This document shows, in pieces, positions 1 through 64,000 of a DNA stretch of 64,000 bases; the first letter of the stretch is position 1; each line of letters opens with the position of its first letter. The translations under genes and the position numbers were made by a program. This DNA is from Methanooceanicella nereidis. Lineage in GTDB: Archaea; Halobacteriota; Methanocellia; Methanocellales; Methanocellaceae. The stretch is taken from the NCBI RefSeq assembly GCF_021023085.1, contig NZ_PGCK01000003.1, positions 186,001-250,000 on the forward strand. Direction: 5' to 3'. Below the pieces are notes generated by a model that saw only the letters and a list, made by a program, of their open reading frames with translations, was not told the origin of the DNA and did not search any database.

Positions 1-126
1 ATCGTAGATGACGCCAGAAGAACATCGACGATGACCGGCAATTCTTCTCCGCATGCCGCAAACTCGCGCCTGCTCTCGGAGCCTACATGATACCCGGCAC
101 GTATACTCCACTGATATGGGGATCAT
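1..126 (-). CDS. Possible 5' end of a gene running off the left edge, frame uncertain
   Basis: Reading leftwards, two frames stay open to the window edge. One starts with ATG at 126 after a GAGGAT ribosome-site-like sequence, but its product is rich in Arg and Cys and reads like a shadow. The other, open from 122, has no ATG or GTG but reads like protein (it includes GSESRREFAACGEELP and then VIVDVLLASST). A real gene with a frameshift or sequence error near 80-90 would reconcile the two. It would lie downstream of pgk on the same strand. I do not recognise the family. Confidence 0.3.
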   Translation of the reverse strand, partial: MIPISVEYTCRVSCRLREQARVCGMRRRIAGHRRCSSGVIYD

Positions 127-171
127 ATCCTCAGTCCCGAAGCATAGCCACCGGCCCGGTCATCAGGCGGA

Positions 172-1368
172 TCATACCACTATCATTTTTTCCGAAAGCG
201 CCGCTACTCCCGGAAGTGTCTCGCCTGAAAGGAACTTTAAGGTTGCCCCGCCGCCGGTGGAGACGTGTGACATTTTATCTTCCAGCCCCATCTTCGTCAC
301 CGCCTCGACCGTGGAACCGCCACCGATGACAGTAACGGCGTCAAGCTTTGACATTACCGTGGCCATTGCATGCGTCCCGTGTGAAAATTCCTGTATCTCG
401 AACACACCCATCGGGCCATTCCAGAATACTGTTTTACACTCTTTTAAAGCCTGCGAAAAATCAGATATGGTACGCGGACCGATATCAGCGATGGCCCAGC
501 CGTCCGGTATATCGCTCACCGGAACAGTCCGTGTTCCTGAACTGCCATGGATATCTTCAGTGATGACCACATCCACCGGCAAAAAAAGCCTGACATCAAG
601 AGACTTTGCTTTTTCCTTCAGATCCCGGACATATTGCAGCCTGTCATTTTCCACAAGCGATTTCCCGACCCTGTAACCTTCGCTTTTTAAAAATGTCGCA
701 GCCATGCCGCCGCCTATGATCAACAAGTCCACCCTGTTAATGATATTCTCCATGAATCCAAGCTTATCGCTCACTTTCGCCCCACCCATCATCGCGGCAA
801 AAGGCTTCTCAGGTCTTTCCAGAAGCTTTCCAAGCTTTACGAGCTCATTTTCCATTAAAAGCCCTGCAACCGCCGGGAGGTGTTTTGGTATCCCTACTAT
901 TGAAGCGTGCGAACGATGGCTTACGCTGAACGCGTCGTTGACATAGACCTCTCCGAGACGTGAAAGGGCCCTTGCAAAGCCGGGATCGTTCTCTTTCTCA
1001 CCAGGGTGGAAACGCAGGTTCTCGAGCAGTACCACGTCGCCATCATGCATTTTCGACACCGCATTTTCGACATCCGGGCCGATACAATCCTTCATAGCTC
1101 TCACCGGCCTGCTTATCAGCTCTGATAAACGTTTAGCCACTGGCGCCAGCCTCAACGATTCTTCAACCTTACCATGAGGCCGGTCCAGATGTGAGCAAAT
1201 GATGATCTTTGCATGCTTATCTATAAGGTATTTTATTGTCGGAAGGCATGCACGGATACGGGTGTCATCTCCAATAATGCCATCACTGTTCATCGGCACG
1301 TTAAAATCGACCCGTACCAGCACTCTTTTCGAAGTAACATCGATATCTTTCACGGTCTTTATAGTCAT
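172..1368 (-). CDS. pgk: Phosphoglycerate kinase
   Basis: Interconverts 3-phosphoglycerate/ATP and 1,3-bisphosphoglycerate/ADP in the cytoplasm; in a methanogen it mainly serves gluconeogenesis. At 398 residues it has the usual family length. Visible family motifs are VRVDFNVP (18-25), SHLDRP (59-64), the nucleotide-domain GGAKVSDK (195-202), the WNGPMGVFE segment (316-324), and the glycine-rich GGGSTVEAV near 349-357 followed by STGGGA (370-375). It starts at ATG 1368 and transcribes away from the debranching enzyme gene, so the 562-bp gap to the right holds both promoters. Confidence 0.96.
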   Translation of the reverse strand: MTIKTVKDIDVTSKRVLVRVDFNVPMNSDGIIGDDTRIRACLPTIKYLIDKHAKIIICSHLDRPHGKVEESLRLAPVAKRLSELISRPVRAMKDCIGPDVENAVSKMHDGDVVLLENLRFHPGEKENDPGFARALSRLGEVYVNDAFSVSHRSHASIVGIPKHLPAVAGLLMENELVKLGKLLERPEKPFAAMMGGAKVSDKLGFMENIINRVDLLIIGGGMAATFLKSEGYRVGKSLVENDRLQYVRDLKEKAKSLDVRLFLPVDVVITEDIHGSSGTRTVPVSDIPDGWAIADIGPRTISDFSQALKECKTVFWNGPMGVFEIQEFSHGTHAMATVMSKLDAVTVIGGGSTVEAVTKMGLEDKMSHVSTGGGATLKFLSGETLPGVAALSEKMIVV

Positions 1369-1930
1369 CTACATCACCTGGATCTTTTGCGGGACACTCT
1401 TTTCGAGCTTAGTGACTTAAATCGAAGCCATATTGGCCGAATTGTATTATGGACTATAATATCACCGGGCTTTTTCCGCCCCCTCCGGATGACAGTCACA
1501 GAACTAATGCCGCTGCCAGCCGGAAACCCGTTGATTTTAAATGTCCATCGCCATTCCGGCCGCCGTAGTCCATCCCCGTCCCGACCCTGAAACTTAACGT
1601 TCAGCCAGACCTATTTTTCGGGCGATTTCCATGATTCGACCGATTAAGATATTTTGTTGTGTGTATAACTATTTTTATCGCGTTTAGGACAAATGGGGCG
1701 CGGCGGTGTCGTGTCCCTGCCGGTATAATGGCGAGACTAAGCGGGCTGTTCTCAACGAACTATATTTTTTCCGGTTTTCACTCTTAAAATATGATATCGA
1801 TCGGCCAGGGCAGAACGGCTTACAGCTATAGTAAAAGTACGCTGGCAAAACGAAAAAGACATTTAATTCTAAAAATTCATCACATGATTATCAATCGCCG
1901 GATATTGCTGTCCGGCCCGGGGATGTTACG
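1369..1930. other. Divergent intergenic region, no gene seen
   Basis: These 562 bases separate the divergent pgk and debranching enzyme genes. Short open frames across it read like non-coding shadow. I see no tRNA fold, no clear inverted repeat and no tandem repeat. The right half is AT-rich (around 1640-1680 and 1765-1790) and should hold the promoters of both genes. Confidence 0.5.
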
Positions 1931-4087
1931 ATGGGCCAGAGTAAGATCACACTTAAAAAGCATACGAAGTCTACGAATATCATGGGTGCGCTTGTCATCC
2001 GTGAGAATAATCTGACGATGGTCACCCGTCCGAACTGCAATATACCTGTCATGAATAATTATGGCTATGGCATCTATTATAACGACTGCCGCTTCCTTAG
2101 CGGATACGTATTGAAGATCAACGGAAAACGAATGACAGAGATACTCTCGAGCGATCAAAACAATTATGAATCCACGATCTATCTGACCAATCCGGATTTT
2201 TATGACCGTGAGGGTAACATGGTCAGTAAGGAGACGCTAAGCATAATCAGGAACGTGGTCATACCCGGATGTGTGGTCGAGACTATCACGATGAATAATT
2301 TTAATGAGTTCACCGTTGCGATCGACCTGACCCTGGAGCTAGCCGCTGACTTTAACGATATATTTACCGTGAGGGGGATGACCGAGGTCGCGGATGGCAG
2401 CCTGATGCCGGTGAGCTATGATGGGAAAACATTGATCCTGTCCTACCAGGGACGTGACGGGCACAGGAGGAGCACGAAGGCACGATTCTACCCCGAGCCC
2501 ACGACCGTCAACGAAGGATTGTGCACTTTTTCCCTTGACCTGAAACCGCGCTTCTCTCAGGAAATAGTCATCAGCATATCCGTCGAGGACGCGCCCCCGG
2601 AGGGCGGTCATGATAAACCGCCGAGCGCAGGCATAGATAAAATGCTGGAGAGAATAGAAAGCTCCTACATGAAAGTGGCGGACCATACGCGGAATTTCCT
2701 GACCGATAACAGCCTTTTCAACAGGGTCCTGCTTCGTTCGATGCTCGACCTCCGGATGATGCACATGAGCAAAGATGGAGACACGTTTTACTCGGCCGGA
2801 GTGCCCTGGTACGATACTTTATTCGGCCGGGACAGCATCATCTCGGCCATCCAGGTACTTCCCTATCATACGGATGTCGTCAAGGGTACGCTGAGGCTGC
2901 TGGCACGTTACCAGGGAAAAGCATGGGATGACTGGCAGGATGAACAGCCGGGCAGGATACTGCACGAGCTCAGGGTCGGGGAAAAGGCCAACCTGAACAT
3001 GATCCCCCAAACACCCTACTATGGCAGCGTGGACGCAACCCCCCTGTTTTTAATATTGATGGCAGATTACGTGGACTGGACAGGCGATATCGGGCTATTC
3101 AACGAGCTTATACCCAACGTGGACGCCGCTCTCGCATGGATCGATAATTCGGACCTGGCAGGTAACGGGTTCCTTTCTTATGCTGCCAGGTCGAAGTCCG
3201 GGCTGTATAACCAGGGGTGGAAGGACTCGTGGGACGCTGTCATGCATTCGGACGGCTCGCTGGCCCGGAGCCCGATAGCTCTGGCGGAAGTGCAGGGCTA
3301 TGTCTACATGGCAAAAATGCGTATTGCCGACCTATATGAAAAAATTGACAGAAAGGACGACGCGAACCGGCTCAGGAGCGAGGCGGCGGATCTGAAGAAG
3401 AGGTTCAACGAAAGTTTCTGGATAGACGAAAAGGGCTTCTTTGCGATGGCTATCGATCCCGGCGGAAAGTGCGATGTCATATCCTCTAACCCGGCACAGT
3501 GCCTGTGGTCAGGGATCGTCGATAAAAAATATGCCCGGCAAGTTGCTGACAGGATGTTCGAGCCGGACATGTTCACCGGCTGGGGTATACGCACGCTCTC
3601 AACGAAGGAAGTCCGCTACAACCCGCTGGGATACCACATCGGGACCGTCTGGCCTCACGATAACTCCATAATCGCATGCGGCCTGTACAAGTACGGGTAT
3701 AATGACAGGTTTTCCGAACTTTTTACTGCCATGTACGAGGCGGCCAGCGCATATACGCTGTTCCGTTTACCGGAGCTTTTCGGAGGGTTCGACCGGGGCA
3801 AACACAACGTGCCCATAAAGTACCCGGTCGCCTGCAGTCCGCAGGCATGGTCGTCCGGCACGATACCGCACATGCTCATGGCTTCACTTGGTTTTCGGCC
3901 TGATGCCCTGAATCACCGGCTTACTCTGGTGGACCCGTATCTCCCGTCGTGGCTGAACCTTGTCAATATCATAAACCTGAGAGTAGGTGACTCTTTTATC
4001 GATCTGATATTTCAGCGAAGGATAACCGGCACTCTCGTCGACGTGGTGAAAAAAAGCGGGGATATCAAGGTACTGGTGGAATACTGA
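1931..4087 (+). CDS. Glycogen debranching enzyme / amylo-alpha-1,6-glucosidase
   Basis: Predicted to hydrolyse alpha-1,6 branch points of glycogen-like alpha-glucan in the cytoplasm. The 718 residues split into an N-terminal beta-sandwich domain (about 15-220, debranching-enzyme N-terminal type) and a C-terminal (alpha/alpha)6 domain (about 255-715) of the amylo-alpha-1,6-glucosidase family (GH133). Recognisable stretches are PWYDTLFGRDS (292-302), QGWKDSWDAV (428-437), DGSLARSPIALAEVQGY (441-457) and GTVWPHDNSI near 570. The GH15 and GT4 genes at 50-53 kb are likely functional partners in storage-polysaccharide turnover. ATG 1931 follows GGGGATG. Confidence 0.9.
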   Translation: MGQSKITLKKHTKSTNIMGALVIRENNLTMVTRPNCNIPVMNNYGYGIYYNDCRFLSGYVLKINGKRMTEILSSDQNNYESTIYLTNPDFYDREGNMVSKETLSIIRNVVIPGCVVETITMNNFNEFTVAIDLTLELAADFNDIFTVRGMTEVADGSLMPVSYDGKTLILSYQGRDGHRRSTKARFYPEPTTVNEGLCTFSLDLKPRFSQEIVISISVEDAPPEGGHDKPPSAGIDKMLERIESSYMKVADHTRNFLTDNSLFNRVLLRSMLDLRMMHMSKDGDTFYSAGVPWYDTLFGRDSIISAIQVLPYHTDVVKGTLRLLARYQGKAWDDWQDEQPGRILHELRVGEKANLNMIPQTPYYGSVDATPLFLILMADYVDWTGDIGLFNELIPNVDAALAWIDNSDLAGNGFLSYAARSKSGLYNQGWKDSWDAVMHSDGSLARSPIALAEVQGYVYMAKMRIADLYEKIDRKDDANRLRSEAADLKKRFNESFWIDEKGFFAMAIDPGGKCDVISSNPAQCLWSGIVDKKYARQVADRMFEPDMFTGWGIRTLSTKEVRYNPLGYHIGTVWPHDNSIIACGLYKYGYNDRFSELFTAMYEAASAYTLFRLPELFGGFDRGKHNVPIKYPVACSPQAWSSGTIPHMLMASLGFRPDALNHRLTLVDPYLPSWLNLVNIINLRVGDSFIDLIFQRRITGTLVDVVKKSGDIKVLVEY

Positions 4088-4200
4088 CCCGGCATCTTGC
4101 CTATTACTTTTAACGGACATCACGCTAATATAAAACTACTACAAGGGGCCAGAGTACGTATTCGTTTAGGGGAATAAAAATATAAAAAATAGTTCGTATG

Positions 4201-4590
4201 TTATTCGAAGTCTCCTTTCATGCCGAAATACCATTTGAACACAATGATCAAGACGCTCATCATTATCATCACGATCATCAGTGCCTGCATCCCTGTCAGG
4301 CTTATAATGCCGAAGTAATCGGCCCATACCAGTATACAAATGGATATGAACGTTATGAACCATGAATAGCTCATGGCCGTCGATGAGATCCTTTTCGTTC
4401 TTTCGTCGGCATCGACCGTTTCGCCGTTCTTGAATATGTAGTAGACATTGAATATTATGAGCATTATGCCCGCGTTAAACAGAGATATGAATATGATCAT
4501 ATCCGCGGACGGATAATACATTTTTATCAGTATGCTTAACAGTAAAGCTGCCACACCTGCCATAAGGCCTATCCTGTGTCTGTTCTTCAT
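4201..4590 (-). CDS. Small four-helix membrane protein, DUF2178-like
   Basis: About 129 residues in four predicted transmembrane segments in two hairpins, joined by a charged loop containing DADERTKRIS, which is typical of DUF2178-type proteins that often sit with XRE regulators and ABC exporters. The function is unknown. I prefer ATG 4590 over GTG 4596 because GAGGTGA lies about six bases upstream of the ATG. It is the third gene of the ABC exporter operon (ATPase, permease, this gene), so an accessory role for that exporter is a reasonable inference. Confidence 0.7.
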   Translation of the reverse strand: MKNRHRIGLMAGVAALLLSILIKMYYPSADMIIFISLFNAGIMLIIFNVYYIFKNGETVDADERTKRISSTAMSYSWFITFISICILVWADYFGIISLTGMQALMIVMIMMSVLIIVFKWYFGMKGDFE

Positions 4591-4633
4591 AGTCACTCAC
4601 CTCAGGATCATGAACGGATCGAAGGTTTTGCCT

Positions 4634-5383
4634 TCAATCCAGAATAAGTTTCGAACGCCGGAACCTTGCTATCCCGAGCCCGATGAATATCACGTCCATC
4701 ACAACAAGTATGGCCACTGCCGCCACGACTATCTCGGTCATGCCAATGCTCATCAGTATCTCGGTCAGCTTTACCAGATACTCTTCCGGAAGATTGGGGA
4801 GCAGGACGATGGCGCCGAATGGTATCGCGGCGATACCGAATATCGCGATGCTCAGCTTTTGCTGTGCCTCTTTGACCGTGGCTGCCCTGAGCGATACGAG
4901 TACTCCCACCGATCCCATCAGCCCGCTTATAAGCAAGCTTAATACAAGTATAGACAGGGCTGTTTCCGGGGCGTACATTAGAATGCTGCCGCTCCAGTGG
5001 GCTATGTTGATCGTAAGGATACCGATGATCAGGCATGCTATCGTGAATCCCCAGCCATAAAGGACTGCGGCACCGATCTTCCCGAACAGTATAGCACGGT
5101 CCGGTAATCTGCTTGCTAGGAGGGTCTCTAATGTATGTCTCTCACGCTCTCCTGCGAACGAGTCCGTCACGACTCCCATGACCAGCAGCAGCGGTACCCA
5201 TAGCCATGACAGCATCATGACCGGCGAATCGACCATTGTAGGCCCGTACTGCAAAGGTAAAAAGACGCCGAATACTGTCACGAATATCAGAAGTCCGGTA
5301 ATGCCGCCCTTGAAGCCCCCTCCGCGCGCGAAGAAAAGCTCTTTCCACTCTTTCCAGATTATCGTTGAAATATCCTGTATCAT
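4634..5383 (-). CDS. ABC-2 type transporter permease
   Basis: Membrane half of an exporter whose ATPase is encoded immediately upstream; the start ATG overlaps the ATPase stop (ATGA at 5380-5383). The 249 residues hold about six transmembrane helices. After the second comes a cytoplasmic segment with SFAGERERHTLETLLASR, the hallmark coupling loop of ABC-2 permeases. It resembles NosY/NatB-like proteins. The substrate cannot be inferred. Confidence 0.88.
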   Translation of the reverse strand: MIQDISTIIWKEWKELFFARGGGFKGGITGLLIFVTVFGVFLPLQYGPTMVDSPVMMLSWLWVPLLLVMGVVTDSFAGERERHTLETLLASRLPDRAILFGKIGAAVLYGWGFTIACLIIGILTINIAHWSGSILMYAPETALSILVLSLLISGLMGSVGVLVSLRAATVKEAQQKLSIAIFGIAAIPFGAIVLLPNLPEEYLVKLTEILMSIGMTEIVVAAVAILVVMDVIFIGLGIARFRRSKLILD

Positions 5384-6312
5384 TCTTCGACCTCCATCAT
5401 CGCGAGGAAAGCATCCTCCAGGCTGGCGGTCCCTTTCCGCACTTCCTCGATCTCGCCCCCGGCACTGACTATCGCACTGACGAGGCCTGATGTCGCAGCA
5501 TCCTTGTTCAGGGAGACGACAAGTCTGTCATTCATCATTTCCACAGATGCGACTTCCGGTCTTGACCTGATACTGCTCATCACAATATCATTGAAGCCGC
5601 GTCCGACGATCTCGACCTGCGGCGAGCCTGTCCTTGCTCTCAGCTCGTCAGGATGGCCCACAGCTATAAGTTTTCCTTTGTTTATCACGCCGACCTTTTT
5701 ACAGAGCCTTTCAGCCTCCACAAGATTATGGGTGGTCAGGAATACTGTGACACCCTCACTTTTCACGAGCCTGTCGAGATCATCGCGCAAGCCTGATGCA
5801 GCTATCGGATCAAGGCCTGCAGTGGGCTCGTCAAGAAAAAGCAGCGAAGGGCGGTGAAGCATAGCCCTGGACACGGCCAGCTTTTGTTTCATGCCGCGGC
5901 TCCAGTTGCCCACTTTTTCCCCGCGTCTATCCCAGAGGTTCATGTGGGTGAGCAGTTCTTTTATACGCTCTTTTCTCTCTTGTGCGGGCATTTTCCATAC
6001 TTTTCCATAGAATTCAAGGTTATCCTCGGCACTAAGCCTCTCATATAACCCGTTAAACTCAAGCAGCGCGCCCGATCTGGCCCGTATCTCGTCGGCTTGC
6101 TTCATAGTGTCGAACCCGAGCACTTTAGCGCTGCCTGTCGACGGTTCCAGGAGCCCGAGCAGCAGTCTTATCATGGTAGTCTTGCCGCTTCCGTTCGGCC
6201 CAAGAAAACCGAACACTATCCCCGAGGGTACCTCAAGGGTCACTTCATTAACTGCTCTGATATTCTTGAAATCACGCGTAAGGGCATCCGTATGAATAGC
6301 AATGTTACTCAT
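5380..6312 (-). CDS. ABC transporter ATP-binding protein
   Basis: A 310-residue ATPase for the adjacent ABC-2 permease. Walker A is GPNGSGKTT, the signature region is NWSRGMKQKL (a variant of LSGGQ with WSRGM), and Walker B is LLFLDEPTAGLD followed by the switch TTH. The C-terminal ~80 residues form the regulatory tail seen in drug/Na+ exporter-type ATPases. The start is set at ATG 6312 because GAGGT lies four bases before it; an upstream in-frame ATG at 6345 lacks such a site. It is divergent from the XRE regulator across an operator-rich gap. Confidence 0.92.
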   Translation of the reverse strand: MSNIAIHTDALTRDFKNIRAVNEVTLEVPSGIVFGFLGPNGSGKTTMIRLLLGLLEPSTGSAKVLGFDTMKQADEIRARSGALLEFNGLYERLSAEDNLEFYGKVWKMPAQERKERIKELLTHMNLWDRRGEKVGNWSRGMKQKLAVSRAMLHRPSLLFLDEPTAGLDPIAASGLRDDLDRLVKSEGVTVFLTTHNLVEAERLCKKVGVINKGKLIAVGHPDELRARTGSPQVEIVGRGFNDIVMSSIRSRPEVASVEMMNDRLVVSLNKDAATSGLVSAIVSAGGEIEEVRKGTASLEDAFLAMMEVEE

Positions 6313-6861
6313 TTCTACCTCGTCTCTTAACATCCGGTGATGCAAATCCCTGCAGGATCGATATTCAGTTATTCTTTCACCTGACTAAATCCTTTCCCGG
6401 CCGGGGCTTTATACTATAGTTATATATCTGTAACAATTTGTTGATTATTTCTAACAACCAGTTACTTATTCCTAACATACCATATATTAAACTTACGATT
6501 ACCAATTGTATTGGCCATAATATGGTAAGTGTTATATACCTTAATGTTATATTTATATAACATAAAGTTAAATATTTTTAACATAACATAAAGTAATGAT
6601 CCATATGGCACACTAACGAATAATGAGGAAAAATATAAGCAGGCTTACAATGGACGGTAAAAACCTTCGGAAAAAGTGATCGGACACCAGGTAATGCGTT
6701 AGCGGTCGACCGATAATCTATATATATTGATGTGTTACAATTTCATAACAAAATGTTACAATTAAGCAACATCTCATAATTGACGCCAGATGGGCCGGCA
6801 TTGGTAATATTTCGGCGACTGCAAACGATCTTACATAAACATGTATCCATAGTGAGATAAA
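6313..6861. promoter_or_regulatory. AT-rich divergent control region with repeated TGTTA/TAACA sites
   Basis: This 549-bp gap separates the ABC exporter operon from the XRE regulator. It holds a perfect palindrome ATGTTATA-N4-TATAACAT at 6544-6563, several single TAACA/TGTTA half-sites between 6430 and 6590, and two direct copies of TGTTACAATT at 6733 and 6754, exactly 21 bp apart, on one DNA face. A TATA-like stretch (CTATATATATTG, 6718-6729) lies just upstream of the second cluster. The likely reading is operators for the regulator encoded at 6862, controlling both directions. No gene is visible inside. Confidence 0.6.
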
Positions 6862-7086
6862 ATGAGGACAAGGATCAAGGAGTTCAGGGCCAGGCATGAC
6901 CTGACGCAGGAAGATCTTGCGAAGAAGGTAGGCGTGAGAAGAGAGACTATAGTATTTCTCGAAAAGGGCAGGTATAATCCCTCTTTAAAACTGGCACATG
7001 ATATTGCTAAAGCCCTCCATTCTTCTATAGATGAACTATTTATTTTTGAAGAGGATGAGGGAAAAGAGACAACTACGGATAACTAG
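6862..7086 (+). CDS. XRE-family helix-turn-helix regulator
   Basis: A 74-residue DNA-binding protein that is almost entirely one Cro/CI-type helix-turn-helix (residues about 3-60), including [21 protein letters not shown] and the downstream [12 protein letters not shown] helix, then a short acidic tail. It belongs to the short YozG-like regulators that often accompany DUF2178 proteins and ABC exporters. Its position opposite the exporter operon, over an operator-rich gap, suggests that it controls that operon and itself. The start ATG follows GTGAG. Confidence 0.87.
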
Positions 7087-7181
7087 GTCCTCTTTAGTAT
7101 TGGCTATTACGACCATTATTACCGATAATATTAGAAATAAAAATGGTCATTATAAAATATTTCGATAGCCATATTTTTATA

Positions 7182-7202
7182 GTACCTATTACTAATAGGT
7201 AC
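7182..7202. promoter_or_regulatory. Perfect palindrome between TATA box and mptD
   Basis: GTACCTATT-ACT-AATAGGTAC is a perfect 9-bp inverted repeat with a 3-bp centre. It lies immediately after a TATA-like ATTTTTATAG (7173-7182) and 26 bp before the mptD start, so it covers the expected transcription start. This is the classic place for an archaeal repressor operator; the regulator is not identified. Confidence 0.5.
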
Positions 7203-7228
7203 ATACCCACAAAAGTGGAGAGTTTAAA

Positions 7229-7573
7229 ATGACTATAACTGCCAGGGATAACGCTGTGTTTGAGGCGGGCATAAAGCTCGGCGCGCTTTACCATCAGTTC
7301 GTCGGCTCACCAGTGAGCCTTCGGACTGCCGAAAGCCTGGAAAAAGCGATCTCCGAAAGTATATCCGTACAGCCATATGTTAAAAGCATCTCAGTATCGA
7401 TAAACAGAAAAATGATAGAAGAAAACCTGAGTTCGTTCGGCTATACGGAGCTTAAAGGCCCAATGCTGGATGTCGATGCCGTCATAAAATACCCGGGTTA
7501 TGAGGTAAACGTCGGTATCGCTTACAAAGACGGGTATCCCCTGATGTTTATCAAAGAAATAAGGGAGGCATAA
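7229..7573 (+). CDS. mptD: Archaeal dihydroneopterin aldolase (MptD family)
   Basis: Cleaves 7,8-dihydroneopterin to 6-hydroxymethyl-7,8-dihydropterin and glycolaldehyde in tetrahydromethanopterin biosynthesis. The 114-residue length fits this archaeal family (DUF372), and the N-terminal signature EAGIKLGALYHQFVGSPV (12-29) is strongly conserved in it. The family is unrelated to bacterial FolB. A GGAGAG sequence precedes ATG 7229. The gene is followed after one base by a Yip1-type membrane protein gene, and a perfect palindrome sits over its likely transcription start. Confidence 0.87.
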   Translation: MTITARDNAVFEAGIKLGALYHQFVGSPVSLRTAESLEKAISESISVQPYVKSISVSINRKMIEENLSSFGYTELKGPMLDVDAVIKYPGYEVNVGIAYKDGYPLMFIKEIREA

Positions 7574-7574
7574 T

Positions 7575-8240
7575 ATGAACTTTAATGAAAGGATCATCGG
7601 CATGTTCACAAAGCCGGACGAAACGATAAAGGACATCATAAAAGAGCCGCGCATCGAGGAAGCACTTGTGGTAGTCGGCGTTTACGCGATCTTTGCGATG
7701 ATAGTCGCATATATCTCCGCTTCTCATATCAATTACATATATGATATGCCCGGTATGAGTGACATGGGTGCCCTGAGGACCATCACGACCATAACGTCAC
7801 TGGTCTTTGGTTTCCTGACCCCGATCATAGGGTGGCCTATCGTGACCGGCATACTCCACCTGTTCTCGATGGTGTTCGGAGGCGACGGTAAGTTCTATCC
7901 AAACATGCTTACAGCTATCGGATATACCGACGTCGTGAAGATAATATTCGTGATAGTATCTATCATACTGTTAACTCAGACGCCGTATGTCACACTGGAG
8001 ATATCCCAGTCCAATCCCACCGGGACCATCAGCGCGCTGAATGAGCTTTACGGGAACGTCTTCTATATCGCGAGCACCATAGTGGGCTTACTGGGATTGC
8101 TCTGGTCCTGCTGGCTCGGCGTCCTGGCGATAAAGAACGGCGAGAAGCTAAGCATGACGCAGGCGCTGATCGTGGTCGGCGTGCCGCTGGTACTCTACCT
8201 GGCCTTCACATATGGCGGAATGCTGCTAACGGCTCTCTAA
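7575..8240 (+). CDS. Yip1-domain multi-pass membrane protein
   Basis: A 221-residue protein with about five predicted transmembrane helices (roughly 30-50, 72-98, 118-140, 155-178 and 195-218) and a short cytoplasmic N terminus. The spacing of helices and the GWPIVTGILHLFSMVFGG segment match archaeal Yip1-family proteins. The function is unknown. It begins one base after the mptD stop, so the two are cotranscribed, though a direct link to pterin synthesis is only a possibility. A stem-loop and T-run terminator follow it. Confidence 0.75.
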   Translation: MNFNERIIGMFTKPDETIKDIIKEPRIEEALVVVGVYAIFAMIVAYISASHINYIYDMPGMSDMGALRTITTITSLVFGFLTPIIGWPIVTGILHLFSMVFGGDGKFYPNMLTAIGYTDVVKIIFVIVSIILLTQTPYVTLEISQSNPTGTISALNELYGNVFYIASTIVGLLGLLWSCWLGVLAIKNGEKLSMTQALIVVGVPLVLYLAFTYGGMLLTAL

Positions 8241-8265
8241 ACCCCGGTCTCTTATAGACCTAAGT

Positions 8266-8296
8266 CCGGCGGTCGTGCCGGGCTACATTTTTTTTA
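8266..8296 (+). terminator. Stem-loop terminator after the mptD operon
   Basis: CCGGC (8266-8270) pairs with GCCGG (8277-8281) around a six-base loop and is followed by a run of eight T at 8288-8295. It sits 26 bp after the Yip1 gene stop, in the sense strand. Confidence 0.6.
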
Positions 8297-8343
8297 TCTT
8301 CAAGCTGAAAGATTTTTCACTTAATACGGCTTATCCATATACT

Positions 8344-8895
8344 ATGGGCATTGAACAGTCTATAGAAGAGATCGCCGCTTACTATCCTGAGGACGTCGCA
8401 GTCCCGCTGATCCTGGCGAGGCTGGATAATGAGTATACGGCTCTCGAAAATGCAATGAAAGATATTCGTGAGAGGTACCTTAAGCTGGACGTCGACGACC
8501 CTGCCATGCAAAATGATATCGCCGACCTTCGCCTGAAAGCCGTAGATGCCTACAAGCCTGCATACCGGATAGAAAGTTTTCTCACCGAGAAAATGGGGGT
8601 TGACATCAGTAAGTTCATGCCAGAATACGAAGGCGATCATAATATATCGGCAGTAAAAGAGAAAGGATGGGAACTTTCTTTCGTGACACTGAAGGAGAAC
8701 GCCATGCGGACTCTCGGCGGCCATTGTAACATTATCGGCGATATGGTGCTGCTCGAAAGAAAACTTTACCACCATACTTATCTTGCAGCGGTCATGAAAC
8801 CCACAATATGCGACACTGCAGAAAAAGGCGAAACGTGCATCGAATACGATTCAGAGACCATTGTTTTTGAAGAGGACATCGTCGATCAGCTATAA
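8344..8895 (+). CDS. Hypothetical soluble protein
   Basis: About 183 residues when started at ATG 8344; an upstream in-frame GTG (8275) lies inside the preceding terminator, so I do not use it. The protein is acidic and mainly helical, and ends with a segment carrying two Cys (ICDTAEKGETC) after a His-rich ERKLYHHTYL. I do not recognise the family. It has its own AT-rich upstream region and faces no obvious partner. Confidence 0.65.
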   Translation: MGIEQSIEEIAAYYPEDVAVPLILARLDNEYTALENAMKDIRERYLKLDVDDPAMQNDIADLRLKAVDAYKPAYRIESFLTEKMGVDISKFMPEYEGDHNISAVKEKGWELSFVTLKENAMRTLGGHCNIIGDMVLLERKLYHHTYLAAVMKPTICDTAEKGETCIEYDSETIVFEEDIVDQL

Positions 8896-9037
8896 CGGCA
8901 CTTATAGGCCATGCCCTTGACCATAAAGTATTAGTATAGTTCAAAATAAAATTTACTTTTAAAATTAGCCATATTAAACTAAAAATGACTGTATCGCTGC
9001 TGTAATTAATATTATAATTCTATTAATGTGGGTAAAT

Positions 9038-9463
9038 ATGAGGAAAATTATAATACTAGTCTCAATCTTTATAGCGCTCGCGATAAGCGGCTGCATAGAT
9101 GATCCTCCAGGAATTTCCCCGACCAATACCCCGGTAGCCGGTGATAACGGTCTACAGGGTGTCGTGATTGACCCGGAGGAACTGATGAAAAGCGACATCG
9201 TGCTGAGCTATGCGGCAACAGGGCTTGAGATAGGGGATAAGGGCATGTTCTTAAGCTCTTTATCGGGAAGCTTCAGGCAACAGGTTGGCAGTGACATCGA
9301 TATTGAATCCTTCGGAGCCATGAAACTTGCTGAGTGTATAAGGGATGCCCGCATGGTCATTCAGACTGAAGATCTCATCATGTACGAGATGGCGATCGAC
9401 GGCGAGACTTATTCATTCTATACGATAAAGGAGGATGGGGAATGGAAAATAGGCGGACTCTGA
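9038..9463 (+). CDS. Predicted lipoprotein, hypothetical
   Basis: About 141 residues. The N terminus is a typical lipoprotein signal (MRKIIILVSIFIALAISGC) with the lipobox Cys at residue 19, so the start is set at ATG 9038 rather than 9026. A short Pro/Thr linker follows, then a ~100-residue compact domain ending in YTIKEDGEWKIGGL, reminiscent of small NTF2-like or DUF4878-type extracellular folds; that resemblance is weak. Its last 22 bases overlap the next gene in another frame, so the two exported proteins are likely cotranslated. Confidence 0.72.
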   Translation: MRKIIILVSIFIALAISGCIDDPPGISPTNTPVAGDNGLQGVVIDPEELMKSDIVLSYAATGLEIGDKGMFLSSLSGSFRQQVGSDIDIESFGAMKLAECIRDARMVIQTEDLIMYEMAIDGETYSFYTIKEDGEWKIGGL

Positions 9464-11400
9464 TAAAGGCGGCATATAGCGCTCTGTTCCTGTTACTGTT
9501 TATTTGTGTCTGCGGCCAGGCATCCGCATACGATAACCTGGAAGTGCACCCGGATATTAATGAGGCTGCAGTGGACTATTTTAATGATTACATACTGAAA
9601 GACGACCCGTACCTGAAAAATGCCGTCCTTTCCGAAAGACAGTGTTATGGCTATGCTTTCGATCCGGAGTACAGGCGCAGCTATACCGAAGCGATAGGCT
9701 CCGTGCCGGAGCAGCTGATAAAGAAGACGCCGGCGGACTGGATCAGCTATGGCGGATTTTCGGCAGACGAGCCGGAAGGGCCGATGGCTTTCAGGCATTT
9801 CTACGATCCTCTGAACAGCCAGCCATGGCTGACCGATGACGAGCAGATCTACATAGCGGTGGCACAGGAGATCGTGCCGAGCCTGAAGAATCCTCAAATA
9901 ACGGCAGTAGATTGGGCTTTTCACAGCCTTGACATAAAATACTGCAATGAATACAGCTTCCCGGAGGCAAAAAAGGACTTTAAGCTGGCCATGGAAAACG
10001 GCGAAGCATACAATGAATATTATGGCATGGCATGGAGAGGCGTGGGGGAGACCATGCACCTTATGGCTGACATGACCGTACCGTCTCACGTGCGCAACGA
10101 CGGGCACCTGCCGTATATTAACCCGGACCTGTACGAGACAAAAGTAAAGGCGATCGACGTTGAGGTCAATAAGGATTACGCGTACTCGGAGGCCTTGAAT
10201 TATAAATGTACCTATCAGGGACAGAATACTCTGAACTCGCTGATGAAAGACACGGCTCTCTGGACAAACCGTAACTTCTTCTCGCTCGATACCGTAGAAC
10301 AATATGGCACGGGCGTGTACAGTGATGGAAAGGCCGCGCATCCTTCCCCGGCGTTGACGATGACTCCCTCGAGTGACGGGTATTTCTATTATAAGCCCGA
10401 AGGCTTTGAGTTCAAGTATGGAGAGTATAAGCTTGCAAGGGATTCTGTCCTGACCAGGTACATGGTCATTAAGAAGCCTCTCGCTGTCATGGACTACCGC
10501 GTTGTCCTCGACCAGGAGGAATTGCTTATACCCACTGCCATAAGATCAAGCGCGTCGGTCCTCGATGCTTTCCTTCCCCGGTTCCAGGTGATCATCGATG
10601 ACGTGTCCGAGGATACAGAGAACCCCGGATATTATATCATGAAGTCGCACGTCAAGCACATAAAGACACAGGAATGGCAGACAGCGCCATTGATCGGTAA
10701 CGGCGCGCATGTCGTCATAAACGGCGTGGACTACGTCTATAAACCCAGGAGCGGGGAATATCTCAATACTCTCGACGTCAGCCTAAAAGCGAAGCCCGGC
10801 GATACCGTACAGGTCTACTATGACCTGGGCGGCTATATCGTCTACTCGGACGTTTACACCATTCCCGGATTCGTAGCCACTCCGACTATCAAGCCGACGG
10901 CAACACCTACAATAAAGCCGTCCGTCACACCGACACCGACCCCTGCCGCCGATGACTGGCTGAAATATTATGTCGAGTATTACTCCAATGGCCAGAAGAA
11001 ACGAGAGTACACCTACTATGAAAAGTATTACGAAGGATCTTACCTGCCGTCTCAAAAGATACACGGCACATACAAGCTATGGTATGAGAGCGGGGCAATA
11101 CAGGCCATGGTAGAGTATCGTGACGGTGAAGAGACCGGCCCTTCCCTGCGATGGTTCAGTAACGGACAATTGCAGGAAGAGACCTATTATGAGGACGGCA
11201 TAGAGAATGGCCTCAGGACCGAGTATTATGACACCGGCCAGGTACGCTACACCGGCATGTTCGTTGACGGGAAGCCGGACGGCATGCACAGGTCGTACTA
11301 TGAAAGCGGCGCAAGATGGTCCGAAAGGGAGTATAGTATGGGTGCGACCATATCCTATAAACAATGGGATGAGGACGGTAACCTGGTCCAGAGCTTATGA
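9442..11400 (+). CDS. Secreted phospholipase C/P1-nuclease-like protein with C-terminal MORN-variant repeats
   Basis: A 652-residue exported protein. Residues 1-29 are a signal peptide ending ASA. Residues about 30-330 resemble the all-helical zinc-dependent phospholipase C/S1-P1 nuclease fold, with candidate metal ligands in FRHFYDP, DWAFHSLD and GETMHLMADMTVPSHVRND. A beta-rich part follows (to about 475), then a Pro/Thr linker with TPTIKP repeats, and finally five MORN_2-type repeats (YYSNGQ, WYESGA, WFSNGQ, YYDTGQ, YYESGA), the module found in YwqK-like proteins. GGAGG lies seven bases before ATG 9442. Enzyme activity is not certain. Confidence 0.75.
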   Translation: MENRRTLIKAAYSALFLLLFICVCGQASAYDNLEVHPDINEAAVDYFNDYILKDDPYLKNAVLSERQCYGYAFDPEYRRSYTEAIGSVPEQLIKKTPADWISYGGFSADEPEGPMAFRHFYDPLNSQPWLTDDEQIYIAVAQEIVPSLKNPQITAVDWAFHSLDIKYCNEYSFPEAKKDFKLAMENGEAYNEYYGMAWRGVGETMHLMADMTVPSHVRNDGHLPYINPDLYETKVKAIDVEVNKDYAYSEALNYKCTYQGQNTLNSLMKDTALWTNRNFFSLDTVEQYGTGVYSDGKAAHPSPALTMTPSSDGYFYYKPEGFEFKYGEYKLARDSVLTRYMVIKKPLAVMDYRVVLDQEELLIPTAIRSSASVLDAFLPRFQVIIDDVSEDTENPGYYIMKSHVKHIKTQEWQTAPLIGNGAHVVINGVDYVYKPRSGEYLNTLDVSLKAKPGDTVQVYYDLGGYIVYSDVYTIPGFVATPTIKPTATPTIKPSVTPTPTPAADDWLKYYVEYYSNGQKKREYTYYEKYYEGSYLPSQKIHGTYKLWYESGAIQAMVEYRDGEETGPSLRWFSNGQLQEETYYEDGIENGLRTEYYDTGQVRYTGMFVDGKPDGMHRSYYESGARWSEREYSMGATISYKQWDEDGNLVQSL

Positions 11401-11413
11401 CGGCTCTGGCCCT

Positions 11414-11719
11414 CTATTTTTTTGTGACTTTTTCTTCCTTCAATACCCATTTCGCTATCAAGAAAACTACAAATGCCAGTATTAAGAAGTTTATCAGGCT
11501 CGATAAGAACGATCCCCACTTGATCACGAAGGGCCCTATCGCGAGCGTCGCCGTCTGCCATTCTCCTCCAGGTACGAAAGGAGTTATCAGGGGCATTATA
11601 ATATCATTTACCAGCGACTGTACGAGAGCTGTGGCCGCAGCGCCTATTATGAAAGCCACTGCAAGACCGATGACCTTGTATTCCTCCAAAAATTCCTTGA
11701 ACTCTTTGATAATGCTCAT
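11414..11719 (-). CDS. mscL: Large-conductance mechanosensitive channel
   Basis: Osmotic safety valve that opens under membrane tension. The 101 residues show the MscL pattern: amphipathic N terminus (SIIKEFKEFLEEYKVIGLAV), first helix with AFIIGAAATALVQSLVNDIIMP, a periplasmic loop, a second helix, and a charged cytoplasmic tail KWVLKEEKVTKK. The start is taken at ATG 11719, matching the family N terminus; two upstream in-frame ATGs add unlikely residues. It is convergent with the MORN protein gene, leaving only 13 bp. Confidence 0.93.
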   Translation of the reverse strand: MSIIKEFKEFLEEYKVIGLAVAFIIGAAATALVQSLVNDIIMPLITPFVPGGEWQTATLAIGPFVIKWGSFLSSLINFLILAFVVFLIAKWVLKEEKVTKK

Positions 11720-11810
11720 GAAATACCTCATAAGTAGATGGCACATTAATGTATAAAAATAAAACTTAATATAATAAATGAGGATTTTATGAAAATATAT
11801 GCGGCGGCTG

Positions 11811-12116
11811 TCACACTTTTACATAAACATCGTCGCCTTCTACCTTTACTTCTAATTTATTCAAAGGCTTATCGGTAACCGAATCCGGCTTTCCGGTAAT
11901 AATGTCGAACCGGGCCCCGTGCGACATGCATGTAAGATTATTGCCAAGCAGCAAGCCCGTAGAAAGTTTCGCTGAAAGATGAGGGCATTTATCCTCGAAC
12001 GCGTGGAAATTCCCGCCTATGTTCGCAATTACGATATTTTTATCCCCGACAGTGAATCTCTTCATGCTTCCGGGAGCTATCTCTTTAACGCTGGTCAATT
12101 TTGTGAAATCTGACAT
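11811..12116 (-). CDS. Rieske-type [2Fe-2S] ferredoxin
   Basis: A 101-residue single-domain Rieske protein of the NirD/BphF type. The cluster ligands are visible as C44-P-H46 and C63-x2-H66. It has no membrane anchor, so it should be a soluble electron carrier. AGGTGATAAAATG provides a clear ribosome site. Only eight bases separate it from the copA stop, making it the last gene of the YHS-copA-Rieske operon. The reason for a Rieske protein next to a copper pump is not known. Confidence 0.9.
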   Translation of the reverse strand: MSDFTKLTSVKEIAPGSMKRFTVGDKNIVIANIGGNFHAFEDKCPHLSAKLSTGLLLGNNLTCMSHGARFDIITGKPDSVTDKPLNKLEVKVEGDDVYVKV

Positions 12117-12124
12117 TTTATCAC

Positions 12125-14587
12125 CTATGGTCTGAACCTGTTCAAAAGCAATGAATTCGATACCACCGAGACAGAGCTCATAGCCATCGCAGCGGCCGCG
12201 ATTATCGGGTTAAGCTGTATACCGAACCAGGGTATCAGTATTCCGGCTGCTATCGGTATGCCGATAATATTATAGATGAACGCCCAGAAGAGGTTCAGCT
12301 TAATGGTCCTGATCGTGGCTCTGCTCAGCTTTATTGACGTAAGGACGCCTCTGAGGTCCCCGCTCATGAGCGTGATGTCCGAAGTCTCTATGGCTACATC
12401 AGTACCTGTACCTATGGCTATTCCGGTGTCGGCCTGTGCGAGAGCCGGCGCGTCGTTGATGCCGTCTCCCACCATCGCGACATTTTTCCCTTCTGCCTGA
12501 AGCTTCTTAATTTCGTTGGCCTTGTCTCCCGGAAGCACTTCCGCCAGCACCCGCTTGACGCCTACCTCTTTTGCTATGGCTTCGGCCGTCCGCCTGTTAT
12601 CACCGGTGATCATTATCGTCTCGATTCCCATACGGTCGAACTCTTCAATTGCCTCTTTCGACCCTTCCTTTATGGTATCCGCTACCGCGACGACTCCCGC
12701 AGGCTTTTCATCGATGGCGATATACATAGGGGTCTTTCCCTGCGCTGAAAGCCTTTCATGCTCAGGCTTCATGGCGCTTATGTCGACGTCCTCGTCCTCC
12801 ATGAGCTTTGCGTTGCCTGCCATCACTACTCTCCCGTCGACCATCGCGATAATACCCTTGCCGGGGAGCGCATCGAACCTTTCCGGGTCCTTTATTGGTA
12901 TGCCTCTCTCACCGGCACCATTCACGATCGCAGCCCCAAGCGGGTGTTCCGAGCCTTTTTCGGCCGAAGCCGCTAACCGTATGATTTCCTCTTCCGCGAA
13001 TCCCGGCTGGCTGACGACGTCTACGAGGGATGGCTTCCCTTTCGTGATAGTCCCTGTCTTGTCCAGGACTATGGTATCTATCTTATATGCGCTCTCAAGG
13101 CTCTCCCCGCCTTTGATCAATATGCCGTATTCCGCGCCTTTCCCTGTGCCGACCATTATGGCAGTGGGCGTGGCCAGACCCATGGCACACGGGCATGCGA
13201 TGATAAGCACCGATATAAAATTAAGCATGGCCAGCAGGAATGCGGGCTTCGGCCCCAGATAATACCATGCCAGGAACGTTAGTATCGCCAGGAATATGAC
13301 TATGGGCACGAATACGCCGGCGACCTTATCCGCCAGCCTCTGGATGGGCGCTTTAGACCCCTGCGCCTCCTCGACCATTTTAATGATCTGGGATAACACG
13401 GTATCTCTGCCTATCTTTGTAGCCCTGAACTTGAACGATCCGGTCTTGTTAATGGTGGCGCCTATGACGGTATCCCCTTCTTTTTTACTGACGGGTATTG
13501 GCTCTCCGGTGATCATGGACTCATCTACTGCCGAATATCCTTCCGTGACCACGCCGTCGACCGGGATCTTTTCTCCTGGCCTGACGACCACTATGTCCCC
13601 GATGCTGACATCCTCCACAGGCACGTCCTGCTCGACGCCATTCCTTATTATTCTGGCAGTCTTCGCTTTCAACCCCGTAAGCCGGCGTATCGCCTCCGAC
13701 GTACGGCCCTTCGCCCTTGCCTCAAGGAATTTTCCGAGCAGGATCAGGGCGATGATCATCGTGGACGTATCAAAATACGTGTCCGGCATACTGCCGCCGA
13801 TGGCAACAAGCGATGGCGCGAACGTCGCGACCACGCTGTAAAAGTATGCCGCGCTGGTCCCGACGGCTATAAGGACGTTCATATCAGCAGTGCCGTGTTT
13901 CAGGGCTGCGTATGTCCCTTTATAGAATCTCCATCCTACCCAGAACTGGACCGGTGTGGCAAGAATAAATGATAAAATGTTCTTCTGGTGATGCGATAAT
14001 GACGATATGACGGGCATCAGGTCCCCTATGAACATAATTGCCATGATGAAAGCGGAAATGGCCAGGCTGATGGCCAGCTTTATCTTAAGGTCGTTCATTT
14101 CCTTTTTTCTTGTTTCCCGCTCAATATCGACTGCTTCTTCCTCGGGGATCTCCGCGACATCATAGCCGGCATCCTTAACGACCTTTTTAAGCTCCTTGAT
14201 CGTCACCTCAGACGGTACGTAATTCACAGTAGCCTTTTCGGTCGCAAGATTGACGGATGCGCTGATGACACCCTGCCTATCCTTTAGCGCATTTTCAATG
14301 CGGGCAACACACGAGGCACATGTCATGCCGGTGATCGGCAGCACTACGGTTTCCGCCTCAACTCCGTATCCGGCATCTTTTACCGCGTCCACCATGCTGT
14401 CGATAGTAGCCGCTTCAGGATCGTACAGTACGGTCGCCTTCTCGCTGGCAAGGTTGACGTTCGCTTCCGAGACACCTTTCACGCTCTTCAAGGCGCTTTC
14501 CACTCTCGACACGCAGGATGCGCATGTCATCCCTGTTATCTTTAGCTGTGTCCTTTTTGATCGTTCGGCTCCTTCGGTAGTGCTCAC
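12125..14587 (-). CDS. copA: Copper-translocating P-type ATPase
   Basis: Exports Cu(I) across the membrane at the cost of ATP. The 820 residues contain two N-terminal heavy-metal-associated domains, each with GMTCASC (19-25 and 87-93), the actuator loop ITGEP (359-363), the CPC metal site (465-467), the phosphorylation motif DKTGT (509-513), TGDN and [10 protein letters not shown], and near the C terminus YN and [10 protein letters not shown], the Cu(I)-type signatures in the last helices. The start is GTG 14587, 33 bases after a small YHS-domain gene in the same operon. Confidence 0.95.
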
Positions 14588-14620
14588 GAATATACTATAT
14601 GTCAGGATTTTTATATATAC

Positions 14621-14761
14621 TTAAAGCCCGAGCTTTGTCTTCTGAAATATCCTGGCGCATTCCTCGCTACAAAAATATCTGTATCTGTCCCCCATTTTAA
14701 AAATGACTATCGCCTTTTCGGTATCCACGTCCTTGCCGCATACAGGGTCTTTCTCTAACAT
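14621..14761 (-). CDS. 46-residue YHS-domain protein upstream of copA
   Basis: A very short gene: ATG 14761, TAA at 14621-14623. The product starts MLEKDPVCGKDVDTEKA and ends with YFCSEECARIFQ and a short basic tail. DPVCGK plus YFCSEEC is the YHS metal-binding signature, with three Cys as likely metal ligands. Such domains occur fused to, or next to, CopA pumps and are thought to bind copper. It lies 33 bases before copA on the same strand, so a copper chaperone or sensor role is the simplest inference. Confidence 0.85.
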   Translation of the reverse strand: MLEKDPVCGKDVDTEKAIVIFKMGDRYRYFCSEECARIFQKTKLGL

Positions 14762-14889
14762 GTTAACTAATATTCTCAACGTGTGTTTATCTTAAATCCA
14801 TGGTTTTTTGGATTTCTTGAAAGCGGCTCCTTATTTATAACATTTTAAACCCGGATTCATACTAAAAAACCGGTCTATGTTTTTTAAAG

Positions 14890-16890
14890 ATGCCTGCCGA
14901 ATTATCATTGATGACTGGCAGGCTTGCAGGTTCAAAGAGCAGCTATTTGAGAAAAGCGGCAGACGAGCCGGTGGAATGGTATGCGTGGTCAGAGGAAGCC
15001 TTTGAGCGCGCGAGAAAAGAAAATAAGCCCGTACTATTATCCATCGGCGCGGTATGGTGCCACTGGTGCCATGTAATGGCGCATGAAAGCTGGCAGGACA
15101 AGGATGTCGCCCGGATAATTAATGAAAAGTTCATTCCGATAAAGGTCGACCGCGACGAGAGGCCTGAGCTTGATAAGATCTACCAGGAAGCTGTAAACGC
15201 TCTGACCGGAAGGGGCGGCTGGCCTCTTACTGTTTTTCTAACTCCCGATAAAGAGCCATTTTACGGGGGCACATATTTCCCTGATAGTCCCCGCCACGGC
15301 CTGCCATCGATAAAAGAAATATTGCTCGCCGTGAGCGATGCCTATGAGAAGAACAGGAAAGACGTGATGAACACTGTCAAAGAAATGATGAAGATATATG
15401 CACCCGGAAAACTCTCCCGGTCTGAATTGAAGGCGGGGTACGTAAGCGGCGCTGTCGAGGCGATGAAAGATAATTATGACATGATCAACGGAGGCTTCGG
15501 CGGGGCGCCAAAATTCCCCTTCTCAGAGGCTCTTTTGTTTCTGCTGCAAAGGTACGAGACTGACTGTGACGTCGATGCGTGGAACATGGCAGACCATACA
15601 TTAAGGAAGATGGCGTCCGGCGGCGTTTACGACCAGGCTGGCGGCGGCTTTCACAGGTATTCGACCGATTCAGGATGGCGGGTCCCTCACTTTGAAAAAA
15701 TGCTATACGATAACGCTCTGCTATTAAAGGCATATCTTGTAGCCTATCAGAAAACTCGATCGGACTTCTACAGGCATGTTTCCCATGAGATCGTCGATTT
15801 TGTCTTTAGAGATCTTGTCAGAGAGCCTGCGGGTTTCGCATCGAGCATAGACGCAGATGTGCACGGAGAAGAAGGGTCATATTTCGTCTGGACCGAGGAC
15901 GAGATCAAGGGAATGCTGGGTAACAGGGCAGATACGTTCATCGAGGCGTTCAACGTGACAAAAAACGGGAACTTTGAAGGCGGAAAGAACATTTTGTACA
16001 TGACAGGCGAGATAGACAGGTCAAAATTTGAGAATGAGTTAACGATACTGCTGGATACGAGATATGAAAGAGAGATGCCTTATGTGGACACAAGTATTAT
16101 CACAGGCTGGACTTCGCTGATGTCCACATCGCTTCTAAAGGCATATGAGATACTGGACGATTACAGGTGTAAGGACCATGCGATAAAGACCGTGGATTTT
16201 ATCCTGAACATCATGTATAAGGATGGCAAATTATACCGCATGTATTCGGACGTGCCTTCGGTGGACGCGTTCATTGAGGACTACTCCTGCCTGATCGAGG
16301 CGTTGATCGAGTCGTTTGCCGCTGTACAGGACTATTATTATATTGATATGGCTGAAAGGCTGCTGGCGGATTGTGACGAGAATTTCCTTGACCGGGAAAA
16401 CGGAGGCTACTTTTACGTCCAAAAAAGCGACAGGTCCCCAATGACGCAGGATAAGCCCGTGATGGACTATTCCGTGCCCGGCCCGAATGCCCAGATGGCG
16501 CGTAACCTGATCAAGCTTCATTATTATACGGGCGAAGGAAAATACCGGGAAAAGGCGAAAGAGCTGCTAGAGATATTCCTTGATGCAGCGAAGCCTTATC
16601 CGCTGGGTAATGCAACCTACTTCTCAGCCCTTGACTATTACGCCAACCCGCCAGACCAGATCATCATTGCCGCGGAGAATGGCGAAGGCATGGACTTTAT
16701 CCATAGTGTGAACAGCCTCATATGCAAACGGGCTGTCATCCTTTATAACGATAATACGACAAGGATGCTTGAAGAATTCGAGGGAAAGGTGCCTGTCGGG
16801 GGGAAGACTACCGCATATATTTGCCGGCAGGGAGTATGTATGAAACCAGTAAGCAGCCTCGATGAGCTCAAAAGGATATACCGGCATTAG
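14890..16890 (+). CDS. DUF255 thioredoxin-fold protein with C-terminal glycosidase-like domain (YyaL/SSP411 family)
   Basis: The 666 residues match the widespread YyaL family. Residues about 10-170 are a thioredoxin-like domain (DUF255) with VWCHWCHVMAHESW, active-site pair C57/C60, and GGWPLTVFLTPD. Residues about 190-660 form a six-hairpin (alpha/alpha)6 domain including GGVYDQAGGGFHRYSTD and PHFEKMLYDNALL. The biochemical function is not established. The start ATG is at 14890, with an alternative at 14911. It stands alone, upstream of the marker 16 gene. Confidence 0.9.
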   Translation: MPAELSLMTGRLAGSKSSYLRKAADEPVEWYAWSEEAFERARKENKPVLLSIGAVWCHWCHVMAHESWQDKDVARIINEKFIPIKVDRDERPELDKIYQEAVNALTGRGGWPLTVFLTPDKEPFYGGTYFPDSPRHGLPSIKEILLAVSDAYEKNRKDVMNTVKEMMKIYAPGKLSRSELKAGYVSGAVEAMKDNYDMINGGFGGAPKFPFSEALLFLLQRYETDCDVDAWNMADHTLRKMASGGVYDQAGGGFHRYSTDSGWRVPHFEKMLYDNALLLKAYLVAYQKTRSDFYRHVSHEIVDFVFRDLVREPAGFASSIDADVHGEEGSYFVWTEDEIKGMLGNRADTFIEAFNVTKNGNFEGGKNILYMTGEIDRSKFENELTILLDTRYEREMPYVDTSIITGWTSLMSTSLLKAYEILDDYRCKDHAIKTVDFILNIMYKDGKLYRMYSDVPSVDAFIEDYSCLIEALIESFAAVQDYYYIDMAERLLADCDENFLDRENGGYFYVQKSDRSPMTQDKPVMDYSVPGPNAQMARNLIKLHYYTGEGKYREKAKELLEIFLDAAKPYPLGNATYFSALDYYANPPDQIIIAAENGEGMDFIHSVNSLICKRAVILYNDNTTRMLEEFEGKVPVGGKTTAYICRQGVCMKPVSSLDELKRIYRH

Positions 16891-16940
16891 AGCCGTATGG
16901 CGGACTTTTTAAGCCTTGAAAGTATATGATTAAATAATAT

Positions 16941-18212
16941 ATGCCCGCGAAAGAAAAAACCCTCCAGGAGATCAACGAGAAAATCGCCAGAGGCGCCGCC
17001 ATAGTCCTGACCGCGTCCGAACTTTTATCCATCGCGCAGGAAGGCGGGGAGATCCCGGACGTCGACGTCGTCACATGCGCCACAAAAGGCATAATGAGCG
17101 GCACGATGGCCAGCCTGTCATTTAAAGTCGCCGAAAAGAACGAGTTCGTAAGGGCTAAAGGGTTGTGGCTTAACGGCGTTCCTGCTTATCCCGGGCCATG
17201 TCCTAATGAAAGGCTGGGGATAGTGGATACCATCGTATTCGGGACCGCTCACAGCATCTATGACGATAAGTACGGCGGCGGACACCTTTTCCGCGATATG
17301 GTCGAGGGTAATGACATCGAGGTCGAGGTCGAGACCGATACCGGGCGTAAGCTCAAGACAGCGACAACGATGGAAAATATCGCTTACGCAAAGATGATCG
17401 CCACAAGGAACGCATATAAGAACTATGTCGCTTACGTTAACCCTTCACCTGAGACGCTATATGATTCTATATTCTCCGTTGGCCCGTTTTACGGCCCCTA
17501 TAAGGAGCTAAAGTTTTGCGGTTGCGGCGAGCTGAACCCTGTCGAGAAAGACCCCGGCCTGGACGTCATAGGCGAAGGCACAAAAGTGCTGATAAACGGC
17601 GCTCCCGGAATGGTCACGGGGCGCGGGACCAGGAGCACGCCCGAAAAGCCCAACCTTTCCGCAATATCCGACATGAAAAAAATGGACCCGAAATACATGG
17701 GCGGCTTCGTGACTTCACACGGCCCCGAGGTCGTATCATCCTGGGCTGTGCCTATACCTGTTCTAAACGACCGTATCCTGAAGAATCTATTAAAGAGAGA
17801 CGCGGAGATCCCTCTATCAGTGGTGGACGTAAGAGGCCGTGAAGAGATCGGGCGGATCACCTACGCGGACGTCTGGAAAGATTGCGATCTTGCTGTCAGG
17901 TTTGATCCGAAACTGTGTGACGGATGCGAAAAATGCCGCGCAGAGGAAATGTGTCCCAGAGGTGCTTTATCGTTCAAGGAAAAGCGGATAGACCGCAGCA
18001 AATGTTTCAATTGCGGAGTATGCATCGGCTTCTGTCCAAACTCGGCAGTGTCCGCGAACCTCGGAGAAGTGGAGTTCCTGGGTAAGAAGATGCCTATCAC
18101 AGAACGCCATTCGGACCGTTTGGGTGCTATGAAGATATCTGCCGAATTGAAAAGACTGATACTGTCCGGTGAATTCAAAGTCACAGAAATGGTCGAAAAA
18201 ATCAAGTTTTAA
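16941..18212 (+). CDS. Methanogenesis marker 16 metalloprotein (DUF39 plus two [4Fe-4S])
   Basis: The 423 residues join a DUF39-type domain (about 1-315), the domain of archaeal homocysteine-synthesis proteins, to a two-cluster ferredoxin domain: C326, C329, C332 and C338, then C355, C358, C361 and C365. This architecture is that of methanogenesis marker protein 16, whose distribution is limited to methanogens and whose reaction is not established. Conserved Cys in the DUF39 part include VVTCATKG (C46) and GPCPNE (C87). The relation to aspartate-semialdehyde sulfur transfer suggests sulfur chemistry. Repeat locus 1 begins about 30 bp after the stop. Confidence 0.85.
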   Translation: MPAKEKTLQEINEKIARGAAIVLTASELLSIAQEGGEIPDVDVVTCATKGIMSGTMASLSFKVAEKNEFVRAKGLWLNGVPAYPGPCPNERLGIVDTIVFGTAHSIYDDKYGGGHLFRDMVEGNDIEVEVETDTGRKLKTATTMENIAYAKMIATRNAYKNYVAYVNPSPETLYDSIFSVGPFYGPYKELKFCGCGELNPVEKDPGLDVIGEGTKVLINGAPGMVTGRGTRSTPEKPNLSAISDMKKMDPKYMGGFVTSHGPEVVSSWAVPIPVLNDRILKNLLKRDAEIPLSVVDVRGREEIGRITYADVWKDCDLAVRFDPKLCDGCEKCRAEEMCPRGALSFKEKRIDRSKCFNCGVCIGFCPNSAVSANLGEVEFLGKKMPITERHSDRLGAMKISAELKRLILSGEFKVTEMVEKIKF

Positions 18213-18242
18213 TTAGAAGATAATAATCTGGTATCCTTTTTA

Positions 18243-18651
18243 AACCACGAAGCGCACGAAGGCGAGTAAGGTACACTATACTGTTAACCACGAAGCGCAC
18301 GAAGGCGAGTAAGGTTCACTATACTGTTAACCACGAAGCGCACGAAGGCGAGTAAGGTTCACTATACTGTTAACCACGAAGCGCACGAAGGCGAGTAAGG
18401 TACACTATACTGTTAACCACGAAGCGCACGAAGGCGAGTAAGGTTCACTATACTGTTAACCACGAAGCGCACGAAGGCGAGTAAGGTACACTAATTTTTT
18501 TTAAAATATATGCTTATCTTCTAAAAAAGTTCTTTGTGTTCCTTGTTCGCCTTTGTGCGCTTTGTGGTTAGCAGTTTTGTGTTCCTTGTTCGCCTTTGTG
18601 CGCTTTGTGGTTAGCAGTTTTGTGTTCCTTCGAGCCCTTTGTGGTGAAAGG
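18243..18651 (+). repeat. Repeat locus 1: inverted arrays of a 43-bp unit
   Basis: Six direct copies of a 43-bp unit start at 18243, 18286, 18329, 18372, 18415 and 18458 (core CCACGAAGCGCACGAAGGCG). After a roughly 45-base AT-rich centre (18493-18535), at least two and a half copies of the same unit follow in inverted orientation (GTGTTCC at 18536, 18579 and 18622), also spaced by 43 bp. Copies differ only by GTACAC/GTTCAC. The locus fills the convergent gap between the marker 16 gene and aroD. Units abut without unique spacers. Confidence 0.95.
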
Positions 18652-18656
18652 ATAAA

Positions 18657-19325
18657 TTATCTTAATCCCAGTATTTTGAGCCCTTCTTTTATCCTATCCA
18701 CGCGCATTTGCCCGGGTGCCACCGGCCTGCGAACGTATCCATATGTCAGGGAAGATCCATAAACGCAGGACATTATGCGGGAATGCTGCCCGATCTCTCC
18801 CATTGCTATGGTACAGACCGGCCTTTTTGACACCAGCGTCACCTCATACAGCCTCAGCACGTCATGGAAGCTTTTTGGCATGACGGCGAGCTTGGCATAC
18901 CCTCCTTTCTGAGACGACCTGTCGATGATGTCCAGCATCTCGTCGTTCGAAGGCGTCTTCTCAAAGTCATGGTATGATACGATAGGAAGCGCATCCGTTC
19001 CCTCCAGCGTCTCTAATATATCATCGATATTACTGGCTCTAAGCTCGACGTCTATAAAATCCACGAACGGTGCCAGTTCCTTGAAAATCTTGATCCTGTC
19101 GGCATCCGGGCCCTTAAAATTACCGCCCTCGTATACGGGCCTTATCGTAGCGATTATGCCGCACTTCAGGTCCTCGTAGATGCCTTCTATCATGGGCAGC
19201 GGCTTCTCGGTCGAAAGGTCGACGCGAACTTCCACTATGTCCGCGCCAAGCCCGATAGCCTCTATGGCCTCTTCCATCGATGTGATCGATGCGACTACTT
19301 TAGGGGGGAAATCCATTTTCATCAT
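18657..19325 (-). CDS. aroD: 3-dehydroquinate dehydratase, type I
   Basis: Third step of the shikimate pathway, dehydrating 3-dehydroquinate to 3-dehydroshikimate through a Schiff base. The 222 residues follow the type I beta/alpha barrel, with EVRVDL (32-37), the catalytic His in SYHDF (H119) and the Schiff-base Lys in GGYAKLAVMP (K145), and a C-terminal GSSLTYGYV and PGQ loop. It follows the DHPS-like gene on the same strand with a two-base gap, so the two are cotranscribed. Confidence 0.94.
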   Translation of the reverse strand: MMKMDFPPKVVASITSMEEAIEAIGLGADIVEVRVDLSTEKPLPMIEGIYEDLKCGIIATIRPVYEGGNFKGPDADRIKIFKELAPFVDFIDVELRASNIDDILETLEGTDALPIVSYHDFEKTPSNDEMLDIIDRSSQKGGYAKLAVMPKSFHDVLRLYEVTLVSKRPVCTIAMGEIGQHSRIMSCVYGSSLTYGYVRRPVAPGQMRVDRIKEGLKILGLR

Positions 19326-19327
19326 TC

Positions 19328-20770
19328 CTAGAACCTGTCATCCTGCAGGTATGTCCTGTTAAACCTTATCGCCAGTTCGGCTTTCATCAGTTCGGCACCC
19401 AGGTATCCCATGTGGTCAAGCCTGGATACAAGGCCCCTGTCTATTATCGTATGCATTATCGGGCCTGCGTCCTTTCCTGCGATAGTGATGTCGCCATTCT
19501 TTGCGTATATCGTGCCGTTATCTATGAATATATTAAAGCTGCCTTTCGGGTCTGTCATCCACTCATGTCTTTTAGCCTCTATAACTCTGCCCGGCTCTAT
19601 AAGGTCTTTACGCGGGCGCTTTTCTTTTATGACGAGAAGGTCAATGCCCAGATCCTTTACCGGGCCTTTACGCTCTTTGGCCAGCGCCATCATCATGCAG
19701 GCTTTTTTAAGCTCGTCAGCGCTGTTTATGGCTTTCTGGCTGTGCTCTGTAGTGAACAGGATGCTCGCGTCAAGCTCCATGGCAAAGCCTGCAAGAAGGG
19801 CGTTGACACCTATCGAGTCCGCGTCTATGAGCTCGGTTATGTTGCCCACGCCGAAGAATAACGGCATGCCTGCATGCTCTTTCCTGAAGTCGATATATCT
19901 TTCCAGCGATTCCACGGCGCCGTGCCCGACCGGGGACAATACCGGGTCGGCAACGATGTGTTCAATGCCGATGTCCTTACATTTTTGAATATTTACACAT
20001 AAGCTTTCAAGGGTCTCGTCGTCGGGAATTACGACTGCAGGGATATCCTTTTCTGCTATGAGATTGCCTATCATATCGATGTTAGAGCCGTTAAGGCTCA
20101 GCACCATATTAGCGCCGGCTTCTATTCCTGCCTCTATGTACTCGGGTATAAGCGTGTCTATGCTTATCGGCTTGAAAGTCGCCGACCTGGCGACCTTTAC
20201 CGCATGCATAACGGCTTCGGGCGTCGAGTCAAGCGGCACTCCCAGGTCAATGATGTCAGCCGACGCGTAGCTGTCTATCTTCTTTATCAGATCTACGTCT
20301 GACAGTTTCGTAGCGTCGACGACCTCTGCCATGACTTTCATGGTCGACGTCCAGCCTATCTTTACGCCTTTCAGCATAAATTCCGGCGCGGCCTCTTCCT
20401 CTAATCTCTCATAATCCTTTATCGCGTTCTCGCGCTTAATGTTCGCGAGAAGCTGGCATGCAGAGACCTTATGCGAGAACTCGATCTTATCCGCATACTG
20501 AAGCGCCAGAGGTATGTCAAACGCGTGCTTAGGGCCAAGCCTTATTTTGACGCCGAGCTTATTCTCAAGCCCTGAGAAATCCGACGATGACAGGCCCGTC
20601 ACAAGGACAAGGTCATAGTCTTCCGCTTTATCTTTGATAGCCTCTTCTAAAAGCTTCGGCGTGACAAACGCCGCCACTCCTATATCAAGCATAATAACAT
20701 CCGCGGCTTTGCCCGCCACGCTTTTTACCACGGGGTAGGCCAGCCTGCCCGTAACCAACAACACGCGCAT
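19328..20770 (-). CDS. Dihydropteroate synthase-related protein
   Basis: The 480 residues have an N-terminal ~140-residue archaeal domain, a central TIM-barrel portion (about 150-350) related to pterin-binding dihydropteroate synthases (ADIIDLGVPLDSTPEAV, PISIDT, GANMVLSLNGSN, VADPVLSP), and a C-terminal tail. It belongs to the archaeal DHPS-related family, which is commonly linked to methanopterin metabolism although its exact reaction is unsettled. It lies upstream of aroD and is divergent from the PHP gene across only 39 bp. The start ATG is at 20770. Confidence 0.85.
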   Translation of the reverse strand: MRVLLVTGRLAYPVVKSVAGKAADVIMLDIGVAAFVTPKLLEEAIKDKAEDYDLVLVTGLSSSDFSGLENKLGVKIRLGPKHAFDIPLALQYADKIEFSHKVSACQLLANIKRENAIKDYERLEEEAAPEFMLKGVKIGWTSTMKVMAEVVDATKLSDVDLIKKIDSYASADIIDLGVPLDSTPEAVMHAVKVARSATFKPISIDTLIPEYIEAGIEAGANMVLSLNGSNIDMIGNLIAEKDIPAVVIPDDETLESLCVNIQKCKDIGIEHIVADPVLSPVGHGAVESLERYIDFRKEHAGMPLFFGVGNITELIDADSIGVNALLAGFAMELDASILFTTEHSQKAINSADELKKACMMMALAKERKGPVKDLGIDLLVIKEKRPRKDLIEPGRVIEAKRHEWMTDPKGSFNIFIDNGTIYAKNGDITIAGKDAGPIMHTIIDRGLVSRLDHMGYLGAELMKAELAIRFNRTYLQDDRF

Positions 20771-20776
20771 ACAGAA

Positions 20777-20808
20777 GAGTTATATTCGAACAACCAAAAT
20801 ATTAACTC
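20777..20808. promoter_or_regulatory. Compact symmetrical divergent promoter
   Basis: The whole 39-bp gap between two divergent starts holds GAGTTATATT (20777-20786) and its near mirror AATATTAACTC (20798-20808). Each AT block lies about 25 bases before the opposite start codon, as expected for a TATA box serving a leaderless mRNA in each direction. The geometry is read from sequence; the promoter role is inference. Confidence 0.5.
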
Positions 20809-20809
20809 T

Positions 20810-21499
20810 ATGCTTCGCTTCGACCTTCACGTGCACAGCAACTTTTCAAAAGATGGCACCAGCAGCATAGAATCGATACTTAAGGCCGCGAAGGCTAAGG
20901 GGCTGGACGGTATAGCGATCACCGACCACGATACCACTAAAGGCGCGAAGTACGCCCTCGAGATATGCGAGAAAGTGGCTCCCGGCCTTATTGTCATTCC
21001 GGGGGAAGAGATATCTACAAAGTCAGGCCATATGATAGTACTCGGCATAACGGAGACGATACCGCCCGGGCTATCTGTGAAGGATACCATAGTGAGGGCA
21101 AGGGAGCTTGGCGGCACAATAATCATACCTCACCCCGGGCACAGGATGAGGCATGGCATGAACGTGCCGAGAGGCATAGACGCCGTGGAGATCTTCAATT
21201 CCAGGTACATAGTGGGCTATCACAACTATATGGCGAGAAGACGCGCTCACAGGAAGAGCGTACCGGGTGTCGCCGGCAGCGACGCGCATACGGCAGACCT
21301 GGTCGGCACGGCCGTCACTGAGGTCAATACCCACGAAAGGGACGCGGGCTCAGTCCTGAAAGCTATCCGTGAAGGAAAGACCAGGGTGGTCGTGAAAAAG
21401 ACGCCGCTCATCAAGTACATGGCACAGATAGGTCGCGGCTGGGTAAGAAAAATTAAGTATAAAATGGGCGGTCGGGAAAAAAAATTTTCCAAAATGTAG
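20810..21499 (+). CDS. PHP-domain metal-dependent phosphoesterase
   Basis: The 229 residues open with the PHP signature DLHVHSNFSKDG (H7, H9), followed by ITDHDTTKGAKYAL, IPGEEIST, IIIPHPGHR and GSDAHTADLVG, which together supply the metal ligands of the polymerase/histidinol-phosphatase fold. The relatives are stand-alone PHP proteins acting on small phosphoesters; the substrate is unknown. It appears leaderless, with a TATA-like element 25 bases upstream. The C-terminal ~35 residues are strongly basic. Confidence 0.88.
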   Translation: MLRFDLHVHSNFSKDGTSSIESILKAAKAKGLDGIAITDHDTTKGAKYALEICEKVAPGLIVIPGEEISTKSGHMIVLGITETIPPGLSVKDTIVRARELGGTIIIPHPGHRMRHGMNVPRGIDAVEIFNSRYIVGYHNYMARRRAHRKSVPGVAGSDAHTADLVGTAVTEVNTHERDAGSVLKAIREGKTRVVVKKTPLIKYMAQIGRGWVRKIKYKMGGREKKFSKM

Positions 21500-21552
21500 C
21501 GTTTCATCGATATATTTATCATATATGAGACCCAGCAATAGATAGATGATCA

Positions 21553-22005
21553 ATGGATCTTACTGATCGTACAATCATAGAAAAACTCACCCGCGATAGC
21601 CGGATACACTGTACCGAGATCGCCAGCGAACTGGGCGTCGCGACGTCGACGGTGCATAAGCGTGTCAACCAGCTTTATAACGACGGGGTGATCGAGCAAT
21701 TCACAATTATTTTAAACCCTGAAAAATCCGGTACGGCGCTTACGACCTTCATTGGCATCAATGTGGACAGCGGCCGTAAGGACGAGGTCATCAACACTTT
21801 AAAGTCCCTTAATAACGTGCTTGAGGTGTATGAGCTTCTGGAACCCTATGATATTTTTGTCAAGGTCCGTACGCGAGACATCAGCGAGCTGAAGGAAAAC
21901 GTGCTGCGTGTGATCGCGAATACGAAGGGGGTCCTGAACACGAGCAGCATCCTTACGACAAGGCGGCATAAGGAGAACGCCTGTATAACGAAGAACGGTG
22001 ATTGA
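21553..22005 (+). CDS. Lrp/AsnC-family transcriptional regulator
   Basis: A 150-residue regulator with an N-terminal winged helix-turn-helix (residues 1-50, including TEIASELGVATSTVHKRVNQL) and a C-terminal RAM effector-binding domain (about 65-140). It heads a run of four closely spaced genes on the same strand (small membrane protein, Cys-rich protein, CPBP protease), which it may regulate. Confidence 0.9.
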   Translation: MDLTDRTIIEKLTRDSRIHCTEIASELGVATSTVHKRVNQLYNDGVIEQFTIILNPEKSGTALTTFIGINVDSGRKDEVINTLKSLNNVLEVYELLEPYDIFVKVRTRDISELKENVLRVIANTKGVLNTSSILTTRRHKENACITKNGD

Positions 22006-22006
22006 G

Positions 22007-22315
22007 ATGGGAGTATATCTGATAGAGGGGATAGCGGCTTTTTTAATGTACCTGTTAGGAGGCGCGCTTGTACTTTTCATATATGAGGCTTACGTCAAGA
22101 CAAAACAGACGAATCTCATGTATATGGCTGTCGGGTTTTTTGTTATCATTTTTGGAAGTAACCTTAACACGCTGGCCGCAGGGATAATCGAGATACCTCA
22201 ATACGCTGCCGCTATAGATATGTCGACGGCCCGCACGGCAGCGCTGATAATACAGCTATCCGGCATAATCATCCTGTTATTATCTGCCATCCATCCGTTC
22301 GGGCAAAAGAAATGA
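22007..22315 (+). CDS. Small three-helix membrane protein, DUF7521-like
   Basis: About 102 residues, three transmembrane helices, with YEAYVKTKQTNLMYMAVGFFVI in the loop and second helix resembling the archaeal DUF7521 family. ATG 22007 begins one base after the Lrp stop; a GTG at 21998 would overlap Lrp by 8 bases. In other archaea these proteins are often next to regulator genes, so a sensory or coupling role with the Lrp protein is possible but unproven. Confidence 0.7.
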   Translation: MGVYLIEGIAAFLMYLLGGALVLFIYEAYVKTKQTNLMYMAVGFFVIIFGSNLNTLAAGIIEIPQYAAAIDMSTARTAALIIQLSGIIILLLSAIHPFGQKK

Positions 22316-22336
22316 CCATATCAGCTCGTGGTGAAA

Positions 22337-22846
22337 ATGGATAGGTTCAAGCAATTTGCCAATAGCTGGAAAACGGTCGGCGTCACGTCAAGGGTAAAGT
22401 GGCAGCAGAGCAATACTATCGACCGCTTAAACTCACAGCTCATAAAGGCTCTTGTGGAAAAATACGGCGAAGAGGTGATGGCCATCATCTCTGACATAAC
22501 CTTTGAGATAGGGCTCGAGGACGGTAAAAAGATCTGCGAGAACCTGAATCTTGAGTCCGGCACCACTAAAGGCTGCGTCATGCCGCTCGAGACGGTCTCC
22601 TTATTATCAGGCATTGACTCGGAGGTATGCGGGAGCGGAAAAGACCAGAGGTCGACTTCGATACGTATCCGGGGGTGCATGTTCTCCGGCATGTTCGACG
22701 GGATGAACCCTGACATTAAGTCACGGGCCTGTGAAAGCTATTCCCTGGGGCTCGTTCGCGCTGTCAATGATAAAGCAGAGCTAAAGGTGTCCAGGAAATG
22801 CTGCGCGACCAATAAGTTCTGCGAGTTCGTGGTGAGTTTACGTTGA
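22337..22846 (+). CDS. Cys-rich hypothetical protein resembling V4R / L-2-ATC hydrolase-like domains
   Basis: About 169 residues from ATG 22337 (in-frame GTG at 22328 is an alternative). A helical N-terminal part is followed by conserved-looking Cys in EVCGSGKDQ, IRGCMFSG, SRACESY and the terminal KCCATNKFCEFVV. The closing C-x-x-x-x-x-C-E-F pattern recalls the small-molecule-binding V4R and L-2-amino-thiazoline-carboxylate hydrolase-like families. That is a resemblance only. It overlaps the next gene by four bases (TTGA). Confidence 0.6.
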   Translation: MDRFKQFANSWKTVGVTSRVKWQQSNTIDRLNSQLIKALVEKYGEEVMAIISDITFEIGLEDGKKICENLNLESGTTKGCVMPLETVSLLSGIDSEVCGSGKDQRSTSIRIRGCMFSGMFDGMNPDIKSRACESYSLGLVRAVNDKAELKVSRKCCATNKFCEFVVSLR

Positions 22847-23604
22847 AATATTCCGCGCTTACCAGGGCCTCACTTTTCTTTTTACTGATATTATCGCTCG
22901 TATTCGTCTTTCCTTCCGTCGTCGGCGCTATAGGTGCCTATGCCCTGATGATAATGTTGTCGATAATGTTTGTGATCTTTGACGGAATAAAGGTCAAAGA
23001 AAGGAGTTTCATTCTCGGCAGTATCGTAGCCGTGCTCTCGATGACCTCCGCGTTCATTTTAATGCTGGTTTCCGGCAGCGTGGAAATATTGTCGGTCAAC
23101 CCGGAATACGCGGTGGTTCTCTTTAGCGCTGTGATTTTACAGGGATTTGTCGCTTTCGGGGAAGAGCTCTCTTTTCGCCAGTACCTGTTCCAGGTGCTGG
23201 GGGACACTATAGGGAAGCCTGCGTCGGCCGTTATAACATCGATAGCTTTTGCCGCGCTTCATATTCCGTCCATGATAGTCCTTCAGATAAACTCTGGCCT
23301 GATGGTGATCGCCTTTCTGACGATCTTTCTGGCTAGCATTCTGCTGACGCTGCTGTATGTCTACGGGGGCATACTTAACGCCGTAGCGTTCCATTTCTTC
23401 TGGAACCTTCTCCAGTACAACATCTTTGGCCTCGGCCCTCTCGACTCCGTTTTAAAAGTATCAAAAAGCGGAGAGGCGGTCCTTAACGGCGGCAGTTTCG
23501 GTGCTGAGGCATCGATCATCGGGCTTGCCGTGACTGTAGCATCGATCATTGTGTTATCTTATTACTTTAAGGCTAAGCCTTCACCCGAAAACGAAATATA
23601 TTAG
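22843..23604 (+). CDS. CPBP-family intramembrane metalloprotease (CAAX/Abi type)
   Basis: The 253 residues form about eight transmembrane helices. Motif 1 of the CPBP family is EELSFRQYLFQ (E107, E108, R112), motif 2 includes the His in ALHIPSM (H140), and a later HFFWNLLQ supplies motif 3, so the catalytic set looks complete. Such enzymes cleave prenylated or other membrane substrates; the substrate is unknown. The start is TTG 22843, overlapping the upstream stop, so translation is coupled. Confidence 0.85.
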   Translation: MKYSALTRASLFFLLILSLVFVFPSVVGAIGAYALMIMLSIMFVIFDGIKVKERSFILGSIVAVLSMTSAFILMLVSGSVEILSVNPEYAVVLFSAVILQGFVAFGEELSFRQYLFQVLGDTIGKPASAVITSIAFAALHIPSMIVLQINSGLMVIAFLTIFLASILLTLLYVYGGILNAVAFHFFWNLLQYNIFGLGPLDSVLKVSKSGEAVLNGGSFGAEASIIGLAVTVASIIVLSYYFKAKPSPENEIY

Positions 23605-23701
23605 AAATAATATATTATTAAAATGCGCCTGCATGGCATTCAAAAAGTATATTATAGCATATAACATCTAGTAATTAAAATTCACAGCTTGGAGAATTAT
23701 C

Positions 23702-24010
23702 ATGGGCATGTTTGGCTATCAGGAACTGTTACTTGTATTTCTGGCCATAGTCTTACTGTTTGGCGCGTCAAAGCTTCCCGAGCTTGCCAGGTCGATGGGT
23801 AAATCCCTTGGCGAGTTCAAGCGCGGACAGATCGAAGTCGAGAGAGATCTAAAGACGATGAAAGAATCTGCCCCGGAAAAGGAAGCCGAACTGACCAAAG
23901 TCCAGAAGATGGCGAAGAAACTTAACATCGACATCACCGGAAAGACCGAGGACCAGCTCCTGGCCGAGATCGAGACGAAGCTCGGCGAAAAGGGCGCTTC
24001 TTCGAATTGA
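23702..24010 (+). CDS. tatA: Sec-independent protein translocase subunit TatA
   Basis: Pore-forming subunit of the twin-arginine export system. The 102 residues have a short N-terminal membrane helix (about 7-22), the invariant FG hinge (LFGASKLPEL) and an amphipathic helix (ARSMGKSLGEFKRG), then a charged tail including a Lys/Glu-rich coil. No tatC is present in the window. GGAGAA lies before the start ATG at 23702; ATG 23708 is an alternative. Confidence 0.92.
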   Translation: MGMFGYQELLLVFLAIVLLFGASKLPELARSMGKSLGEFKRGQIEVERDLKTMKESAPEKEAELTKVQKMAKKLNIDITGKTEDQLLAEIETKLGEKGASSN

Positions 24011-24035
24011 AACGGTAACAATAAGAGCGTTACTG

Positions 24036-24050
24036 GTAAACTATATATAC
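24036..24050 (+). promoter_or_regulatory. TATA box of the initiator tRNA gene
   Basis: GTAAACTATATATAC, 49 bases before the mature tRNA 5' end, matches an archaeal BRE-TATA element and would start transcription near 24068. Confidence 0.5.
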
Positions 24051-24098
24051 TGTTGGCAGCGTTATAAGGCTGCTAACATATTACTCGTTGTAACACAT

Positions 24099-24173
24099 AG
24101 CGGGGTGGGGTAGTCAGGAGATCCCGACGGGCTCATAACCCGTAGACCAATGGTTCAAATCCATTCCCCGCTA
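24099..24173 (+). tRNA. Initiator tRNA-Met (CAT)
   Basis: A full cloverleaf is visible. The acceptor stem AGCGGGG/CCCCGCT has an A-U first pair and discriminator A. The D arm includes GGG/TCC, the anticodon arm is ACGGG-CTCATAA-CCCGT with anticodon CAT at 24134-24136, and the T arm is AATGG-TTCAAAT-CCATT. The three G-C pairs next to the anticodon loop and the A1-U72 pair are initiator features. CCA is not encoded. The 3' two-thirds are duplicated about 670 bp downstream. Confidence 0.95.
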
Positions 24174-24184
24174 CTTTTAAAATA
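24111..24184 (+). repeat. Left copy of tRNA-derived direct repeat (attachment-site-like)
   Basis: From TAGTCAGGAG within the tRNA D arm to AAAATA past its 3' end, 74 bases recur at 24782-24854. A repeat taking in the 3' part of a tRNA and running past its end is the pattern left by tRNA-targeted integration. Confidence 0.8.
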
Positions 24185-24198
24185 ATTAATAAATTTTT

Positions 24199-24271
24199 GC
24201 AACTCCGTAGGAGTTGCTATCGATAAAAGTTTTTGAAAGGCTAGCGGAAAACTTTTTTCAAAAAGTTTTCC
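24199..24271. repeat. Two perfect inverted repeats downstream of the tRNA
   Basis: GCAACTCC-GTA-GGAGTTGC (24199-24217) is a perfect 8-bp stem. GGAAAACTTTTT-TC-AAAAAGTTTTCC (24246-24271) is a perfect 12-bp stem. The second is preceded by a related AAAAGTTTTTGAAAGG. They may act as terminators or mark a small dispersed repeat; they sit inside the tRNA-bounded interval. Confidence 0.7.
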
Positions 24272-24343
24272 TGCGTTTGTAGTTATTTCTTTTTAGTATT
24301 CTATGTTCGCTATTTGTTATATTTGATTAGCTATTTCTTATTA

Positions 24344-24555
24344 TTTCATGCGGTTCGACGCTCGTTCTTTTTGTATTTGTCGTTACCGTTTCATGCGGTT
24401 CGACGCTCGTTCTTTTTGTATTTGTCGTTACCGTTTCATGCGGTTCGACGCTCGTTCTTTTTGTATTTGTCGTTACCGTTTCATGCGGTTCGACGCTCGT
24501 TCTTTTTGTATTTGTCGTTACCGTTTCATGCAGTTCGACGCTCGCTCCCTTTGGT
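24344..24555 (+). repeat. 45-bp tandem array
   Basis: Four exact 45-bp units start at 24344, 24389, 24434 and 24479 (beginning TTTCATGCGGTTCGACGCTC), and a fifth, degenerating unit starts at 24524. As 45 is a multiple of three, every frame stays open and a 15-residue repeat appears in translation, but the array lacks a ribosome site and codon character, so I treat it as non-coding. It is followed by GCTTCGCTC-type short palindromic sequence. Confidence 0.9.
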
Positions 24556-24781
24556 CGCTCGCTACTCGGCTTTTAGGGTGCTCCGATGTCAGGGCCGGGC
24601 TTGCACCCCGCATAACATTCGCTTCGCTCTGTTATGCTCGCAAGCCCTAAGCGACGCGGACTAACGCCGCGTCCATTACCCTGCCATCTACGCATCCCTC
24701 GCTTCGCTCGGGCAGACCCTAAAAGTCTCGCCGAACGCGATGATAATTCTCAAAAATATCTTAAATATACAAGATATGCAT

Positions 24782-24854
24782 TAGTCAGGAGATCCCGACG
24801 GGCTATAACCCGTAGACTAATGGTTCAAATCCATTCCCCGCTACTTTTAAAATA
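24782..24854 (+). pseudogene. Truncated tRNA-Met copy (right direct repeat)
   Basis: This copy keeps the D-arm 3' side through the 3' end and nine to ten flanking bases of the initiator tRNA, but lacks the first 12 nucleotides, has lost one C of the anticodon loop (GGGCTATAACCC in place of GGGCTCATAACCC) and carries one C-to-T change (GACTAA for GACCAA). It cannot form an acceptor stem and should not be a functional tRNA. Confidence 0.85.
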
Positions 24855-25008
24855 GTACTAGAGCTTTATTCAACACTATACTTCTATAAATACTATTTTT
24901 GTGAAAAATCAGTGATCTCAAGCTCTGTTATACGGTTTGATAAAAAACTATAAGTAAAAAAAGAAAAGCAAGGCCTCTCTGATCATATTCATAAAAAATA
25001 AAAATAGA

Positions 25009-26331
25009 TCATAATATGAATATGAATATCACCAGATATACAATAAGCGACGGTATGAACAATTTAGCCCATAATATCTTGTTTGACCGGTATATCTTGG
25101 CACCTTTATGAGGCTCAAAAGGCATCAGGTGGTACAGGCTTAAGACCATATTCGCAGAAAACCCGATGATCCCGATCCAGGCGATATCCTGTCCCCATGT
25201 CGTGAATTTCAAAGGTATCAGTAACAGGAACAATATTGCCAGTATAAAGTTCATCCTGGGGCCTGCATAAGCGATGTCAGCATCGTCCTTTTCTGTAACA
25301 TTCTCTCCTTTTACGGCTGTCCTTGCAGGAGCTCCGAACACCGAGCCAAACAGCCATGATGTTAGCAGGACCGTTATTGTGCCTAACTTCCAGAACTTGT
25401 ACTCCGTATCGATCTTTAGCTTATTCGCGGCCCTTATGCTTACGAGGTCATGTGCGACTTCACTTATGCCGACGATGGATATGCCAAGGAGGATATTGGT
25501 GAGAGAGAAGACTTCACGGTCGGCGTAAATGAACATCAGGCCGAAAATGACTGCTGCTATGACCACTATCGATATTTCATACAATGACAGGTTAAACAAT
25601 ACCACTTTCTTCTTACCGATAGTATCTTTTGCCAGGCGGTCCCCTGTCTCGCTTAATTTCTCATCGACACTGAAAGATAATACATCCAAAATAAATTCTG
25701 TAATCTTCCCGAATAGTCCTCTTCCCAGCAGAGAGAATAAAAAGCTTAAACATATCCCCGTCACAATTGCTGCGGCCGGCATAAGTTCTTCCGGGATAAT
25801 GCCGTTCCCCGGCAGGTCCTTCCTGTGGTAATCATATCCTGATGCGTCCCCTATCACCGCGACATTTTTGCCTCCGGGACCCTTGATGACTTCAAATATG
25901 ATCGTCGGCATTTTTTTGTCAGTGACATTGTACTTCAGGTAGCCTTCATCCAGCAGCATCCGGGTATAAGCATTATGGTTAGGCCCACCCATTACAATGA
26001 GGTCATAGCTGGAAACGTCATTACCATCGAACTCTTTCACGTCATCTTTGATAATTCGATTTTCATCAAAATGCTGGCCTTTTATATTGTTCAGTAACTG
26101 TTCCTCTTCCAGGTCCATGCCGGATCCCAGGATAATGAGCGGGTTGGTGAGCGATACTCTGGAAATATTCCCCACATTAACGATCATCTCCTCGCCGCCC
26201 AATCCTGTGCCATTCAACATATCTTCAATGCTCACAGAATACATCGTGCTTGCGGACCCGGGTTGTATGCCGATAATAAATATAGTTGCAACTATCAATA
26301 TCGCTATGAATAGCAATTTAATCTTTTTCAA
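25009..26331 (-). CDS. Exported-domain/membrane protein with degenerate site-2-protease-like core
   Basis: 440 residues. A signal sequence (1-28) leads an extracellular domain (about 30-180) with LIILGSGMDL and DLIVMGGPNHN, reminiscent of S-layer-associated proteins. The membrane part (about 183-440) has six or so helices with three segments placed like the motifs of site-2 metalloproteases: SEVAHD (290-295) where HExxH is expected, AGPRMN (356-361), and LMPFEPHKGAK (402-412) where NxxPxxxLDG is expected. First His and catalytic-site Asp are replaced, so activity is doubtful. The family call is inference. Confidence 0.6.
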   Translation of the reverse strand: MKKIKLLFIAILIVATIFIIGIQPGSASTMYSVSIEDMLNGTGLGGEEMIVNVGNISRVSLTNPLIILGSGMDLEEEQLLNNIKGQHFDENRIIKDDVKEFDGNDVSSYDLIVMGGPNHNAYTRMLLDEGYLKYNVTDKKMPTIIFEVIKGPGGKNVAVIGDASGYDYHRKDLPGNGIIPEELMPAAAIVTGICLSFLFSLLGRGLFGKITEFILDVLSFSVDEKLSETGDRLAKDTIGKKKVVLFNLSLYEISIVVIAAVIFGLMFIYADREVFSLTNILLGISIVGISEVAHDLVSIRAANKLKIDTEYKFWKLGTITVLLTSWLFGSVFGAPARTAVKGENVTEKDDADIAYAGPRMNFILAILFLLLIPLKFTTWGQDIAWIGIIGFSANMVLSLYHLMPFEPHKGAKIYRSNKILWAKLFIPSLIVYLVIFIFIL

Positions 26332-26569
26332 AACTCAATACCCCCCGGTAAATGATAATAATTGATATTATTTCGATATATATTATTGGGTATAGGATAT
26401 GGATGTTTACAATTTTTCTAAAAGTTTAAAAATAATATTATAAAAAATTAATTTTTTCTCTCCCGTTATTATCTCCGAAGTCCCTATCATGAACTGCAAT
26501 TTCAGACTTCAGGGCGTAAAAGGCTTGTCATGCGTATCGATGAACTCGACAATTTTTACCATCCGATTT

Positions 26570-27433
26570 TTACATATGCTCCTTTTTGCTTTTAGTGCAA
26601 TATTTGAGATAAGCCGATGTGACAATGATAAACACCACTAAGTATGGTATCAATACCGGCAGGGCTCTTTCCAGAGGAGCGTTCACCGAGGCGATCAGAA
26701 GGGCCAGCCCCGGATTTCTAGTCGCGCTTTCCAGGGCCAGCGTAGTACGCTCTTCCGGACCGCCCGTAGCTAACAGGTGGCCGGTTGCCAGAGCGGCAAT
26801 TATCATCATTGCCATGGCCGCGTATGACCTGATGTCCATCTTAAAGATAAGATCATAGGAAAACGACATGATAATGATAATGACCATAAACAGGATGATC
26901 TGTGATAAGGCCGCCAAAGGCCGGATAATACGTCGAGCCGCGTCGGGGAAAAATGACCGGAAAATAATGCCGATGATGACCGGAACTAGTATGGAAAGCC
27001 CCACCTGATCCGCCACTGCTAACGGGCTTACCATAAACCCGAGATCAAGAATAGTATTTAAAATAGTTAATGTGACAGGCGTAGTGACGATCGCCAGTAA
27101 GGCTAGCAATAAGTGAAGGCTTATGGCGTATTCATGCTTTCCTCCCGACTTTATTATTCTCGATAATACTCTTGGTGCCGCAGGGGATGCTGCAAGGATC
27201 ACAAGTCCGATCGCAGTTGCGCGTTCAGGATCGACCAAAAATATGACCAGCATGACGATAATGGGTACGATCACAACTACGGAGAGTAGCGACCTAAAAA
27301 ACAGCCATGGACGCTCTTTGAAAAAAGTCAGTTCCTTAAAGGATGTGTCCAGCCCAAGAGATAACATGATCGCAAATGTACTTATTATTGCGCCAGTTTG
27401 AATTATTTGCAGGATGAGCCCTGATATCATCAC
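26570..27433 (-). CDS. BASS-family Na+-coupled transporter
   Basis: A 287-residue integral membrane protein with about nine or ten helices in the bile-acid:Na+ symporter fold. The family signature LALESATRNPGLALLIA lies near 232-248. The N-terminal SLGLDTSFKEL and the AASPAAPRVLSRI stretch also fit. Members carry organic anions such as 2-oxoacids, pantoate or bile acids; the substrate here is unknown. It is divergent from the TetR regulator at 27649, whose operators lie in the intervening region. Confidence 0.85.
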   Translation of the reverse strand: MMISGLILQIIQTGAIISTFAIMLSLGLDTSFKELTFFKERPWLFFRSLLSVVVIVPIIVMLVIFLVDPERATAIGLVILAASPAAPRVLSRIIKSGGKHEYAISLHLLLALLAIVTTPVTLTILNTILDLGFMVSPLAVADQVGLSILVPVIIGIIFRSFFPDAARRIIRPLAALSQIILFMVIIIIMSFSYDLIFKMDIRSYAAMAMMIIAALATGHLLATGGPEERTTLALESATRNPGLALLIASVNAPLERALPVLIPYLVVFIIVTSAYLKYCTKSKKEHM

Positions 27434-27565
27434 GCTTTATCACATCTTTAGGGCAAAACATGATTATGTCGTGCACTGACCGAATACTGATAGTTACAAT
27501 TTAATTCTTAAGATTCAAGCACAAAAACACTTCCCGTTTTATTCATATGTTTTTTATTCTTAAAA

Positions 27566-27585
27566 AAGCTACCAATAGGTAGCTT
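27566..27585. promoter_or_regulatory. Operator palindrome 1 for the TetR regulator
   Basis: AAGCTACC-AATA-GGTAGCTT is a perfect 8-bp inverted repeat just upstream of, and touching, a TATA box (TTTATATAC, 27585-27593). A repressor bound here would block TBP/TFB. Confidence 0.75.
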
Positions 27586-27616
27586 TATATACTTTAAGAA
27601 TATTCTATACATTGTA

Positions 27617-27636
27617 AAGCTACCAAATGGTAGCTT
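27617..27636. promoter_or_regulatory. Operator palindrome 2 for the TetR regulator
   Basis: AAGCTACC-AAAT-GGTAGCTT has the same arms as operator 1, 51 bp downstream, placed over the expected transcription start. The pair strongly suggests autoregulation by the TetR-type protein encoded immediately downstream. Confidence 0.75.
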
Positions 27637-27648
27637 ATGGTGATATTG

Positions 27649-28311
27649 ATGGCCGTGAAAACGCGAAAGACTGGCAGGCCGGCGAAGGTCCCCGGCGAGA
27701 AATGCACGAAGGAGAAAATATTCGACGCCGCCGTGGACTTGTTCGCCGAGAAGGGGTATGACGGGGTCTCGATGGACGACATAGCGAATGCTGTAGGGAT
27801 CAGAAAAAGTTCGGTGTATAAGCATTATTCCAGCAAGGACGTTATCCTGGATTCCATATTCGAGTACATGAAATCAATGCTATATATGCCTCCGCCCAAG
27901 GATCTGGATATGGATACTTTACTCGATACCTTGTCTTTCGAAGAGGTGCTTGAGATGGGGTTTGAGTCGATAAAAAAGATGGCTGAAGATCCGCTCATGT
28001 TCAAGCTTGTTCGCATAGTCACCATAGAGCTTCACAGGAATAAGAAGATAAGAGACTTCTTCTACGATCAGATGTTCGAGCGCCCTGTAGACGAGAATGA
28101 GCTTTTATTCAGGAGGCTGATCGAAAAAGGAAAGATCAAGCCGTATGACCCGAGGGCTCTGGCGACGTCTTACTTTTCCTTCACAGCTTACATGCATATG
28201 GAGACTTTCCTGCTGAGGTATGAGGAAGGCATTGATGTTGAGCGTATTGAAAAGAAGTCAAGGGCACAGATGAAACTTTTCGTAGAGATGTTAAAAATTG
28301 AGGGGACATAA
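27649..28311 (+). CDS. TetR/AcrR-family regulator
   Basis: About 220 residues. After a basic tail, residues 20-65 form the TetR helix-turn-helix (KIFDAAVDLFAEKGYDGVSM followed by DDIANAVGIRKSSVYKHYSSK); the rest is the all-helical ligand-binding and dimer domain. I choose ATG 27649 because GGTGAT lies just upstream; an ATG at 27637 abuts the operator. Two identical palindromes flank its promoter. It is cotranscribed with the flavoprotein gene two bases downstream, the probable target, and may also act on the divergent BASS transporter. Confidence 0.9.
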   Translation: MAVKTRKTGRPAKVPGEKCTKEKIFDAAVDLFAEKGYDGVSMDDIANAVGIRKSSVYKHYSSKDVILDSIFEYMKSMLYMPPPKDLDMDTLLDTLSFEEVLEMGFESIKKMAEDPLMFKLVRIVTIELHRNKKIRDFFYDQMFERPVDENELLFRRLIEKGKIKPYDPRALATSYFSFTAYMHMETFLLRYEEGIDVERIEKKSRAQMKLFVEMLKIEGT

Positions 28312-28313
28312 AA

Positions 28314-29183
28314 ATGAAAATACTCGCTATCATAGGGAGCGCCAGAAAGGGCAACACATATCGTGTCGTTCAGCGCATTGAAGAGAATATGAAAAATATG
28401 GGGGACGTGGACTTCGAGTACCTGTTCCTTAAAGATCTTGGCCAGGGCTATTGCAGGGGATGCACTGTGTGCTTCCTGAAGGGAGAGCAGAAGTGCCCGG
28501 TCAGGGATGGCAGCGAAGTGCTGGAGAAGAAGATGCTCGAAGCTGACGGTGTTATATTTGCCTCGCCGAACTATGCGAGCAACGTAACCGGCCTTATGAA
28601 GACTTTCATCGACCGTATCGCTTATGCGGGACACAGGCCCAGGTTTTACGGGCAATATGCCCTCTACGTGGTCACAAGCGCAGGCCCGGGCGGAGTAAAG
28701 CAGTGCATGGCGGCCATGCAAGGGCCGTTCTCAAGCTTCGGGTTCAGGACCGCGGGCAAGATCAGCGTCATGACGCCGCCTTTCAAGACACCGAAGGAAC
28801 ATGAGGAAAAGAACTTAAAGGCGATCGATAGCGCATCGGACAAATTCTACAATAGTATCAAGAACAAAGGTCCGGCAGCCCCCGGCTTAATGGATGTGAT
28901 AGGTTTCAAGTCTATACAGGCTATGGGGAACGAGTTCGGAGAAATATACGATAACATATATCCTGCCGATTCTCAGTACTGGAAAGAGAAAGGCTGGATG
29001 GACCGCAGCAAGTACTACTACACGGACGCGAATATCGGCATCATGAAAAAATTAATAGCAAATGTCGCAGTAGCGTTCATGATGTTATATCTCAAAAGGA
29101 CTATATTCTCCGAGATGGGAAAAAGGTCGCCTGAAAGGTCGGAAGTTCAGGCTAAGAGCCTGATACAGGGAAATAAGGTCTGA
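28314..29183 (+). CDS. Iron-sulfur flavoprotein-like NAD(P)H:FMN oxidoreductase
   Basis: The 289-residue protein opens with a flavodoxin-like FMN loop (MKILAIIGSARKGNTYRV) and carries a compact Cys motif C-x2-C-x2-C-x7-C in YCRGCTVCFLKGEQKC, as in iron-sulfur flavoproteins of methanogens. FASPNYASNVTGLMKTFIDR is the second flavin-contact region. A ~110-residue C-terminal extension contains ADSQYWKEKGW and a hydrophobic helix. The 262-residue product of the gene at 35007 is a paralog with the same extension. Control by the upstream TetR protein is likely; the partner and substrate are unknown. Confidence 0.8.
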   Translation: MKILAIIGSARKGNTYRVVQRIEENMKNMGDVDFEYLFLKDLGQGYCRGCTVCFLKGEQKCPVRDGSEVLEKKMLEADGVIFASPNYASNVTGLMKTFIDRIAYAGHRPRFYGQYALYVVTSAGPGGVKQCMAAMQGPFSSFGFRTAGKISVMTPPFKTPKEHEEKNLKAIDSASDKFYNSIKNKGPAAPGLMDVIGFKSIQAMGNEFGEIYDNIYPADSQYWKEKGWMDRSKYYYTDANIGIMKKLIANVAVAFMMLYLKRTIFSEMGKRSPERSEVQAKSLIQGNKV

Positions 29184-29332
29184 GGGGCTTCCAGGTTCCG
29201 GACTTTTTTATTTTTAAAATCTGTATGTTTAAAGCCCTCTTATTCATATGACCTGACCAATGGTTCAAATAATTTGATATTGAGTATCATTTAAGTATAC
29301 ATTAGGGGGCGATCAATATCATCTGGAATGAA

Positions 29333-29719
29333 ATGAGTATATCCACAAGTTCACGTGTTCAGTTTTTAGATATTACGAGGCGTGTTCAGGCCGAAGTGTC
29401 AAAAAGGAACGTTAAGAACGGCATCTGTCATCTATACGTCACACATACGACGGCAGGCCTGACCATTAATGAAAACGCCGATCCCGATGTTACGACGGAC
29501 CTGATAAATATCCTGGAAAAGCTTGTGCCTGTAAGGGGCGGTTATCTGCATTCTGAAGGTAATTCCGACGCTCACATGAAGGCTTCAATGATGGGTTTTT
29601 CACTGATGATACCGGTGATAGAAGGCAGGCTGGCGTTAGGCACATGGCAGGGAATATACTTTTGCGAGTTTGACGGGCCCCGAAGCCGAAAGTTGCTTTT
29701 CGGCACGTCGGGCGAATAA
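29333..29719 (+). CDS. YjbQ/UPF0047 family protein
   Basis: A 128-residue single-domain protein of the YjbQ family, reported to have secondary thiamine-phosphate synthase activity in some members. Conserved features are YVTHTTAGLTINENADPDV, HSEGNSDAHMKASMMG and LGTWQGIYFCEFDGPR, which supply the His-rich metal/phosphate site. It has the family's usual length. The physiological role in archaea is unclear. The start is ATG 29333; no strong ribosome site is seen. Confidence 0.88.
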   Translation: MSISTSSRVQFLDITRRVQAEVSKRNVKNGICHLYVTHTTAGLTINENADPDVTTDLINILEKLVPVRGGYLHSEGNSDAHMKASMMGFSLMIPVIEGRLALGTWQGIYFCEFDGPRSRKLLFGTSGE

Positions 29720-29737
29720 CGCCTGTCGCCGTATTCC

Positions 29738-30217
29738 TTATTTTAGTTTCCCGTTCATGTAGAAGAACGGCTTGTTCACGGGTTTCCTGTGGCCGCCGTA
29801 CACGCTGGGCGGTATCTCCGGCGTTTTCGCGCTATCGAGCGGAATGCAGTACATGTGCTCAGGATTATCGGGGAAGCCTTTCACTCCTGCTACGACGAAC
29901 ACGGGTAGTTTTTTCGAGCTCTGGAAATCCTGGTAATGCTTGATCTGGTTAGGGGACGACCACCTTATGACGTCGCTGCCTACTGACTGTCCTTGTGAAA
30001 AATCCTGCCTGAAAACGCAAACGACCGCGAACCTCTGGTTCGACTTCTTATGCTTGATAATAATGTCCGGGTCCCTGTAAGGCTGGTCCGCCGCAGGTGT
30101 AACGGGTTTTCTCTCTATCGCATAATGCTCGGGGCTGAAGAGCCCGGATACCAGTCTCTCGAACTTTATATTATTACGCCTCTCAGTCTCGTCCGGCCTG
30201 TCATCTTCTAAACGCAT
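29738..30217 (-). CDS. Hypothetical protein, possible nuclease-like fold
   Basis: 159 residues. The layout recalls a restriction-endonuclease-like core: DPDIIIKHKKSNQRFAVVC could be the beta-hairpin with a leading Asp, and SSKKLPVFVVAGVKGFP the following strand, but the usual E/Q-x-K is not obvious (VVCVFRQD in its place). If the fold is right, the enzyme may be inactive. I do not recognise a named family. Convergent with the YjbQ gene, 18 bp apart. Confidence 0.55.
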   Translation of the reverse strand: MRLEDDRPDETERRNNIKFERLVSGLFSPEHYAIERKPVTPAADQPYRDPDIIIKHKKSNQRFAVVCVFRQDFSQGQSVGSDVIRWSSPNQIKHYQDFQSSKKLPVFVVAGVKGFPDNPEHMYCIPLDSAKTPEIPPSVYGGHRKPVNKPFFYMNGKLK

Positions 30218-30451
30218 TGTAATCCGCCCATTTAATTATCTGTTAAATGACCATGTTTATTTTAAACTCGTATAAAGTTATTGCAAATGTACGTGACATT
30301 TGCATTTATCCTATGGTAAAAGGGCCTGGTGAAGGGGTTCATGCGAGCTTCCACGAAAATATGCAATCTATTACATTAGGCCTAGAAGGTAAGCCTTTTA
30401 TGATGCTAATGACAAAATCATAATGCTTTTCAGTATTGGGGTTCGGTTAAA

Positions 30452-31168
30452 GTGGACGCAGTACCTGATGTAAATTCATCCGGCAATATCAGCGGCATAG
30501 TTAGATGGATCATAAAGACCTCAATTGGAATTATACTCTTAGCGCTGGCCATGTTCATATCATCAGGCAGGCTTGACTGGATGATGGCGTGGGCTTTTCT
30601 GGGCATTGTAGTGATAGATAATGCCATACTCGGGATATATGCGTCAATAAAGTGCCCGGAATTACTGGAAGAGCGCTCCCGGATGAAAGAAGGTACAAAG
30701 GAATGGGATAAGATCCTTGCGCCGCTTGTGGCCCTTGTCGTCCCTATATTCATATGGATCGCTGCCGGACTGGACTATCGCTTCGGGTGGTCGCCCGAAA
30801 TTCCAGTCGAGATCCAGGTCGTTTTTCTGGCCGTAGCTCTTCTGGGGTCGTTGCTTACGACGTGGGCTATGGTCACTAACAGGTTCTTCGCCCCTACAGT
30901 CCGGATACAGGATGAAAGGGGCCAAACTACGGTCACGTCAGGCCCTTATCGTTTTGTCCGGCATCCCGGTTATCTGGGAGTCATCATATTTGACCTCGCT
31001 ACTCCTGTCGCGCTCGGATCTTTTTGGGCTTTTATCCCGGCGTTGATAGTTACCATATTATTTTTCATAAGGGCTTTCCTGGAAGACGATACTCTAAAGA
31101 ATGAGTTGCCGGGGTACAGGGACTATGCGGTAAAGGTCCGCTACCGCCTCATTCCGGGACTGTGGTAA
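30452..31168 (+). CDS. ICMT-like membrane methyltransferase (isoprenylcysteine/phospholipid methyltransferase superfamily)
   Basis: The 238 residues contain about five transmembrane helices and, near the C terminus, the superfamily signature GPYRFVRHPGYLGVIIFDL followed by the E-D pair and the terminal YRDYAVKVRYRLIPG. Members are SAM-dependent methyltransferases acting at the membrane. The substrate is unknown, and archaea lack typical prenylated CAAX proteins. The likely start is GTG 30452. A shorter paralog lies at 33808, on the other side of the AOR genes. Confidence 0.83.
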   Translation: MDAVPDVNSSGNISGIVRWIIKTSIGIILLALAMFISSGRLDWMMAWAFLGIVVIDNAILGIYASIKCPELLEERSRMKEGTKEWDKILAPLVALVVPIFIWIAAGLDYRFGWSPEIPVEIQVVFLAVALLGSLLTTWAMVTNRFFAPTVRIQDERGQTTVTSGPYRFVRHPGYLGVIIFDLATPVALGSFWAFIPALIVTILFFIRAFLEDDTLKNELPGYRDYAVKVRYRLIPGLW

Positions 31169-31324
31169 ACAAGCCCCGTCAAAGCATAGATTCATCCCTG
31201 ATCTTTTTATCGGGCGTTAATAATTTTATATATGGCTGTTATTTCCTCGGAATTTATTGTTTCTACACTAATCATAGTCGGAAAGTATTCATGATTATAT
31301 TAATTCATATATTGTTTCATTGAT

Positions 31325-31843
31325 ATGACGGAACAAAAGGAAGAGAAGAAACGGACAAAGAACGTTAGATTGCGTATAGTGGACATCGACAGGTGCGTCG
31401 GCTGCCAGAACTGTATGTTCGCATGCTCCAGAAGGACCGGCAATGCAGGGCTTGAAAAATCCTGTATAGGCGTCAGGTCCGTAGGCGGCATGGAACGCGG
31501 GTTCGTCGTGGTGGTATGCAGGGCCTGCGAGGATCCCCCGTGTGCAAAGGTGTGTCCCGTAGACGCGATAACTGTCAGGGAAGAAGGCGGCGTCAGGATA
31601 GACCTGAATAAATGCATCGGGTGCAAGAACTGTCAGGACGCATGCCCGCTCGGCGCCATATTCTGGGACAAGGAATCAAATAAGCCGCTGGTATGCGTTT
31701 ATTGCGGATATTGCGCCCAGTACTGTCCGCATAATGTTCTGGCTCTGGAAAAGACCGAAGTCTCAACCGGATCAACGAAAGAAGCATCAAAGGAAGAGGA
31801 GAAGGAAGAGGAGAAGGAGGCTGCCAAGGGTGTTACCGCATGA
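31325..31843 (+). CDS. Polyferredoxin-type electron carrier for aldehyde oxidoreductase
   Basis: A 172-residue iron-sulfur protein with four Cys groups: CVGCQNCMFACSR, CRACEDPPCAKVCP, CIGCKNCQDACP and CVYCGYCAQYCP, the layout of HycB/DMSO-reductase-type subunits, which would hold up to four [4Fe-4S] clusters. A highly charged Lys/Glu tail (about 145-172) follows. It overlaps the AOR gene by 14 bp, so it is almost certainly the AOR electron partner. A TATA-like element near 31297 suggests a leaderless transcript. Confidence 0.9.
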   Translation: MTEQKEEKKRTKNVRLRIVDIDRCVGCQNCMFACSRRTGNAGLEKSCIGVRSVGGMERGFVVVVCRACEDPPCAKVCPVDAITVREEGGVRIDLNKCIGCKNCQDACPLGAIFWDKESNKPLVCVYCGYCAQYCPHNVLALEKTEVSTGSTKEASKEEEKEEEKEAAKGVTA

Positions 31844-33629
31844 CCCGCTGTCCAGGGTCCTTTACATAGACCTGACAAAGAAGAGTTTCAAGGTGAAGGA
31901 CCGTAGTGATCTTTTTGAAAAGTATATCGGCGGCGCAGGCGTAGGTATACAGCTTTTGAAGGAAGAGTGCCCTAAAGGGATCGACCCATACGACCCCTCC
32001 AATCCTATCGTATTCGCGGTAGGCCCGCTCACGTCTTTGTTCCCGTTAGCGTCTAAGACCGTAGCCATGTTCAAATCTCCCCATACCGGATATCTCGGAG
32101 AAAGCCACGCAGGCGGTCGAAGCGCAGTGGCCATACGAATGGCCGGCTATGGCGCCCTGGTGATTAAAGGCTCAAGCTCCAGGCCAGTATATCTGGCCAT
32201 ACATGAGGATAGTATCAACTTCCGCGACGCTTCTGCGCTGTGGGGAATGGAGAGTAACTTTACCGTCGGACGTATCATCAGGGAGAACGAGCCTGCGGCC
32301 GGCATGAGAACTATCATGCGTATAGGGAAGGCGGGTGAAAAGCTCGTATCATATGCGTGCGTCACCACAGAGTCTTACCGCCATTTCGGCAGGCTTGGGC
32401 TCGGGGCTGTCTTCGGCAGCAAGAAACTTAAAGCTGTCCTTGTATCGGGCAAGCGGACCATACCCACGGCCAATAAATCGGAATACCGGAAGCTATACGA
32501 TGAGCTTTATCATACCGCCGTCGAGTCCCCGCTGATGAAGAAATATCATGACCTGGGTACGGCGGAAAACATCGAGCCGCTAAACATGCTCGGCGGCATG
32601 CCGACAAGAAATCTTCTCACGGCAAAATTCGAGAGCGCGAAAGAAATTTCGGGTGACTCCATTGCCGAGAACTATCTCGGAAGGAGACTTGCCTGCTCCC
32701 ATTGTCCTGTGGGGTGCATACATATCGCGGCACTGAGAATACCGTACGAGGACGAGACGTATTTCTATAAGACCTCGATGATCTCATACGACTATGAGCC
32801 TATTTACGCGCTGGGCACTATGCTTGGCGTCTCGGACCCCAAAGGTCTGCTAAAGCTTATGGACCACGTAGAGTCGTGGGCGCTGGACGCGATGACGACC
32901 GGTGTCGTGCTCGCATGGGCTACAGAGGCGTTTGAAAAAGGACTGGTATCAGAAAAGGATACTATGGGGCTCAAGTTAGCGTGGGGCGATTATAACACTT
33001 ACATTAAGGCGGCTCACAACATAATGGATCAGCCTAATGATTTCTATGCTGCGCTGGCAAGGGGCGTGGAGCACGCGTCATCGATATACGGCGGGAGTGA
33101 TTTTGCCCTGTCTTTCGGTAAGAACGAGATGGCGGGATACCATACCGGGCCGGGCACGCATGTCGGCCATCTGATAGGAGCGCGGCACAGCCACCTGGAT
33201 AACGCCGGATACAGCGTTGATCAAAAGATACTTGCAAAAAAGCAGCTTTCTCCCGAAGAGCTTGCCGATGCCCTGATGGAAGAAGAAAAATGGAGACAGA
33301 TACTGTCAAGCCTTACTATATGCTTCTTTGCCAGGGGCATATATACGCCTGAAGTGACGCTAAGGGCGTTAAAGTTGACTGGCTTTGAACTGGCCAAAGA
33401 AGATCTTGACCGCATAGGCGACGAGATACTCCGGGAGAAGAACCGGTTCAAGGTGCGCGAAGGCTTCAGCCTGGACAATGTCCGCATACCGAAGAGGATA
33501 TTCGAGACACCGACGCCGCTGGGCCAGCTTGACGAAGCGTTCATACGTAAGGCAGTGGAGCATTTCAAGAAAAAGATGCTGGAAGAGGTAGCTCCTGAGA
33601 AAGGCGGGGCAGAGAAGGCGGAGGCATAG
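31830..33629 (+). CDS. aor: Tungsten-containing aldehyde:ferredoxin oxidoreductase
   Basis: Oxidises aldehydes to carboxylates with reduction of ferredoxin, using a tungstopterin cofactor and one [4Fe-4S]. The 599 residues show KYIGGAGVGI near the N terminus, FKSPHTGYLGESHAGG (81-96), the cluster Cys C289, C292 and C296 (CSHCPVGC), TTGVVLAWATEAFEKG, and a fourth Cys in SLTICFF. The start is GTG 31830 rather than an upstream in-frame ATG, because AAGGAGG precedes it by nine bases and the family N terminus begins there. Translationally coupled to the ferredoxin gene. Confidence 0.92.
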   Translation: MLPHDPLSRVLYIDLTKKSFKVKDRSDLFEKYIGGAGVGIQLLKEECPKGIDPYDPSNPIVFAVGPLTSLFPLASKTVAMFKSPHTGYLGESHAGGRSAVAIRMAGYGALVIKGSSSRPVYLAIHEDSINFRDASALWGMESNFTVGRIIRENEPAAGMRTIMRIGKAGEKLVSYACVTTESYRHFGRLGLGAVFGSKKLKAVLVSGKRTIPTANKSEYRKLYDELYHTAVESPLMKKYHDLGTAENIEPLNMLGGMPTRNLLTAKFESAKEISGDSIAENYLGRRLACSHCPVGCIHIAALRIPYEDETYFYKTSMISYDYEPIYALGTMLGVSDPKGLLKLMDHVESWALDAMTTGVVLAWATEAFEKGLVSEKDTMGLKLAWGDYNTYIKAAHNIMDQPNDFYAALARGVEHASSIYGGSDFALSFGKNEMAGYHTGPGTHVGHLIGARHSHLDNAGYSVDQKILAKKQLSPEELADALMEEEKWRQILSSLTICFFARGIYTPEVTLRALKLTGFELAKEDLDRIGDEILREKNRFKVREGFSLDNVRIPKRIFETPTPLGQLDEAFIRKAVEHFKKKMLEEVAPEKGGAEKAEA

Positions 33630-33807
33630 GCTTCAAAACCTGTCCGCCCTCATCCTGTTCCTTATTTGTATACTTAATTTCATGATATGATTATTATTAT
33701 TGTTTTAATACGTTTTAAACCGATATTAATTTCATAAAAATTAATTTTTCCCCATATTAAAGATAAGTATAAATCCATGACCGCTTAATAAATGATGGCA
33801 AAATATC

Positions 33808-34428
33808 ATGATGAGCACCGTCTGGGATTATTATGGACTGTGGTGGGCAGTCGCCATCTGGGTTCTTTTATACGGGTTATTCATATTTTTCATTCCGTTC
33901 TATAAAAAGAGCCATATTATACCATCAAGCGCATATCTTGCATTTATCGTCGCATTTGCGGTCGAGATGTACGGGTTACCTTTCAGCATGTACATGATAT
34001 CCTGGCTTTTTGGCTTTATCCTGCCTGTAGGCGTATTCTGGGGCCATACCCTTGTTTTGTATATCGGTGATCTTGGTATGTATGCCGGGATCCTGTTAAC
34101 TCTCATAGGCATCTTTATGATAGTCTTCGGATGGAAAGATGTATATATGCACTACTGGAGCAAGAAAAAGGGCGAGGGAAGCCTGGTCAAGGAAGGCATA
34201 TATGCATATGTCCGCCATCCGCAGTATACCGGCCTTCTTCTCATATCGCTCGGAATGCTTGTCCAGTGGGCGACCATTCCCCTGCTATTCATGTGGCCGG
34301 TACTTGCGATCCTGTATTACCGGCTGGCTAAAAAGGAAGAACTCAGCATGGAGGAAGAATTCGGACAGGATTATACTGATTATAAAAATAAGACCTATAT
34401 GTTCCTGCCTTACAGGCTTCGGAAATAA
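33808..34428 (+). CDS. ICMT-like membrane methyltransferase, second paralog
   Basis: A 206-residue, about five-helix membrane protein with the signature EGIYAYVRHPQYTGLLLIS and the C-terminal EEEFGQDYTDYKNKTYMFLP typical of the isoprenylcysteine carboxyl methyltransferase superfamily. Shorter than its paralog at 30452 and divergent outside the SAM-binding region. The substrate is unknown. It stands 178 bp after the AOR gene on the same strand. Confidence 0.83.
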   Translation: MMSTVWDYYGLWWAVAIWVLLYGLFIFFIPFYKKSHIIPSSAYLAFIVAFAVEMYGLPFSMYMISWLFGFILPVGVFWGHTLVLYIGDLGMYAGILLTLIGIFMIVFGWKDVYMHYWSKKKGEGSLVKEGIYAYVRHPQYTGLLLISLGMLVQWATIPLLFMWPVLAILYYRLAKKEELSMEEEFGQDYTDYKNKTYMFLPYRLRK

Positions 34429-34526
34429 TAAAGCAGCTACACATTGATATCCTATTTACTTGCGGTATAGTCTTTCTATAAATTTAATAAACGAAATTCC
34501 TATAGTGTTCACCATAAGCCGTAGTG

Positions 34527-34844
34527 ATGAACATGCTGTCGATATCGGTTATCACAGAGATAATAAGTATTATAAAAGTGCTGCTTGAGGGGATCTTTTC
34601 TTTGACGCCAAAAAAGAGCACGGTCCCCGACGACTTTGACAGCATGCATAACATAGCGATGGAGAAGGCCAGAATGGACGCAGCGCCATTATACCGGGAA
34701 ATGCAAAAGCTGTCAAGAAGGATGTGCGGGCGGGATGCGATAAGGTATCGCAGAAAAAAGGAAAAAGAGATCAACAGGTTCATTGCGGAAAGGACACAGC
34801 ATTACATTAACGTTCAGATAGAGCTGAGCAGGATAAAAAGATGA
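34527..34844 (+). CDS. Hypothetical helical protein
   Basis: About 105 residues from ATG 34527 (a GTG three bases earlier is an alternative). An N-terminal hydrophobic stretch (about 3-27) may be a membrane anchor; the rest is charged and helical, with KLSRRMCGRDAIRYRRKKEK. I do not recognise the family. It lies between the second ICMT-like gene and the second flavoprotein gene. Confidence 0.5.
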   Translation: MNMLSISVITEIISIIKVLLEGIFSLTPKKSTVPDDFDSMHNIAMEKARMDAAPLYREMQKLSRRMCGRDAIRYRRKKEKEINRFIAERTQHYINVQIELSRIKR

Positions 34845-35006
34845 TAACTCAATAGATCGATGTATGCTATTTTAGCGATATGAAGTTCATTATACATGCA
34901 GTCCGCTTGTAAAAAAGATATGCTGTAGTAGTAAATGTATATATAATATCACAAAACCTTGTAACGCTAAGGAACCTGTAATCAGGCCATGTAAAAAGGT
35001 AGTACT

Positions 35007-35795
35007 ATGAAAGTGCTGGCTATAATGGGGAGCCCAAAAGGCAAAGGTAACGGCTATAAGGTCGTTCGCAGGATCGAAGAGAACATGAAGCAAACAGGCG
35101 ACGTCGAGTTCGAATATCTCTTTCTTAAAGAAGCGAACCTCGGCCTCTGCAAGGGCTGTTTTGTATGCGTGCCAAAAGGAGAGCGCCTCTGCCCGCTAAA
35201 GGATGACAGGGAAAAGATCGAACAAAAGATACTGGATTCGGACGGAGTTATATTATCCTCCCCCGGCTATGTATTCAACGTAAGCTGGCTGATGAAAAAT
35301 TTCATCGACAGGTTCGCGTACTCTAATCACAGGCTCAGGTTTTTCAATCAAAAGGTTTTACTTGTGGCTAACAGCGGCGGTGCCGGGCTTGAAGAGACTC
35401 TCAAGTCCATGAGAAACGCGCTGGGAGGCGCGAAAATCGTTTATGAACTGGCGGTCCCGACGCCTCCATGGCCTGTCACTCCCGGAATGGAGCAAAAGAA
35501 CGAGAAAAAGATAGGAGAAGCATCGAAAAAGCTGCATGACGCCATGCTCGTAAAGACGCTGTCACCGCCGAAATTAAATGATTATATGCGTTTCAAGTTC
35601 TTGAAGACCATATCCTCAGAGGTAAAAGAGTATCTTCCGGCCGACTATGAGTTTTACAAGGATAAGGAATACTACTATGATACAAAGATAAGCCTTTATA
35701 ATAAGGTCATGTCCTCGATACTTTTCAGGATAGCCATGACCTTTATGAAAGACATGGGGCCGAATAAAGAGGCAATGAAAAAGGAAAATAAATAA
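35007..35795 (+). CDS. Iron-sulfur flavoprotein-like oxidoreductase, second paralog
   Basis: 262 residues with the same architecture as the gene at 28314: flavodoxin-type MKVLAIMGSPKGKGNGYKVV, Cys motif C-x2-C-x2-C-x7-C (LCKGCFVCVPKGERLC), SSPGYVFNVSWLMKNFIDR, and a ~90-residue C-terminal extension (YLPADYEFYKDKEYYYDTK). Likely an FMN- and [4Fe-4S]-containing electron carrier. The start ATG is preceded by AGGTAGTACT. It is followed closely by a HIT-family gene. Confidence 0.8.
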   Translation: MKVLAIMGSPKGKGNGYKVVRRIEENMKQTGDVEFEYLFLKEANLGLCKGCFVCVPKGERLCPLKDDREKIEQKILDSDGVILSSPGYVFNVSWLMKNFIDRFAYSNHRLRFFNQKVLLVANSGGAGLEETLKSMRNALGGAKIVYELAVPTPPWPVTPGMEQKNEKKIGEASKKLHDAMLVKTLSPPKLNDYMRFKFLKTISSEVKEYLPADYEFYKDKEYYYDTKISLYNKVMSSILFRIAMTFMKDMGPNKEAMKKENK

Positions 35796-35884
35796 AATAC
35801 GAGAATAGAAAAGTGTTTTTCCTTTTCGGAAAATATATAATATCAGTATTTAAAAAGGTATATGGGATAGCAGTGCTAGAAAAA

Positions 35885-36505
35885 ATGAATGACCGGCCAG
35901 AGGCGATGATCATGGATGATGTCGGCTCAATACTCACTTCATCCGTTCTCGATAGAAGCGGCGCCGTATCCCGGCCTTTTAAAGTCAACTATGACGAAGA
36001 ATGCAGTTTTTGTAAAAAGAACAGGCAAATAGTGCTGGTCAACGAAGAGTATGAGCACCCGGAGCCCACGTTCATAAAGAGGATGCCGGCGAGCGTGGCC
36101 GCGCTGAGCTATGACCAGGATCATTTTGGCAGGTCCGTCGTCATATTGAGGGACCATGAGACCGACCTGAACTACGTTCTAAAGAATAAGCTATTGATAT
36201 TCATGGCTTTTCTTGAGGATGTATCTGCCGTCGTAGACGCGATCCAGGCGGTATGCAAAGCGGACCGGATCAATTATGCGATATACATGAACCTCCACGA
36301 CCATCTCCATGTTCATCTTATCCCGCGGTACCGGTCCGAAGGAGAGAATTTCAACAAACCTCCCTTTTTTTCGGGGAGAAGTGAAATGGACGCTGATTTC
36401 GATTACAGGTCGCTTGCGCTTAAAATAAGGAAAAACCTGGCAGTCGAGCCGTCTACGTTAAGCAGTTATGTGGAGAAGATAATAAACGACGGTCTCCCGT
36501 CCTGA
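35885..36505 (+). CDS. HIT-family nucleotide-binding protein
   Basis: About 206 residues if started at ATG 35885; the open frame extends to 35813 but the extra residues look non-native. The histidine triad is visible in NLHDHLHVHLIPRY, and an upstream pair of Cys (EECSFCKKNRQ) resembles the zinc-knuckle start of GalT/HIT relatives. HIT proteins hydrolyse or transfer nucleoside phosphates; the substrate is unknown. Convergent with the ABC ATPase gene. Confidence 0.78.
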   Translation: MNDRPEAMIMDDVGSILTSSVLDRSGAVSRPFKVNYDEECSFCKKNRQIVLVNEEYEHPEPTFIKRMPASVAALSYDQDHFGRSVVILRDHETDLNYVLKNKLLIFMAFLEDVSAVVDAIQAVCKADRINYAIYMNLHDHLHVHLIPRYRSEGENFNKPPFFSGRSEMDADFDYRSLALKIRKNLAVEPSTLSSYVEKIINDGLPS

Positions 36506-36506
36506 T

Positions 36507-37376
36507 CTAAGCCATCAGTTTGACATAGATGTCTTCCAGCGCGGACTGTTTTATCGACAGGTCTATCAATGCCCAGTTATTTTCCGAGATGTTCTTAAGT
36601 ACTGATGCCATCTCGCCGATACTTGTCGTCTTGAAAATATAATTACCGTCGCTGCGCTCATAGTCAAGGTTATCGCCGGACCAGAATATTACCTCGTATT
36701 CTCTTGAGCCCAGGCTTTTGCGTATCGAGTCCATCGTATCGCAGACCAGTAACTTTCCGCCTTTGATTATAGCGACGCGGTCGCATATGTATTCTACGTG
36801 AAACAGGTTATGGGCGCTCAATAAAATCGTCTTGCCCTGTCCCTTCAGGTTTTTAAGGTAATCGATGATAAAGAACGACGTGAGCGGGTCCAGCCCGGAG
36901 TTCGGCTCGTCGAATATCAGCAGTTTTGGGTCGTGCAGGAGCGAACGGGCTATCGCCACTTTTCTTTTCATTCCTTTTGAAAATTCTCCCGTAAGCTTAT
37001 TCTGCTCATCGAGCTTTAGCGCCTTAAGAAGCATGTCTATACGCTTTTTAGCGTCTTTCGAAGGCATCCCGTAGAGCTCAGAAAAGAATAAAAGGTACTC
37101 ACTTGCGGTCATATTCTCGTACAGCGGGCTTTCCTCAGGAAGGTATCCTATGTATCGCTTAACATAAGTGCTTTCTTTGGCCATGTCCTTCCCCATCACG
37201 TGTATCGATCCATACGTGGGGGCCGTCAGCCCGGCTATCATTTTTAAAGTCGTGCTTTTTCCGGCGCCATTGTGTCCTATTATTCCCAGTATCTCTCCTT
37301 CTTTTACCTCAAGGTCAAGGTTATCTACCGCTACAAAATCTTTATATAACTTAGTGACGCCTTTCAGTTTAATCAT
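36507..37376 (-). CDS. ABC transporter ATP-binding protein
   Basis: A 289-residue ATPase with Walker A GHNGAGKST, signature region EFSKGMKRKV (SKGMK in place of LSGGQ), Walker B LLIFDEPNSGLD and switch SAHN. The C-terminal ~70 residues are the usual regulatory tail. It should energise the two ABC-2 permeases encoded on the opposite strand at 37422 and 39227, separated only by a 45-bp bidirectional promoter. The start is ATG 37376, probably leaderless. Confidence 0.9.
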   Translation of the reverse strand: MIKLKGVTKLYKDFVAVDNLDLEVKEGEILGIIGHNGAGKSTTLKMIAGLTAPTYGSIHVMGKDMAKESTYVKRYIGYLPEESPLYENMTASEYLLFFSELYGMPSKDAKKRIDMLLKALKLDEQNKLTGEFSKGMKRKVAIARSLLHDPKLLIFDEPNSGLDPLTSFFIIDYLKNLKGQGKTILLSAHNLFHVEYICDRVAIIKGGKLLVCDTMDSIRKSLGSREYEVIFWSGDNLDYERSDGNYIFKTTSIGEMASVLKNISENNWALIDLSIKQSALEDIYVKLMA

Positions 37377-37384
37377 TAACTTTC

Positions 37385-37405
37385 AATTATCCAGAATAAT
37401 TAAAA
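37385..37405. promoter_or_regulatory. Shared bidirectional TATA/palindrome between ABC genes
   Basis: AATTAT-CCAGA-ATAATT (37385-37401) is a palindrome and continues into TAAAAAG. Its AT core near 37400 lies about 25 bases from both start codons (37376 on one side, 37422 on the other), the distance between a TATA box and the transcription start in archaea. One element may drive two leaderless genes. Confidence 0.45.
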
Positions 37406-37421
37406 AGCTTTCGTGTCGGCG

Positions 37422-39227
37422 ATGAAAAATATTCTCACTTTGGCAAAGCGGGAGACCAGGCGGTTCAGGTCACGGTTCACTGGGCGCTCGAGACTGATCG
37501 TGCTACTGATACTTGCCATATCCCTGGCGTTATCCTACATGGTCTTTCAGCAAGGGGTCACGCTGAGTAAAGACATATATACGATAGGTGTCTCTCCTGA
37601 CGGGCCCGAAATCCTTGATAGCAGGTTCAATGTCATCGCACTGGACCGGCCGACCGGCTATCAGATGCTATATGATAAGACTATCGATGTTTTTATCGAC
37701 GGCGATCTTGTCAAGAGCAGGTATGACGGTAGATCGCTTTATGCGGCCGGAGCTTTAAAGCAATATTTCGAGAAAGAGGAAATAACTCGCATAAAGGACC
37801 AGTATGATATTGATAAGGCTTTCCCGCTAAGGATAGAGATCAATTATCTCAGCGCACCGCAAGGCTCCCAATCGGGTCCGGGTGTTTCTACACCTCTGCC
37901 TCAGGCGTCATCAACTCCTTACGTCCCATCCTCATATCCTACATTAATCCCGACAGCGACTCCAGGGACCGGCGGATCGGCAATATTATCGCCGACGGGC
38001 ACTCCGGACTCAACGGATGACGCAGTGAAAAAGCAAATAGAAAAGCTTGAGAGCGGGGATATGACGAATTTCAAGGCGGAGTTCGTCTCGGATAAGGAGA
38101 TCATAGTCCCGTCATTGATGAACCCTCCCGTTCCGCTGGCCCAGGTCATAATAGCTTTCCTTTACATTGTGCCTATATTTTTCATAAGCATATTCTTCAC
38201 CAGCAGCTTCATGGAGGAAAAAACTAACAGAAAGCTTAACATCCTCATATCCTCTCCTGTGACGCCGCTTGAGATCATCATAGGAAAGCTTTTACCTTAT
38301 TTCCTGTTCTCGTTAGCCCTCACGATAGGGATCACACTATTCCTGAACGGGGATCTGCTGCTGGCACTGGCGATATTCATACCGATCATACTTTTTATAT
38401 TCTCGATCTACCTGATGGTGGCATTGATATACCGGACATACAAGGACCAGACGTTCTTTTCGATGACGGCCATAACCTTCGTTACCGGGTATCTTGTTTT
38501 CCCCGCATTGTTCACCGGCGTAAATAAGCTGAGCTATATATCGCCTTTGACCCTTGCCGTGGAAATGTATCGGGGAGAAAGCTTCGGGATCATGGAATAC
38601 CTGTTCTCTACGGGGCCGATGTACCTGGTGTTCTTGCTGACGATGTTCCTTGCGGTCAGGATGTTTAACGAGGAGTACCTGATGAGCTACGGGCCGCTTT
38701 ACAGAAAGATCGCGGACGCCATATACCTGGCCATAAACAAAGACCATCCTTATGTTTCGATAGCAGTATTGAGCGCTTTGATAATTCCTGCGGTATTCAT
38801 GGTACAGCTTGTGTTCGTCGCTCTTTCGGTAAACCTTCCTCCGGCTTACACTCTTGGAATATTATTGCTGCTTTGCGTAATCGTCGAGGAGATAGCAAAA
38901 TCGGCAGGCATAGCGATGCTGATAGAGAACCGCAGAGCAGGCTCCGTAAAACAGGTGGCATTCCTGTCATTCTTTTCTGCGCTCGGTTTTCTGGCAGGCG
39001 AAAAACTTCTCCTGTTCCTGTCGCTGAGCGTCCTCTCAAGCGTTATGCTGATAGATGCGATGGGAAGCGCTAATCTGCTGATAATACCCTTGATCGCGCA
39101 CTTTGTGTTCACACTCATCGTTTCGCTGACCGTCTTTAAGTTCAGGATCAGGTCGTACCCGTTCGCGATAATAGGCGGCTCATTGGTGCATTATCTATAC
39201 AATCTTTACGTCCTGGGGATGATATAG
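37422..39227 (+). CDS. ABC-2 permease fused to a C-terminal PrsW-like membrane protease domain
   Basis: About 601 residues. The first ~400 are an ABC-2 permease: one N-terminal helix, a long extracellular loop with a Pro/Thr/Ser-rich linker (PLPQASSTPYVPSSYPTLIP), then five helices. The C-terminal part (about 435-601) adds seven or so helices carrying the PrsW-type motifs EEIAKSAG (about 489), FLAGEKLLL (about 525), AHFVFT (about 560) and VHYLYN (about 590), a glutamic-type intramembrane protease pattern. ATG 37422 is preferred over GTG 37413. Works with the ATPase at 36507 and the permease at 39227. Confidence 0.75.
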   Translation: MKNILTLAKRETRRFRSRFTGRSRLIVLLILAISLALSYMVFQQGVTLSKDIYTIGVSPDGPEILDSRFNVIALDRPTGYQMLYDKTIDVFIDGDLVKSRYDGRSLYAAGALKQYFEKEEITRIKDQYDIDKAFPLRIEINYLSAPQGSQSGPGVSTPLPQASSTPYVPSSYPTLIPTATPGTGGSAILSPTGTPDSTDDAVKKQIEKLESGDMTNFKAEFVSDKEIIVPSLMNPPVPLAQVIIAFLYIVPIFFISIFFTSSFMEEKTNRKLNILISSPVTPLEIIIGKLLPYFLFSLALTIGITLFLNGDLLLALAIFIPIILFIFSIYLMVALIYRTYKDQTFFSMTAITFVTGYLVFPALFTGVNKLSYISPLTLAVEMYRGESFGIMEYLFSTGPMYLVFLLTMFLAVRMFNEEYLMSYGPLYRKIADAIYLAINKDHPYVSIAVLSALIIPAVFMVQLVFVALSVNLPPAYTLGILLLLCVIVEEIAKSAGIAMLIENRRAGSVKQVAFLSFFSALGFLAGEKLLLFLSLSVLSSVMLIDAMGSANLLIIPLIAHFVFTLIVSLTVFKFRIRSYPFAIIGGSLVHYLYNLYVLGMI

Positions 39228-40267
39228 TGAGCGGCTTTTCGTCGATATTGAAAAAAGAGATCAAGGCAGTGGCTAAAGAAAGGACAATAATCCTCGCGAT
39301 AATCATACAGCTATTGATAGCATCTTTCTCGTCGGTCATACTTATAGGGCTGATGTCATTCTATGACCCTGACTCCATAGGCGAAAACACTAACATTAAG
39401 CTTAAGGTCGGCATCGTGGGCGATAGCTATAGCCCTCTCGTAGGCTATCTGGACGACAAGAGAGTTCGCACGGTGTATTTCTATTCTCAGCAGGATGCGG
39501 AAGAAGAGTTCAATAAAGGCTCTATTGATGCCATACTCCATATTCCCGAAAATAGGTCGGGCGTTACAGATATGAAGCTGTACCTGCCGGAGTCCGACTC
39601 AAAGTCTACAGTGATCCTGATGGTGTTAAAAGAGCCGCTTAAAAAGTACGAGAATTACCTGAGAGAATATAACGGGGTGGATGTTAAATATACTGACATC
39701 CGGGGTAAACAGAACACAACATACGAGTTCCTGTACACGTTTATCGTGCCGATGCTCATGCTGTTCCCTGCATTCATCGCGGGGAGCATCGTGATAGACA
39801 CCCTGTCGGAGGAATTTGAGAACAAGACGCTGGATACATTATTGTCCGCTCCCGTATCATTGAACCAGATGCTGGGGGCAAAACTCACTGCAGCAGTGTT
39901 CATAGCTGCCGTGCAATGCATACTCTGGCCGATATTGCTGTTCTTTAACCATATCTACATACACAATGTCATACCGGTCATTTTACTCGCAGTGATAATA
40001 GCGGCGTTCATATCTGTCAGCTCAGGCATTCTCGCCATATTCTTCAAGGACCGGGAACGCTCGCAGTTCATCTATTCGATATTGCTGCTTTCGGCAGGAG
40101 CTGTGACATATTTCCTTAACCCGTCGCCTTTCAGCCTGATGGCGAGGCTGGCCGCGGGAGATATCTATGTCGGGATGGCGAACGTCCTGGCATACGCGGT
40201 TCCTGTCATAGTGATGCTGATATTGTTTTTCTTCTTATCGAATAAAATGTTCGCGGCAAAAAATTAG
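39227..40267 (+). CDS. ABC-2 type permease
   Basis: 346 residues: one N-terminal helix, an extracellular domain (about 50-165), then five to six helices. ETLDTLLSAPVSLNQMLGAKL-like coupling sequence is present as NKTLDTLLSAPVSLNQ. It resembles NatB/YhaP-type exporters and pairs with the PrsW-fused permease, whose stop overlaps its GTG start by one base. Together with the divergent ATPase this makes a complete heterodimeric ABC-2 exporter. Confidence 0.85.
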   Translation: MSGFSSILKKEIKAVAKERTIILAIIIQLLIASFSSVILIGLMSFYDPDSIGENTNIKLKVGIVGDSYSPLVGYLDDKRVRTVYFYSQQDAEEEFNKGSIDAILHIPENRSGVTDMKLYLPESDSKSTVILMVLKEPLKKYENYLREYNGVDVKYTDIRGKQNTTYEFLYTFIVPMLMLFPAFIAGSIVIDTLSEEFENKTLDTLLSAPVSLNQMLGAKLTAAVFIAAVQCILWPILLFFNHIYIHNVIPVILLAVIIAAFISVSSGILAIFFKDRERSQFIYSILLLSAGAVTYFLNPSPFSLMARLAAGDIYVGMANVLAYAVPVIVMLILFFFLSNKMFAAKN

Positions 40268-40316
40268 CATACAGGAATAAGATTTTTTACATAACGACGA
40301 GACAGATTGCGCAAGT

Positions 40317-40595
40317 TAACCACGAAGGGCTCCAGGGTTCACTATTTTTCACCAAAAAGCGCTCAACAGGCTCAAGGGTACACTAGCTTTCACCACAAAG
40401 CGCTCAATGGGCTCTAAGGACCACCAGTTTCCACCACGAAGCGCACAAAGTCGAATAAGGTACACAAAATTTTTCATATGACGATCTTCATAAAGAAGTC
40501 CTTTGTGAACCATCGAGCCCTTAGCGCCCTTCGTGGTGGAAACTGGTGGTCCTTGTTCGCCTTTGTGCGCTTCGTGGTGAAAAAAGTGTTCCATA
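40317..40595 (+). repeat. Repeat locus 2: diverged inverted array
   Basis: About four direct, diverged units (CCACGAAGGGCTCCAGGG, CACCAAAAAGCGCTCAACAGG, CACCACAAAGCGCTCAATGG, CCACCACGAAGCGCACAAAG) are followed by a centre (40460-40495, ATTTTTCATATGACGATCTTC) and two inverted units ending CTTCGTGGTGG and CTTCGTGGTG. It belongs to the same family as loci 1 and 3 and also sits between convergent genes. Confidence 0.88.
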
Positions 40596-40718
40596 TTCAT
40601 CTTTGTAGTATCTATAATCAATAATGCACCTATGATTCTTCAATAAAAGTGATCACGTGCGTAAAAACTTTAGTCGCTGTGTAAAAAATATTTTTACAAT
40701 ATCATCTGTAAAAAACAT

Positions 40719-41531
40719 CTATCCTAAAAATCTTTCAAGAGTCATATCCTTCGGTCTTTCCGGGACTTTGCCAAGGTCCAGTCTCATGCCGTCCCCGGCC
40801 GCTATGGTGCGCACACCTGATTCGGCCTCAATCTTTTTCGCCACGGCCTCCGGGGATGCTTTTACGACCTGCATTCCGAAGTGGTTCAGTATGGCGACAC
40901 CCGGTCTTGCTTTCTTCAATATATTGATGATGTCTATGGGGATAAGGTGCTGAAGCATCTTGACACGCGTCATCCTGACCATATTGATAATCAGGTAGTC
41001 GCATCCTTTGAACGCCTCAGGAAGCGCGTCAAAGTATTCAGTGTCGGCTATGTAGCCGATAGTTTTTCCGCCGAACGAAAATTTTAGCCCGTATGTTTCA
41101 ACATCGGAATGCTCCAGTTTTGTCGCTGCTTCGATATCGACTTCTCCCAGAGAATACCTGAATGATTCCTTTAAAACCTTAATATTGCCTTTTATGTAAG
41201 TCCGCACATATCTGAGTACAACCGGGTCGTCCCCCTCGAGGCTGTCTCCCGGGGCTATGAGTATGCCTTTAGGCTTGAAGCCTCCTCCGGACATCGCCTC
41301 GATCATTATGTTGACATCGTTACTATGGTCGATATGCTTGTGCGACAGGACTATACAATCTATTCCTGCCGGGTCTATCCCGAGCTCCACGCATCTGAGC
41401 AGACATCCGGGGCCGGGGTCAAGGACTATCCTCTTTCCGTTGAGCTCAAGCCACATCCCGCCGCTTTTTCTTAGCTGGCTCGTTACGACCATTCTGCCGC
41501 CTGCCGTCCCCAGGAACACTATCTCAGACAT
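40719..41531 (-). CDS. Metallo-beta-lactamase-fold hydrolase
   Basis: About 270 residues from ATG 41531. The metal site is seen in LSHKHIDHSND (HxHxDH), KLEHSDVET, IADTEY and the late NHFGMQV. The layout resembles RNase Z-like and lactonase-like archaeal MBL proteins; MVVTSQLRKSGGMWLEL is common in a methanogen subgroup. Substrate unknown. Convergent with the ABC exporter across repeat locus 2. Confidence 0.85.
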   Translation of the reverse strand: MSEIVFLGTAGGRMVVTSQLRKSGGMWLELNGKRIVLDPGPGCLLRCVELGIDPAGIDCIVLSHKHIDHSNDVNIMIEAMSGGGFKPKGILIAPGDSLEGDDPVVLRYVRTYIKGNIKVLKESFRYSLGEVDIEAATKLEHSDVETYGLKFSFGGKTIGYIADTEYFDALPEAFKGCDYLIINMVRMTRVKMLQHLIPIDIINILKKARPGVAILNHFGMQVVKASPEAVAKKIEAESGVRTIAAGDGMRLDLGKVPERPKDMTLERFLG

Positions 41532-41667
41532 CATCAAATAAATGGCCTGGGACAATTTAAAATTATCCTGGATCAGTTAAAGAAAATAATATCCTCGCCA
41601 GTTTGGTTTTTAAAGATGATGTGACTGGCATCAGGGTAAAAAAGGTTAATAGTATTTTAATGCAGGA

Positions 41668-41997
41668 TCAATTGTCAGTCCCGGATTTCTCTCTCATCCA
41701 CAGGTATTCGTCGTCATCCTGGACTATTTCGAACCTGTCCTTGAACGTGTCCTTTATGTAAGCGACCATCTCTTCCGGCGGCATCGCCAGGAATTCGCCG
41801 GTTACGATAGCCAGCTGCCTGTTACCCCCTGAAAGGTCGAACCCGAACGTAAAGAAATCCGTATCCTTGTCGAATATGAGGTCATCCCCTATCGTGACAA
41901 AATCACAGTTCTGAAGGTCCATGTTAACGTCCAGTACGATTCTCTTCGAGAATTCCGTCTTTTTCTCGACGATGTTCAATATTATCCTGTCCATCAT
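41668..41997 (-). CDS. Hypothetical protein
   Basis: 109 residues, acidic, mixed alpha/beta, without Cys pairs or membrane segments apart from NCDFVTIGDDLIF-type strands. I do not recognise the family. ATG at 41997 or 41994. It has its own upstream region and lies divergent from the FMN-binding protein gene. Confidence 0.6.
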   Translation of the reverse strand: MMDRIILNIVEKKTEFSKRIVLDVNMDLQNCDFVTIGDDLIFDKDTDFFTFGFDLSGGNRQLAIVTGEFLAMPPEEMVAYIKDTFKDRFEIVQDDDEYLWMREKSGTDN

Positions 41998-42111
41998 CTG
42001 TTCTCCGATTAAAACATGTATATCATGGATAATATTGTTGTCGATTGCGCGAGTATGAAAAAATTAATAATTTACAAACGATAATATAATAATACTTAGA
42101 AGGTGAAAAGT

Positions 42112-42510
42112 TTGGTCAAACTGACGGAGGAAATTAAGGAATCCCTGAAAGGGGTAAAGACGATATACATGGCTACATGCTCCAATGATTGCATACCAAA
42201 CGTAGCTCCGATGGGGGCCTATAAGCTTCTTGACGACGAGACGATGCTCATTTCGGATCAGTTCATGAACAAGACGATGAAGAACCTGGAACAGAACCAG
42301 AAAGTGGCGATATCCTACTGGGGCGAGAAGGGCGGCTATCAGATCAAAGGCGTCGCAGTAGTGCATAAGGACGACGATGTCTTTAAAGAGGATGTGGAAT
42401 GGATAAAATCGGTGATGCCAAAGCTCACCCCAAAATCAGCCGTCGTGATAAGGATCACGGAAGTCTATTCGATAAAGCCCGGCACTGAAGCCGGTAAAAA
42501 GATACTGTAA
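42112..42510 (+). CDS. Pyridoxamine 5'-phosphate oxidase-like FMN-binding protein
   Basis: About 132 residues with a split beta-barrel pattern: IYMATCSNDCIPNVAPMGAY, MNKTMKNLEQNQKVAISYW and YQIKGVAVVH fit the PNPOx-like family of small flavin/F420-binding proteins. The substrate is unknown. I prefer TTG 42112, placed six bases after GGTGA, over the in-frame GTG 42103 that overlaps that site. A strong stem-loop terminator follows. Confidence 0.82.
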   Translation: MVKLTEEIKESLKGVKTIYMATCSNDCIPNVAPMGAYKLLDDETMLISDQFMNKTMKNLEQNQKVAISYWGEKGGYQIKGVAVVHKDDDVFKEDVEWIKSVMPKLTPKSAVVIRITEVYSIKPGTEAGKKIL

Positions 42511-42520
42511 TACTTTTTTG

Positions 42521-42558
42521 CCGGGCAATGGGATCATTCGGACTTTTGCCCGGGAATA
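42521..42558 (+). terminator. Stem-loop terminator
   Basis: CCGGGCAA (42521-42528) pairs perfectly with TTGCCCGG (42546-42553), followed by an AT-rich tail with ATTTTT. It lies 10 bp after the FMN-binding protein gene. Confidence 0.6.
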
Positions 42559-42827
42559 TTATTTTTGCACATCATTGGTTTTGGATATGTTTGCCTGCGG
42601 GTAGTCAAAATATTTGGCAGAGTATTTGGCAGAGACAAAAAACTAAGTGCCGCGTCCCGTAAATCCGGTGGTTTATACGCTTATTTCGGACAGGGTATCG
42701 ATGATAGTGGCTCAGGAGGCTGTACGTGGATGTACTGCATATCACATCTCTTTCAAATCTGATAATGGGCCGACGAATGACCGGGATACATTACTAAGGA
42801 AGAATAATATTTAAAAATAGTTTAACA
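42559..42827. other. Intergenic region without a credible gene
   Basis: A 65-codon open frame (42565-42762) lacks a ribosome site and reads as composition noise. The only structure seen is a tandem duplication of TATTTGGCAGAG near 42610-42635. Confidence 0.5.
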
Positions 42828-43478
42828 TCACTTTTGCGGCTTCATTATTATCTTTTCAAGTCTTTCCAGCTCTTCATCCTGGTGCTCTATGCCTTTCTTA
42901 AGGCTTGCCATGGTATTTTTCCATCCAGGGTTATCCTCAAGTCTCTTTTCAGTGTATATCTGAGATAACAGGACCAGTAACTTCTGGTTGGTACGGTTTT
43001 GAGTATAGATGCGCAGATACCTATCTTTCAGCTCTTCGATCATTTCACTTTTTACGCCCGATTTTCTTGCTATCTCGATAATGCGCTCCACTCTGGTCTT
43101 TGCCGTGAAAATGTCCTCGACCGCCTCTTTGAGCGTCGCAATGCTGACCGGCTTCATTATGTAGTTCTCGATGAGCTGAGCCCTGTCCCTGACGTCCTCA
43201 AGCGTAAGCGGCTTTGCGGTGACCATGATGATCGGTATTTCTTTTAATTGGGGGTCATTTTTTATCTCTGTGGCGACTTCCCAGCCGTCCATGTTTTCCA
43301 TCATGATGTCCAGGAAAATAAGGTCCGGCCTTTCGCCGGCGGCGACCTCTATACATTCTTTTCCGCTGTAAGCTTTGAGCGTCTCATATCCTATGTGCCG
43401 GAGCATTCCTGTAATGATGTCGACGATGTCGGACTCATCGTCCGTGACCAGTATTCTTTTACCTGAGGTTTTAGTCAT
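42828..43478 (-). CDS. Response regulator with receiver domain and helical C terminus
   Basis: About 216 residues from ATG 43478. The N-terminal receiver domain (1-125) has the acidic pocket VTDDESD, phospho-acceptor D57 in LIFLDIMM, Thr in MVTAK and Lys in YIMKPVS. The C-terminal ~90 residues are a charged helical region without a DNA-binding motif, so output is probably by protein contact. No histidine kinase gene is adjacent. Confidence 0.88.
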   Translation of the reverse strand: MTKTSGKRILVTDDESDIVDIITGMLRHIGYETLKAYSGKECIEVAAGERPDLIFLDIMMENMDGWEVATEIKNDPQLKEIPIIMVTAKPLTLEDVRDRAQLIENYIMKPVSIATLKEAVEDIFTAKTRVERIIEIARKSGVKSEMIEELKDRYLRIYTQNRTNQKLLVLLSQIYTEKRLEDNPGWKNTMASLKKGIEHQDEELERLEKIIMKPQK

Positions 43479-43607
43479 TGGTTCTTCTTCCCGCATAAAA
43501 GAGAATGATGCTTTTTCATATTATTTAACTGAAATATTATTTATAACTTTCAATATTACATTTAAAAAAGACAAAAAAACATATAATTTTTTTTAAATCC
43601 TTTTTTT

Positions 43608-43631
43608 AAAAGACCCGTAAATGGGTCTTTT
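43608..43631. terminator. Hairpin with T-rich arm
   Basis: AAAAGACCC-GTAAAT-GGGTCTTTT is a perfect inverted repeat at the 3' end of the gene at 43630 and could end transcription in either direction; AT-rich runs flank both sides. Confidence 0.5.
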
Positions 43632-44007
43632 ATTGTTTCTCGGGCATCTTTTTCATGATAAAACTGATAACTGCTCCCATAAGCATGCCTGCCACGGCGA
43701 ATGATGCCATTGTCGCATACGGATGAGCCTTTACGTTCTTTCTGATCATCTCTCTGTCTTTATTGACTTCCTGCTTTAATGCTTGCATAGTATATTTAGC
43801 CCTGGGAACTCCCTCAGACTCTATCATCTGTATGTCGTCCGCCGCCCTTTTCATGATATTCGCTATCCTGTACCCGACCTTTTCGCCGCTCTCTGCCATT
43901 TTTCCTGACATCCTGGAGCTCTTTCTCTCAAACTCTCTTGCGGCTCCTCTGAGCTTTTCTGATGCCATTTCTTCCCTGGGCCTTCTCAATTGACCAAATA
44001 ATGCCAT
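43630..44007 (-). CDS. Membrane-anchored helical protein, DUF883/YqjD-like
   Basis: 125 residues: a long charged helix region followed by a C-terminal membrane anchor (KAHPYATMASFAVAGMLMGA) and a Lys-rich end. This resembles ElaB/YqjD-type proteins in layout. Function unknown. It lies downstream of the Ech operon on the same strand but 158 bp away, so separate transcription is possible. Confidence 0.6.
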   Translation of the reverse strand: MALFGQLRRPREEMASEKLRGAAREFERKSSRMSGKMAESGEKVGYRIANIMKRAADDIQMIESEGVPRAKYTMQALKQEVNKDREMIRKNVKAHPYATMASFAVAGMLMGAVISFIMKKMPEKQ

Positions 44008-44165
44008 TCATGATCACCAGATATAATCTATTGTGCCGCACTATTAATCCTTATTAAAAGAAAAAATGCCAATATAACCCTATTTATAATAAAAAATCGA
44101 ATTTTTTTAAAGGAATTACAAGAATAAAAAGTACTTAACAAAAAATAATTCAGAGAACGCCGGGC

Positions 44166-44630
44166 TTACTCACCTGGCTTGTTCTCTGTCTTTCCGGGAG
44201 CATCCTTTACAGGCTTCGCTTCCGCAGGGTTACCCTCTGCAGCGGCTTTCTTCGCCGCGGCTTCAGCCTTGCGCTTTTTGATGATGGGCGCATTCTCGTT
44301 AGTGACCAGTGTGAATACCGTAAGCCTATCCGTAGAGGGCTTTGTGTATACCTCGTTCTGGATTATCGCGTTTGTCGGGCATATCCTTACGCAATAGCCG
44401 CACCTTATGCATTGGGTGTTCAGGTACTCTATTTTGGTCTCTTCCTTATGGATCACGATGCAGTCGGCCGGACAGGATCTCTGGCACAGCCCGCAAAGTA
44501 TGCATTTTGATCCGTCAAAGGACACATCTGCCCTTGTGCCCGGAAAATGCTGGTATGGCGTGAACGGGTAATTTGACGTGTAAGGCCTGCTTATCGCATT
44601 GTGGACTATGTTCTGCAATATCTTAAGCAT
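44166..44630 (-). CDS. echF: Ech hydrogenase subunit F, 2[4Fe-4S] ferredoxin-type
   Basis: Electron-transfer subunit between the hydrogenase core and ferredoxin. Cluster ligands are C43, C46, C49 and C53, then C74, C77, C80 and C84. The first ~115 residues match EchF/NuoI-like subunits. A ~35-residue C-terminal tail rich in Lys, Ala, Glu and Pro follows and looks like an extension of this lineage. It begins four bases after the echE stop and is the last gene of the operon. Confidence 0.93.
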   Translation of the reverse strand: MLKILQNIVHNAISRPYTSNYPFTPYQHFPGTRADVSFDGSKCILCGLCQRSCPADCIVIHKEETKIEYLNTQCIRCGYCVRICPTNAIIQNEVYTKPSTDRLTVFTLVTNENAPIIKKRKAEAAAKKAAAEGNPAEAKPVKDAPGKTENKPGE

Positions 44631-44634
44631 GATT

Positions 44635-45714
44635 TCACCTGTCTATGCATCCTATGCAAGGATCGAACGTTACCGTGATGAACCCTACGTCTGCCAGGTG
44701 ACAGCCTTTTACCAGCGGGACTATTCCCGGCGCGTTGCCGTACGTCGAAGTCCTGATCTTGACGCGGTCGAGCTCCTTTGATTTCTTGCCTCTTAGATAA
44801 TAGAACAGCTCTCCTCTGGGGGCTTCAACTCTCGCGAAGTGCTCGCCTTCAGGCAGTGCCTTTGACTTGACGAATATCTCGTCAGGAGTGCCGTCCAGCA
44901 ATGGCAGGCACTGGCGAATGATGTCAATGGACTGGAACCATTCTCTAACTCTGACTATGCTCCTGGCCCAGCAGTCGCCGTCCTTTTCTACGATAGGCTC
45001 CACCTTTACTTCATCATACATGATGTACGGGTCTGCATGCCTGACGTCATAAGCAACGTTGCTGCCCCTCGCGACCGGGCCTACGACCGCCAGGTCCCTG
45101 GCCAGCTTTTCGCTCATTATCCCTATGCCCTTCATTCTCTGCTTGATGGTGTAGCTGTTGACTATCATGTTCTCGAGGTCATGGCATTTTTTCTCAAGCT
45201 CATCGCAGAAGTCGCTCATTTCCTTTGCCATCTCGGGGCCGATGTTCCTCGTTACGCCCCCTACGATGTTATGCCCGTGTAACACGCGGTTACCGGTGAC
45301 CCTTTCGAATACGTCGAGAACCGACTCTCTCGTTCGGAAGCACAGCATGAACAGGTTCTCGAACCCAATGGCCTCAAGGGTAAGCCCTACCGCGAGTATG
45401 TGGCTGTGAAGCCTTTCCAGCTCGCATATGATAGTCCTTATGATGGTCGCCCTGCGCGACACCTCAAGGTTCATGGTCTTTTCTGCCGCAAGGCAATAAC
45501 ATGTCGAGTGGTGTGTGCTGCATATCCCGCAGACTCTTTCTGCAAGGTAAGGGCCTTTATTATAGTCAAATTCGAATCTTTTCTCAATGCCCCTGTGTAC
45601 AAAGCCTCCTTCATACTCAACGTCCTTGACGAATTCACCGTCGACGTTAAGCTTCAGCCTGATGGGCTCGACCCATACGGGGTGCTGCGGGCCGTACTGT
45701 ATCGTCGTCTTCAT
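44635..45714 (-). CDS. echE: Ech hydrogenase large ([NiFe]) subunit
   Basis: Carries the NiFe active site. The 359 residues have the N-terminal RVCGICSTHHSTC (C62, C65) and the C-terminal DPCIGC (C353, C356). The protein ends only three residues after the last Cys, so there is no C-terminal extension to be removed by a maturation protease, as is usual for Ech-type enzymes. It sits between echD and echF with one- to four-base spacing. Confidence 0.96.
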   Translation of the reverse strand: MKTTIQYGPQHPVWVEPIRLKLNVDGEFVKDVEYEGGFVHRGIEKRFEFDYNKGPYLAERVCGICSTHHSTCYCLAAEKTMNLEVSRRATIIRTIICELERLHSHILAVGLTLEAIGFENLFMLCFRTRESVLDVFERVTGNRVLHGHNIVGGVTRNIGPEMAKEMSDFCDELEKKCHDLENMIVNSYTIKQRMKGIGIMSEKLARDLAVVGPVARGSNVAYDVRHADPYIMYDEVKVEPIVEKDGDCWARSIVRVREWFQSIDIIRQCLPLLDGTPDEIFVKSKALPEGEHFARVEAPRGELFYYLRGKKSKELDRVKIRTSTYGNAPGIVPLVKGCHLADVGFITVTFDPCIGCIDR

Positions 45715-45715
45715 C

Positions 45716-46051
45716 TTATTTCCTCCTTAACGGGGCCGTTATGCTCTCATGCAGGAAGAAGCGACCGGGCACGCCTACAACATGCAGCCCGAACATCTCC
45801 GCAAGCTCGTTCTCGGCAATGTAAGCGCCCTGCATTATCGGTGTTATGCTTTGTACCTCTTCATTGCCTCCTTTTTTAGGCACTATCAGTTTTAAGACCT
45901 CTGACTTGCCTATGCCGGTGTGGAAAAAGTACAGGACCTCGATGTTCTCGCCTAAGTCTTGTCCGGCGATCGTTATGATGCGGGCTCCGCTCTCCTTTAG
46001 CCTCTTTACCTCTTTTAGCAATTCTTCCTGAGTCAATACTTTGATGTCCAT
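45716..46051 (-). CDS. echD: Ech hydrogenase subunit D (NuoC-like)
   Basis: A 111-residue subunit of the peripheral arm, related to the 30-kDa (NuoC) subunit of complex I but reduced. It contains LKESGARIITIAGQDLGENIEVLYFFHTG and a C-terminal half with MQGAYIAENELAEMFG. Its start overlaps the echC stop by one base. Assigned by family similarity and by its place between echC and echE. Confidence 0.9.
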   Translation of the reverse strand: MDIKVLTQEELLKEVKRLKESGARIITIAGQDLGENIEVLYFFHTGIGKSEVLKLIVPKKGGNEEVQSITPIMQGAYIAENELAEMFGLHVVGVPGRFFLHESITAPLRRK

Positions 46052-46521
46052 TACGCCACCCCCTTAGCCTTTGCCTTTTTATCTTCCAGGATCTTACGCT
46101 CTTTCTCATTCAGCATGTCCAGCGCGAGCACCAGCCCGTCTATGATGGCTTCAGGCCTCACGTTGCATCCGGGAACATAGACATCCACAGGAAGCACCTG
46201 GTCAAGCGCTCCGCAGTGCCCGTAGCATCCCTGGTATATGCCGCCTGTGCACGTACATGTCCCTACGGCCATGACTACTTTGGGGTCAGGCATCTGATTG
46301 TAAAGATTGGTGATGATCTCCTTATACTTCAGCGTCACGGGGCCTATCACGATCATAACATCGGCATGCTTCGGATTGTCCGTATTGTACACGCCGAACC
46401 TGGATACGTCATATCTCGGGGTCAGGCATGAAAGCAGCTCAAGGTTGCAGCCGTTACATCCGCCCGCGTTCACGTGAAGTACCCACGGTGATTTCTTTCT
46501 TGCGAACTCTATTATGCTCAT
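46051..46521 (-). CDS. echC: Ech hydrogenase small subunit
   Basis: A 156-residue small subunit with the proximal [4Fe-4S] ligands C22 and C25 (GGCNGCNLELL), C89 (VGTCTCTGG) and C119 (VPGCNVRPEAIIDGL). Related to NuoB of complex I. It overlaps echB by four bases and echD by one. Confidence 0.95.
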   Translation of the reverse strand: MSIIEFARKKSPWVLHVNAGGCNGCNLELLSCLTPRYDVSRFGVYNTDNPKHADVMIVIGPVTLKYKEIITNLYNQMPDPKVVMAVGTCTCTGGIYQGCYGHCGALDQVLPVDVYVPGCNVRPEAIIDGLVLALDMLNEKERKILEDKKAKAKGVA

Positions 46522-47402
46522 ACGATCCAGCTCCCTGTAACGATAATGTATGCGAGGTTAATTATCAACAATATCATTCCAACTATGTATACTTGTTTGA
46601 GCATCTGGTCGACGCGCAGCCTGGCCGTCGCGTTGTCCACTACCAGCGAGAACAGGAAGGCGAACACCATCAGGCCTATCCTGATGGGCCAGCTCTGTAC
46701 GTAGAATAGCCCTATGAACCACAGTACGAAGAACATCTCGAAGAAGTGTCCTGTTTCTACTATGGCCAGATATTTGCCGGCGAACTCGATCGTCGGGCCC
46801 TGGGCTATTTCGCTATGGGCGGTCGATATGTCGAACGGAGATTTCCTGAACTTTATCGGGAGTATGACCAGCAGGGCTAAGAACGCCAGGGGAAGCGTGA
46901 ACAGCAGGGGCTGTGACGCATCAAATATTGCTTCGACCTCGAAGCTTCCGGTGACCAGCCTTATCATGAACACTATCAGGAGCAGTATCGGCTCGTATGT
47001 CATCATCTGCATAAGCTCTCTCGTGGCTCCCACGAAGCTGAACTGGGACCTTGCGCTGTATCCGGCAAGCACCAGGAATATGAATGACAGGCCGAACACG
47101 AAGGTGACAACGAGCAGGTCATACTGGAACAGCAGCAGTGCCGTGCTCAAGACGACCGTTGAGGAATATGCCGATCCGAACACCAGGTAGCTCCTGTTGA
47201 CTATCTTATCCTCTTTTCCGAACAGCTTCAGCATATCGTAGAACGGCTGAACGATCGGCGGACCACGCCTGTTCTGGAGCCTCGCCGTGAGCTTTCGGTC
47301 AATACCTATCAGAAGGCCTCCGATTATCGGTGATAATATCAGCAGGATAGTCGGTAAGATGTAGGGATATGCCCATGAGAATTGCGTTGTCGTCTCCATC
47401 AT
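46518..47402 (-). CDS. echB: Ech hydrogenase membrane subunit B (NuoH-like)
   Basis: A 294-residue integral membrane protein, about eight helices, of the NuoH/HycD family, which connects the soluble arm to the ion-translocating membrane arm. Signature stretches are RLQNRRGPPIVQPFYDMLKL, a GATRELMQMMTYEP segment and PFDISTAHSEI. The start overlaps the echA stop. Confidence 0.95.
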   Translation of the reverse strand: MMETTTQFSWAYPYILPTILLILSPIIGGLLIGIDRKLTARLQNRRGPPIVQPFYDMLKLFGKEDKIVNRSYLVFGSAYSSTVVLSTALLLFQYDLLVVTFVFGLSFIFLVLAGYSARSQFSFVGATRELMQMMTYEPILLLIVFMIRLVTGSFEVEAIFDASQPLLFTLPLAFLALLVILPIKFRKSPFDISTAHSEIAQGPTIEFAGKYLAIVETGHFFEMFFVLWFIGLFYVQSWPIRIGLMVFAFLFSLVVDNATARLRVDQMLKQVYIVGMILLIINLAYIIVTGSWIV

Positions 47403-49309
47403 ATTAACACCGCCAGGAAGAGGGCTATCATAAGCAATACTCCGATCGGGTCGAGGTATTTGAAGAGCTTTTCCTCTCCTATCATGTCTTCAAAGTATCC
47501 GCCCCCTAGCTCAGGCTCGACACCCGTGCCGCAGGACCATGGTTCCGATATCGACGTCTTTGGCACTTTTATCAGCACTAAAGGCACCAGTATTATCAGC
47601 AGGAATATTATCAGGAAGCTTAGCGGAGAGAACCCGCCTATGGCGCTCTGTATCGTAGGCCCGAAGATTAGCTGTGAAGGCTCGATCCCGTAAATGGCCG
47701 GCAGCTTGATCAGGCTATTGAAGAACGCCGTCGATAATGCCACGGATATGAAGATCCCTGCAGTAAGGACCAGCAAGGGCAACTCCATGTACCAGTCCCT
47801 GTGGGCCGGTTTATCCGATTTATCCAGCGGCCTGGCTGCAAGAAGCTTACCTGCCCATCTGGCGTAGTAGAACACCGAGAAGATGCTTCCGAATATTATG
47901 AAGAATATGTCAATCAGCGAAAAGCTTACCTGGCTGAAAGTGGACACCGACTGGAAAGCCAGCCATTTGCCCACGAATATGCCGAACGGTGGAGCCATAA
48001 GGGAAATGAGGCCTATCACCGTGATCAGCGCTACAAGGGGCATCTTCTTGATCAGGCCTTCCATGGCCTCTATGCTCCTTGAGCCGATGTCATGCTGGAT
48101 CTTGCCCACGCAAAGGAAAAGCAGACCTTTCGACACCGCGTGGAAGACCAGCAGGGCTACCGCCGCTGTAAGGGCTAAAGCAGTATTTATGCCGGCGCAC
48201 AAAGCTATCAGTCCAAGATAGCTTATGGTCGAATACGCGAGTATGCGTTTTGAGTCGGTCTGCGAGATAGCGAGAAGGGCGCAGAACATGAAAGAGAAGC
48301 CGCCGATCACCGCTATCGTGGTCGAGACCGCAGAGCCGATTATGAATGGGGCTATCCTTATCAACAGGTACACTCCCGCGTTCACCATCGTCGATGAGTG
48401 TAATAAGGCGGATACTGGTGTAGGGGCTACCATCGCTCCGGTCAGCCATGAATTGAACGGCATTATGGCGGACTTCGTCATCGCGCCGAATGCCAGGCAT
48501 GCGAACGGTAACACGATCGCGGATGCCGGCAGGAATGACAGCGGTCCAGGAAGCGTGCCGTTCGCGGCGATCAGTTCGGACAGGTATTTTGTGCCATACA
48601 TCGATTCTATGAGCAATATGCCCGTTATCAGGGCGACGCCTCCGAGCAGGTTCATCCACAATGCCCTGTCGGATGCCTTGATTGACTCTTCGTTGCGGTA
48701 GTGGCGTATCAAAAGGAATGAACACAGCGTCGTGCCTTCCCAGAAGAAGAACAGCCATGTAAGGTCGTTCGTGAAGACCAGGGCGTTCATTATGCCCAGG
48801 AATCCCATCATGACCAGGAAAAATGGCGCGGGTCTCTTATCATCCTTCATATATCCTATGGAATATATCAGGATAGCTGAGCCGATCAATGATACTATCA
48901 GGCACATCACTATGGCCAGCTCATCGATGACGAACGTGCTAACGCCCGCGTGCTCTGTCCCCGGCATCAGGAACTCGACGTACGTGAGCGGTATGAGCTG
49001 AAGGATTACAAGGGCGACTGCCTTGTATTCTTTATCCTTGATACCGAACCATAAAAGTGTTAATAATAACAGATAATCAAGTAATATTATAATAGGCGAA
49101 ATTGGTATCGTTACGCCCGCAAGGTCTATTGATTCAACGGCCAGTTCCACCGGGCCGCCGGCCAGCACCAACAGGGACGCTACCGACAGTACCACTGCAC
49201 ATAATATTATGATATATTTCTTAATATTATAGCCGGGCACCAGGTAGGTTATTATGCCGAGTAATATCGGCACTATTATCGTAAGTATTAGCAGTAATGA
49301 TCCTTCCAT
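47399..49309 (-). CDS. echA: Ech hydrogenase membrane subunit A (NuoL-like)
   Basis: The 636-residue ion-translocating subunit of the NuoL/Mrp-antiporter family, about sixteen helices. Conserved parts include FWEGTTLCSFLLI, KSAIMPFNSWLTGAMVAPTPVSALLHSSTMVNAGVYLL-type core (seen as PFNSWLTGAMVAPTP and LLHSSTMVNAG) and HAVSKGLLFL. It is the first gene of the operon. An AT-rich 415-bp region upstream contains TTTATATATCATG on the coding strand, a candidate TATA box. Confidence 0.95.
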   Translation of the reverse strand: MEGSLLLILTIIVPILLGIITYLVPGYNIKKYIIILCAVVLSVASLLVLAGGPVELAVESIDLAGVTIPISPIIILLDYLLLLTLLWFGIKDKEYKAVALVILQLIPLTYVEFLMPGTEHAGVSTFVIDELAIVMCLIVSLIGSAILIYSIGYMKDDKRPAPFFLVMMGFLGIMNALVFTNDLTWLFFFWEGTTLCSFLLIRHYRNEESIKASDRALWMNLLGGVALITGILLIESMYGTKYLSELIAANGTLPGPLSFLPASAIVLPFACLAFGAMTKSAIMPFNSWLTGAMVAPTPVSALLHSSTMVNAGVYLLIRIAPFIIGSAVSTTIAVIGGFSFMFCALLAISQTDSKRILAYSTISYLGLIALCAGINTALALTAAVALLVFHAVSKGLLFLCVGKIQHDIGSRSIEAMEGLIKKMPLVALITVIGLISLMAPPFGIFVGKWLAFQSVSTFSQVSFSLIDIFFIIFGSIFSVFYYARWAGKLLAARPLDKSDKPAHRDWYMELPLLVLTAGIFISVALSTAFFNSLIKLPAIYGIEPSQLIFGPTIQSAIGGFSPLSFLIIFLLIILVPLVLIKVPKTSISEPWSCGTGVEPELGGGYFEDMIGEEKLFKYLDPIGVLLMIALFLAVLI

Positions 49310-49724
49310 ATGCTACACCAGGCAATGAATGAATATACATTTACAATCATGATATATAAATTGAATGATAGGCACTATTAGACTCAATTTGGTATTATTA
49401 TTCAAAAATATGTGATATTAATGGTTAAATCAGCAAAATATGCTTTTATAATATTTTAAAATCATTTTTAATCTAAATTTATCGTTTAAAATCCTCAAAG
49501 TTCAGCAACACTGTCATATGCTAACACATAATAATATTTTATATGGTCTGGAAAATTTTAACCTTATTATTCGCCTTATTTTAAATAATGGAGACATATT
49601 TTATCTTATCTTTTATAAAAAATGTCATAAAATCCTCATTTTTCATTTAATATTACTTTGCTTTATATACATGCAGGATACTTTTTGGGTAATGGTTAAA
49701 TTCACCACGGGATAAATAGGATAT
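49310..49724. other. AT-rich divergent intergenic region upstream of ech
   Basis: These 415 bases separate the divergent ech operon and the HAD phosphatase gene. It is very AT-rich. A 65-codon open frame (49518-49715) has neither a ribosome site nor protein-like composition. The ech promoter should lie near 49340-49365, where a TATA-like sequence is seen on the minus strand. Confidence 0.5.
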
Positions 49725-50396
49725 ATGAATAACATCCGGCTGGTAGTAAGTGATTTCGATAGGACCTTTACGGATGGCTCACTGTACTTTGCCCCTGATC
49801 TGATAGATGCTATCCTTAACCTTAAAAGAAAAGGGGTGCGATTTTCTATAGTGTCCGGAAGGAAATTTTCTTTTATGCGGGATATTTTCGATGATATGGG
49901 ACACTTTCTGGATTCTTTCGTCGCCGAGAACGGATGTGTCGGCTTTTTCGAAGACAGGAAACATTTCCTGTGTGAAGAGGTCGACCGGGATAAACTCCTA
50001 AAAAGACTTGAACGGAAGAATGTACCTTACGATGCCGGTGATGTCGTAGTATCGGTCCATCACGGTTATGGGAAGGAACTGGACGAGTCCTTAAAGAGTA
50101 TGGAAAACATGTTCCATGTCATTAAAAACGTGGACTCACTGATGGTGCTTCCTTACGGGGTGTCTAAGGGTACTGGCGTGAAGTGGCTGTCCGGACTGTA
50201 CGGTGTATCTGCTACAGAAACGGCGTGTATCGGTGATGCCGAGAACGATCTGGAAATGAGGGAGTATTGCTGCATGCTCGGTGCGGTCTCGAACGCGCTT
50301 CCTTCCATGAAAGAAAAAGCCGATTACGTGACCCGCGGCATGTTCGGGAACGGTCTGAAAGAATTTTTAGAGTTCATTAATAATAATCACGGCTAA
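49725..50396 (+). CDS. HAD-superfamily phosphatase, archaeal phosphoglycolate phosphatase type
   Basis: The 223 residues match the archaeal (TA0175-like) HAD IIB group. Motif I is VSDFDRTFTDG, motif II is SIVSGR, a Lys-containing motif III lies in PYGVSKGTGV, and motif IV is CIGDAENDLEM. A cap domain lies between motifs II and III. The usual reaction is 2-phosphoglycolate to glycolate, but a sugar-phosphate phosphatase is equally plausible next to GH15 and GT4 genes. Confidence 0.83.
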   Translation: MNNIRLVVSDFDRTFTDGSLYFAPDLIDAILNLKRKGVRFSIVSGRKFSFMRDIFDDMGHFLDSFVAENGCVGFFEDRKHFLCEEVDRDKLLKRLERKNVPYDAGDVVVSVHHGYGKELDESLKSMENMFHVIKNVDSLMVLPYGVSKGTGVKWLSGLYGVSATETACIGDAENDLEMREYCCMLGAVSNALPSMKEKADYVTRGMFGNGLKEFLEFINNNHG

Positions 50397-50440
50397 TATA
50401 TACAATAAATTTTATTATAATATTCGCTCAACCTTATTCT

Positions 50441-52204
50441 ATGTACGGCATCATAGGTAACGGCGAGACCTGCGCCTTCATCAGTGTCTTTAGCTCACTT
50501 GACTGGCTTTGTCTGCCGGCGTTCGATTCTCCCACGATGTTCGCACGGGCACTGGACAGTTCCGAGGGCGGATGCATCAAGCTTTCATATGAGCTTGGAG
50601 GATCGATACTGCCGCTGGAGAGCGGGGAGCAGAGGTATATCGAGGATACCAATATCCTCGAGACCACGACACGTGTAGGCAGCGACATGATAAAGGCGAT
50701 AGATTTCATGCCCTTCGGCAAGCATTCCCTGTGGCGTATCCTGGGCATTTCCGGCCCTGACCGCTTTAAGCTGTACATGGACGTCGATGCGCGGCCTGAC
50801 TATAATCGCAAGGCTCCACGGATCGAGATGATCGAAGCCGGTATGATGGTCTCTTCTCCCGGACAGGCTTTATACATAACGTCCGCCGAAAATGCTGTGA
50901 TAAGGAAGAACAGGATCATATTCTCTATCGAACCGCCTGTGACCGTTCCCGTACTGATGACATACGGTCGCGATACTAATGAGGCAATAAAGGAGTTCAA
51001 AGGTTCACCCGGGCATACTGAAGATTATCTGGCCGAAGTGAGGTTCTGGAGGGATTACATGTCCGGGGCCACACCGATATTCGAGCTTAACCCCAGGCTT
51101 CATTATTTTTATATGCGTTCTCTTCTTGTCCTAAAACTTCTTGTATACAATGACACAGGGGCCATACTTGCCGCTCCGACCTCGTCGTTCCCCGAGACCA
51201 TCGGCGGAGAGCATAACTGGGATTACCGCTTTTGCTGGGTAAGGGACGGGGCGTATAGTTCTGAAGCTTTTGCGCTTGCCGGAATGTACGAAGACTCGAG
51301 GAGAATACTTGATTTTCTCCTTAATATCGTTAACCTTAAGGGGAAGCCCTACCCGTATCCGCTAGTATCCATCTACGGCGACCTTACCGGGACCGAAGAA
51401 GTATTGCTGGACAGCCTTACGGGCTTCGGCAACAGCCGTCCGGTAAGGATCGGAAATAAGGCCGTAGAGCAGAAGCAGAATGACATGGAGGGGGAGGTAA
51501 TACATGCGATATACACTTATTACAAATATTCCCGGGACACCTCTTATGTAAAACGAAACTTCGACAGGATAAAAAAGATAGTGGACTATTCGAAGAGGCA
51601 CTGGATGGAAAAGGACGCCGGCATATGGGAGTTCCGCAGAGAATACATGAACTACGTGCATAGTAAGACCATGTGCTGGGCGGCACTGGAATATGGCAGC
51701 AGGCTCGCGTCGCTGCTGGATATGGACAGTCTGGTCGATGAATGGCGAAAAGAGGCCGAAAAAGTAAAGGCCGACATCATCGAAAAAGGCTGGTCCGAGC
51801 GAAGAAAATGCTTTAAGCGGGCATACGAGGATGCCGCCTACGACGCGTCGGTCCTGGCGATCCCTCTCATGAACATGCTACCTGTCACCGACCCTATGGT
51901 AAAGATGACAGTAAAGAGCATCACTGATAACCTGGGGACCGGAGGTCTCCTGAAAAGGTTCCAGGACGAGACGGGGGCTTTCATGCTGGCATCATTATGG
52001 CTGGCCCAGGTAATGATGAAAAAAGGGAAAGTGGTGAACGCGATGGAGATCATTAACAGGGCGGCCAGGTATGCATCCAGCGAGCTCGGACTGTTTGCCG
52101 AAGAGTACGACATGTACTACAGGCGCCTTGTAGGGAACATCCCTCAGTCCTTCTCGCATGAGGAGTTTATCCGGTCCGTGCATTATTTACTCGGTAAGGA
52201 GTGA
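50441..52204 (+). CDS. GH15 glucoamylase-like glycoside hydrolase
   Basis: The 587 residues have the two-domain GH15 layout: an N-terminal beta-sandwich (about 1-215) beginning YGIIGNGETCAFIS, and a catalytic (alpha/alpha)6 barrel with GGEHNWDYRFCWVRDGAYS near 250-270, WEFRREYMNYVHSKTMCWAAL and GTGGLLKRF. Predicted to release glucose from glycogen-like polymers or to hydrolyse trehalose; the two cannot be separated here. It seems leaderless, with a TATA-like TTTATTATAAT at 50409-50419. Its 3' end overlaps the convergent GT4 gene by 18 bp. Confidence 0.9.
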   Translation: MYGIIGNGETCAFISVFSSLDWLCLPAFDSPTMFARALDSSEGGCIKLSYELGGSILPLESGEQRYIEDTNILETTTRVGSDMIKAIDFMPFGKHSLWRILGISGPDRFKLYMDVDARPDYNRKAPRIEMIEAGMMVSSPGQALYITSAENAVIRKNRIIFSIEPPVTVPVLMTYGRDTNEAIKEFKGSPGHTEDYLAEVRFWRDYMSGATPIFELNPRLHYFYMRSLLVLKLLVYNDTGAILAAPTSSFPETIGGEHNWDYRFCWVRDGAYSSEAFALAGMYEDSRRILDFLLNIVNLKGKPYPYPLVSIYGDLTGTEEVLLDSLTGFGNSRPVRIGNKAVEQKQNDMEGEVIHAIYTYYKYSRDTSYVKRNFDRIKKIVDYSKRHWMEKDAGIWEFRREYMNYVHSKTMCWAALEYGSRLASLLDMDSLVDEWRKEAEKVKADIIEKGWSERRKCFKRAYEDAAYDASVLAIPLMNMLPVTDPMVKMTVKSITDNLGTGGLLKRFQDETGAFMLASLWLAQVMMKKGKVVNAMEIINRAARYASSELGLFAEEYDMYYRRLVGNIPQSFSHEEFIRSVHYLLGKE

Positions 52205-53500
52205 CTCTCCCGCTCCTGATCTATCCCTTATCCTCTTCTGAAGATGTATGGTATCGTATATGTCGCAGTGTTCCAAAAAACCTCTCTCGACACAAAAGCG
52301 CGTGTTTGCAAGCTTTCTTCCGTTCTCGCCCATCTCTCTCCTTAATTCGGGGTTCTCGATGAGCGAGATGATCCGTTCGGCAAGCTCCCGGTGGTCTCTT
52401 GGCTTGAAAAGGTGCCCGTTAAAGCCATCCATTATCTGTTCGGGGATGCCTCCGATATTCGATCCGATAAGCGGCTTTGAGAAACACATGGCCTCAGACA
52501 GGACCAGTCCGAAACCTTCATTGATCGACGGCAGGACCAGCATGTCGCATGCCTCATAAGCCTCAAGGAGGTCCTCGTTGCTGACCTTGCCTAAAAATTT
52601 TATATGTTCGCCGATGCCGAGCTCATCCACAAGAGCTTCCAGCTCTTCCAGCATGTTCTTCCTTCCAAGTATCTTTTTGGTCAGGGAACCGTTCCCGATG
52701 AACACGCAGGTCGTCTTCGGTTCCTTACGCACGACCTCTTTCATGGCCCTTATCAGGTATTCCTGCCCTTTCCTGGGGTCTATTCGCGCGACACACAGCA
52801 CTATATTATGGTCTTTCTGTATGTCGAATTTTTCCCTAAAGCCATTCTCCTCGCTCCGGCAATATTTCTCGGTCTCTATGAAAGGATTGATCTTTGATAT
52901 CTTTTCAGGGTCTAGCCCGCTTTCCACTGCAGTCCTCACATATTCATCCGTCGAGAATATGATCCGGTCATAGTACTGCATGTACCTTATGAGAAAATCC
53001 CGCCATTCGGCAGGCATCACATCCGTGAACGGGATGTGCCATGTGAACACGGTCGGAACGTTCAATTCGCCCCGGAGTAAGAATGCAAGCGGCATGACCT
53101 GAAAATCATGGACATGCAATATATCGAACTGCTCGGTCTCATATACCTGTTTAACCTTTTCGTACATGCTGACGTTGAACCCCAGGTATTCGGGATAGCC
53201 CTGGTTGAACCTGTCTTCGACGGGGACATAGTTCACTTTTTCATTGCCATGGGTGATGTCGATTATCAATTCCTTGAATTTAAAATAACCTTCGATAGAT
53301 TCCAGGACATTCTCCTGGTCTGACATGCGATATACTTTTATACCGTCCACGACCTCGAAGTCGGGCGCATCCCCGGCCTTAAGATGGACCACGACCAGTT
53401 CATCCCCGCGATCGATCAGCCTCCTTCCAAGGGCAAGCAAATATCGCGTCACTCCACCCACGTACGGATAAAATGATTGGGATACTGTGCAAATTTTCAT
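52187..53500 (-). CDS. GT4-family glycosyltransferase
   Basis: A 437-residue cytoplasmic GT-B glycosyltransferase. The N-terminal domain starts with SQSFYPYVGGVTRYLLALGR, the C-terminal domain has VARIDPRKGQEYLI and the nucleotide-sugar site SINEGFGLVLSEAM followed by SNIGGIPEQI. It could be a glycogen-synthase-like or TreT-like enzyme, judging from its convergent GH15 neighbour, but the acceptor is not known. Confidence 0.9.
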   Translation of the reverse strand: MKICTVSQSFYPYVGGVTRYLLALGRRLIDRGDELVVVHLKAGDAPDFEVVDGIKVYRMSDQENVLESIEGYFKFKELIIDITHGNEKVNYVPVEDRFNQGYPEYLGFNVSMYEKVKQVYETEQFDILHVHDFQVMPLAFLLRGELNVPTVFTWHIPFTDVMPAEWRDFLIRYMQYYDRIIFSTDEYVRTAVESGLDPEKISKINPFIETEKYCRSEENGFREKFDIQKDHNIVLCVARIDPRKGQEYLIRAMKEVVRKEPKTTCVFIGNGSLTKKILGRKNMLEELEALVDELGIGEHIKFLGKVSNEDLLEAYEACDMLVLPSINEGFGLVLSEAMCFSKPLIGSNIGGIPEQIMDGFNGHLFKPRDHRELAERIISLIENPELRREMGENGRKLANTRFCVERGFLEHCDIYDTIHLQKRIRDRSGAGESLLTE

Positions 53501-53653
53501 ATTTTAACATCTTGCTATTTTGGGCTAAATATATTGGTCGAATAAAAAACCAATAAAAAGGTCTAATGACAGTGTAAAGCACGTTATTAATTTCAATTTA
53601 CTAAAAAATAATAATTTTGTTAATTTTAAATGAAAAATGTGATAAGCAGCCTA

Positions 53654-54946
53654 TTACGGGTATAACCTGCTTATGGTTCGCGGATATGGTATTGTATCCC
53701 TTATATGCTCCGCCCCGCAGATCCACCTGACCAGGCGCTCGGCTCCCATGCCGAATCCGGAATGCGGGACTGAACCATATCTTCTCAGGTCCAGATACCA
53801 TGCGTACTTCGACGGATCCTCGCCCTGTTTCCTTAATCGCCCTTCAAGCAGGCCCAGGTCAGTTTCCCTTTCGCTTCCGCCGATTATCTCTCCAAACCCT
53901 TTAGGCCCTATCATGTCCACGTTAAGCACTTTCTCATTCCCGGCATCCTTCATGTAGAACGCCTTCACGGCCAGCGGGTACTCCGTAATGAACAAAGGCT
54001 TGTCATAATGCATAGAAAGCTGTCTTTCCTCATGCGTCCCGAAATCCTCTCCCCATTGTATCCGGTAACCATCTTCGTGCAATATCCTTATCGCGTCATC
54101 GTATGTTATCCTGGGGAAAGGCGGCTTGAGGTTAAGGAAGTACTCGGGGTCGCTTCCGAGTGACCTGATCTCTTCTGCCCTTTCTTCCGCCGTCTTGTTA
54201 CATATGTATGATACAAGGTCTTCGAGCATATTGAGCATCTCATAGAGACCCATCCATGCCATCTCCGCCTCGATATGCCAGTATTCGGCCAGATGCCTCG
54301 TGGTGCGCGACTTTTCCGCCCTGAAAGACGGTGTGATCGCATAAACGTTCTCCAGCCCGAAGATGAGCGACTCCAGGTAGAGCTGGGCGCTCTGGGAGAG
54401 GTAAGCTTTCTCATCGAAATATTTTATTTCGAACAGCGTAGAGCCGCCCTCGCATGAGCTTGACATGATTATAGGCGGCGTGACCTCATAGAAACTGTTG
54501 TTCCTGAACCATTCTCTTGCCGCGTTGAGCACCGAGTCCTTGACCTTCATTATGGCCACAAGCTCTTTACTCCTGACATGCAGGTGCCTGAGGTCCAGCA
54601 GCACTTCCGGGTTGTGGCCTTCGCCGAAGATCGGATAATCCTGGGCGCAGCCTACGAGCTCGATACCCGTACTTACAAGTTCCTTGCCTCCGGGTGCCCT
54701 GGCATCGGTCCTCACTTTAGCCTTCAAGCGGACGGAGCACTCCAGAGATAAAGAGTCGGCTGTCATCAGATCATCGTCGCTGACATTTCCCTTTTTAGTG
54801 GTGACCTGTATCTCTCCCGTAGAGTCCCGTATGGTGGTGAAAACGATCTTGCCGCTGGACCGGTTCTTTACGACCCATCCGCCTACCTCTATCTCTTCAC
54901 CGTCGCTGTAATTACCTGAAAGGATGTCTTTGATCTTCGCTAACAT
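53654..54946 (-). CDS. asnS: Asparaginyl-tRNA synthetase
   Basis: Charges tRNA-Asn in the cytoplasm. The 430 residues have an OB-fold anticodon domain (about 1-105) and a class IIb catalytic core with motif 2 in FRAEKSRTTRHLAEYWHIE, GSEREDD-like GGSERETDLG, and motif 3 GFGMGAERLVRWICG followed by IRDTIPYPRT. The HIEAEMAW stretch favours AsnRS over AspRS. It has no Shine-Dalgarno site and may be leaderless. Confidence 0.92.
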   Translation of the reverse strand: MLAKIKDILSGNYSDGEEIEVGGWVVKNRSSGKIVFTTIRDSTGEIQVTTKKGNVSDDDLMTADSLSLECSVRLKAKVRTDARAPGGKELVSTGIELVGCAQDYPIFGEGHNPEVLLDLRHLHVRSKELVAIMKVKDSVLNAAREWFRNNSFYEVTPPIIMSSSCEGGSTLFEIKYFDEKAYLSQSAQLYLESLIFGLENVYAITPSFRAEKSRTTRHLAEYWHIEAEMAWMGLYEMLNMLEDLVSYICNKTAEERAEEIRSLGSDPEYFLNLKPPFPRITYDDAIRILHEDGYRIQWGEDFGTHEERQLSMHYDKPLFITEYPLAVKAFYMKDAGNEKVLNVDMIGPKGFGEIIGGSERETDLGLLEGRLRKQGEDPSKYAWYLDLRRYGSVPHSGFGMGAERLVRWICGAEHIRDTIPYPRTISRLYP

Positions 54947-55074
54947 AACAATATCATCTTCATATCGGATAACGCCATTATAGCTCGCCGGTATGCCCGA
55001 AAGGTCCCCGCCGGAAATATAACGGCTCAGGTTATCTTTGTCGTATTTCTAAAAATCTTTTACTATATGGCATG

Positions 55075-55464
55075 CTATGGCTTGCCAATAAGCTGCTTGT
55101 GCTTGTTCTCGACGATCTCCCGGCATATCTCGAAGAACACGTCAACTTCCGCATCCTGCTTGTTGTCAAGCCGCCTTGTTATGATTTCCTCGAACTCGTC
55201 GAGGAACCTGATCGTAGTATCGGTCTTCTTTCCCTCTTTACGAATAAGGTTATACAACCATTCCATGTAGCGCCTGACGGTCGCGACGTCCCTGGCCTGC
55301 GACGGCTCCATCAGCAGGTCCATAAGGCCTTCGCAAACAGCGTGAGCGATGTCTTCCGGGGGCTGGCCTTTTCCTGCAAAATACGCGGCTCCCCTGAACC
55401 TGTTGACCGCGTCGCGGATGATAAGGTCCCTGTATCTGGATAGTTCTTTTGTCGTTGAATACAT
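55075..55464 (-). CDS. Hypothetical helical protein
   Basis: 129 residues, soluble and mostly helical, with FRGAAYFAGKGQPPEDIAHA in the first half and an acidic/basic second half (IRFLDEFEEIITRRLDNK). I do not recognise the family. It lies between asnS and the MscS gene on the same strand, with its own spacing on both sides. Confidence 0.6.
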   Translation of the reverse strand: MYSTTKELSRYRDLIIRDAVNRFRGAAYFAGKGQPPEDIAHAVCEGLMDLLMEPSQARDVATVRRYMEWLYNLIRKEGKKTDTTIRFLDEFEEIITRRLDNKQDAEVDVFFEICREIVENKHKQLIGKP

Positions 55465-55637
55465 GATAATGCGCCCTTAGTTTTTAACAGCCATTTTCTT
55501 CTTTCATTAATATTTCCGGTATGTCCTGATAAACGGATAAACATAACTGAATTTTTTTAACAAGGAGTAAAAATAGGCTGAAGTTTCACCGGTGCTCTTA
55601 CGTCATGGCGGACGGACCTCAAAGCGCCAATACCGGA

Positions 55638-56834
55638 TCACTTTGGTATGACGGTCTTTATCGGGTACGGGATCTCAATGCCCTCTTCTTTGAACCTTGC
55701 GAGCACTTTCCTGTATATGACGTCAGGCACGCTGAGGTCTTCCCTGTACGAGTCGATCCATACGAGCATCGTGATGTCCACCGAAAAGTCGCCCAGTGCG
55801 GAAACATATGCCCTCGGACCAGGCTCTTTCGATACCTGGGGCAATTCCGAAGCGATCCTTTCCATTATCGCACACGCCTTATCGACGTCCGACCTGTAGG
55901 ATATGCCCACTTTTATCGTGACACGCACCTTTGAACTGGGCTGGGACATGTTGACTATCTTGCTTCTCGCCATCTCCTCGTTAGGCACGATAACTACCCT
56001 GTTGTCCATCGTCCTGATGCGCGTGCTTCGCAGGCCGACGTCGAGCACGTCCCCCTGTCCTATGCTGGGAAGTATGAGCCTGTCACCTACCTTGTAAGGC
56101 CTGTCGGTCAATATCGCAACAGCGCCGAACAGGTTGGACAAGGACTCTTTGGCAGCCAGCGCCACCGCGATACCCACGACCCCTAGGCTCGCGATCAGCG
56201 GCGTGATCTCAACGCCAAACTGCCCTATGATCATTATGACCGCTATCGAGTATACCAGCACGACCAGGAACTTTCTAAGGAATGGCATCAGATGGTCGTC
56301 AAGGTCCGAATTGGTTTTCGGGGCCACGTCCGTTACATACCATTTTATTATTCCTTTTATCAGGTTTGAAACGACGTAGGCGCATAAGAGTATGAGCACG
56401 ATCGCGGAAAGCCTGTCCAGCATCGTGATGGCGTTCACCGGCATATGATTGATAGTCTTGAACGCCAGGTAGATGCCGGCGACGATGACTATGACCTGTA
56501 TCGGGCCTTTTATGACCGATAATATCTCGTCGTCCAGCGTCGACTTGGTCTTTGAGACAAGATGGGGGGCTACATCCAATACGATCCTCTTGACGATCTC
56601 GGATAAGATAAGGAATATGGCAACGATCAACAGTGCTGCCATCAGGTCGGCAATAAACGGGCTTAAGCCGGTGTTCATGGATATCCAGTTTTCTATGGCG
56701 TCAGCGAAGGGGTTAATGTCCATAAAGCTTCCGGCGGTCGCACTGGCAGTGGAGTTCACTGTATCGTTCGCCGGCTGCGTCATAGCGATTGGGTCATTAG
56801 GCAGTGAGCTGCTATTGTCCACGATCTCGAGCAT
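55638..56834 (-). CDS. mscS: Small-conductance mechanosensitive channel, MscS family
   Basis: 398 residues. About five transmembrane helices (from residue ~35 to ~240) precede the pore helix and conserved beta domain: GVVGIAVALAAKESLSNLFG then AVAILTDRPYKVGDRLILPS and NRVVIVPNEEMARSKIVN, hallmarks of MscS. The C-terminal domain ends EGIEIPYPIKTVIPK. It releases solutes on osmotic downshock. It is the next gene downstream of the CBS operon on the same strand, 349 bp away. Confidence 0.93.
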   Translation of the reverse strand: MLEIVDNSSSLPNDPIAMTQPANDTVNSTASATAGSFMDINPFADAIENWISMNTGLSPFIADLMAALLIVAIFLILSEIVKRIVLDVAPHLVSKTKSTLDDEILSVIKGPIQVIVIVAGIYLAFKTINHMPVNAITMLDRLSAIVLILLCAYVVSNLIKGIIKWYVTDVAPKTNSDLDDHLMPFLRKFLVVLVYSIAVIMIIGQFGVEITPLIASLGVVGIAVALAAKESLSNLFGAVAILTDRPYKVGDRLILPSIGQGDVLDVGLRSTRIRTMDNRVVIVPNEEMARSKIVNMSQPSSKVRVTIKVGISYRSDVDKACAIMERIASELPQVSKEPGPRAYVSALGDFSVDITMLVWIDSYREDLSVPDVIYRKVLARFKEEGIEIPYPIKTVIPK

Positions 56835-56893
56835 TCTAGCTTTTTACTGACCGTTGAGTATTTAACTTTTACTCTGACTATCCAAAATAGTAT

Positions 56894-56998
56894 TTAGACG
56901 AAGGCGCCGGACGTATCGCTCAGGACATGAAGTATGATCGCCATCGTTACAGCAATTGTATAGATCATCGGAGACAGATATTTTTTATTCATCGCCAT
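56894..56998 (-). CDS. Possible 34-residue membrane protein
   Basis: ATG 56998 to TAA 56894-56896, product starting MAMNKKYLSPMIYTIAVT, then a hydrophobic stretch ending in HVLSDTSGAFV. It would be a single-helix membrane peptide. GGTAG lies before the second ATG. Protein-like hydrophobic composition supports it, but the length does not allow a firm call. It sits between mscS and the CBS operon. Confidence 0.4.
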   Translation of the reverse strand: MAMNKKYLSPMIYTIAVTMAIILHVLSDTSGAFV

Positions 56999-57183
56999 CT
57001 ACCGATCAGACTTGAAGCGCCGAAAATAAATAGATTCCCTATACTGCGGATCCATCCGTAGTTATGGCCTCAGGATCGGCATCTTTATCAAAAAACACTA
57101 TAAAAAATTTTCATGAAAGGGTACGATGGCTAAAACATGGGATAAACCGACCCTTCCATGGACTTCTCAATTCCCCTGTGACT

Positions 57184-57945
57184 TTATATGGCCTTGATGA
57201 TATCCCTTCGAGTTATCATACCGATGACATGGTTGTTTTCATTCATCACAGGCAGTGCGCCGATATCTTTTTCTATCATCAGTTTAGCCGCATCTTTTAT
57301 CTGCGTATCGTGGGGCACCGTGATAACGCTGACGCTCATTATGTCCATGGCGATAAGCATCTCGACCTTGTTGTCCTGCCGGTTTTGCTGGGCATGCTTT
57401 TTTATTCCCCTGAATGCCTTTGCGATATCGGTCTCAGACACAAGTCCGACCAGCACATGCCCGTCCATGATCGGGACGCGCGTCACTCCTTTCTCCATCA
57501 TCAGCTTTCTTATATGCGCCACTCTCGCATCCGGGGGTGCTACTACCGGCATCTTCATGATCGACGACACCGTTCCTGCCGGCGTGGCGTTCCTGATGAC
57601 GTCCTTGGTGGTGATCGAACCGACGACATCGCCGTCTACAACTACTACGCAATCGACGTCCTTTAGCATGCTTATGGCTTTCTTCAGGTCATCTTCAGGG
57701 CCGATCATGCTGAAATTGTTGCTCACTGCATCGCATACATGGAACAGCGACGGCGGGTGGTTATATTTTCTCCTTGAGCCAAGTTCCCCGCATATGCTCC
57801 TTAAGGTCACTATTCCCTGGACTTCGTCCTTGTGTTTAACGACCAGCCTTCTGACATGGTATTTATCCATCATGTCGAGAGCTTCGGACATCCTGGCCGA
57901 TTTATCGATCGTATGCGGTTTAGACATGATATCTTTCACTTTCAT
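57184..57945 (-). CDS. Four-CBS-domain protein (CBS operon gene 5)
   Basis: About 253 residues holding four CBS motifs (roughly 1-60, 65-130, 135-190 and 195-253), with typical segments KVKDIMSKPHTIDKSARM, VSSIMKMPVVAPPDARV, GVTRVPIMDGHVLVGLVSE and DIMSVSVITVPHDTQIKD. Paired CBS motifs bind adenosyl ligands such as AMP, ATP or SAM. ATG 57945 is chosen as it follows GGAGG and overlaps the upstream stop (ATGA). It has no enzymatic or membrane domain. Last gene of the five-gene operon. Confidence 0.92.
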   Translation of the reverse strand: MKVKDIMSKPHTIDKSARMSEALDMMDKYHVRRLVVKHKDEVQGIVTLRSICGELGSRRKYNHPPSLFHVCDAVSNNFSMIGPEDDLKKAISMLKDVDCVVVVDGDVVGSITTKDVIRNATPAGTVSSIMKMPVVAPPDARVAHIRKLMMEKGVTRVPIMDGHVLVGLVSETDIAKAFRGIKKHAQQNRQDNKVEMLIAMDIMSVSVITVPHDTQIKDAAKLMIEKDIGALPVMNENNHVIGMITRRDIIKAI

Positions 57946-58787
57946 TCCGGGGCCTCCGATAGCCATTTCAGTATGTTCATGTAGTTGAACTGGCCGGTCA
58001 GCTCGCCGTTTATGACCGGCAGCGCATCATAGTTGTTATCTACCATGATACGGGCGGCGTCGACCGCCTTATCCTCTCGCTTCACGGATGCCAGCGGTGT
58101 CGACATCACGTCCTCAGCGACTATCATGGCCTCCCTGAAATGCCTGTACTTCTTCTGACCTGCATAGGATTCTTTTCTCGTCTCCTTGATATCCTTGACA
58201 TGCCTGGGGTTTATTTCCACGAACCCGAGGTCTGCCATGTTTATAAAGCCCACGTACGGGCTAGTTTCAAGGCCGTCAGTGACTATGACGTTCTCCGCTT
58301 CATTCTCGTCCATGAGATCCATTATGCTGTTTATGGTATGGTGCCTGCTCACTTTCAACATGTTAGACGACATCATGTCCCCGACGCGAAGGTTGCATCC
58401 CAGGAGAGTGAAAAATTTTACAAGATCATGCTTTGTCACGATACCTTTGACCCTATCATCAAAAACGATGAGGCTTGATATCTCGTTCTCAAGCATGAGC
58501 GCGGCAGCTTCCTGTACCGGGATATTCGACGTGACCGTGATCGGGTTCGGCGTCATAACAATCTCCACAGGTATGCTATCGAGCGGACGCCTTCTCCATT
58601 GCGGCTCTGCCTGGTTTAACCTCGCAGCGAGGTCTTTTTTAGTAACTATCCCTTTAAGGTCTTCACCGTCCATCACGACAAGCCTGGAAACTCCGTTGCG
58701 GAGCATCAGGTTTCTCGCCCTGGCAAGGTTATCGCTCATAGATACGGCGAAGACAGGCGAAGACATTATTTCGCCGACCTCTGTCAT
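57942..58787 (-). CDS. Four-CBS-domain protein (CBS operon gene 4)
   Basis: About 281 residues with four CBS motifs; the third (about 130-190) is separated from the fourth by a longer basic linker (KETRKESYAGQKKYRHFREA). Motif-like stretches are VGEIMSSPVFAVSMSDN, VEIVMTPNPITVTSN, VGDMMSSNMLKVSRHH and AEDVMSTPLASVKRED. ATG 58787 overlaps the upstream stop (TGATG) after GGAGGAGGA. Confidence 0.92.
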   Translation of the reverse strand: MTEVGEIMSSPVFAVSMSDNLARARNLMLRNGVSRLVVMDGEDLKGIVTKKDLAARLNQAEPQWRRRPLDSIPVEIVMTPNPITVTSNIPVQEAAALMLENEISSLIVFDDRVKGIVTKHDLVKFFTLLGCNLRVGDMMSSNMLKVSRHHTINSIMDLMDENEAENVIVTDGLETSPYVGFINMADLGFVEINPRHVKDIKETRKESYAGQKKYRHFREAMIVAEDVMSTPLASVKREDKAVDAARIMVDNNYDALPVINGELTGQFNYMNILKWLSEAPE

Positions 58788-59761
58788 CACTCCTCCTCCT
58801 TCAATGACATCATTATATCGTGCTCCGTGATAATCCCGGCCAGCCCTTCATCGCTGATGACCGGGAGGCAGCCGATCTTATTCCTGTACATGAGCTTTGC
58901 CGTAGCCCCCAGGTCTTCATCCGGCCGCACCGTGATTATCTCGCCTTTCATGATGCTGCTCACCGGCAGGCTCAAGGCCTCGTCAACGTTGCCCGTCACC
59001 AGCTTTTTGAACGCATCCCCGCTTCCCAGGTATCTCATTATGTCAGTCGCGGTGACTATGCCGCAGACCAGGTTATTCGAGACTATCGGTAGCCTGCGGA
59101 AACCGCTCTCTATCATCGTCTTTGCAGCCGACTCTATGGACATGTCCGGCGGCGCCGTAGTGACCCTTTCGCTCATCACGTCGCTTATCCTCTTACCCGA
59201 TATCGTCTCGCCCATCAGATGGACAATATCTCTCTCTGTTATGATGCCCACGATCTTTCCATCCTCCGTGACGACCGGAGCGCCTCCTATGGATCTCTCT
59301 ATCATTGTGGAGACCGCGTCTTCCAGCGAGGAGCTATCCTGTATCGTGATGACTTCCTGCTGCATTATCTCAGTTATGGGGCCGTTTATCGCCACGATCA
59401 TGTTACCGTCATATTTTTTGTCTATGATCTGGCGTTTATCTCCGCCCCCTAAAAAATCGATCACATCTACGACAGTGCAGATACCTTCTATCCTCTTTGT
59501 CCCGGGGTCGGCCACCGGCAGCCTTCTATATCCATACCCCACCATAGTCCTGGCCGCTCCCATGATCGTGGTGGTGGGCGGTATAGTGACGACATCCTTG
59601 CTCGCCACGGCCATGATACCGCTTACATGCTGGGATATGCGCTGCTTGAAATCCAGCGGGCCTTTAGTAAAGCTTTCATTCAGGTCATGTACGAACTTTC
59701 CTGTGTTAGCGCGGCGTGAACGCCTGTTTTTTCCAAACTCATTTATACCTTCCCTAGTCAA
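58787..59761 (-). CDS. Four-CBS-domain protein with basic N-terminal extension (CBS operon gene 3)
   Basis: 324 residues. The first ~40 are basic (KNRRSRRANTGK) and carry no recognised domain; four CBS motifs follow (about 45-105, 125-185, 190-250, 265-322), with VSGIMAVASKDVVTIPPTT, ITEIMQQEVITIQDSSS, ISDVMSERVTTAPPDMS and VSSIMKGEIITVRPDED. The start is TTG 59761, overlapping the upstream gene by eight bases; no ATG or GTG fits before the first CBS motif, so the exact start is uncertain. Confidence 0.9.
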   Translation of the reverse strand: MTREGINEFGKNRRSRRANTGKFVHDLNESFTKGPLDFKQRISQHVSGIMAVASKDVVTIPPTTTIMGAARTMVGYGYRRLPVADPGTKRIEGICTVVDVIDFLGGGDKRQIIDKKYDGNMIVAINGPITEIMQQEVITIQDSSSLEDAVSTMIERSIGGAPVVTEDGKIVGIITERDIVHLMGETISGKRISDVMSERVTTAPPDMSIESAAKTMIESGFRRLPIVSNNLVCGIVTATDIMRYLGSGDAFKKLVTGNVDEALSLPVSSIMKGEIITVRPDEDLGATAKLMYRNKIGCLPVISDEGLAGIITEHDIMMSLKEEE

Positions 59762-60539
59762 CCAGCATCGGCCTCCTGCAAGCTCTTATGATATCAAACC
59801 TGTCGATTATGCCCACGATCTTGTTATCCCTTACGACCGGGACCCTGCCGATATTTCTTTCGATGAATATCTTCGCCACCTTTTTTATGCTGTCATCCTC
59901 GTTCACGGTCACCGGGGGCGTCGTCATGATCTTTTGGACCGTAGTGGATGTCATGTGACCTCTTTCGCTCTCGCGCTCTATCCTGGCATAGCCCCGCTTC
60001 ATAATATCCTCACGCGTGACCATGCCTATAACTTCCATATCTTTACTTACGACGGGAAATCCGGTTATCTCGCGCTCTATCATGTTCAGCCATACGCGCG
60101 ACACGTTTTCTTCAGGCTCGCAGACCAGGACTTTTTTTGTCATATAGTTCTTCACGGGCTCATCCTGTAACTCCAGGTCCCCTATGCCCTGAAAAATGTC
60201 GACAATGCTTAAAAGGCCGATAAGGCGTCCATTATCGTCAACTACCGGGACTCTGCCCTCATCCGTGCCCAGCAATGTCCTGGCAGCAGCGGCAAGGCCT
60301 GTTGAACGAGTCACCGTGGGGACATTTCGCCTTATGAACCCTTTGACCGTGACATTCGATCTGGTCGATGTCACCTTGATCACGTCCTGGATGGTTATCA
60401 TGCCCTCGATTTTTTTATCATCGTCAACGACAGGCAAGCTCTGGTAGCCGTATTCCCTCATCAGCTCCCTGGCCCTCGTCACGAACTCATTGCCATTTAT
60501 CGATACCGGGTTTACGGACATCATATCTTCGACTATCAT
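59754..60539 (-). CDS. Four-CBS-domain protein (CBS operon gene 2)
   Basis: About 261 residues, four CBS motifs (about 1-55, 66-120, 128-185, 200-255): VEDMMSVNPVSINGNE, VKGFIRRNVPTVTRST, VKNYMTKKVLVCEPEEN and VQKIMTTPPVTVNEDDS. Set at ATG 60539 since GGTGAT lies immediately upstream; a longer in-frame start at 60596 would overlap the previous gene by 40 bases. Confidence 0.92.
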   Translation of the reverse strand: MIVEDMMSVNPVSINGNEFVTRARELMREYGYQSLPVVDDDKKIEGMITIQDVIKVTSTRSNVTVKGFIRRNVPTVTRSTGLAAAARTLLGTDEGRVPVVDDNGRLIGLLSIVDIFQGIGDLELQDEPVKNYMTKKVLVCEPEENVSRVWLNMIEREITGFPVVSKDMEVIGMVTREDIMKRGYARIERESERGHMTSTTVQKIMTTPPVTVNEDDSIKKVAKIFIERNIGRVPVVRDNKIVGIIDRFDIIRACRRPMLVD

Positions 60540-60556
60540 CATATCACCAGGTTTTT

Positions 60557-61147
60557 TTATTGATAGAATGGGAGATCTTCCCTGCAGCTCGAGCATACGT
60601 ACTTACCGTCGATGTATTCCAGGGACTCCTGGAACTTCTGGCAAACCTCGCATATGCCCTGGATAAAAGTAGTGGGGTTTCTCGTCTCCATCACTTCTTC
60701 CGATTCCTCTGAAAATTCTCCCTGGGGATTATTTTGCCTGATAAGGTCTCTCAGTATCTCGCTAAGCTCTGATGATACCATCATTAGGTCAGAATCGGAT
60801 ACTAGCCCGATCAATTTGTTACCCTGCACCACAGGGAGCCTGCGGATCCTGCGCCTGGACATTTCCCTTGACGCAAGCTCAACGCTCTTGTCCGGTGTGA
60901 TAGTGATCAGGGGCCGGGACATAATGTCCTCGGCTACGACTGTAGAAGGAAGAAGATTCTTTGATACGATCTTTACGACAATGTCGCGCTCGGTGACTAT
61001 TCCTACTGGCCGCGCGCCCTTAGTGATGATAATACACCCCACTTTAGCTTCGGACATTATGCTGCCAAGCCTGTCCGCAGTTTCAGAAACATCGGCTGTT
61101 ATGAGCCTTCGCGACATGACGTCGCTAACGGGTAAATCGGTCTCCAT
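60557..61147 (-). CDS. Two-CBS-domain protein with C-terminal zinc ribbon (CBS operon gene 1)
   Basis: 196 residues. Two CBS motifs (about 5-62 and 70-128; VSDVMSRRLITADVSET and AEDIMSRPLITITPDKS) are followed by an acidic linker (GEFSEESEEVMETRN) and a zinc ribbon C-E-V-C ... C-S-S-C in the last 35 residues. The architecture differs from the four downstream genes and suggests a nucleic-acid- or protein-binding output. First gene of the operon, with GAGGAGC before ATG 61147; its promoter lies in the 210-bp gap shared with the divergent GTPase gene. Confidence 0.92.
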   Translation of the reverse strand: METDLPVSDVMSRRLITADVSETADRLGSIMSEAKVGCIIITKGARPVGIVTERDIVVKIVSKNLLPSTVVAEDIMSRPLITITPDKSVELASREMSRRRIRRLPVVQGNKLIGLVSDSDLMMVSSELSEILRDLIRQNNPQGEFSEESEEVMETRNPTTFIQGICEVCQKFQESLEYIDGKYVCSSCREDLPFYQ

Positions 61148-61357
61148 CTGGCTCGCTCCTCAAGAATCTATATAATCTATGTTATATTATGATGATAATA
61201 TTATTAATATTATCCGTTTTTTAATATGTTAGTAGTATCTATGTGGCGGGGCCATAAAAAACAAACATATCCTCTTACCATCTTCTGGCGTATGCTCGAT
61301 AAGAGAATATTTTAATATAGTTAAAATGCCATAAATTAACACTCGCAGGGGAATTGG

Positions 61358-61993
61358 ATGGCATTTATAGCAAAGCTTAAGAGTAATCTATCTAGCTTTC
61401 TAAGCAGTATATTTAAGAAAAAAGTATCGCGTATAGGAATATACGGGCCGCCGAACGCGGGCAAGACGACGCTTGCCAACCGGGTAGTGACCGACTTCAC
61501 GGGCGAGACCATCGGAACAGCGTCAAACGTGCCACATGAGACCAGAAGGGTCAAGAAGCGTGACGGCGTGACAATATCGAGCAACGGCTCCTCCATAACG
61601 CTGGACATCGTCGACACTCCGGGGCTTGCCACTAAGATAGACTTCCATGATTTTATGGAGATGGGCATACCGGAAGAAGAGGCGAAAAAAAGGGCAAAAG
61701 AGGCTACCGAAGGAGTCATAGAGGCTATAAAGTGGATGGATAACCTTGACGGCGTCCTGCTTGTCATGGACGCGACGCAGGATCCGTATACTCAGGTCAA
61801 CGTCACCGTCGTCGGCAATATGGAGGCAAGAAGCCTTCCGATGCTCATAGTCGCCAATAAAATGGACCTCCAGGGTTCCTCGGTGGAGCGTATCAAGGGC
61901 GCATTCCCTCAGCATACGGTCGTACCGATATCTGCGCTGGAAGGCAACAATATTGATCTTTTGTACGAGACCATAGCGAAGAGATTCGGGTGA
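61358..61993 (+). CDS. Era-like GTP-binding protein of archaea
   Basis: A 211-residue small GTPase: G1 GPPNAGKTT (30-38), a switch region with ETRRVKKRDGV, G3 DTPGLA (86-91) and G4 NKMD near 166, with an N-terminal basic/hydrophobic helix (1-22) that could contact membrane or RNA. In many euryarchaea it is clustered with the DUF2073 and zinc-ribbon genes that follow here. Its molecular role is not established. AGGGG precedes the start ATG. Confidence 0.9.
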   Translation: MAFIAKLKSNLSSFLSSIFKKKVSRIGIYGPPNAGKTTLANRVVTDFTGETIGTASNVPHETRRVKKRDGVTISSNGSSITLDIVDTPGLATKIDFHDFMEMGIPEEEAKKRAKEATEGVIEAIKWMDNLDGVLLVMDATQDPYTQVNVTVVGNMEARSLPMLIVANKMDLQGSSVERIKGAFPQHTVVPISALEGNNIDLLYETIAKRFG

Positions 61994-62000
61994 TGCGCCG

Positions 62001-62354
62001 ATGTCGGATGAGGTTCAGATAAACATCATATCAGCAAACAGGATGCAGTCGATGAACACAATGGAAAAGATAAGGCTTATCCTGGATGACGTCATGAACG
62101 GCCATATCGTAATACTCGAAAAAGGCCTCGACCCGATGGAAGAAGCAAAGCTCATCGAGTTCACGATGATACAGATACGTAACGACGTATTCTCCGGCAT
62201 CGAGATACAGAGCTATCCGCGCGACCAGAAAAAGTCGGCGATAGGAAAATTGTTCGGTAAAGACCCCGATTCTCGCATGACCGTCATAGGCCCGGCAAAT
62301 CGTTTAAAGAGCATAAAGAAAGAAAAAGATATCATCTCTGCCCTTATAGCATAA
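62001..62354 (+). CDS. DUF2073 family protein
   Basis: A 117-residue protein of the conserved archaeal DUF2073 family: QINIISANRMQSMNTMEKIR, ILDDVMNGHIVILEKGLDP and a C-terminal KLFGKDPDSRMTVIGPANRL. It begins seven bases after the GTPase stop and ahead of the zinc-ribbon gene, the conserved order of this trio. Possibly RNA-binding; the function is not firmly known. Confidence 0.85.
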   Translation: MSDEVQINIISANRMQSMNTMEKIRLILDDVMNGHIVILEKGLDPMEEAKLIEFTMIQIRNDVFSGIEIQSYPRDQKKSAIGKLFGKDPDSRMTVIGPANRLKSIKKEKDIISALIA

Positions 62355-62363
62355 GGTCGTAAT

Positions 62364-62822
62364 ATGCCCCATAAATGCATGGACTGTAAAAATATCATAG
62401 AATCAGGCTCGATGGACCTTGAAAAAGGCTGTCCTGTATGCGGTTGTAAAAAATTCCAGTACATCAGGCCGAAAAAGGAACCCAAAAAAGCAAAGCAAAC
62501 GGTTGCAGAGTTTGTGACCGAAGCCGCTTCCGCAGAGCCTGCCCCGACTGAGGCTCAGCCAGAGGCTCCGCCCGTCACGCCACTGGAAGATATCATAGAC
62601 GTCATTAAGCCGCCCTCACCCACAAAAAATAAAAACGAGGCCGCTGACAAGAAGTCCGAATTCGATAGGATCGACAGTGTACGCATTCTGGAAAAAGGCA
62701 GCTATGAGATCAACCTTCCGATACTATTGAACAGAAAAGAGCTTGTTATGTCCAAGGAAGAGGGTAACTACATAGTAGACCTGCCGTCCGCGCTAAAGAC
62801 CTCTAAAAAGAAGCGCAAATGA
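62364..62822 (+). CDS. Zinc-ribbon protein of the GTPase/DUF2073 cluster (DUF2072-like)
   Basis: 152 residues. An N-terminal zinc ribbon has CMDCKN and CPVCGCKKF (Cys at 5, 8, 25 and 28 plus C30). A Pro/Ala/Glu-rich linker (about 50-90) joins it to a C-terminal domain with VRILEKGSYEINLPILLNR, the conserved end of this archaeal family, and a basic tail. Third gene of the trio; repeat locus 3 starts about 30-45 bp after its stop. Confidence 0.85.
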   Translation: MPHKCMDCKNIIESGSMDLEKGCPVCGCKKFQYIRPKKEPKKAKQTVAEFVTEAASAEPAPTEAQPEAPPVTPLEDIIDVIKPPSPTKNKNEAADKKSEFDRIDSVRILEKGSYEINLPILLNRKELVMSKEEGNYIVDLPSALKTSKKKRK

Positions 62823-62866
62823 TCCTTTTCGATAACACAAAGGCAATCAGGGCTCACCATTTTTCA

Positions 62867-63258
62867 CCACGAAGGGCTCTAAGGGCTCGAAGGTCCACTA
62901 TTTTTCACCACGAAGTGCACGAAGGCGAGTAAGGTACACTAGACTGTTAACCACGAAGCGCACGAAGGCGAGTAAGGTACACTAGACTGTTAACCACGAA
63001 GCGCACGAAGGCGAATAAGGTACACTAATTTTTTTAGTATATGCTAATCTTCTAAAAAAGTCTTTTGTGTTCCTTGTTCGCCTTTGTGCGCTTTGTGGTT
63101 GGAAGTCGTGTCCTTGTTCGCCTTTGTGTGCTTTGTGGTGGGAGTTAGTGGTCTTTGTTCGCCTTTGTGTGCTTTGTGGTTGGAAGTCGTGTCCTTGTTC
63201 GCCTTTGTGTGCTTTGTGGTGGGAGTTAGTGGTCTTTGTTCGCCTTTGTGGTAGCGAA
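62867..63258 (+). repeat. Repeat locus 3: inverted arrays with an 81-bp higher-order dimer
   Basis: Direct units begin at 62867, 62908, 62951 and 62994 (last three spaced by 43 bp). A centre (63023-63065) closely matching that of locus 1 (TATATGCT.ATCTTCTAAAAAAG) is followed by about five inverted units (TTGTTCGCCTTTGTG...). Here the inverted units form two copies of an 81-bp dimer beginning GGTTGGAAGTCGTG at 63097 and 63178. It lies in the convergent gap between the zinc-ribbon gene and the secreted protein gene. Confidence 0.93.
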
Positions 63259-63359
63259 AGAAATAGCTATTTTTTTAATGAATCAATATGAGACGGTTAA
63301 AACTGACCGGATTACAGAACGCTTGGATACGTTCTAAAAGAAGTCCGGGGCATGAAGAT

Positions 63360-63821
63360 CTATGCTCTGTAATAGAACATCGGTAATTCTGCGCCGTTCC
63401 TGACAATGATCGGCTTTTCCATGGACATGTCCCTGATCTCGATCTCCTCGATCTCGGTTGAGAACTTCGCGCCGCCGTCATATACGTACCAGCCGCCCAT
63501 CGTGAGCCTTGACTGGTTTTTGGCGGTGAATTTCGCTATACAATTGTTGGGGTCTATGCTGACCAGGGTCAGGTCAGAGTCGTCGACAAATACGCCTTCT
63601 ATGGACGGTTGTATCACTCTTGCCCCGAAAATAAGCGAGAACACTTTGGTGAATATGCTCGTATCATAATTTAGCGTGTACTTCAGGTCCGAGCCATCAG
63701 GCTCCACTACGATCTTGGTCACGCGGACGAGGTTATTTTCAGAAGAAGCAGCGTTAGCCGGGACTATACATGCTATAAGCAAGAATACTATGATAATGGC
63801 TGATACTCTTTTAGATATCAT
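63360..63821 (-). CDS. Secreted or membrane-anchored hypothetical protein
   Basis: About 153 residues from ATG 63821. Residues 1-24 are a signal peptide (RVSAIIIVFLLIACIVPANA), followed by a beta-rich domain with VVEPDGSDLKYTLNYDTSIF and ending ELPMFYYRA. I do not recognise the family. It would be exported by Sec. It is the last gene in the window; the 179 bases to its right hold its upstream region and no gene I can see. Confidence 0.6.
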   Translation of the reverse strand: MISKRVSAIIIVFLLIACIVPANAASSENNLVRVTKIVVEPDGSDLKYTLNYDTSIFTKVFSLIFGARVIQPSIEGVFVDDSDLTLVSIDPNNCIAKFTAKNQSRLTMGGWYVYDGGAKFSTEIEEIEIRDMSMEKPIIVRNGAELPMFYYRA

Positions 63822-64000
63822 ATCGACTACCCCCGGCAATCCTTTATACATTTGTGTGGTATGGGGTTGCTAAGATATAAAGATTTTCCACCGGGAAACA
63901 AATATATATTTTGTGAACATCTTGAATGGAAAATATTTACATATCATATCCGGCATCGAAATATTTTTGTAAGGCAGGGTATATTCACAGAGAGGATTAC

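Follow-up and report, generated by a model that had tools for sequence, protein, structure and literature searches.

A five-gene CBS-domain operon of Methanooceanicella nereidis as a probable ribosome-hibernation set with a zinc-ribbon partner

The presented results indicate that an operon of five CBS-domain genes in Methanooceanicella nereidis is most probably a CBS-module ribosome-hibernation set, consisting of CM-5, CM-4, CM-1 and CM-2 along with a CBS-zinc-ribbon partner (ZnR-CBS); the probability of this reading is put at about 0.8. The operon lies in a window of 64,000 nucleotides, which is the whole stretch analysed (positions 186,001 to 250,000 of contig NZ_PGCK01000003.1), and its genes are co-directional on the minus strand from position 61147 down to 57184. 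Gene 1 (60557..61147) encodes the ZnR-CBS protein of 196 aa, with two CBS stretches and a C-terminal four-cysteine zinc ribbon in a Ta0289-like architecture. It is followed by four genes with four CBS stretches each: gene 2, assigned as CM-5 (59754..60539), gene 3, assigned as CM-4 (58787..59761), which is MJ1225-like and has a basic N-terminal tail, gene 4, assigned as CM-1 (57942..58790), with a conserved QAEPxWRRRPID segment and a basic CBS3-CBS4 loop, and gene 5, assigned as CM-2 (57184..57966), for which a PDB chain match was found. The 18 CBS stretches (2+4+4+4+4; Pfam PF00571, E 6e-25 to 7e-59) are part of 48 such matches in the genome. The longest ORF of gene 2 reaches 60596; however, its true start is likely to lie inside this ORF at about 60539, because the PDB ortholog from M. 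acetivorans begins at query residue 20-21. If gene 2 begins at this internal start, a 17-nt gap separates it from gene 1, while genes 2 and 3 overlap by 8 nt with a TTG start, genes 3 and 4 overlap by 4 nt, and genes 4 and 5 also overlap. The coordinates and the Pfam matches therefore confirm what the earlier note had described, namely five same-strand genes joined by overlaps or short gaps and carrying 18 CBS motifs.

The comparison with the PDB sequence set revealed that genes 2-5 each best-match a different one of four distinct chains of the entries 9ZNF and 9ZNI. The best match of gene 2 was 9znf_4 (E=1e-57), that of gene 3 was 9znf_5 (E ~6.5e-84, with MJ1225, 3kh5, as the next one at E=6e-66), that of gene 4 was 9zni_6 (E=8e-56), and that of gene 5 was 9zni_7 / 9zng_7 (E=8e-56). 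The CBS chains of 9ZNF pair with genes 2 and 3 and those of 9ZNI with genes 4 and 5, and 9ZNG showed a single CBS chain, the ortholog of gene 5. Over the aligned regions, the four chains share 89-96% identity with their counterparts in the clusters of Methanosarcina contigs; at scores exceeding 110 bits, no chain matched any family but its own. The ribosome entries were traced via ribosomal proteins (uL14, uS12) like those of the M. nereidis genome. One uL14 sequence is common to 9NRI, 9NTA, 9O17, 9OU7, 9ZNF, 9ZNG and 9ZNI, and one uS12 sequence is common to 9O17, 9ZNF, 9ZNG and 9ZNI. The entries 9NRI, 9NTA, 9O17 and 9OU7 are M. acetivorans ribosomes, 9O17 being a 70S particle (PMC12605026). 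As uL14 and uS12 are both identical to those of 9O17, the entries 9ZNF, 9ZNG and 9ZNI are Methanosarcina acetivorans ribosomes, and the co-occurrence of the two proteins means that the orthologs of genes 2-5 were all found with both ribosomal subunits. The ribosome-bound members are these orthologs from M. acetivorans. A literature search by PDB code returned no paper on 9ZNF, 9ZNG or 9ZNI. The presence of a CBS chain in a ribosome model is not in itself a proof of hibernation.

HibA, six families of CBS modules and an archaeal CM-5/4/1/2 gene cluster have been defined in a recent study (Nat Commun 2026; PMC13324472). According to its text, CM-1, CM-4 and CM-5 were found in dormant ribosomes, the role of CM-2 is called unresolved, and Dri was derived from a CM-5/CM-1 fusion. 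The family assignments given here are based on Dri lobes, MJ1225, PDB chains and the conserved order. The CM-5-type profile of gene 2 matches the N-lobe of Dri (42-291) as well as the full length of the HibA CBS module, and the next best match of the CM-1-type profile of gene 4 is the C-lobe of Dri (332-633), which fits the identification of genes 2, 3, 4 and 5 as CM-5, CM-4, CM-1 and CM-2, respectively. Both the stand-alone four-tandem-CBS proteins and the gene order CM-5, CM-4, CM-1, CM-2, which characterize the published cluster, are found in M. nereidis. Judging from these matches, genes 2-5 correspond to the published cluster, and the operon can be regarded as a typical representative of a system recognised only very recently. 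Moreover, the occurrence of CM-2 as a chain in two ribosome entries bears on its role.

The arrangement is conserved far beyond this genome. A CM-4 ortholog (E<=1e-35) was detected in 183 of 295 genomes of the phylum, and the full order Z-5-4-1-2 (Z being the ZnR gene) is present in 61 of the 80 named loci anchored on CM-4, a recurrence which places the five-gene set far from chance. This order recurs phylum-wide in dozens of genera, and the Methanocella contig MVRA01000104.1 carries the same arrangement as M. nereidis; the conserved order for which the earlier note had proposed a search is thus borne out, and the relatives are not scattered singly. Reduced forms (Z-5-4, Z-4-1-2, Z-4-2 and Z-4) also occur, and in most of them the missing modules are truly absent according to genome-wide searches. 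An exception is family f2, where Z-5-4 stands together and CM-1 and CM-2 lie jointly on another contig. In Methanolobus, 5-4 is found at one place and Z-1-2 at another. In both groups the seam of the cluster, 5-4 / 1-2, is the same as the pairing of the PDB chains (9ZNF vs 9ZNI). As a separate observation, CM-2 is seemingly duplicated at one locus (L133) or split into two ORFs at two others (L120, L123).

Gene 1 proved to be, as the earlier note had stated, a protein with two CBS stretches and a zinc ribbon, which is visible both in Pfam and in a CxxC-x15-CxxC motif at residues 166-188 (Cys 166/169/185/188). All four ribbon cysteines are retained in 105 of 106 gene 1 homologs, among which the GIVTERD motif of CBS1 is also conserved. 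The AF2 model of gene 1, with a pLDDT of 86.5 that drops to its lowest values in the linker, resembles CBS pairs and aligns over its full length with Ta0289 (2qh1/1pvm), whose structure is that of an Fe(II)-bound CBS-rubredoxin-like protein. Where 3 kb or more of upstream sequence was available (84 CM-4 loci), the ZnR gene is located upstream of CM-4 in 80 cases; the four exceptions are three Methanolobus loci, in which ZnR stands beside CM-1/2, and one assembly in which no ZnR was found. The gene stays with CM-4 in reduced sets where other modules were lost, and when the cluster splits it follows either half (5-4 in f2, 1-2 in Methanolobus). This pattern suggests that gene 1 belongs to the CM system as a constant component, a link found in no paper, and that its probable task is to regulate or recruit the CM set specifically. 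Isolated ZnR genes occur in some families without CM-4 (L051, L077). Their surroundings yielded no CM gene or further CBS relative, and at the two isolated loci examined the neighbours with a Pfam match serve ordinary metabolism or repair (PGK, RadA, phosphoglycerate mutase). No ortholog of gene 1 was found in PDB entries, including ribosomes. In two Methanosarcina (L135 5379, L138 5357), the ZnR ORF has 422 aa and about double the score, and apparently consists of two fused ZnR-CBS copies.

In many relatives, the next gene of the operon encodes an ATP-dependent RNA ligase of the Rnl3 family (Pab1020/MthRnl; PF09414+PF18330). Rnl3 lies within 1.5 kb of the cluster in half of the loci (63/126), typically with a 4-nt overlap (loci with downstream Rnl3 include L196-L199, L208-L214, L068, L071, L073 and L084-L110). 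In the count anchored on the ligase, it was located downstream, on the same strand and at most 9 kb from CM-4 in 69 of the 74 genomes having both genes, one of the CM-4 coordinates (G007) being approximate; in three of the five exceptions, all Methanolobus-type genomes, the cluster is split, and in the other two the genes are on different contigs. Rnl3 therefore appears to be a frequent cluster component in relatives, a connection which was found in no paper. A search for the ligase family gave no Rnl3 in the M. nereidis genome and its three family members. Rnl3 has otherwise been linked to HARP (PMC12153264).

In the proposed mechanism, a drop in energy would cause the 4-CBS discs to bind idle ribosomes and to occupy their functional sites. 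Homology to Dri suggests that CM-5 would block the peptidyl-transferase/tRNA region of 50S and CM-1 the mRNA channel of 30S. Two sets, CM-5+CM-4 and CM-1+CM-2, appear to be the acting ones. Adenine nucleotides in the Bateman clefts would report the energy state, and in gene 1 the CBS pair would serve for sensing and the metal ribbon for an RNA, protein or redox contact. Most CBS domains of CM-4 retain the T..D (ribose/phosphate) motif of the clefts, which is nearly universal in CBS1 and CBS4 of CM-4 and in CBS1 and CBS2 of CM-1, but weak in CBS3-4 of CM-1 and in CBS1/CBS4 of CM-2, so the nucleotide sites are probably unequal. According to the text of PMC13324472, HibA, the closest relative that has been characterised, prefers AMP, and its binding to the ribosome shows no nucleotide effect, so that energy sensing is a putative role. 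Highly conserved basic stretches of CM-1, WRRRPID and K.IK..RK...G.K..RY between CBS3 and CBS4, may touch rRNA; the latter is also recognisable in the C-lobe of Dri. The contact of operon proteins with nucleic acids, which had been suggested earlier, is judged plausible.

The neighbourhood of the operon was also inspected. A gene for MscS follows it at 55638-56834, as expected from the earlier note. The divergent GTPase trio reported there as Era-like is present (61358..62822, plus strand, outside the CBS operon), but it is more than Era-like, as it represents arvA/arvB/arvC (oapABC; PF01926, PF09846, PF09845), its second and third genes matching OapB and OapC above the Pfam cut-off. OapABC was renamed ArvABC, and ArvA has been shown to drive the formation of extracellular vesicles in Haloferax (PNAS 2024, PMC10927574). 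Methanocellales, Methanomicrobiales, Archaeoglobi and others also have arvABC placed divergently beside the CBS operon, but the Methanosarcina loci do not. Between the two lies an AT-rich region, read from the sequence as a divergent promoter (61148..61357). An operator was sought there and rejected, as the inverted repeats in the window are rich in AT and their repeat structure is not conserved, and only a short ATAATATT block upstream of gene 1 is common to four Methanocellaceae. Elsewhere, two distant sites of the window carry arrays built from near-identical copies of a 43-bp unit (AACCACGAAGCGCACGAAGGCGAGTAAGG...), and a related 40/81-bp array is also present (18243-18493, 62907-63027, 63067-63250); the arrays create a repetitive ORF (63067-63291) that is probably spurious.

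The main reading of the earlier note was a complex sensing energy or SAM, with the zinc ribbon as its output. Of that proposal, the co-translated and enzyme-free set of paralogous CBS proteins and the occurrence of their relatives together in complexes still stand, whereas the free-standing hetero-oligomer with a zinc-ribbon output does not; as the main reading, it was displaced by the ribosome-structure matches, since M. acetivorans ribosome structures contain orthologs of all four 4-CBS proteins and no PDB entry includes a zinc-ribbon ortholog. In its remaining form, that is, a cytosolic hetero-oligomer that regulates enzymes or transcription, with ribosome binding being incidental, this explanation could draw on the similarity of the MJ1225-like gene 3 to AMPK gamma, on the metal ribbon of gene 1, and on the CM-3 family, which in the text of PMC13324472 includes the transcription regulator HhpR. 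It is nevertheless improbable, as the best references of the four genes are CM-5/4/1/2 and not CM-3, and two of the orthologs have their counterparts in the lobes of the established hibernation factor Dri. Similarly improbable is a module for ribosome assembly, quality control or rRNA repair that is not related to dormancy and serves the RNA ligase of relatives. The position of Rnl3 downstream of the cluster and the aberrant rRNA fragments which accumulate after rnl deletion in T. kodakarensis (PMC9014305) favour it; yet M. nereidis and its family have kept all five genes without Rnl3, dormant ribosomes were the reported source of CM-1/4/5, and the active sites of the ribosome are blocked by Dri and HibA (text of PMC13324472).

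The part of gene 1 in the ribosome-hibernation set is a separate question. It is quite possible, even if the balance is against it, that gene 1 only neighbours the set, either unrelated to it or in a regulatory role such as that of an autoregulator of the operon, without being a functional partner of the ribosome-bound proteins; the lack of its ortholog in ribosome entries and the stand-alone homologs in some families without CM-4 would be in line with this. On the other hand, gene 1 accompanies one half or the other where the cluster is divided, and its constant position upstream of CM-4 fits an autoregulator and a physical partner alike. Also less likely than not, and put forward as a tentative extension, is a dormancy-and-repair module, in which two ribosome-capping CBS pairs would be directed by ZnR according to energy or redox state and a co-translated Rnl3 would, in many related orders, reseal the rRNA of parked ribosomes.

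Summarizing, an anonymous CBS operon may be read as serving ribosome hibernation, with a composition of five parts that lends itself to testing and in which ZnR-CBS, a constant but unstudied partner, is a candidate coupler of cell state to archaeal ribosome parking; the results also offer a genomic clue to CM-2 and may place the archaeal RNA ligase Rnl3 in a physiological context. Among known systems, Ta0289 (1PVM/2QH1) shares with gene 1 the CBS pair and the C-terminal four-cysteine ribbon, but is only ~20% identical to it, and it is not known to be part of a hibernation cluster. The close homolog of gene 3, MJ1225 (3KH5), has reportedly been studied as a stand-alone adenylate-binding, AMPK-gamma-like protein, and a CBS protein of Pyrococcus has been tied to replication (PMC3820547). 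HibA, an HPF/RaiA-CBS hibernation factor, has a 4-CBS module related to CM-5; the operon was rejected as HibA because Pfam gave no HPF/RaiA domain in genes 1-5. Genome-wide, no S30AE (PF02482) match was obtained with a model from which the archaeal HPF domain is perhaps too divergent. Dri of Pyrobaculum calidifontis (9E6Q/9E7F) likewise joins a large-subunit and a small-subunit CBS module, its N-lobe resembling gene 2 and its C-lobe, including the CBS3-CBS4 loop, gene 4. However, Dri is a single 655-aa fusion, whereas the operon has separate genes plus CM-4, CM-2 and the ZnR protein, and with its CM-5-type and CM-1-type modules unfused it was rejected as Dri. The words 'zinc' and 'ligase' are absent from the text of PMC13324472, a check covering its running text, and therefore no report of ZnR-CBS or Rnl3 as cluster partners was found there; the published text covers CM genes only, leaving the ZnR gene at the head and, in relatives, Rnl3 at the tail unmentioned. 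With the CM-5/4/1/2 cluster itself, the operon of M. nereidis shares the four 4-CBS genes, their identical order and the orthologs in ribosome structures.
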